Shown here piece after piece: positions 1-24,033 of a DNA stretch of 24,033 nt. Below the pieces are notes generated by a model. The model worked only from the letters and a program-made list of their open reading frames with translations, had not been told where the DNA came from and ran no database searches. Numbering within the stretch: position 1 is the first letter of the stretch; every line of letters begins with the position of its first letter. A program made the position numbers and the translations under genes. This stretch comes from a virus, in the IMG/VR virus record IMGVR_UViG_3300028025_006518, positions 1 to 24,033 of that record, one strand, 5' to 3'.

Positions 1-12
1 GTTATAGCTATT

Positions 13-369
13 ATGTTATTATCAAATGAAATAATAAGATTGAATGAGTTAAGAGATCGTTTAAAAGAAATTAGCCTAAAATTAGATGGAAAAACATTAG
101 AAAATTTAGATGATGAACAATTATCCGAATTATCAAATGAATTTCTACCAGCAGGTGGGAATTATGGATCTTATAAAGGATTTAAATTTGCTATTAAAGA
201 AGAACAAAATCAAGCGTTTGTTGTTAAAGGTAATAAACGTCGTTATGCTGTAGCTATTGATCGTTATGGAGTGGAAATTATTAAAAGTGAACTTTCATTC
301 ACATTAGATCCTAACGACCTAATAGAACAATTAAAATTAGTTATCGACCAACGAAATTTACAAGGATAA
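13..369 (+). CDS. Hypothetical protein, possibly 5'-truncated
   Basis: I do not recognise this 118-residue protein. The N-terminal half is charged and likely helical (about residues 5-45). The C-terminal half (about 48-110) has alternating hydrophobic residues around a Gly-Tyr-rich turn, GNYGSYKGF, and looks like a small alpha/beta fold. It has no signal peptide or membrane segment. The ATG at 13 is the first in the window, but the reading frame stays open to base 1 and no ribosome binding site is visible, so the true start may lie further upstream. It sits 13 bases before the next small gene, directly ahead of the baseplate genes, and is probably co-transcribed with them. A virion or assembly role would be a guess from position only. 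Confidence 0.7.
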   Translation: MLLSNEIIRLNELRDRLKEISLKLDGKTLENLDDEQLSELSNEFLPAGGNYGSYKGFKFAIKEEQNQAFVVKGNKRRYAVAIDRYGVEIIKSELSFTLDPNDLIEQLKLVIDQRNLQG

Positions 370-370
370 A

Positions 371-384
371 ATATTTATAAATAT
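371..384. promoter_or_regulatory. 14-bp AT-only palindrome overlapping a start codon
   Basis: ATATTTATAAATAT is a perfect 14-bp inverted repeat whose last two bases are the A and T of the ATG at 383. It contains both ATATTTATA, a word that recurs in several gaps of this window, and TATAAATA, the T4 late-promoter core. A T4-type core this close to the ATG would start transcription inside the gene, so its role is uncertain. Confidence 0.3.
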
Positions 385-742
385 GAATACTAAAGCATTT
401 AAAAGATTAATTAAAGAAGCAGTAATTGATGCTATTCATGAAGAATTACCATTCATTCTTGAAGAGCACATGGCTAAACAAGAAAAAAAAGCATTGCGTG
501 AAAGTAGAACACTAAGTTTCACTAGTAATGATGTGATAACAGGTAACCCCGATGTTAGAGCATCTTTGCGTTCTAAAATGGGTGAACAATTTGGTTTTCA
601 ACAACCTCAACCTAAACTAGAAGTAATTGATGCTATTGACGACCTAACAGGAGAACGTATAAATCCATTTGCTGCATTTTTAGCCGACTCAGCAGCTAAT
701 ATGACACCTCAAGAAAGAGCAGGACTTAAAAATTTAGGATAA
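383..742 (+). CDS. Hypothetical small phage protein
   Basis: I do not recognise this 119-residue protein. Residues 1-40 form a strongly charged amphipathic helix (FKRLIKEAVIDAIHEELP), followed by a polar middle and a short Pro/Ala-rich C-terminus that includes NPFAAFLADSA. There is no signal peptide, membrane segment or catalytic motif. The start at 383 follows an A/T-rich leader with no Shine-Dalgarno sequence. The stop is one base before the gp25-like gene, so the two are almost certainly one transcript. By position it could be a baseplate assembly factor or minor baseplate protein, but the sequence does not show this. Confidence 0.7.
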   Translation: MNTKAFKRLIKEAVIDAIHEELPFILEEHMAKQEKKALRESRTLSFTSNDVITGNPDVRASLRSKMGEQFGFQQPQPKLEVIDAIDDLTGERINPFAAFLADSAANMTPQERAGLKNLG

Positions 743-743
743 A

Positions 744-1154
744 ATGCCAATACCCCAAACAATACGAGTAAATCCGTTAGATTTACAAAAGAATATTGCT
801 ATTGGGGTAGCTTTACCTTTTAATGCTCCTGGGGTATTTAAAAGTACTTTTACTACTAAAGATCAAATTAAATCAAATTTAGTTAACTTATTATTAACTA
901 GTACCGGTGAAAGAATAATGAATCCTAATTTTGGTACTCTTTTAAAGCGATTCCTATTTGAAGGAATTACAGATAGTAATTTAGAATCTTTAAAAGATAA
1001 TTTATTAAATAGTATATCAATATACATACCTGATATTACTGTAACTAGTATTAATATCATTCCTAATACTGATTATAATTCTATAGACTTAAATATAGAT
1101 TATGTAGTTAATATTTCACAATTTCCTGATCAAGTAACAGTACAATTTACATAA
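744..1154 (+). CDS. 25: Baseplate wedge protein, gp25/GPW family
   Basis: This 136-residue protein belongs to the gp25/GPW family, which joins the baseplate wedge to the inner tube and sheath of contractile tails and is related to T6SS TssE. The family signature is clear at residues 44-70: a helix, then STGERIMNPNFGTLLKRFLF, where Arg-Pro-like contacts and the FG turn are conserved. Further support is a C-terminal beta segment ending in an alternating hydrophobic strand. The length matches T4 gp25 (132 residues). It starts one base after the previous stop and ends two bases before the gp6-like gene, reproducing the T4 order gp25-gp6. It acts in the virion, assembled in the host cytoplasm. Confidence 0.92.
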   Translation: MPIPQTIRVNPLDLQKNIAIGVALPFNAPGVFKSTFTTKDQIKSNLVNLLLTSTGERIMNPNFGTLLKRFLFEGITDSNLESLKDNLLNSISIYIPDITVTSINIIPNTDYNSIDLNIDYVVNISQFPDQVTVQFT

Positions 1155-1156
1155 TA

Positions 1157-3004
1157 ATGACTAACGAAGATAAAAATATATCGTATTTAAATAAAGATTT
1201 TGGCGCTTTTAAAACAGCATTACAACAATATGCCAAAACATATTTTCCTTCAACATATAATGACTTTTCAGAAGCTACCCCAGGCAATATGTTTATCGAA
1301 ATGTCATCATATGTTGGTGATGTTATGTCATTTTACTTAGATACTCAAACACAAGAGAATTTTCTTCTGTATGCTAAAGAAAAAGAAAATTTATATGCTT
1401 TATCTTATGTAATGGGTTATCGCCCTAAGGCATCATATGCATCTACTACTACTGTAGATGTATATCAATTAATGCCTACTACTTCTTCAGACGGAGGAGT
1501 AACGTTTTCTCCAAATTATAATGTTTATGGTTTAATAATACCTGCTAATACTACTATTACTTCGGCAACTACAGGTACTAAATTTTTAACTACCCAACAG
1601 ATAGATTTTACAGATACAGGTAGTACTGAAATTAGTTTTGTAGATAATAATTATTTCCTATTTAAAAAATCTACTGAGGCTATATCAGCTGAGTTAAAAG
1701 AAACAACTATATCATTTCCTGGGAATCAAAAATTTGCTACTACAACTATTACTGATACTAATGTATTACAAATATTAAGAGTTACAGGTAGTGATGGTAA
1801 TACATGGTATGAGGTTCCATACTTAGCCCAAGCATCAATATTTCAAAAAGTAGCTAACCCTTCATATTCTACAGATCAAGTTCCTTATCTATTACAACTA
1901 CAAAAAGTTCCTAGAAGGTTTACCTCAAGAATACTATCAGATAATACTTTACAGTTAGAGTTTGGAGCAGGTTTATCTTCAAATAAAACAGATAGTCAAA
2001 TAATCCCAACCCCCGATAATATTCAGTTAGGTTTAGTGCCTGGTATTTCATTATTAACTAATAACTATAATGAAGCTTCTGTATTTTTTACTCAAGAATA
2101 TGGATTAGCTCCTTCTGGAAATTTAAATGTAAGATATATAGTTGGGGGTGGAATTACATCTAATATACCTGCTAATGATTTAACTACTATAGATACATCA
2201 GGACTTTATTTTAAAAATGGTAATCCTGGAGGTGGAGTAGCTGCTAATATATTAGCAAGTGTAGTATCTTCTAATCCTAATCCTTCATCTGGGGGTAGAA
2301 ATGGAGATACAATTGATGAAATAAGACAAAATGCTTTATATTCATATTCAACTCAATTGAGAGCAGTAACAAAAGATGATTATATTATTAGAGCACTATC
2401 AATGCCTTCTAATTATGGAACATTAGCTAAAGCTTACATTTCACAAGACTTTACTCGAGATGATCTTCAACAAACAGTAGCTAATACCCAACCAGGCAAT
2501 CCTCTTACTTTAGACTTATATATTTTATCTTATAATAATAATAAACAATTAACTACTGCTTCTAATACATTAAAACAGAATCTAGTAACATATCTTAATG
2601 AATATAGAATGGTTACTGATGCTATTAATATTAGAGATGCATACTATATTAATATAGGAATTAACTTTGATATAATAATATTAAGTGGATATTCAAATAA
2701 AGATGTATTAACTAATTGTATTTCAATTATTCAAGACCATTTTAATATAGATAAATGGCAAATAAACCAACCAATTATACTTTCAGATATTCAATCTAAA
2801 CTTTTACAAGTTAAGGGAGTACAATCTGTAGTTAAAATAGAAATAGTAAATAAACAAGATCCTACCAACAGTATATATTCACAATACGGATATGACATAG
2901 CAGGAGCCACTCGACAAGGAAATATATATCCTTCCCTTGACCCAGCAATATTTGAAATTAGATATCCAAACACAGATATACAAGGTAGAGTTGTTGTACA
3001 ATAA
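1157..3004 (+). CDS. 6: Baseplate wedge subunit, gp6-like (Baseplate_J)
   Basis: This 615-residue protein is close in length to T4 gp6 (660). In T4, gp6 dimers form the continuous ring that holds the wedges together and transmits the sheath-contraction signal. The N-terminus (about 1-95) has the usual helical docking segment, including ATPGNMFIEMSSYVGDVMSF. Residues about 375-430 carry the Baseplate_J hallmark: Arg-rich NGDTIDEIRQNALYSYS, then an AVTKDDYIIRA segment. The C-terminal third contains the repeated alpha/beta domain typical of J-type proteins (helix SNTLKQNLVTYLNEYR, then a strand-rich segment). It directly follows gp25, as in T4. The Arg codons are mostly AGA, like the neighbouring tail genes. 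Confidence 0.88.
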   Translation: MTNEDKNISYLNKDFGAFKTALQQYAKTYFPSTYNDFSEATPGNMFIEMSSYVGDVMSFYLDTQTQENFLLYAKEKENLYALSYVMGYRPKASYASTTTVDVYQLMPTTSSDGGVTFSPNYNVYGLIIPANTTITSATTGTKFLTTQQIDFTDTGSTEISFVDNNYFLFKKSTEAISAELKETTISFPGNQKFATTTITDTNVLQILRVTGSDGNTWYEVPYLAQASIFQKVANPSYSTDQVPYLLQLQKVPRRFTSRILSDNTLQLEFGAGLSSNKTDSQIIPTPDNIQLGLVPGISLLTNNYNEASVFFTQEYGLAPSGNLNVRYIVGGGITSNIPANDLTTIDTSGLYFKNGNPGGGVAANILASVVSSNPNPSSGGRNGDTIDEIRQNALYSYSTQLRAVTKDDYIIRALSMPSNYGTLAKAYISQDFTRDDLQQTVANTQPGNPLTLDLYILSYNNNKQLTTASNTLKQNLVTYLNEYRMVTDAINIRDAYYINIGINFDIIILSGYSNKDVLTNCISIIQDHFNIDKWQINQPIILSDIQSKLLQVKGVQSVVKIEIVNKQDPTNSIYSQYGYDIAGATRQGNIYPSLDPAIFEIRYPNTDIQGRVVVQ

Positions 3005-3027
3005 TATTTATTAAAAAACCATAAAAT

Positions 3028-3627
3028 ATGAACTTAGACAAATTAAAAGGACACCTACCAGAAACTGTAATATCACAGTTACCAGACACAATTGCAAAAT
3101 TTGAACTAAATACTCCATTACGTTTAGCACACTTCCTTGCTCAAGCAGGACATGAAAGTGGTGGTTTTAAATTAGTTAATGAAAATTTAAATTATGGTGC
3201 TAAAGGTTTATTAGGTATCTTTAAAAAATACTTCCCAACAGAAGCTAAAGCTAAAGAATACGAGCGCAAACCAGAAAAAATTGCTAATTTAGTTTATGGT
3301 AGTCGTATGGGTAATGGTGCAGAAACAACAGGTGAAGGTTATAAATTTCGCGGACGTGGCTATATTCAATTAACTGGCAAAGACAATTATAAGGCGTTTG
3401 ATGCAGTTGTTACTGAGTCGATTGTTGATAATCCTGATTTAGTAGCAACTAAATATCCATTATTATCTGCTGCTTGGTTTTTTCATAAAAATGGTTTACA
3501 TAAAATTGCTGATAAAGGAGCTACCGATGCTGTTATAACTGAAGTTACTAAACGTGTTAACGGTGGTACTATTGGTTTACCTGATCGTATTAAGCATTTT
3601 AAAGAATATTATGCATTATTAGCATAA
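3028..3627 (+). CDS. GH19 family muralytic enzyme (endolysin or tail lysozyme)
   Basis: This 199-residue protein is a single glycoside hydrolase family 19 domain, the fold of plant-type chitinases and many phage lysozymes. The first catalytic Glu is E43 in AGHESGGF and the second is likely E103 in TGEGYKFRGRGYIQLTG, which is the most conserved GH19 segment. An Asn-Tyr pair (DNY, about 119-121) and the C-terminal helix KRVNGG also fit. It has no signal peptide and no cell-wall-binding domain, so it would need a holin or delivery on the baseplate. No holin gene is in the window. It lies inside the baseplate/tail cluster and its codon use is richer in CGT than the flanking tail genes, so it may be either the lysis enzyme or a tail-borne lysozyme equivalent to T4 gp5. 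The peptidoglycan substrate is inferred. Confidence 0.88.
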   Translation: MNLDKLKGHLPETVISQLPDTIAKFELNTPLRLAHFLAQAGHESGGFKLVNENLNYGAKGLLGIFKKYFPTEAKAKEYERKPEKIANLVYGSRMGNGAETTGEGYKFRGRGYIQLTGKDNYKAFDAVVTESIVDNPDLVATKYPLLSAAWFFHKNGLHKIADKGATDAVITEVTKRVNGGTIGLPDRIKHFKEYYALLA

Positions 3628-3645
3628 AACAGACTTGTAATTGCT

Positions 3646-3668
3646 ATATTTATATGTAGTAATTACTA
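3646..3668 (+). promoter_or_regulatory. Candidate promoter: ATATTTATA box plus 12-bp palindrome
   Basis: The 44-base gap between the GH19 gene and the next virion gene holds ATATTTATA (3646-3654), followed by the perfect palindrome TAGTAATTACTA (3657-3668). The palindrome ends three bases before the ATG at 3672. A TTG triplet lies a few bases upstream (3636-3638). The box matches those before 9588 and 16522. A promoter or operator role is inferred. Confidence 0.35.
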
Positions 3669-3671
3669 ATT

Positions 3672-4772
3672 ATGGCTGTTTATAAAATATTCCCTGAAAA
3701 GAGTGCTACTCTTTATTCATATTATCCCACCCTCAATGCAGGGTTAGACGAGATACTAGAAGCTAGTACCTATTATTCAATACAAGGTACTAATGAAGTA
3801 TCTCGTCCTATTATTAAATTCCCATCAGATCAAATATTAGACATTATTACTAATAAAATTAGTAGTAGTGCATTTGATGTTTATTTAAAATTATATTTAT
3901 CCAATGCCTCTGAAATTCCTACAAATTATACATTATTTGTTCATCCATTATCTAAGGATTGGAATGTAGGAACAGGTAGATTTGGTAATTCTCCCATTAC
4001 TACTGATGGTGTTAGTTGGCAATATACAATAGAATCAGGTAGTAATGCCTGGATTGATGGTGCCTTTACAACAGGCACAACTGGCTCTTATAGTGCAACA
4101 GGAACTGCAGGTGGTGGTACTTGGTGGACAAGTTCTCTTTACCAATCAACACAATCATTTACTTTTATTTCTTCAAAAGATATTGAAACTAAAGTAACTA
4201 ATACTGTATTAGCCTGGAATAGTAGCTCTATAGCTAATTATGGTTTTATATTAAAACACTCATCTTCTTTAGAATTTACATCTGCTGATAAATTTGAAAC
4301 CAAATACTTCTCAGGCAATACTCACACCATTTACCCTCCTGCTCTTGAATTTAGATGGAATGATTCAGTATATAATACAGGATCATTAACTGTAGTAAGT
4401 TCAAGTTTATTTGCTCTTACATTAGGAAATAATAAAGCTGAATTCCAACAAGACTCAGTTCAACGTTTTAGAGTAAATGTTAGAGACCAATATCCATCTA
4501 CAGCATTTAGAACATCTATTAGTTATGCTAATACAAAAGCATTACCTTCTTCTTCATATTGGTCAATAAAAGATTTGGATACTGAAGAAATTGTCGTAGA
4601 TTATGACACGTCATATACTAAACTAAGTTGTGATGCAAACGGTAATTATTTTGATATTTACATGAATGGGTTAGAACCTGAACGTTATTATAAATTACTT
4701 ATTAAAACTATACTTAATAATAAAGAAGTAGTAATATCAGATAAAGATTACATTTTTAAAGTTATAAGATAA
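3672..4772 (+). CDS. Virion structural protein with DNRLRE-like N-terminal domain
   Basis: This 366-residue beta-rich protein is probably a tail or baseplate component. Residues 1-230 resemble the DNRLRE/CBM96-type beta-sandwich: they start KIFPEKSATLYS, contain RPIIKFP (about 45-51), a run of alternating strands, LFVHPLSKDWNVGTGRFG, and end in a YPPALEFRWND strand. These domains are known from surface and carbohydrate-active proteins, where they bind or stack on other beta domains. The C-terminal part (about 235-366) looks like an Ig-like or FN3-like domain. It lacks a signal peptide. The next gene overlaps it by one base. The domain call comes from motif resemblance only; a plain tail protein with an unrelated beta fold is the alternative. 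Confidence 0.65.
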   Translation: MAVYKIFPEKSATLYSYYPTLNAGLDEILEASTYYSIQGTNEVSRPIIKFPSDQILDIITNKISSSAFDVYLKLYLSNASEIPTNYTLFVHPLSKDWNVGTGRFGNSPITTDGVSWQYTIESGSNAWIDGAFTTGTTGSYSATGTAGGGTWWTSSLYQSTQSFTFISSKDIETKVTNTVLAWNSSSIANYGFILKHSSSLEFTSADKFETKYFSGNTHTIYPPALEFRWNDSVYNTGSLTVVSSSLFALTLGNNKAEFQQDSVQRFRVNVRDQYPSTAFRTSISYANTKALPSSSYWSIKDLDTEEIVVDYDTSYTKLSCDANGNYFDIYMNGLEPERYYKLLIKTILNNKEVVISDKDYIFKVIR

Positions 4773-5101
4773 TGTCACAAATTCCAGTTCAAAAAACTGT
4801 ATTCGATAAAGACTCATATAATAGAGTAATTGACACTCAATTTAGTCAATTAATAACCCCAGAAGATGATACCTTATCTTTTTCAATTGATGATTTCTTT
4901 ACGTTATATGATCAAGTATTTTATCAAATCCCACGAGATGGAGAAACAAATTCTCATCAATATATTTTACAAAGAGAAGCAGATTATCTAGGTATCAGTA
5001 TTAGTCAAGAAGATGTACAAGCATTATTAGATGAAATAACATCTTTAAGACAACAAGTATTAGATACTCAAACAATAATAAACGATTTGACTAAACAATA
5101 A
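4772..5101 (+). CDS. Small putative tail/baseplate protein with C-terminal coiled coil
   Basis: I do not recognise this 109-residue acidic protein. Residues about 1-75 are a mixed segment rich in Phe, Tyr and Asp (LSFSIDDFFTLYDQVFYQIP). Residues 78-108 form a heptad-like helix (VQALLDEITSLRQQVLDTQ), probably a short coiled coil for oligomerisation. Its start overlaps the upstream stop by one base (TAATG) and its own stop overlaps the next ATG in the same way, so the three genes are translationally coupled. That tight coupling to the 1239-residue protein suggests a partner or chaperone for it. This is inferred from arrangement. Confidence 0.7.
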   Translation: MSQIPVQKTVFDKDSYNRVIDTQFSQLITPEDDTLSFSIDDFFTLYDQVFYQIPRDGETNSHQYILQREADYLGISISQEDVQALLDEITSLRQQVLDTQTIINDLTKQ

Positions 5102-8100
5102 TGGCAGATAATATTAAAATAGTAGGTGAAATTTTAAATACTCAACAAGTATCTCGTTATGATGAGGCTGACCTTAATTTATTTTCATCACAAATATTAA
5201 AAGAAGATTTTGGTCAACAGAATGATTACATTGAATATTTTGTTTATGATGCTGGTAATAATCTTTTAAATACTAATTATAGCTATAAAGATTTTAAATC
5301 CCCCAGCACCTCATTTGTAGATCCAACTACAAATGCTTTACCTATTATTGAAATAGATCCAGTTAAAGATTTACAAAATCTAGACTATTCATCAGGTGAA
5401 TTTATAGTCCAATATAACATATTTACTAATAGAATTTCAGATTCAAATGCTGAATTATTTCTAAAAGAAATTTCAGCTGATAGGACTGAATTAAGAGTAG
5501 GGTCTACTATATTAACAAACGAACAAATTGAAAGTGGATCTTTAGCTCTTATAAATGAAGCTTCTGGTTCTTCTTATTTTGTTGATCATTTACTTAACTT
5601 TGGTAATAATATACAAGTAGTAGCTGTAAATGTTGCTTTAAATAAAGTAGATTCTGGATATGAAATTCTATTTAAATTATACCAACCACTACCTGACAAC
5701 ATACAAGAAAAAACAACTTTATGGGTTGTTGATGAAAAATCAAACCCATATGTTTTTGATATTAATCTAGATAAATTAATCATCCCCACTCCTGGTCCTC
5801 AATTAAGAGGTCCTAACTTTGCTATTGACATACCTAATCAAAATAACATTGCTACTTCCTACCAGACATATAATGGTTTAGTAAATAGTTTACAAAATGT
5901 TTCTTCATCATATCAACAACTTTTAAGTCTAATAACTTCACAAAGTATTGATATTAATACTGATTATACTAATTTTAATAATTTTGTATTTTTTAGCTCA
6001 GCTAAACAGAGAATTATTAATTTTTATAATAAAGTAAAGCAAATTGAAGATTATAAAAATAGTATAGCAACTTATACTCCTTTAACATCTAGTCGCCCTA
6101 ATCTAATTTATGATTTAAATCTAGCTACAGCTAGTATAAATAATACTATAGTTAATTTTGATGGATTTGAATATTATTTATATTTTGAAAGTGGTTCTAC
6201 TTTAACTTCATCTTTAGAATTTGGTATAACACCATATCCTAAATCTGGTTCTTTAAAACCTTTCCCTTTATATTCAACAGGATCTGCTTTAGTTACTACT
6301 TGGTTTAATGCTGCTACATCTAGTGCTGATGATTATGATGATTACAATCAAAATAATTTAACATACACAGTCCCTTCATTTATTAAAGATGACGGGAATA
6401 ATGACCCGTATCTAACCTTCCTTAATATGGTGGGTCATTATTTTGATAATATTTGGATTTTCTTAAATGCTATTACTGATATAAATTTAGCAAATAATAA
6501 TTTAGAACAAGGTATCTCTAAAGATTTAGTATACACTACTCTACAATCCTTAGGAGTAAAATTATATAATAAATACGGAAATTCAGATAATATTCCCTTT
6601 TTAATAGGAAATAATGGTAGTTCTAGTTTTGATAATAATTTTACCCTTACTGGCTCCTATTTAAATTCAATTCCTCAAAAAGATTTACTTGCTGAATCTT
6701 ATAAGCGTATTTATCATAATTTACCTTTATTATTAAAAACTAAGGGTACAACTTATGGTTTACAAACATTAATATCTACATTTGGTATTACTAGTAGTAT
6801 ATTGAATGTTAAAGAATATGGTGGTGATTTAAAATCTCAAACACTAGACGAATATAATAACGATAAAATTAGAATAGTTAATAGTACTATAACAGGAAGT
6901 GTTTTATCTCCTTTTATTAGCTTACAAGAACAACCCACATCATCTCTTCTATTTAGAACAGATGATTTACATTATGCTGATATTTCATTCTCACCTGAAA
7001 CCCAGATTGATATTTATGCTTCAGCTTCAATATCCGCTGCAGACCCAACTTGGAGTTTAGATGATTATATAGGAGATCCAAGACAATTATATAGCAGCTC
7101 GTATAATGATTTAAACACTCAAAGAAATACTTATTATAATTTTACTTCATCCTATATGGATTATGCTGGATTTATCCGCTTAATTCAATTTTTTGATAAT
7201 TCATTGTTTAAAATGATAAAAGACTTTGTTCCTGCAAGAACAAGTCTATCAACAGGCATTACTATTAGTTCCCCAGTATTAGAAAGGAATAAATGGTCTT
7301 ATGCAAACCCATCCTCTACAAATGAAATAGAGGTAATGGATGCTAATTTAGAAGGCCCAACAATTACTACTGAATATACTGATCTATATCAAGGATTAAC
7401 AGGTAGTAAAGCACCATACTATACAGGTGAATTTAGTGGAAGTGTAATTGAATATGGTGATGATTGGATAGAAAGAAATTTTAATCCCTATTTACACCCA
7501 ACAGCTAGTTTAACATCTAGTATAAATGCTTTTAACCATTCAGAATTTAATGTATTACTAAACAATGTATCTGCAAGTAGATTATCTATTACTAGACAAG
7601 ATATAGAATTCATATATGGCACTACAGGAAGTATATTAACTCCTGCTTATTTACAAGATACAAATGAAAGTTTAACTACATATAATAAGGCAAGATATGA
7701 AGGTGCTAAAGTAAGTAGTCTATTATATAGTGTTTATACTAGTGCTTCTGCTGACTATAGTGGTGATTCATCCTATGGTAAAACAGCAGCTATAAATAAA
7801 GATGTACGCAAATTAGGATTATTTACTGATATAGTAGCATCTTCTTTACTCCCAGGTCGTAATAGAGTAGCGTTAAAATATCTTGTAGATGAGTTTGGAG
7901 ATTTAACAGAATTAAACCAACGTAATAAAAATTGGGAAGAGGTACAAAGAACTTTTATTGCTGGGAATTATTTAAATGTATCTCAATTTGACAATCAAAA
8001 ATCAAGCAATCAAAAATCAACAGACGGTAATAAACTTATTTTTGATAGTGGATATTCATATAATCCTATTCTATATTTTGTAACATGTAGTGCAACAGAT

Positions 8101-8820
8101 CCTAAAATATATTTTGAAAATTTATCCGGAGCTAGTTCTTATAGAGCGACTGCTAAAAATGGCACATTCCCTTTAACTATTAGTGGATCAAGCCCACTAG
8201 GATATCCTATATCAGCAAGTTATGTACCTAATATATTTAATACCTTAAATGATACAGCTGGTGCTGCTTATTTTAAAGTTGGAGATTTAAATTCACATCC
8301 TAGTTATTCTGTTCAAGAAACAGGAGAACATAGTATACAAGCTAGTTTTGATATGACAGTAGAACTTGTAGGAACAAGCCAGTCTGCTACTTGGTCTCTT
8401 CAAGTATTTAAAAATAATGAAGTTTCTCCCCTATATGAGTCTGAACAAATATTTAGTACAGATGGACCGGGTGGAACTATCTCTAGAAGAGTACTTATAG
8501 ATTATACAGTAAGTACATCTGCAACAAATACAATATTAGTATCAAATAGTACTAATGCCAATACAGTTTCTGTTTCTGGACAATCTAGAGGTAGTATATT
8601 TATTTCTGTTCCTAATAATGGATCTTCTATACCAGTAACATTTATTATAGATAAAACAGCCCCAACTTCTAACGCTAGTGATTCAGGTACAGCACAATTA
8701 ACACTTGATGCTATTGAGGTTGATTCATTCCCTATTACAATAAATACTCAACTTTATGGAACTCTTACAGCAAACATAAATAATACAGAGGTTGCTGAAT
8801 TAAAAATATATGAAGGATAA
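5101..8820 (+). CDS. Large virion structural protein, candidate baseplate wedge gp7-like
   Basis: At 1239 residues this is the largest protein of the window. It follows gp25, gp6 and three smaller genes, and its size and place recall T4 gp7 (1032 residues) or gp10. The region at about residues 526-580 (ESYKRIYHNLPLLLKTKGT, then GLQTLISTFGI and VKEYGG) looks like a conserved core I associate with tail/baseplate proteins of marine-type phages. Residues about 255-330 are Ser/Gln-rich and helical. The C-terminal 200 residues are strand-rich and polar (about 1040-1239), probably two beta-sandwich domains facing outward. Asn and Ser are very frequent. It has no signal peptide and no enzyme motif. 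The structural role is likely, but the specific gp7 equivalence is a weak inference from order and size. Confidence 0.72.
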   Translation: MADNIKIVGEILNTQQVSRYDEADLNLFSSQILKEDFGQQNDYIEYFVYDAGNNLLNTNYSYKDFKSPSTSFVDPTTNALPIIEIDPVKDLQNLDYSSGEFIVQYNIFTNRISDSNAELFLKEISADRTELRVGSTILTNEQIESGSLALINEASGSSYFVDHLLNFGNNIQVVAVNVALNKVDSGYEILFKLYQPLPDNIQEKTTLWVVDEKSNPYVFDINLDKLIIPTPGPQLRGPNFAIDIPNQNNIATSYQTYNGLVNSLQNVSSSYQQLLSLITSQSIDINTDYTNFNNFVFFSSAKQRIINFYNKVKQIEDYKNSIATYTPLTSSRPNLIYDLNLATASINNTIVNFDGFEYYLYFESGSTLTSSLEFGITPYPKSGSLKPFPLYSTGSALVTTWFNAATSSADDYDDYNQNNLTYTVPSFIKDDGNNDPYLTFLNMVGHYFDNIWIFLNAITDINLANNNLEQGISKDLVYTTLQSLGVKLYNKYGNSDNIPFLIGNNGSSSFDNNFTLTGSYLNSIPQKDLLAESYKRIYHNLPLLLKTKGTTYGLQTLISTFGITSSILNVKEYGGDLKSQTLDEYNNDKIRIVNSTITGSVLSPFISLQEQPTSSLLFRTDDLHYADISFSPETQIDIYASASISAADPTWSLDDYIGDPRQLYSSSYNDLNTQRNTYYNFTSSYMDYAGFIRLIQFFDNSLFKMIKDFVPARTSLSTGITISSPVLERNKWSYANPSSTNEIEVMDANLEGPTITTEYTDLYQGLTGSKAPYYTGEFSGSVIEYGDDWIERNFNPYLHPTASLTSSINAFNHSEFNVLLNNVSASRLSITRQDIEFIYGTTGSILTPAYLQDTNESLTTYNKARYEGAKVSSLLYSVYTSASADYSGDSSYGKTAAINKDVRKLGLFTDIVASSLLPGRNRVALKYLVDEFGDLTELNQRNKNWEEVQRTFIAGNYLNVSQFDNQKSSNQKSTDGNKLIFDSGYSYNPILYFVTCSATDPKIYFENLSGASSYRATAKNGTFPLTISGSSPLGYPISASYVPNIFNTLNDTAGAAYFKVGDLNSHPSYSVQETGEHSIQASFDMTVELVGTSQSATWSLQVFKNNEVSPLYESEQIFSTDGPGGTISRRVLIDYTVSTSATNTILVSNSTNANTVSVSGQSRGSIFISVPNNGSSIPVTFIIDKTAPTSNASDSGTAQLTLDAIEVDSFPITINTQLYGTLTANINNTEVAELKIYEG

Positions 8821-8823
8821 AAT

Positions 8824-9552
8824 ATGGCAGCTCAAACAAAAACATTTAGTATTAATCAATCATCTGTTTCTTTAAATCAAACAGATAAGTTAACTTTTAA
8901 ACTTGTATTAAAGAATGCTACTACTAATAATTTTACTGCTTCTTTAACTGAGGGATCATTAATAGTTAATTCGTTAGCTGCATCTATTGGTTATTCATCT
9001 GCAACCTGTCCTTATTTCTCCTCAGCTTCTATATCGGCATCGTATGCAAAGGGAGAAAATAATGTAATTACTTTTAATACAGCTTTAAGTAATTTTCATC
9101 AAGATCAAAATTATATATTTGTCCCTAATCCACTTACTGGATCTGAAAGTAGTTTATATCCTATATATGGAGATGTAGATTATAAGTTTGTTACTAAACC
9201 CTATGATATAGTAATAGCATATCTATCAGATAATACTTATGTTGAATCTAGAATAACATCAGTATCATATTCTAGTAGTTTACTACAATTAACACTAGAT
9301 ACTCCTTTATCTAATCTATACCGCGATAATCTAATTTCAGAGTCATATCAACGTTTTTTAGTATTATCTCGACTTGAAGATGAAACAAGTGCATTTTTAA
9401 CCTTTAGAAAACGAGAAGGTTCAACATCATATGGTTTTACAATACCTCAAAACATAGCAGCTAGTGTATTAGATAATATAGATACAATTACTAGAGAGGT
9501 AAAACAAAAACTACTATCTGATCAATCACAAGTAACAATAAATACTTTTTAA
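8824..9552 (+). CDS. Hypothetical tail/virion protein
   Basis: I do not recognise this 242-residue protein. Residues 1-110 look like a beta-sandwich (FSINQSSVSLNQTDKLTFKL and following alternating strands). The middle (about 110-165) is a second strand-rich part, and the C-terminal 60 residues include a longer helix, NIDTITREVKQKLLSD. It follows the 1239-residue protein after only three bases and ends 35 bases before the next virion gene. Base composition and frequent Ser/Thr/Asn match its neighbours, which supports a tail or baseplate role. There is no transport signal and no active-site motif. Confidence 0.7.
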   Translation: MAAQTKTFSINQSSVSLNQTDKLTFKLVLKNATTNNFTASLTEGSLIVNSLAASIGYSSATCPYFSSASISASYAKGENNVITFNTALSNFHQDQNYIFVPNPLTGSESSLYPIYGDVDYKFVTKPYDIVIAYLSDNTYVESRITSVSYSSSLLQLTLDTPLSNLYRDNLISESYQRFLVLSRLEDETSAFLTFRKREGSTSYGFTIPQNIAASVLDNIDTITREVKQKLLSDQSQVTINTF

Positions 9553-9559
9553 ACTTAAT

Positions 9560-9568
9560 ATATTTATA
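9560..9568 (+). promoter_or_regulatory. ATATTTATA box, candidate phage promoter element
   Basis: ATATTTATA lies in the 35-base AT-rich gap before the virion gene at 9588, 19 bases ahead of its ATG, and is followed by further TATA-like words. The same 9-mer occurs ahead of 383, 3672 and 16522. A promoter role is inferred. Confidence 0.35.
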
Positions 9569-9587
9569 ATATATACAATAGAATAAT

Positions 9588-10250
9588 ATGGCAATTTTAA
9601 ATCCTACAACAATAACTGTAGATGCAATTTTAACCACGAAGGGCCGTGAATTATTAGCTCGTAATGATGGTTCATTCAAAATTACTCAATTTGCATTAGC
9701 AGATGATGAAATTGATTATACTTTATATAATCCAACCCATCCATCTGGATCTGCATTTTATGGTGAAGCAATTGAAAATACTCCTGTATTAGAAGCGTTT
9801 CCTGAAGATTCACAAATAATGCGTTACAAACTTGTAACTTTACCTCGTGGAACATCACGTTTACCTGTTATTAATATTGGATATAATAGTATTTCACTTA
9901 AACAAGGTGCTTCATTAACAATTACTCCACAAACACTTAACTATTTAGGTGCTACAAGTACATTTGAAGCTAATGGATATGTTGCAACTATTGCTGATTC
10001 TAGATTAGTATCTTCATTTAGCGGAACTGGTATTACAACAACTACTCCAATTTCAGGGTTAAATACAACTACTGGCACTGTACTATCAGTAACACAAGTA
10101 GGTACTTCGTTTACATTAACTGGTACAACAATTAATACTTTATTTGGATCTACTTTGTCTACCTTAACAACTACCATTACCGTGATTGGTAGAGATAGTG
10201 GTGCTAGAATTACTATTCCTTTGAATATTCAAAAAGTATCAACAAACTAA
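9588..10250 (+). CDS. Putative virion structural protein
   Basis: This 220-residue protein begins MAILNPTTITVDAILTTKGR and continues with ELLARNDGSF, KITQFALADDEIDY and a GEAIENTPVLEAFPED segment. I associate this kind of N-terminus with structural proteins of T4-like environmental phages. Residues 115-220 are a Ser/Thr/Gly-rich beta domain ending in SGARITIPLNIQKVSTN and may be Ig-like. CGT is used more often for Arg here than in the adjacent large tail gene, and the gene has a longer leader with an ATATTTATA box, both consistent with strong separate expression. It may be an abundant tail or fibre-attachment protein. The exact role is not shown by the sequence. Confidence 0.7.
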   Translation: MAILNPTTITVDAILTTKGRELLARNDGSFKITQFALADDEIDYTLYNPTHPSGSAFYGEAIENTPVLEAFPEDSQIMRYKLVTLPRGTSRLPVINIGYNSISLKQGASLTITPQTLNYLGATSTFEANGYVATIADSRLVSSFSGTGITTTTPISGLNTTTGTVLSVTQVGTSFTLTGTTINTLFGSTLSTLTTTITVIGRDSGARITIPLNIQKVSTN

Positions 10251-10258
10251 TATAAACT

Positions 10259-11209
10259 ATGTCATTTTCAAGATATAATACAGACGATCAAGTAGTAAGT
10301 TCAGAAACAGTAGTACGTGGTTTATGGAGTGGAGATAATAATACATTACAGAATTTCTTCACATCAAGTACCTATACTGAATACTATATAGATGTATATA
10401 ATGGACTCCCTAGTTCTAATACTAGTGCTATCCAGTTTGATATTCAGTTTGGTAATTTATATGGATCTGGATCTATACCAATAAATCCAAATGTTACTGG
10501 TAGTTCTCCTTCTCGTATTGTTTATGGACAATATAGAAATTTAGTTTATGGAACTGAAAATACTAATTTCTCATTTAATAGTTCTGTAACAGCAAGCAGT
10601 ATTTATGTAATTAATGTTGCTCGTTCACGTTATAAAGAATCATTATTACCTGGTTCTTTTGAATTAACTTTAGGTAGTGGTTCTAATGGTACTATTACTT
10701 TAATTGATGATAGTACTACCACTAATTTATCTCGTTTCTTAGGTGAAAATAGATACTATAATATTATTAGTGGAAGTATAACCAGCGGCTCATTCAGTAC
10801 AGCTACTAACTATGGTTTTTTCCTCCCAGATTTAGGAATTGCTATTTTAGATTCAGGAAGTTTATCACGATTTATATCTCCTGTTACCTCTAGCAATAAT
10901 CACCTTAATTTATACAGATCAATAGTTTCAGGTTCTAATTTTAAATTACAATCATCAGAAACTGTTTCTTCTACTTATTTCTTTACTCGTGTAAAGAATA
11001 GTGAATTTAATTATACTACAAATCCATCTATTATAGATGATAATGGTAATTTATTATACACAACATTAATTAATAGTCCTCAAACGTTCCCAACAACTGT
11101 AGGATTATATAATGATAATAATGAATTATTAGCAGTAGCTAAAATGAGTAGACCTTTAACAAAAGATTTTACTAAAGAAGCATTAATAAGAATTAAGATA
11201 GATTACTAA
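10259..11209 (+). CDS. Virion structural protein with duplicated C-terminal module
   Basis: This 316-residue, Ser/Tyr-rich, beta-rich protein is probably tail-associated. Residues about 85-200 (YRNLVYGTEN, LLPGSFELTLG, YGFFLPDLGIAILDSG) resemble the N-terminal region of the next gene's product in order of motifs (LVY, LPxxFxL, a G-I-x-I strand), suggesting a shared domain. The C-terminal 70 residues (VKNSEFNYTTNPS, then GLYNDNNELLAVAK and RPLTKDF) are clearly related to the 102-residue protein at 16522-16830. The two DNA segments coding for the GLYNDNN motif are nearly identical. It sits eight bases after the upstream gene and seven before the mucin-like fibre gene. A tail-fibre or adaptor role is inferred. 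Confidence 0.72.
   Translation: MSFSRYNTDDQVVSSETVVRGLWSGDNNTLQNFFTSSTYTEYYIDVYNGLPSSNTSAIQFDIQFGNLYGSGSIPINPNVTGSSPSRIVYGQYRNLVYGTENTNFSFNSSVTASSIYVINVARSRYKESLLPGSFELTLGSGSNGTITLIDDSTTTNLSRFLGENRYYNIISGSITSGSFSTATNYGFFLPDLGIAILDSGSLSRFISPVTSSNNHLNLYRSIVSGSNFKLQSSETVSSTYFFTRVKNSEFNYTTNPSIIDDNGNLLYTTLINSPQTFPTTVGLYNDNNELLAVAKMSRPLTKDFTKEALIRIKIDY
11101..11143 (+). repeat. 43-bp direct repeat, left copy
   Basis: This segment, inside the 3' end of the 10259-11209 gene, matches 16722-16764 at 41 of 43 positions by eye. The first 33 bases are identical and both differences are A/T changes in the last 10 bases. Both copies are in the same orientation and encode (G)LYNDNNELLAVAK. Together they bracket the mucin-like fibre gene and the glycosyltransferase cluster. 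Confidence 0.85.
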
Positions 11210-11216
11210 TTTATGT

Positions 11217-13046
11217 ATGGCATCATTCAAAAAGTTAAGCAAATCAGACGTTACACTTGTACCTTACTATGCGAATAAGCAATGGAATTTATCCTATTGC
11301 CCATATCCAACATCTTCTGAGTACTTAACTATTTACAATGGTACTAATCTTACAGGTAGCTTTTCATATGATGATGATCCTGTAACAGAAGGACAGTATG
11401 ATCGATTAGTATACAGCCAAATAAATCAACTATTCTATCAGAAGTATACAACTCCACTAAACACATCCTCATTAGTAAATTCAATTTACTACGAATCAGC
11501 TTCACAACAAAGACCAACATCATCATACTTTATATATAATGATAGTGCTAGATTAATTGAAAATTTCCCTACAGGAGCTATGCAGGGTATTCGAGTATTA
11601 ACAGTTAATCAAGATATTTACGGCGATAAAGTACTACCAAACCATTTCCAGTTATCATCATCAGCTTATAATATTATAGATGACGGATATGGAAATTTAT
11701 ATGATTACTCTAGTTCTATAACTCATGTTGGAAATTTATTTTATGCTCATGGATTAGGAATAATAACTAATCAGGACTATCAAATGATGTTCCCTCTTCC
11801 TCCAATTGCTAAAAACGATTATGGAAGTTTTTTAACCACAGACATTAAAACTATTATAGCATCATCAAATGATTATGCTAGAAGTGGAACTCTAAACATT
11901 AATTCACTTGTTTTATCCGGTAGTATTTCAGGCCCTGGATATTCTTGGGCAACTGGTAGTAGTGGTGCTATTACTTTAACAACAACTATCTCAGGTACAT
12001 ACTCAATATGGTATACTATAGGAGCTAGTATTGCTGGATCTTGTGCTGTGAATTTAAGAAGTAATAAAGCTAAAGTTACTATTGTTGTAGCAGATCCAAC
12101 AACAACCAGTACAACAACAACAACAACTACAGCTGCACCTACAACGACGACAACAACTACTACTAGTACGACAACTACTACCACTACGGCTGCACCTACA
12201 ACTACTACAAGTACGACTACATCGACTACAACAGCGGCTCCGACAACGACAACAACTACGGCTGCACCTACAACGACAACTACTACAACAGCGGCTCCGA
12301 CAACGACAACAACAACAGCGGCTCCGACAACGACAACAACTACGGTAGCACCTACAACGACAACAACAACAGAAGCACCTACGACAACAACAACTACGGC
12401 TGCACCTACAACGACAACAACAACAGCGGCTCCAACAACAACAACTAGTACAACTACTTCTACTACAACGGCAGAACCAACTACTACAACTAGTACGAGT
12501 ACGACCACAAGTACAACAACAGCAGCTCCAACAACAACAACAACAACAACAACAGCTGCACCTACAACGACAACAACAACAGCTGCACCTACAACGACAA
12601 CAACAACAGCTGCACCTACAACGACAACAACAACAGCTGCACCTACAACGACAACTAGTACAACTACGTCAACAACAACAGCAGAACCAACTACTACTAC
12701 AAGTACAACAACATCAACAACAACAGCAGAACCAACTACTACTACAAGTACAACAACATCAACTACAACTGCTGAGCCGACAACTACTACAAGTACAACA
12801 ACATCAACTACAACTGCTGAGCCGACAACTACTACAAGTACAACAACATCAACTACAACTGCTGAGCCGACAACTACTACAAGTACAACCACAAGTACAA
12901 CTACGGCAGAACCAACTACTACTACAAGTACCACAACAACGACTACAACTGCTGTTGTTTCCTATTTCTTCTGTATGGGTTATAACGCTTCAAACTGTGG
13001 ATTAGCTTGTAGTGATTATGCAAATTGTGAAAGTCCACCATCTTAA
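11217..13046 (+). CDS. Fibre-like virion protein with mucin-like Thr/Pro/Ala tract
   Basis: This is a 609-residue protein. Residues 1-200 are a structural domain (YDRLVYSQIN, DKVLPNHFQL, VGNLFYAHGLGIITNQDYQ) similar in motif order to the preceding gene's product, so it is probably built into the tail. Residues about 205-293 look like an Ig/PKD-like beta domain. Residues 295-578 are an almost pure Thr tract with regularly spaced AAP, AEP, VAP or EAP breaks and some Ser, a mucin-like stalk with hundreds of possible O-glycosylation sites. The last 31 residues carry five Cys (C583, C591, C595, C602 and one between) and end in ESPPS. The start at 11217 is preferred over the out-of-frame ATG at 11213. 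Three glycosyltransferase-like genes follow closely, suggesting that the tract is their substrate. A Thr-rich spacer that is never glycosylated is the alternative. Confidence 0.8.
   Translation: MASFKKLSKSDVTLVPYYANKQWNLSYCPYPTSSEYLTIYNGTNLTGSFSYDDDPVTEGQYDRLVYSQINQLFYQKYTTPLNTSSLVNSIYYESASQQRPTSSYFIYNDSARLIENFPTGAMQGIRVLTVNQDIYGDKVLPNHFQLSSSAYNIIDDGYGNLYDYSSSITHVGNLFYAHGLGIITNQDYQMMFPLPPIAKNDYGSFLTTDIKTIIASSNDYARSGTLNINSLVLSGSISGPGYSWATGSSGAITLTTTISGTYSIWYTIGASIAGSCAVNLRSNKAKVTIVVADPTTTSTTTTTTTAAPTTTTTTTTSTTTTTTTAAPTTTTSTTTSTTTAAPTTTTTTAAPTTTTTTTAAPTTTTTTAAPTTTTTTVAPTTTTTTEAPTTTTTTAAPTTTTTTAAPTTTTSTTTSTTTAEPTTTTSTSTTTSTTTAAPTTTTTTTTAAPTTTTTTAAPTTTTTTAAPTTTTTTAAPTTTTSTTTSTTTAEPTTTTSTTTSTTTAEPTTTTSTTTSTTTAEPTTTTSTTTSTTTAEPTTTTSTTTSTTTAEPTTTTSTTTSTTTAEPTTTTSTTTTTTTAVVSYFFCMGYNASNCGLACSDYANCESPPS
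12555..12635 (+). repeat. Tandem 27-bp coding repeat (AAPTTTTTT)
   Basis: Three consecutive 27-bp units begin at 12555, 12582 and 12609, each starting GCTGCACCTACAACGACA and coding for AAPTTTTTT. They are essentially identical in DNA, so they arose recently by slippage or unequal recombination. Units of the same protein type further upstream (12190-12430) are more diverged in synonymous positions. Confidence 0.9.
12636..12950 (+). repeat. Tandem 45-bp coding repeat (A-A/E-P Thr/Ser unit)
   Basis: Seven 45-bp units begin at 12636, 12681, 12726, 12771, 12816, 12861 and 12906. All but the last code for A(A/E)PTTTTSTTTSTTT; the last has Thr for the second Ser. The units at 12771, 12816 and 12861 are nearly identical in DNA. 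Copy number is likely to vary between relatives. Confidence 0.9.
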
Positions 13047-13065
13047 TTATTAAAAAAAATAAAAT

Positions 13066-13479
13066 ATGGCAGTAAATTTATATTCAAATTGTTCATCACC
13101 AGCATTAGGATGTTTTTTTTATAATAATTCAAATCTTACCTCACCTGTTTCTAATGGGAGGTACTCAGATGGAACTAACTGTTTTACAGTATCTGGAGGT
13201 AGTGGAGAAATTACTTCTGTTACAGCATGCCCATCTCCACCTTCTTATAATTATTATACATTTACTCCATGTGACTTTAGTACTGGTACAGATTATAGAA
13301 GTATTTTGGCTTTACAACTCAATGATGTTTATACATTTTTACCTTATGGTGAAGGACAACCAGATAGGGCTTGTTACACTATAACTTCTATTACAGCAAC
13401 ACCAAACACTAATGATTTACCAACAATATATGGTCCTGTAGCTGATGATTGTGCTAGTATATATTGTGTACAACTTTAA
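13066..13479 (+). CDS. Cys-containing putative fibre-tip or adhesin domain protein
   Basis: This 137-residue protein has about nine Cys spread in pairs (NCSSPALGC, TNCFTV, TACPSPPS, TPCDF, RACYTI, DDCASIYC), many aromatic residues and a GRYSDGTNCFTVSGGSGEI motif. It looks like one or two copies of a small beta-rich domain. It lacks a signal peptide. The segment ACPSPPSYNYY resembles the end of the upstream fibre, CESPPS plus the bases just after its stop, so this may be a tip domain once joined to the fibre. The 19-base gap is A-rich. It precedes the glycosyltransferase genes by 27 bases. I know no named family for it, and disulfides would be unusual unless they form after release from the cell. 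Confidence 0.65.
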   Translation: MAVNLYSNCSSPALGCFFYNNSNLTSPVSNGRYSDGTNCFTVSGGSGEITSVTACPSPPSYNYYTFTPCDFSTGTDYRSILALQLNDVYTFLPYGEGQPDRACYTITSITATPNTNDLPTIYGPVADDCASIYCVQL

Positions 13480-13506
13480 CTTAAATAAATAAAATATAAA
13501 ATTGTT

Positions 13507-14448
13507 ATGAAAAATTTGCGTTATGTTTGTGTTCAACCAAGGCTACTTTATTATGCTTGGCAGGTAGAAGTTATGATTAATAATTTTATTAAGCATGGTA
13601 TTAGTGGTAATGATATTGATATTTTAGTTGCTTGGAATCCTAATGATTTAACCTCAACTCCTGAAAATATAGAAATTTGGAATAAATTAGCTAATAAGTA
13701 TAATTATGTCCGTTTTTTCTTCTATCAAGATACTAGAGAGGATATGTCTTATATTCCATCAATATACTTTAATATATTAAAACAACATATTAAAGCATAC
13801 CCTGAACTATCTACTCAACCTTTATTTTTACATGATTCAGATATATTATTTACCAAACCAGTAGATTTTAATTTTGCTTTAAATGATAATGTATGGTATT
13901 TAAGTGATACAGTAGGTTATATAGGTACACAATACATTTTAACTAAAGGTGAAGATGTCTATAGAGGCATGTGCAATCAAATAGGAATAGATCCTTTAAT
14001 ACCTAAACTTCTTAATTCCAATTCAGGAGGAGCTCAACATATTGTTAAAAATTCTACTTATGGATATTGGGATAAAGTAGAAAAAGACTCTATAAAATTA
14101 TATAAATGGTTTTGTGAACAAGAACCACTATGGAAAGGAGAAGGGAATCCAATACAAAAATGGACAGCAGGGATGTGGTCATTATTGTGGAATGCTTGGT
14201 TATTTGAACATGAAACTAAAGTAGACAAACGATTAGATTTTTGTTGGGCTACAGATCCTATTTCTAAGTGGAATGATGTTTGCATATTTCATAATGCTGG
14301 CGTAACTGAACATGGTAAATTATTTATGAAAGGAAATTATATTAATTCTTTACCTTATAATATAGAAAATACGTTTGATTCCAATTTTTGCTCATATAAT
14401 TACGTTAACGAAATAATAGAAACAACTCAAAAATCATGTCTAATATAG
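13507..14448 (+). CDS. Putative GT-A-type glycosyltransferase
   Basis: This 313-residue protein has the marks of a nucleotide-sugar-dependent GT-A enzyme: an N-terminal strand, then YYAWQVEVMINNFIKHGI (about 15-32), a strand FLHDSDILFTKP with the metal-binding DxD at 110-112, and an acceptor-side segment NSNSGGAQHIV (170-180) followed by TAGMWSLLWNAW (220-231). The WQ helix, the DxD context and the GMWSL segment resemble eukaryotic peptidyl-serine galactosyltransferase and hydroxyproline arabinosyltransferase-like enzymes, which modify polypeptides. I put low weight on that subfamily call. It is the first gene of a three-gene overlapping cluster placed among virion genes, and its likely substrate is a virion protein. 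It has no membrane segment, so it is probably cytoplasmic. Confidence 0.68.
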   Translation: MKNLRYVCVQPRLLYYAWQVEVMINNFIKHGISGNDIDILVAWNPNDLTSTPENIEIWNKLANKYNYVRFFFYQDTREDMSYIPSIYFNILKQHIKAYPELSTQPLFLHDSDILFTKPVDFNFALNDNVWYLSDTVGYIGTQYILTKGEDVYRGMCNQIGIDPLIPKLLNSNSGGAQHIVKNSTYGYWDKVEKDSIKLYKWFCEQEPLWKGEGNPIQKWTAGMWSLLWNAWLFEHETKVDKRLDFCWATDPISKWNDVCIFHNAGVTEHGKLFMKGNYINSLPYNIENTFDSNFCSYNYVNEIIETTQKSCLI

Positions 14449-15845
14449 ATTATCCTTTTATATCATGTAAGTGTATTACTTATGGTAGAGTCAATACATT
14501 AGAAGAATCAATATATTCCTTCATTAATCAAAAATACCCTGGTAGAAAAGAACTTATTATTATTAATGATTATCCTTTACAAAAACTTGAATTTGATCAT
14601 CCTGAAGTAAAAATAATTAATTTAGACTATACATTCCCTACAATTGGGGAAAAAGAAAATTTTGCTATAGAACAATGTTCAGCAAATATAATAGCAGTAT
14701 GGGATGATGATGATTTAGCTTTACCAAATCACTTATGTAATATAGCTAAATATTTTAAAGAAGATTCGGTTTTATTACAATGGAATAGAGGAGTATTATT
14801 TAATAATCCTGATGTTGCTGCTATAACAGGCTTAGGAAATAGTGGAATTGTTTATAGTAAAAAAGCCTGGGAAGAGGTTGGAGGACATCCTTTAGAAAAT
14901 GCAGGATATGATATGACCTTTGTTATTAAATTAAAAAATACCTTCCCCAATAAAATAATAGCAGCTAACCCTCCATACGATGAAGTAAGTTGGATATATT
15001 ATTGGGGAGGACGATCATATCATATGAGTGGTCAAGGAGCAGATCAAGAAAATGACAGACCTAATATTATTATAAGACATTCCGATTATATTGAAAGTCA
15101 AAGACAATTAGGAAACATACCAACAGGAATTATAAAGCTAGAGCCTAAGTGGGAATTTAATTATATTCAAAAAGTAAAAGATTTTATAAAAAAACAAAAC
15201 ATAGAAACTCCAAAAACATATAAGATACAAGAAGAATATACCCATAGACTCCACCCAGGACATCATGATGATTCAAATTGGGAAGATCAATCACAATATG
15301 AAGTTTATCAATATTGTGCTAAATTTATGGAATTAAATAATCTACAAACTGTTGTAGATGTCGGGTGTGGTAGTGGATTTAAACTAATAAAAGATCTAGG
15401 TAAATTTAAAACAATAGGTACAGAAACTGAACCCTGTTATTCATTACTTAAATCAAAATACCCTGATCGTGAATGGTATTTAGCTGGAGAACCTGAAAGA
15501 TCCTTCCTTCAGAATCCAAATATTGAAAATGCAGATGTTGTTTTATGTTGTGATGTAATTGAGCATATTATTGATCCTGATATTTTATTAGAACATTTAA
15601 TAAGTTTAAATGCAAAATATTATATAATTTCTACACCTTGTAGAGAAACATTATGCAAAAATCCTAGATTTTCTAGTATATATGAACCAACATGGAACGG
15701 ACCTCCTTTAAATGGCTGCCATGTAAGAGAATGGACAATGAAAGAATTTATTGAATATATATCAGAAAAATTTAAAGTAATAGAATCTTTTTATGGAGAA
15801 AAACAAATTGAATGTCAATATCATTTATTAAAAAATTATAATTAA
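14436..15845 (+). CDS. GT2 glycosyltransferase fused to SAM-dependent methyltransferase
   Basis: This is a 469-residue two-domain protein. Residues 1-about 230 are a family 2 GT-A domain: FISCKCITYGRVNTLEESI, a strand ELIIINDYP, and the acidic metal-binding WDDDDLALP at 89-96, followed by an acceptor region with GYDMTFVIKL. Residues about 285-460 are a class I methyltransferase: motif I VVDVGCGSGFKL (306-317), an acidic strand-end TETEP, and CDVIEHIIDPD (372-382), as in the Methyltransf_11/23 group. The fusion suggests that a sugar is transferred and then methylated, or that a growing glycan is capped. It overlaps the upstream gene by 13 bases and the downstream gene by one, showing translational coupling. 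Both domains look intact. Confidence 0.85.
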   Translation: MSNIDYPFISCKCITYGRVNTLEESIYSFINQKYPGRKELIIINDYPLQKLEFDHPEVKIINLDYTFPTIGEKENFAIEQCSANIIAVWDDDDLALPNHLCNIAKYFKEDSVLLQWNRGVLFNNPDVAAITGLGNSGIVYSKKAWEEVGGHPLENAGYDMTFVIKLKNTFPNKIIAANPPYDEVSWIYYWGGRSYHMSGQGADQENDRPNIIIRHSDYIESQRQLGNIPTGIIKLEPKWEFNYIQKVKDFIKKQNIETPKTYKIQEEYTHRLHPGHHDDSNWEDQSQYEVYQYCAKFMELNNLQTVVDVGCGSGFKLIKDLGKFKTIGTETEPCYSLLKSKYPDREWYLAGEPERSFLQNPNIENADVVLCCDVIEHIIDPDILLEHLISLNAKYYIISTPCRETLCKNPRFSSIYEPTWNGPPLNGCHVREWTMKEFIEYISEKFKVIESFYGEKQIECQYHLLKNYN

Positions 15846-16501
15846 TGCTAAAAATATTAGTAACTACAGCTTGTTTTAGTAGTGGATTACATTCTAAATG
15901 GATAGATCAAAAATCAGATAAGTATGAAATAGTATTTAATAGAATAGATGACTACACAGAATCAGCAAGAATAAAAGCAATGGCCCCTAGGTTAAGAGGT
16001 AAAATTTCTAAAATGATTATTTGGGAGGATTATCCTGATTATGATTATTATATATGGGCTGATTCAAACTTTTCAATAGTTAACGAAAAGGCTATAGAAA
16101 AATTAGTTGATGAATGCCTTAATGTAGATGCAAGCTTTTTTAAACACACAGGAAGAAATTCTGTAAAACAAGAAGCTGATTTTGTTTTAGACTTAATGGC
16201 AGATGGTAACCAGTATCTTTTAAATAGATATGATGGAGAAAGAATAAAAGAACAAGTTGAATATTATTCTAAAGATCTTACTTGGAATGATAATTATTTA
16301 TTTGAGTGTGGGATCTTTATATATTCAAAACACATTATTGAAAATAAAAACTATAACTTAATGAAGGAATGGTTTTATCATAACTGTTTATGGTCTGTAC
16401 AAGATCAATTAAGTCTTCCCTATTTAGTTCATAAATTTAATATAAACTACAAAATACTCCCGGGGAATGTATATGAAAATGAATATTTTAAAATAATCTA
16501 G
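15845..16501 (+). CDS. Putative glycosyltransferase, DUF616/TOD1-like
   Basis: This 218-residue protein resembles the DUF616 (TOD1/MUCI70) glycosyltransferase-like group. Support: SARIKAMAPRL (40-50), a strand then DYYIWADSNFSI with a D-x-N/D site at 73-75, a FKHTGRNSVKQEAD segment (99-112), FECGIFIYSKH (153-163), and WSVQDQLSLPYLV (183-195), where Asp-Gln is characteristic. It has no signal peptide or transmembrane segment. Its ATG overlaps the upstream stop (TAATG), so it is the third coupled enzyme of the cluster. It is the only gene here that ends in TAG. The family call is by motif memory; a different GT-A subfamily is possible. The substrate is unknown and is inferred to be a phage virion glycan. 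Confidence 0.65.
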   Translation: MLKILVTTACFSSGLHSKWIDQKSDKYEIVFNRIDDYTESARIKAMAPRLRGKISKMIIWEDYPDYDYYIWADSNFSIVNEKAIEKLVDECLNVDASFFKHTGRNSVKQEADFVLDLMADGNQYLLNRYDGERIKEQVEYYSKDLTWNDNYLFECGIFIYSKHIIENKNYNLMKEWFYHNCLWSVQDQLSLPYLVHKFNINYKILPGNVYENEYFKII

Positions 16502-16509
16502 AATTTTTA

Positions 16510-16518
16510 ATATTTATA
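16510..16518 (+). promoter_or_regulatory. ATATTTATA box before small structural gene
   Basis: ATATTTATA ends three bases before the ATG at 16522, in a 20-base gap between the last glycosyltransferase gene and the small structural gene. It is the same 9-mer as at 371, 3646 and 9560. The short distance to the ATG would mean a very short leader if it is a promoter core. Confidence 0.3.
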
Positions 16519-16521
16519 CCC

Positions 16522-16830
16522 ATGCCAGCAGTAATTCACACAGGATCATTTTTAGTGTCATTTAAAAATGAACAACCAATATACGAACATGAAGTTCGTT
16601 GTTTGGTAAAGGAAAGTGATTTTAATTTATCATACAATCCAACATTAGTAACTAATTATGCTAGTGGTTCATTAAAAGGATTTGCTACTGGCTCTGATTT
16701 TTATACCTATGCTACAGCATTAGGATTATATAATGATAATAATGAATTATTAGCTGTTGCTAAATTTGGTAAACCAATGTTAATGTCACCCGACACCGAC
16801 ATGACGTTTGTTGTTAAATACGATACTTAA
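16522..16830 (+). CDS. Small virion protein, paralogue of a tail-protein C-terminal module
   Basis: This 102-residue protein is related to the last 70 residues of the 10259-11209 product. They share VKESDFNLSYNPT versus VKNSEFNYTTNPS, the near-identical GLYNDNNELLAVAK, and a final hydrophobic strand (TFVVKYDT versus ALIRIKIDY). Residues 1-30 form an N-terminal strand region (AVIHTGSFLVSFKNEQPIYE). It has no signal peptide. It follows three glycosyltransferase-like genes and precedes the GIY-YIG gene, so it marks the right edge of the virion cluster. It is probably a stand-alone tail or fibre component using the same attachment module. The alternative is a leftover of a larger duplicated fibre gene. 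Confidence 0.75.
   Translation: MPAVIHTGSFLVSFKNEQPIYEHEVRCLVKESDFNLSYNPTLVTNYASGSLKGFATGSDFYTYATALGLYNDNNELLAVAKFGKPMLMSPDTDMTFVVKYDT
16722..16764 (+). repeat. 43-bp direct repeat, right copy
   Basis: This is the partner of 11101-11143 in the same orientation, 41 of 43 bases identical with the first 33 unbroken. It lies in the 3' half of the 102-residue structural gene. Recombination between the copies would remove or exchange everything from the fibre gene to the last glycosyltransferase gene and leave one fused structural gene. Confidence 0.85.
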
Positions 16831-16839
16831 AATAAGTTT

Positions 16840-17292
16840 ATGAGAACATGGTTATGGTATGCAGATGATGGAAGTATAGAAGTATTTCCTGAAGAAAAAG
16901 CTACTGAATATTATGGTTTTGTTTATATAATTACTAATATAAAAACAAAGAAGTTTTATATAGGTAAAAAAGCATTCATCCATAATAAAAAGAAAAAACT
17001 TACTAAAAAAGAAATAGCCGAGCACACAGGTGTGGGTCGTAAACCAACAACCCGAGTTGATAAAGTTGATAGTGGATGGAAATTATATTGTGGATCATCC
17101 AAAGAATTATTAGCTGATATTAAAATACATGGTGAACAATATTTTGAACGCATTGTACTACATCTAGCCAAAAACAAAAAACAACTCTCCTTCCTTGAAC
17201 TCCAGGAACAAATAACACACCGTGTATTGTTTAAGGATAATAGTTATAACGACAATATAGCAGGTAAATATTTCCGCAAAGACTTTGCTTAG
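16840..17292 (+). CDS. GIY-YIG superfamily nuclease-like protein
   Basis: This 150-residue protein carries the GIY-YIG signature at residues 26-43: GFVYIITN, then KKFYIGKK. A Lys-rich insertion follows (49-58), and then a segment typical of phage members, GWKLYCGSSKELLADIKIHG (about 75-94), FERIVLHLAK (99-108), and a helix FLELQEQI with a likely metal-binding Glu (E118 or E121). The usual catalytic Arg after the YIG strand is not obvious, because the insertion sits there. Members include homing endonucleases and housekeeping phage nucleases. No DNA-binding add-on domain follows, which argues against a classic homing enzyme. It lies between virion genes and the replication genes. Activity is plausible but not certain. 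Confidence 0.75.
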   Translation: MRTWLWYADDGSIEVFPEEKATEYYGFVYIITNIKTKKFYIGKKAFIHNKKKKLTKKEIAEHTGVGRKPTTRVDKVDSGWKLYCGSSKELLADIKIHGEQYFERIVLHLAKNKKQLSFLELQEQITHRVLFKDNSYNDNIAGKYFRKDFA

Positions 17293-17318
17293 GCAAAATT
17301 ATTTCATATATTGAGAGT

Positions 17319-18260
17319 ATGGATAATACAGCTCTACTATTCTTAATTGAATCAGTACTAGGTAAAGGACAATCAACAAGTAAAGGTAATTACGCTTTTA
17401 AATGTCCATTCTGTATACACCATAAACCAAAATTAGAAATTAATTTACGTACAACAGCTAAACGTGAAAACTTTTGGCATTGTTGGATCTGTAGTGCTAA
17501 GGGTAAAACATTACTTTCATTATTCAAAAAGATGAAAGCTCCAGACAACAAAATAGGAGAACTTAACATTCTAATAATCCCAGACAATACTAAAAATATT
17601 GAGTTAAGTGTTATACAATTACCTAAAGAGTTTATTTCATTAATTGATACAACTAAGTTAGATAAAATATTACAAATTGAATTAAAACACGTTTTAAAAT
17701 TTCTTAAATCACGTGGTTTAAATCAAGATGATATAATTAAATATAATATTGGTTTTTGTAAAGATGGTAAATATGGAGGCCGTGTTATTATTCCTTCATA
17801 CGACAACGACAAAAAATTAAATTATTTTATAGCTAGAGATTATAAAGGCGAAACACCTCAAAAATACAAAAATCCACCAGTAGCGGCTAAAGACGTTATT
17901 GGTTTTGAATTATATATAAATTGGGATGCACCAATCGTACTTGTTGAAGGTATGTTTGATGCTTTAACAATTAAACGTAATGTTATTCCTTTATTTGGAA
18001 AAGCAATACATGGTAAGTTAATGGAGAAATTAGTTAAATCTTCTGTTGATAGAATTTATATTGCTTTAGATCAAGATGCTAGGCGTGATGCTTTAAAACA
18101 AGCTGAAATGCTTATGTCATATGGTAAAGAAATATATTTGGTAGAAATGGAGGGTAAAGACGCTAATGAAATTGGTTTTGAAAATTTTTTAAACACTATT
18201 GAGCAAACACAACCACTGAATTTTCAGAGTTTGCTTGAGAAAAAATTACAACTATTATGA
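17319..18260 (+). CDS. 61: DNA primase, T4 gp61-like (zinc-binding plus TOPRIM)
   Basis: This 313-residue protein has a CHC2-like zinc-binding domain with Cys pairs C29-x2-C32 (KCPFCIHH) and C55-x2-C58 (HCWICSAKG), a linker helix, and a catalytic core. The TOPRIM part shows E210 in VLVEGMFDALT and the metal-binding D251/D253 in IALDQDARRDAL, then GKDANEIG. The upstream GGRVIIPSYDNDKKLNYFIARD motif is typical of DnaG/gp61 cores. The length is near T4 gp61 (342). It synthesises RNA primers for lagging-strand DNA synthesis with a phage helicase not seen here. The next nuclease gene overlaps by four bases (ATGA), so the two are co-translated. Its 26-base leader may hold a promoter for the replication block, but no clear box is visible. 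Confidence 0.87.
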   Translation: MDNTALLFLIESVLGKGQSTSKGNYAFKCPFCIHHKPKLEINLRTTAKRENFWHCWICSAKGKTLLSLFKKMKAPDNKIGELNILIIPDNTKNIELSVIQLPKEFISLIDTTKLDKILQIELKHVLKFLKSRGLNQDDIIKYNIGFCKDGKYGGRVIIPSYDNDKKLNYFIARDYKGETPQKYKNPPVAAKDVIGFELYINWDAPIVLVEGMFDALTIKRNVIPLFGKAIHGKLMEKLVKSSVDRIYIALDQDARRDALKQAEMLMSYGKEIYLVEMEGKDANEIGFENFLNTIEQTQPLNFQSLLEKKLQLL

Positions 18261-19042
18261 TTATTGACAGGAATGCAAACCTCATTAAAGACCCTAAAAT
18301 TAAGCGTCTTGTAGAGTACAGCGAAGGAGATAAACAAGTAAATGTTTTAGATAGTCGATTTTACAAACGCAACGACAAATACTATCCTTCAGTTACCTCA
18401 GTATTAAATTATTTTCCTAAAAACCAATTTTTTCATAATTGGCTTAAAGATGTAGGACATAATTCAGATATTATTGCTTCTAAAGCAGCAGGTGAAGGTA
18501 CACAAGTACATACTGCTATTGATCGTTATCTAAATGGAGAAGAAATTAATTGGATTGACGAATATGGTAAAGCACAATATTCACTTGATGTTTGGAAGAT
18601 GATTCTTAAATTTGCAGATTTCTGGTCAACACACAAACCAGAATTAATAGCAACAGAATATCATCTATTCTCAGATAATCATGAATATGCTGGTACAGCT
18701 GATTTAATTGTTAAAATTAATGATAAAGTATGGTTGCTTGATATTAAAACATCTAATTCACTCCATACATCTTATGGTCTACAATTAGCAGCATATGCTG
18801 TTGCTTGGAATGAAACCCATAATCAATTAGTTGAAGATACAGGAGTATTGTGGTTAAAAGCATCTACTCGTGGTGAAGGTAAAGGAGATACAATTCAAGG
18901 TAAAGGATGGCAATTAAAACAATATGGTGGGATTGCTACTAATTTTAAGATGTTTCAAAACATATATGAAATATATAAAATGGAAAATCCTGATTTTAAG
19001 CCTATGACTTTATTATTACCTACAAGTGTTAAATTAGCTTAA
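18257..19042 (+). CDS. PD-(D/E)XK exonuclease, RecB-like
   Basis: This 261-residue protein has all the expected RecB/AddB-type nuclease motifs in order: GTQVH (81-85), TEYHLF with E134, GTADLI with D149, LLDIKTS with D162 and K164, and QLAAYA with Q176 and Y180. The N-terminal 45 residues include PSVTSVLNYFPK, also usual in this family. It should cut or resect DNA with Mg2+, in phage recombination, repair or degradation of host DNA. It follows the primase with a four-base overlap, which supports a replication/recombination operon. It has no helicase or Fe-S Cys cluster, so it is not Cas4-like. A small, single-domain phage exonuclease fits best. Confidence 0.85.
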   Translation: MIIDRNANLIKDPKIKRLVEYSEGDKQVNVLDSRFYKRNDKYYPSVTSVLNYFPKNQFFHNWLKDVGHNSDIIASKAAGEGTQVHTAIDRYLNGEEINWIDEYGKAQYSLDVWKMILKFADFWSTHKPELIATEYHLFSDNHEYAGTADLIVKINDKVWLLDIKTSNSLHTSYGLQLAAYAVAWNETHNQLVEDTGVLWLKASTRGEGKGDTIQGKGWQLKQYGGIATNFKMFQNIYEIYKMENPDFKPMTLLLPTSVKLA

Positions 19043-19053
19043 TAAGATTTAAG

Positions 19054-19065
19054 TTATACGTATAA
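19054..19065. promoter_or_regulatory. 12-bp palindrome before the receptor gene, candidate operator
   Basis: TTATACGTATAA is a perfect 12-bp inverted repeat that ends five bases before the ATG of the TonB-dependent receptor gene, in the only non-coding stretch before it (28 bases). It contains a CG centre, rare in this AT-rich DNA. It could be a repressor site or overlap a TATA-type -10 box. No binding protein is identified. Confidence 0.4.
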
Positions 19066-19070
19066 GTGAA

Positions 19071-21317
19071 ATGAAACATTTATTATTTTTTCTGTTGTGT
19101 CCTTTATTTTTATTTTCTCAAGACACATTATTTAATAAGAAACTAGATAATATCACAGTTACTTCCGTAACTAAAAAAGAAACCAATGTAGCTGTTCTTA
19201 ATATAATTAGGAACAGCTCTGTTGTTTCTGATGGATTATCTGTTGAATTTATTAAGAAAACACCTGATCGCACTGTTGGAGACGCTCTTAAAAGAATTAA
19301 TGGCGTTACTATTCAAAACGATAAGTTTGTATTAGTACGTGGTTTAGCTGATAGATATAATCTAGCTTTATTAAACAAAACATTACTTCCATCTACCGAA
19401 CCCGATAGGCGAGCATTTTCATTTGATATTATCCCTTCAGGATTAATTGACAACATTATTATAGCTAAATCAGCAGCTGCTAATTTACCTGGAGATTTTG
19501 CAGGTGGTATTGTACAGATAACAACTAAAGATGTATCTAACAATTTTTTCTCCTTCAGCACAGGATTCAGTTATGGAACGGTATCTACATTCCAAAAATT
19601 CAAATCGGTGGAATATACGCCGTTTCCACAAAATTTTCCATCCACATACCGATTTCGTATAGGCAATAATGGTGATAAACGAGCTTATACTCGATTAGTT
19701 AATTCACCCCAAGTACGAACTATTAGCTCTGTGCCTAATACAAACAGTTCATTTTCTTTTGGATTAAAAAAGAATAAATGGAATTTAGTATTTAGTTCAG
19801 TTTATAGAAATTCATATTCAATAAATTATACTGACAGGCAGGATTACCAATCTTTAACTGAATTAGCATACAAGTATAAAGATACTTCCTATTCTAATAT
19901 TCAGTTATTGAATGGATTAGCTAATATTACTTACATAGGTAAGAACAAATACAGTTTAAAGACATTATTTAATCATCAAATAGAACAATTATATTTAACT
20001 CGTAATGGAGAGAATTATGATAATGTTCAAGATGTAAGAAGTAATGCTTCTAACCATATTGTTAAAACTGTTATAAATTCTCAATTTGAGGGTAAAATCA
20101 AAACATTAGATTTTAATTTAGGTTATAATTTAATGTTACGTGATCAACCCGACTATAGAGTTAACCCAATTACTAAATCATTAGGTATAAATGAACCTTA
20201 TGCTGTTGCTTGGAGAGATACATATCGTTTTTGGAGTGTAATGGATGAAAATAGTTTTAATGGAGGTATTAATAAAACCTTCAATAAAATTAAAGTTGGT
20301 GGTGGTTATCTTAAAAAGATAAGAAATTTCCAAGCCAGAATATTCAGATATGAGGCTACAGATATGTTAAATGAAATCACAAACAATACAGATAGATATA
20401 AGGCTGATTTTGATTTAGCAACAGGATATGCAATGTATGATAATGATTTTGGAAAATGGAAATTAAATACTGGTTTGAGAACAGAATATAACCTATTTGA
20501 TGTTAACACAGCTGACTTTAGCGGTCAAAAAGTAAATGTAAATAGAGAGTATTTTGATCTACTCCCATCATTGAATTTATCTTATAATTTAGATAAAACT
20601 AAATTTAGATTCTCAGCTAGTAAAACATTAGCACGTCCTGAATTTAGAGAAGTAGCTAATTTTGCTTATTATGATTTTGTTCGTAACGCACAAATATTAG
20701 GTAATTCTAAATTAGAAAAATCAGATATCTATAATTTAGATTTTAAATATGAATACTACCCTAAATCAGGTGAAAATATATCAATTGGAATATTCGGTAA
20801 GAATTTTATTAAACCTATTGAACAAATAGTAGCAGATGGTTCTGTCCCGTCTAATTTATTACTTACTTTTACTAATCCAAATAAAGCAACCGTTTATGGT
20901 ATTGAATTTGAATTACGTAAAAAAATAAATAATTGGTTGGATTTTTATACTAATTCATCTTTAATTCATTCTGAGGTAAAAGTAAATGGAACTAAACGTC
21001 AATTACAAGGTCAGTCAAATTACATTGTGAATGGCGGTTTAAATTTCCATAAAGATAAAAACACATTAAATGTTACATATAATCGTGTCGGAGATAGATT
21101 ATCCGCTGTTGGTTTCCAAGGATATGCAGATATATTTGAAAATAGTAGAAATATTTTAGATGTAGTATACTTAAGAAAAATAAATAAAGGCGAAATTAAG
21201 GTTGCAATAAACGACGTTTTTGCTCAATCATCAATATATTATCAAAAAACAAAAGGCGATTTAATTAAAACAAACAACGAACAAACAGTCTCATTAACTA
21301 TCAATTTTAATTTATGA
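19071..21317 (+). CDS. TonB-dependent outer-membrane receptor, phage-borne
   Basis: This 748-residue protein starts with a Sec signal peptide (MKHLLFFLLCPLFLFSQ, cleavage near residue 17), then a TonB-box-like LDNITVTS (25-32), then a plug domain (about 44-155). The plug has TVGDALKRINGVTI, VLVRGLADRYNLALLNK, STEPDRRAFSFDIIPSG and DFAGGIVQITTKD, the pattern of a large Bacteroidota receptor group. From about 160 to 748 it is a beta-barrel rich in alternating aromatic strands, ending SLTINFNL, a credible barrel-closing signal. The N-terminal carboxypeptidase-regulatory-like domain common in this group is absent, so it is shorter than usual. It would sit in the host outer membrane and import a nutrient using TonB energy; the ligand is unknown. 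It is flanked by phage genes and overlaps the lipoprotein gene by four bases. Capture from a host is inferred. Confidence 0.93.
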   Translation: MKHLLFFLLCPLFLFSQDTLFNKKLDNITVTSVTKKETNVAVLNIIRNSSVVSDGLSVEFIKKTPDRTVGDALKRINGVTIQNDKFVLVRGLADRYNLALLNKTLLPSTEPDRRAFSFDIIPSGLIDNIIIAKSAAANLPGDFAGGIVQITTKDVSNNFFSFSTGFSYGTVSTFQKFKSVEYTPFPQNFPSTYRFRIGNNGDKRAYTRLVNSPQVRTISSVPNTNSSFSFGLKKNKWNLVFSSVYRNSYSINYTDRQDYQSLTELAYKYKDTSYSNIQLLNGLANITYIGKNKYSLKTLFNHQIEQLYLTRNGENYDNVQDVRSNASNHIVKTVINSQFEGKIKTLDFNLGYNLMLRDQPDYRVNPITKSLGINEPYAVAWRDTYRFWSVMDENSFNGGINKTFNKIKVGGGYLKKIRNFQARIFRYEATDMLNEITNNTDRYKADFDLATGYAMYDNDFGKWKLNTGLRTEYNLFDVNTADFSGQKVNVNREYFDLLPSLNLSYNLDKTKFRFSASKTLARPEFREVANFAYYDFVRNAQILGNSKLEKSDIYNLDFKYEYYPKSGENISIGIFGKNFIKPIEQIVADGSVPSNLLLTFTNPNKATVYGIEFELRKKINNWLDFYTNSSLIHSEVKVNGTKRQLQGQSNYIVNGGLNFHKDKNTLNVTYNRVGDRLSAVGFQGYADIFENSRNILDVVYLRKINKGEIKVAINDVFAQSSIYYQKTKGDLIKTNNEQTVSLTINFNL

Positions 21318-22516
21318 AAAAATTATTAGGGTTTATTTTAGTATTAGCATTATTTAGCTGCAAGAAAGAATTAGGTGGTGGTGAAGGACCAATCAATGTA
21401 CCTTCAACTACAACATTGGTTGGCAACATTAACACAACAACCACATTAACATCAGACAAAGTTTGGACATTAAAGGGTTATGTATACGTAACCGATGGTG
21501 CTAAACTTATTATCCAACCTGGCACTACTATTGTAAGTGATATTGCTGAAAAAGGTGCCCTGTGTATTGAAAGAGGAGCCCAAATTATTGCTGAAGGTAC
21601 AGCTGCAAAACCAATCATATTCACCTCAGGTAAAAACGCCGGCGAGAGGTCTCCTGGTGATTGGGGTGGTATTGTAATTTTAGGTCGTGCTAAAACCAAT
21701 AGATCATCAGAACCAACTATTGAAGGTGGTATTGGTCGCCCTTATGGTGGTACAAACGATATTGATAATAGCGGAATATTAAAGTATGTTCGTATTGAAT
21801 ATGCTGGTATAGCTGCATTACCTAATTCAGAAATCAACGCTTTAACATTAGGTGCTGTAGGTAGTGGTACTGTAATTGAAAATGTACAAACCGTATACGC
21901 AAATGACGATGCGTTTGAGTTTTTTGGTGGGACTGTAAATGCTAAAAATTTATACGCATTCGCTACAGCCGATGATGATTATGATTTTGATTTTGGTTAT
22001 ACAGGAACTGTAACAAATGGTGTATCAAAACGTGATCCTCAATTTGTAGATAATGGAGATGCAGGTAACGGTGTAGAATGTGACAATGACGGCACTGGTT
22101 CATCAGCACAGCCATTTACCCATCCTAAATTGATAGGTATGATATTGGTTGGACCATTTGATGCTACTTCATTAGCAAACCATAATTTAGGTTTAAGATG
22201 GAGACGTGCAACACAATTCACAATGACTAATTCTAAAATATTAGGATATCAAAAAGGTGGATTTAGCATTGAATCAAATGAAACCGCTCAAGCTTATAAA
22301 GATGGTATTTCTAAATTTCAAAATAATGAAATCCAATCATTTGACCCATTACAAAATTTCAGATCTACATCTACTGTATTTATAGCAGATAACATGAAAG
22401 TAAAAGCATTAGGTGAAGGCAATAAAGAGGTAAAATATACTAAATTAGAAATGGAGGCGTTTTCAAGACCATCATGGATTAACGGATGGACTCGTTTTCC
22501 ATCTAAAGGACAATAA
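21314..22516 (+). CDS. Surface lipoprotein with beta-helix fold, receptor partner
   Basis: This 400-residue protein has a lipoprotein signal peptide with lipobox ALFSC (lipidated Cys at 16), followed by KKELGGGEG. Residues about 35-330 show right-handed parallel beta-helix features: GAKLIIQPGTTIV, KPIIFTSG, GDWGGIVILGRA, YGGTNDIDNSGILKYVRI, NALTLGAVGSGTVIENV and DDAFEFFGGTVNAKNL. In Bacteroidota, proteins of this type are commonly encoded next to TonB-dependent receptors and are thought to help capture ligand at the surface. Residues 219-226 form an acidic patch (ADDDYDFD). Its ATG overlaps the receptor's stop (ATGA), giving tight coupling. The exact fold count and the ligand are inferred. 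Surface exposure is unproven, as the residues after Cys only weakly resemble known Bacteroidota export signals. Confidence 0.87.
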   Translation: MKKLLGFILVLALFSCKKELGGGEGPINVPSTTTLVGNINTTTTLTSDKVWTLKGYVYVTDGAKLIIQPGTTIVSDIAEKGALCIERGAQIIAEGTAAKPIIFTSGKNAGERSPGDWGGIVILGRAKTNRSSEPTIEGGIGRPYGGTNDIDNSGILKYVRIEYAGIAALPNSEINALTLGAVGSGTVIENVQTVYANDDAFEFFGGTVNAKNLYAFATADDDYDFDFGYTGTVTNGVSKRDPQFVDNGDAGNGVECDNDGTGSSAQPFTHPKLIGMILVGPFDATSLANHNLGLRWRRATQFTMTNSKILGYQKGGFSIESNETAQAYKDGISKFQNNEIQSFDPLQNFRSTSTVFIADNMKVKALGEGNKEVKYTKLEMEAFSRPSWINGWTRFPSKGQ

Positions 22517-22536
22517 TTATAAATTAACAAATATTT

Positions 22537-22567
22537 ATAGGTAGCTTGGATTGCCCATGCTACCTAT
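22537..22567 (+). terminator. Hairpin after receptor/lipoprotein pair, probable terminator
   Basis: ATAGGTAGC (22537-22545) pairs perfectly with GCTACCTAT (22559-22567). The 13-base loop can add an inner TGG/CCA three-pair stem after one T-T mismatch. It is followed by TTATGTTTAATT, a weak T-rich tract. It lies 20 bases after the lipoprotein stop and 12 bases before the next ATG. It is the only strong hairpin I see between genes in the window. A terminator or 3'-stabilising stem is likely; a translational control element for the next gene is possible. Confidence 0.6.
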
Positions 22568-22579
22568 TTATGTTTAATT

Positions 22580-23551
22580 ATGATCAAATTACTTAACCTA
22601 GCTAAGCAGATACTAAAAGAAGGTGGTAACGTATTCGGTACTACAGACTCAATTGAAAAAGATAATATTGAACCTACTATTGAAAAATTTGTAGAGCAAT
22701 TATCTAAAATATTCCCTGCTAAAGCATCTACATTTACATCATTTGAGAAATTAGGATCAGCTGGTAAAAAAGCAGTATCGGGTGATATTGATTTATCATA
22801 TGATATTAAAAATATATTCCCTGGTGGTAAACCTGACTTTAAAGGTTGGGGTGTAGATGAAAACAAATATAACGAACTTTTAGCACAATTCACTAAAAAA
22901 GCTAGAACAGCATCACCTGAGAAACTTCAGTTACGTGCTATGATTGTATTAATTGGAGATAAAATTAATGATTCATTACCTGATGTTGAAGTAGATCTTA
23001 AAGCATCTGGTGCTGGTTCTATATTTTGTGCTGTTCCTCAATACGGACCTGATGGTGAAAAAATAGGTAAAGCAGTTCAAACAGATATTAACGTAGGTAA
23101 CCCTGAATGGTTACGTTTTAGCTATTATTCCCAATCATATGAGGGTAATGTTAAAGGATTACATCGTACACAATTAATGTTAGCTTTATTCTCTAATAAA
23201 GGAAAATCATTTGGTCACACCACAGGTGTAGTTGATAAAGAAAGTGGTCAACAAGAAGCATCTAATCCTAAAGAAGCTATTGATTTATTAAATCAATTAT
23301 ATGGCTTTAATTTAACTCAAGATACATTAGATAATTATTTTAAGTTAGAAGATTTTATGAGGAATAATATATCTAAAGAAGAATATAATTCCATTATGGA
23401 TAGATACCTTAAAATACTTGATTCAACTCGAGCAGACATACCAGAGAATTTACAAAAATATTGGATTGATAATCAAGACAGATTAGGATTAAAAGGTAAA
23501 TTCTTACCTGATAATTCTAAATTAATTCCTTACCAAAAAGAAAAAGCCTAA
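22580..23551 (+). CDS. Nucleotidyltransferase-fold protein, unknown substrate
   Basis: This 323-residue protein shows a Pol-beta-superfamily nucleotidyltransferase pattern: LGSAGKKAVSGDIDLSYDI (about 57-75) with a Gly-Ser pair followed by D-x-D, and a candidate third acidic residue in AVQTDINVG or in DVEVDLKA. The C-terminal half is helical (DLLNQLYGFNL, DYFKLEDFMRNNI). The spacing from GS to DxD is eight residues, slightly short for the superfamily. It could add nucleotides to RNA or protein, or modify a small molecule; nothing in the sequence says which. A related gene follows with a one-base overlap. The ATG at 22580 follows an A/T-rich leader after the hairpin. No HEPN partner is visible, which argues against a classic MNT-HEPN toxin pair. 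Confidence 0.68.
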   Translation: MIKLLNLAKQILKEGGNVFGTTDSIEKDNIEPTIEKFVEQLSKIFPAKASTFTSFEKLGSAGKKAVSGDIDLSYDIKNIFPGGKPDFKGWGVDENKYNELLAQFTKKARTASPEKLQLRAMIVLIGDKINDSLPDVEVDLKASGAGSIFCAVPQYGPDGEKIGKAVQTDINVGNPEWLRFSYYSQSYEGNVKGLHRTQLMLALFSNKGKSFGHTTGVVDKESGQQEASNPKEAIDLLNQLYGFNLTQDTLDNYFKLEDFMRNNISKEEYNSIMDRYLKILDSTRADIPENLQKYWIDNQDRLGLKGKFLPDNSKLIPYQKEKA

Positions 23552-24033
23552 TGTCTGGATCAGCAGGTGGAAATAGAATTACTAGAGGGTCAGTTGCTAA
23601 AACTGTTGACTCCTATATTAATAGAATATTAAAGAAATTTCCTGCTTTTAAAAGCGCTAAAGTTTCAGGCTCATACAACACAAGTGCTAAAGAAGACTTT
23701 GGTGATATTGATTTAATTGTTAATTTAGAAGCAACAGATAAGAAAAATATTAAATTAGAATTAGCTAAATTTCTATCTGATTTACCAGATGATGTTATTG
23801 TTCCATTTAAAAGTGAAAAATATAAAGGTAAAAAATACCTAAATACAGGAGAAATAATCACTATATTACACCCTATAGAAGGCCAACCAGGTGAATATGT
23901 TCAAATAGATAATATAGTTTCTATAAGTGATGACGAAGCTGAATTTAAAAAAGAATTTTTAGATTATCCTGCTGAAATACAAGGATTATTATTAGGATTA
24001 GCTAAAGTAATATGTTTAGAGGAAGATCCTAAA
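23551..24033 (+). CDS. Second nucleotidyltransferase-fold protein, cut by window end
   Basis: The reading frame starts MSGSAGGNRITRGSVAKTVD and stays open for 161 codons to the window edge. It contains KVSGSYNTSAKEDFGDIDLI (about residues 36-55), with Gly-Ser and D-x-D at the normal superfamily spacing, and GEYVQIDNIVS, whose Asp is the likely third metal ligand. It overlaps the previous stop by one base. Its VQID and a following Glu/Phe-rich then Leu-rich helix (AEIQGLLLGLAKVI) align in order with the VQTD and later segments of the upstream gene, so the two may be diverged duplicates. The substrate is unknown. The C-terminus lies outside the window. Confidence 0.72.
   Translation, partial: MSGSAGGNRITRGSVAKTVDSYINRILKKFPAFKSAKVSGSYNTSAKEDFGDIDLIVNLEATDKKNIKLELAKFLSDLPDDVIVPFKSEKYKGKKYLNTGEIITILHPIEGQPGEYVQIDNIVSISDDEAEFKKEFLDYPAEIQGLLLGLAKVICLEEDPK

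Follow-up and report, generated by a model that had tools for sequence, protein, structure and literature searches.

Phages are rich in DNA, and their infections are often limited by phosphorus. The known phage auxiliary genes for phosphorus are pstS, phoD, ugpQ, pit and others (PMC10987575, PMC10976474), and cyanophage pstS is apparently controlled by the host PhoBR (PMC10976474). Neither TonB nor PlcP occurs in the text of a survey from 2024 in which the list of phage phosphorus gene kinds was extended (PMC10987575). In F. johnsoniae, the phoBR operon includes Fjoh_0545/0546, encoding a TBDT and a pectin-lyase-fold lipoprotein (FII), whose transcripts are listed with fold changes of 8.0 and 9.9 when phosphate is depleted; induction is reported for phosphate depletion only, and Fjoh_3857/3856 is a further such pair (PMC8115612). 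In Caulobacter, the phosphate-starvation surface lipoprotein ElpS (CC0170) is encoded next to the TonB-dependent receptor (TBDR) CC0171, and the two are reported to co-occur in many genomes (PMC2996285). For phages, the pairing of a TBDR with a lipoprotein had been called little-described in the initial annotation, in line with the one paper that we found, where a megaphage TBDR (Mar_Mega_1, LR745206) is labelled SusC and read as a carbohydrate uptake protein, with no mention of a pair or of phosphorus (PMC9723777).

We detected a TBDR gene (19071..21317, plus strand) and a gene for a putative surface lipoprotein, here LIPO (21314..22516, plus strand), in the window, the whole 24,033-base stretch analysed, whose source record is a virus and which is a linear fragment. 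We suggest that the pair is probably an outer-membrane phosphorus-acquisition cassette of a T4-like phage with a putative Bacteroidota host. Kinship to the Fjoh and Caulobacter proteins was judged by domain content, fold and gene order. In the F. johnsoniae pairs the TBDT has Plug and OMP_b-brl_3 domains, as in the phage, and its neighbour is an outer-membrane lipoprotein of the pectin-lyase fold, a fold suggested for the phage lipoprotein; cellular homologues of the phage pair adjoin PhoB/PhoR-like genes as well; the phage pair differs in being virus-encoded, beside replication genes, behind a 28-bp gap and without the N-terminal PF13715-type extension. The Caulobacter arrangement of lipoprotein and TBDR is similar, but it lies on a proteobacterial chromosome beside a type II secretion cluster and its lipoprotein is released. 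The megaphage LR745206 also has a LIPO homologue adjoining its TBDR; however, the TBDR is 26% and LIPO 38% identical to ours and the order is reversed, apparently an independent acquisition. The listed phage phosphorus genes share purifying selection with the pair and are thought to boost phosphorus supply in infection, yet they work in the periplasm, inner membrane or cytoplasm.

The upstream phage context consists of a DNA primase-like gene (17319..18260, plus strand; phrog_47, E 1.4e-40) and a PD-(D/E)XK/RecB-type exonuclease gene (18257..19042, plus strand; Pfam PF12705, phrog_298 E 7e-39), which has relatives in 68 viral loci and forms the left flank of the insertion site. Direct reading gives a spacer of 28 bp (19043..19070, plus strand) between the exonuclease and TBDR genes. 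The right flank is a phage nucleotidyltransferase-like gene (22580..23551, plus strand) with relatives in 33 viral loci and no match in Pfam or PHROG; a second nucleotidyltransferase-like ORF (23552..24033, plus strand), open at the window end, accompanies it in relatives. The position between phage exonuclease and nucleotidyltransferase-like genes that the initial annotation had given is thus borne out. The window also encodes a gp25-type baseplate protein, another baseplate-wedge protein and a SegE-type endonuclease.

The TBDR, assigned by Pfam and fold search, is a TonB-dependent outer-membrane transporter of 748 aa in a short form that lacks the N-terminal carboxypeptidase-like extension. 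A putative signal peptide of ~17 residues, reading MKHLLFFLLCPLFLFSQ, was identified by eye (19071..19121, plus strand), and residues Q17-D18 are invariant across 16 phage homologues. The putative TonB box LDNITVTSV (19143..19169, plus strand; by eye) keeps its position in phage homologues. The plug domain (19233..19508, plus strand; PF07715, residues 55-146, E 2e-7) and the barrel part OMP_b-brl_3 (20253..21296, plus strand; PF14905, residues 395-742, E 1e-27) were both above the curated cut-offs. The predicted structure has ~22 barrel strands with a mean pLDDT of 57, the barrel being better than the poorly modelled plug. Searched against the PDB, the model gave 165 matches at E<=1e-3, with TonB-dependent transporters at E 1e-13; each of the 50 matches listed is a TonB-dependent transporter of the outer membrane, and the matches included XusA-XusB and BtuB-BtuG, which are complexes of a transporter with a surface lipoprotein. 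A PHROG search found no match for either the TBDR or LIPO.

LIPO, of 400 aa, is the predicted TBDR partner. Its N-terminus, MKKLLGFILVLALFSC, holds a lipobox, found by eye, with Cys16 last. The structure model is beta-rich with moderate confidence (pLDDT 66), and its top PDB match is a pectate lyase, a weak one (E 6.5e-3). The beta-helix named in the initial annotation is consistent with this model, though the low match score makes the fold likely rather than proven. No Pfam family matched LIPO, and a sequence search of the PDB gave no credible match. The LIPO start overlaps the TBDR stop in a shared ATGA, and both genes lie on the strand of their neighbours, so the earlier description of a complete, same-strand, ATGA-overlapping pair holds for the two ORFs of 748 and 400 aa, with Plug and OMP_b-brl_3 domains in the first. 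The overlap is retained in 70 of 74 phage loci, and the two genes are side by side in every phage locus where the adjoining DNA is present. A SusCD or PusCD complex was considered and rejected: SusD-type partner domains (PF07980/PF14322) were not found, and LIPO falls outside the Pfam families.

Lipoproteins of the Llp/Cor superinfection-exclusion type are short, block a host TBDR and come without a TBDR of their own, whereas LIPO has 400 aa and is co-encoded with one. It was proposed from the beginning that the pair might replace or block a phage receptor, and a change of the cell surface that excludes or redirects other phages (receptor replacement, decoy, superinfection exclusion) is in keeping with the common use of TBDRs as phage receptors and with phage T5 Llp, which blocks the TBDR FhuA (PDB 8a60, among the TBDR fold matches). 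We found no support for this proposal and regard it as quite improbable. Across 16 diverse phage copies, 58% of positions in the long barrel loops are invariant versus 35% in the strands, with loop limits taken from a model of modest quality; no other part of the barrel is as conserved as these loops, the reverse of what a receptor arms race would leave, and variation would be expected there in a decoy or altered receptor, which argues against both. The plug and the putative TonB box are retained, the LIPO partner is co-encoded throughout, and its beta-rich 400-aa form is unlike a short blocking lipoprotein.

The pair was found on >80 IMG/VR contigs. TBDR relatives in IMG/VR occupied 26 loci at 67-100% identity; LIPO relatives occurred in at least 129 places, of which the best 80 were used, all >=74% identical. 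The order exonuclease-TBDR-LIPO-nucleotidyltransferase recurs in the independent contigs L003, L004 and L026 (27, 44 and 183 kb), and other relatives have an empty site, so the search of related phages for the same insertion, proposed at the outset, gave both junctions again. Several phage contexts unrelated to this one hold the pair too. Of 62 cassette contigs, 34 carry genes of T4 type for capsid, terminase or baseplate, 19 of them with the T4-type major capsid gp23 (PF07068) or a strong TerL and the 15 others with a baseplate-wedge gene; terminase matches at E 1e-4 to 1e-12 were judged too weak to enter this count. Many of the remaining contigs are fragments. Among phage records searched, the cassette was found only in the uncultured LR745206 and in unannotated faecal fragments. 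That the cassette is phage-borne, in a T4-like lineage, is strongly supported, and the initial placement of the pair inside a phage genome agrees with the common junctions, empty sites and hallmark genes. Host contamination or a chimeric assembly might be suspected of a linear fragment of 24 kb, but the same three lines of evidence rule it out, since both junctions recur in several independent contigs, which reach 183 kb in this lineage and also bear hallmark phage genes; we consider the chance of such an artefact negligible.

The receptor phylogeny suggested earlier was supplied by a tree, built by a quick method, in which 50 non-redundant TBDRs from phages were combined with 28 from hosts. 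All 50 phage TBDRs and three Aquirufa-like host sequences form one clade with support 99, and the branch between it and every other host sequence measures 0.96 changes per site. The Aquirufa sequences are nested within the viral clade, indicating gene movement between phage and host in one direction or the other, and a close orthologue was detected in only three of 222 genomes of the family of Aquirufa. Among phage copies, TBDR genes gave dN/dS values of 0.055-0.12 and LIPO genes 0.07-0.13 (one pair saturated): both genes are under purifying selection and kept intact. The nested Aquirufa sequences, like the entry and exit of genes at a single site, could also be read as signs that the pair is passing host-derived cargo with no selected function; this is very improbable given the purifying selection, the conserved overlap of both frames and the depth of the phage clade, whose 50 non-redundant sequences come from varied contexts.

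The phosphorus function is suggested by the nearest bacterial counterparts, which are found in phosphorus-scavenging gene clusters. The nearest cellular orthologues are those of Aquirufa (TBDR 68%, LIPO 72%). Behind the orthologous pair of Aquirufa antheringensis come genes for an alkaline-phosphatase-superfamily protein, a PitA-like carrier, an HD oxygenase, a PhoA-like phosphatase, a TIGR03364 oxidoreductase and a phosphonatase-like (PhnX-like) hydrolase; the phosphonate-degradation (Phn) HD oxygenase TIGR03276 and TIGR03364 are both over the cut-off. One or more genes of PiT, PhoU, PlcP-like or phosphatase type lie within ~10 kb in 24 of 80 host homologue loci versus 0 of 40 control regions, each of 20 kb and all from one family (Fisher 1.5e-5, with related genomes that are non-independent); minus the two query loci the count is 22 of 78. 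According to Pfam, PhoU_div is the joint top family of the upstream host neighbours, where PHO4 and polyphosphate kinase were also found, while GNAT/acyltransferase genes dominate downstream and were left out of the evidence. In a phylum-wide sample, the PstS-like PBP_like_2 and a secretion tail domain share first place among neighbour families in Pfam, and PhoB/PhoR-like pairs recur beside the TBDR (for example, L415 and L419); the BLAST counts of PstS and PhoB are circular, the queries coming from the same loci, and the Pfam result alone was counted.

The nutrient import foreseen in the initial annotation is supported and can be specified as phosphorus by this host gene context and the published analogous systems. 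It is unlikely, though a reading of some weight, that the pair serves the uptake of a different nutrient (glycan, siderophore or vitamin) and that the phosphorus context of the host relatives does not transfer to it. The TBDR class has a wide range of substrates, and a carbohydrate role was assigned to the megaphage protein; the wider LIPO family occurs in 149 of 247 Bacteroidota genomes, with several copies in some, and for most of those sampled no adjoining gene is obviously linked to phosphorus, so some paralogues may import other substrates. Against another nutrient for the phage pair stand the phosphorus locus around the nearest host orthologue, the enrichment of phosphorus genes around host homologues and the lack of a SusD-type partner.

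For phosphorus acquisition, the phage would transcribe the pair along with the primase and exonuclease genes during infection, as suggested by the mere 28 bp ahead of the TBDR, which leave scant space for a Pho-type promoter of its own, in contrast to cyanophage pstS with its apparent host control. LIPO would sit on the outer face of the outer membrane beside the TBDR, capturing or presenting a phosphorus source, with organophosphate, phosphonate or polyphosphate as candidate substrates, and the TonB-driven TBDR would import it. Uptake could be completed by phosphatases of the host periplasm and by carriers in the inner membrane, and the phosphate would then supply phage DNA synthesis. Since the known phage phosphorus genes act past the outer membrane, a TonB-driven, lipoprotein-assisted step, in a lineage of T4-like Bacteroidota phages that is widespread, would supply the missing entry point. 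If the pair has the proposed function, an outer-membrane receptor/lipoprotein phosphorus cassette would be new among phage phosphorus genes, themselves well known, as far as the open-licence literature goes, and a function would be assigned to an abundant uncharacterised lipoprotein family. Such phages are predicted to be commoner where phosphate is scarce, which is checkable in existing metagenomes.

The insertion site has alternative contents. In most relatives with an empty site, 18-75 bp separate the exonuclease from the nucleotidyltransferase gene (575 bp in one case); the other states are TBDR-LIPO, GT-MPE, MPE alone and TBDR-LIPO-GT-MPE, where GT is a family-2 glycosyltransferase (GT2) and MPE a calcineurin-like phosphoesterase. 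L004, whose TBDR is 95% identical and which is closest to the window among the relatives, carries TBDR-LIPO-GT-MPE at the site, and GT-MPE lies directly 3' of LIPO in about eight contigs elsewhere in the phage set; the window itself is without these companion genes. Marine plcP-agt clusters are described in lipid remodelling (PMC4796936), and the glycosyltransferase and calcineurin-like phosphoesterase of the phage relatives resemble them. For the adjacent GT2 and phosphoesterase, no curated model of PlcP-type remodelling reaches its cut-off; by its motif the MPE, below the curated cut-offs, is a candidate PlcP-like enzyme. These genes could spare phosphorus by replacing phospholipids. We tentatively raise the possibility of a swappable "phosphorus island" at one hotspot of T4-like Bacteroidota phages, combining TonB-dependent phosphorus import with PlcP-like/glycosyltransferase phospholipid replacement. 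The infected cell would then import phosphorus and also strip its own membrane of it, and, within the literature searched, no earlier phage module would be known either for phosphorus at the outer membrane or for lipid remodelling; among open-licence papers none was found on PlcP and phage auxiliary genes, and an earlier description elsewhere is possible. In 14 of the 80 host loci, a homologue (36-43%) of the phage companion phosphoesterase was detected close to the pair.

We detected a glycosyltransferase and a putative PlcP-like phosphoesterase at the site between the exonuclease and nucleotidyltransferase-like genes in L004 (13065-14491), the closest relative of the window, and likewise in loci L143-L146, L149, L158, L162, L164, L185, and L188; the TonB-dependent receptor (TBDR) and lipoprotein pair is present or absent alongside these two genes. 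In the window, glycosyltransferase-like genes (13507-16501) follow the gene encoding a protein with long threonine-rich repeats (TTTAAPTTTTTT..., 11217-13046).

The N-terminal carboxypeptidase-like extension (~80 residues) is kept by some phage TBDRs and missing in others (e.g., L041 and L086 versus the window), and its distribution over the TBDR tree suggests that it was lost repeatedly. The TBDR frame of the 183-kb relative (L026, 9959-11716) stops early, at 585 aa, while the remainder of the gene still matches; it is a broken frame, either real or assembly-derived.

The huge phage LR745206 (634,780 bp) encodes a lipoprotein (6404-7699) 5' of a TBDR (about 7700-10244), the reverse of the window order, with diverged sequences, an apparent independent gain of the same pair. 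Among the host loci (L211-L288), GNAT/acyltransferase and Mpo1-like genes adjoin many Sphingobacteriaceae homologues and are possibly involved in aminolipid synthesis.
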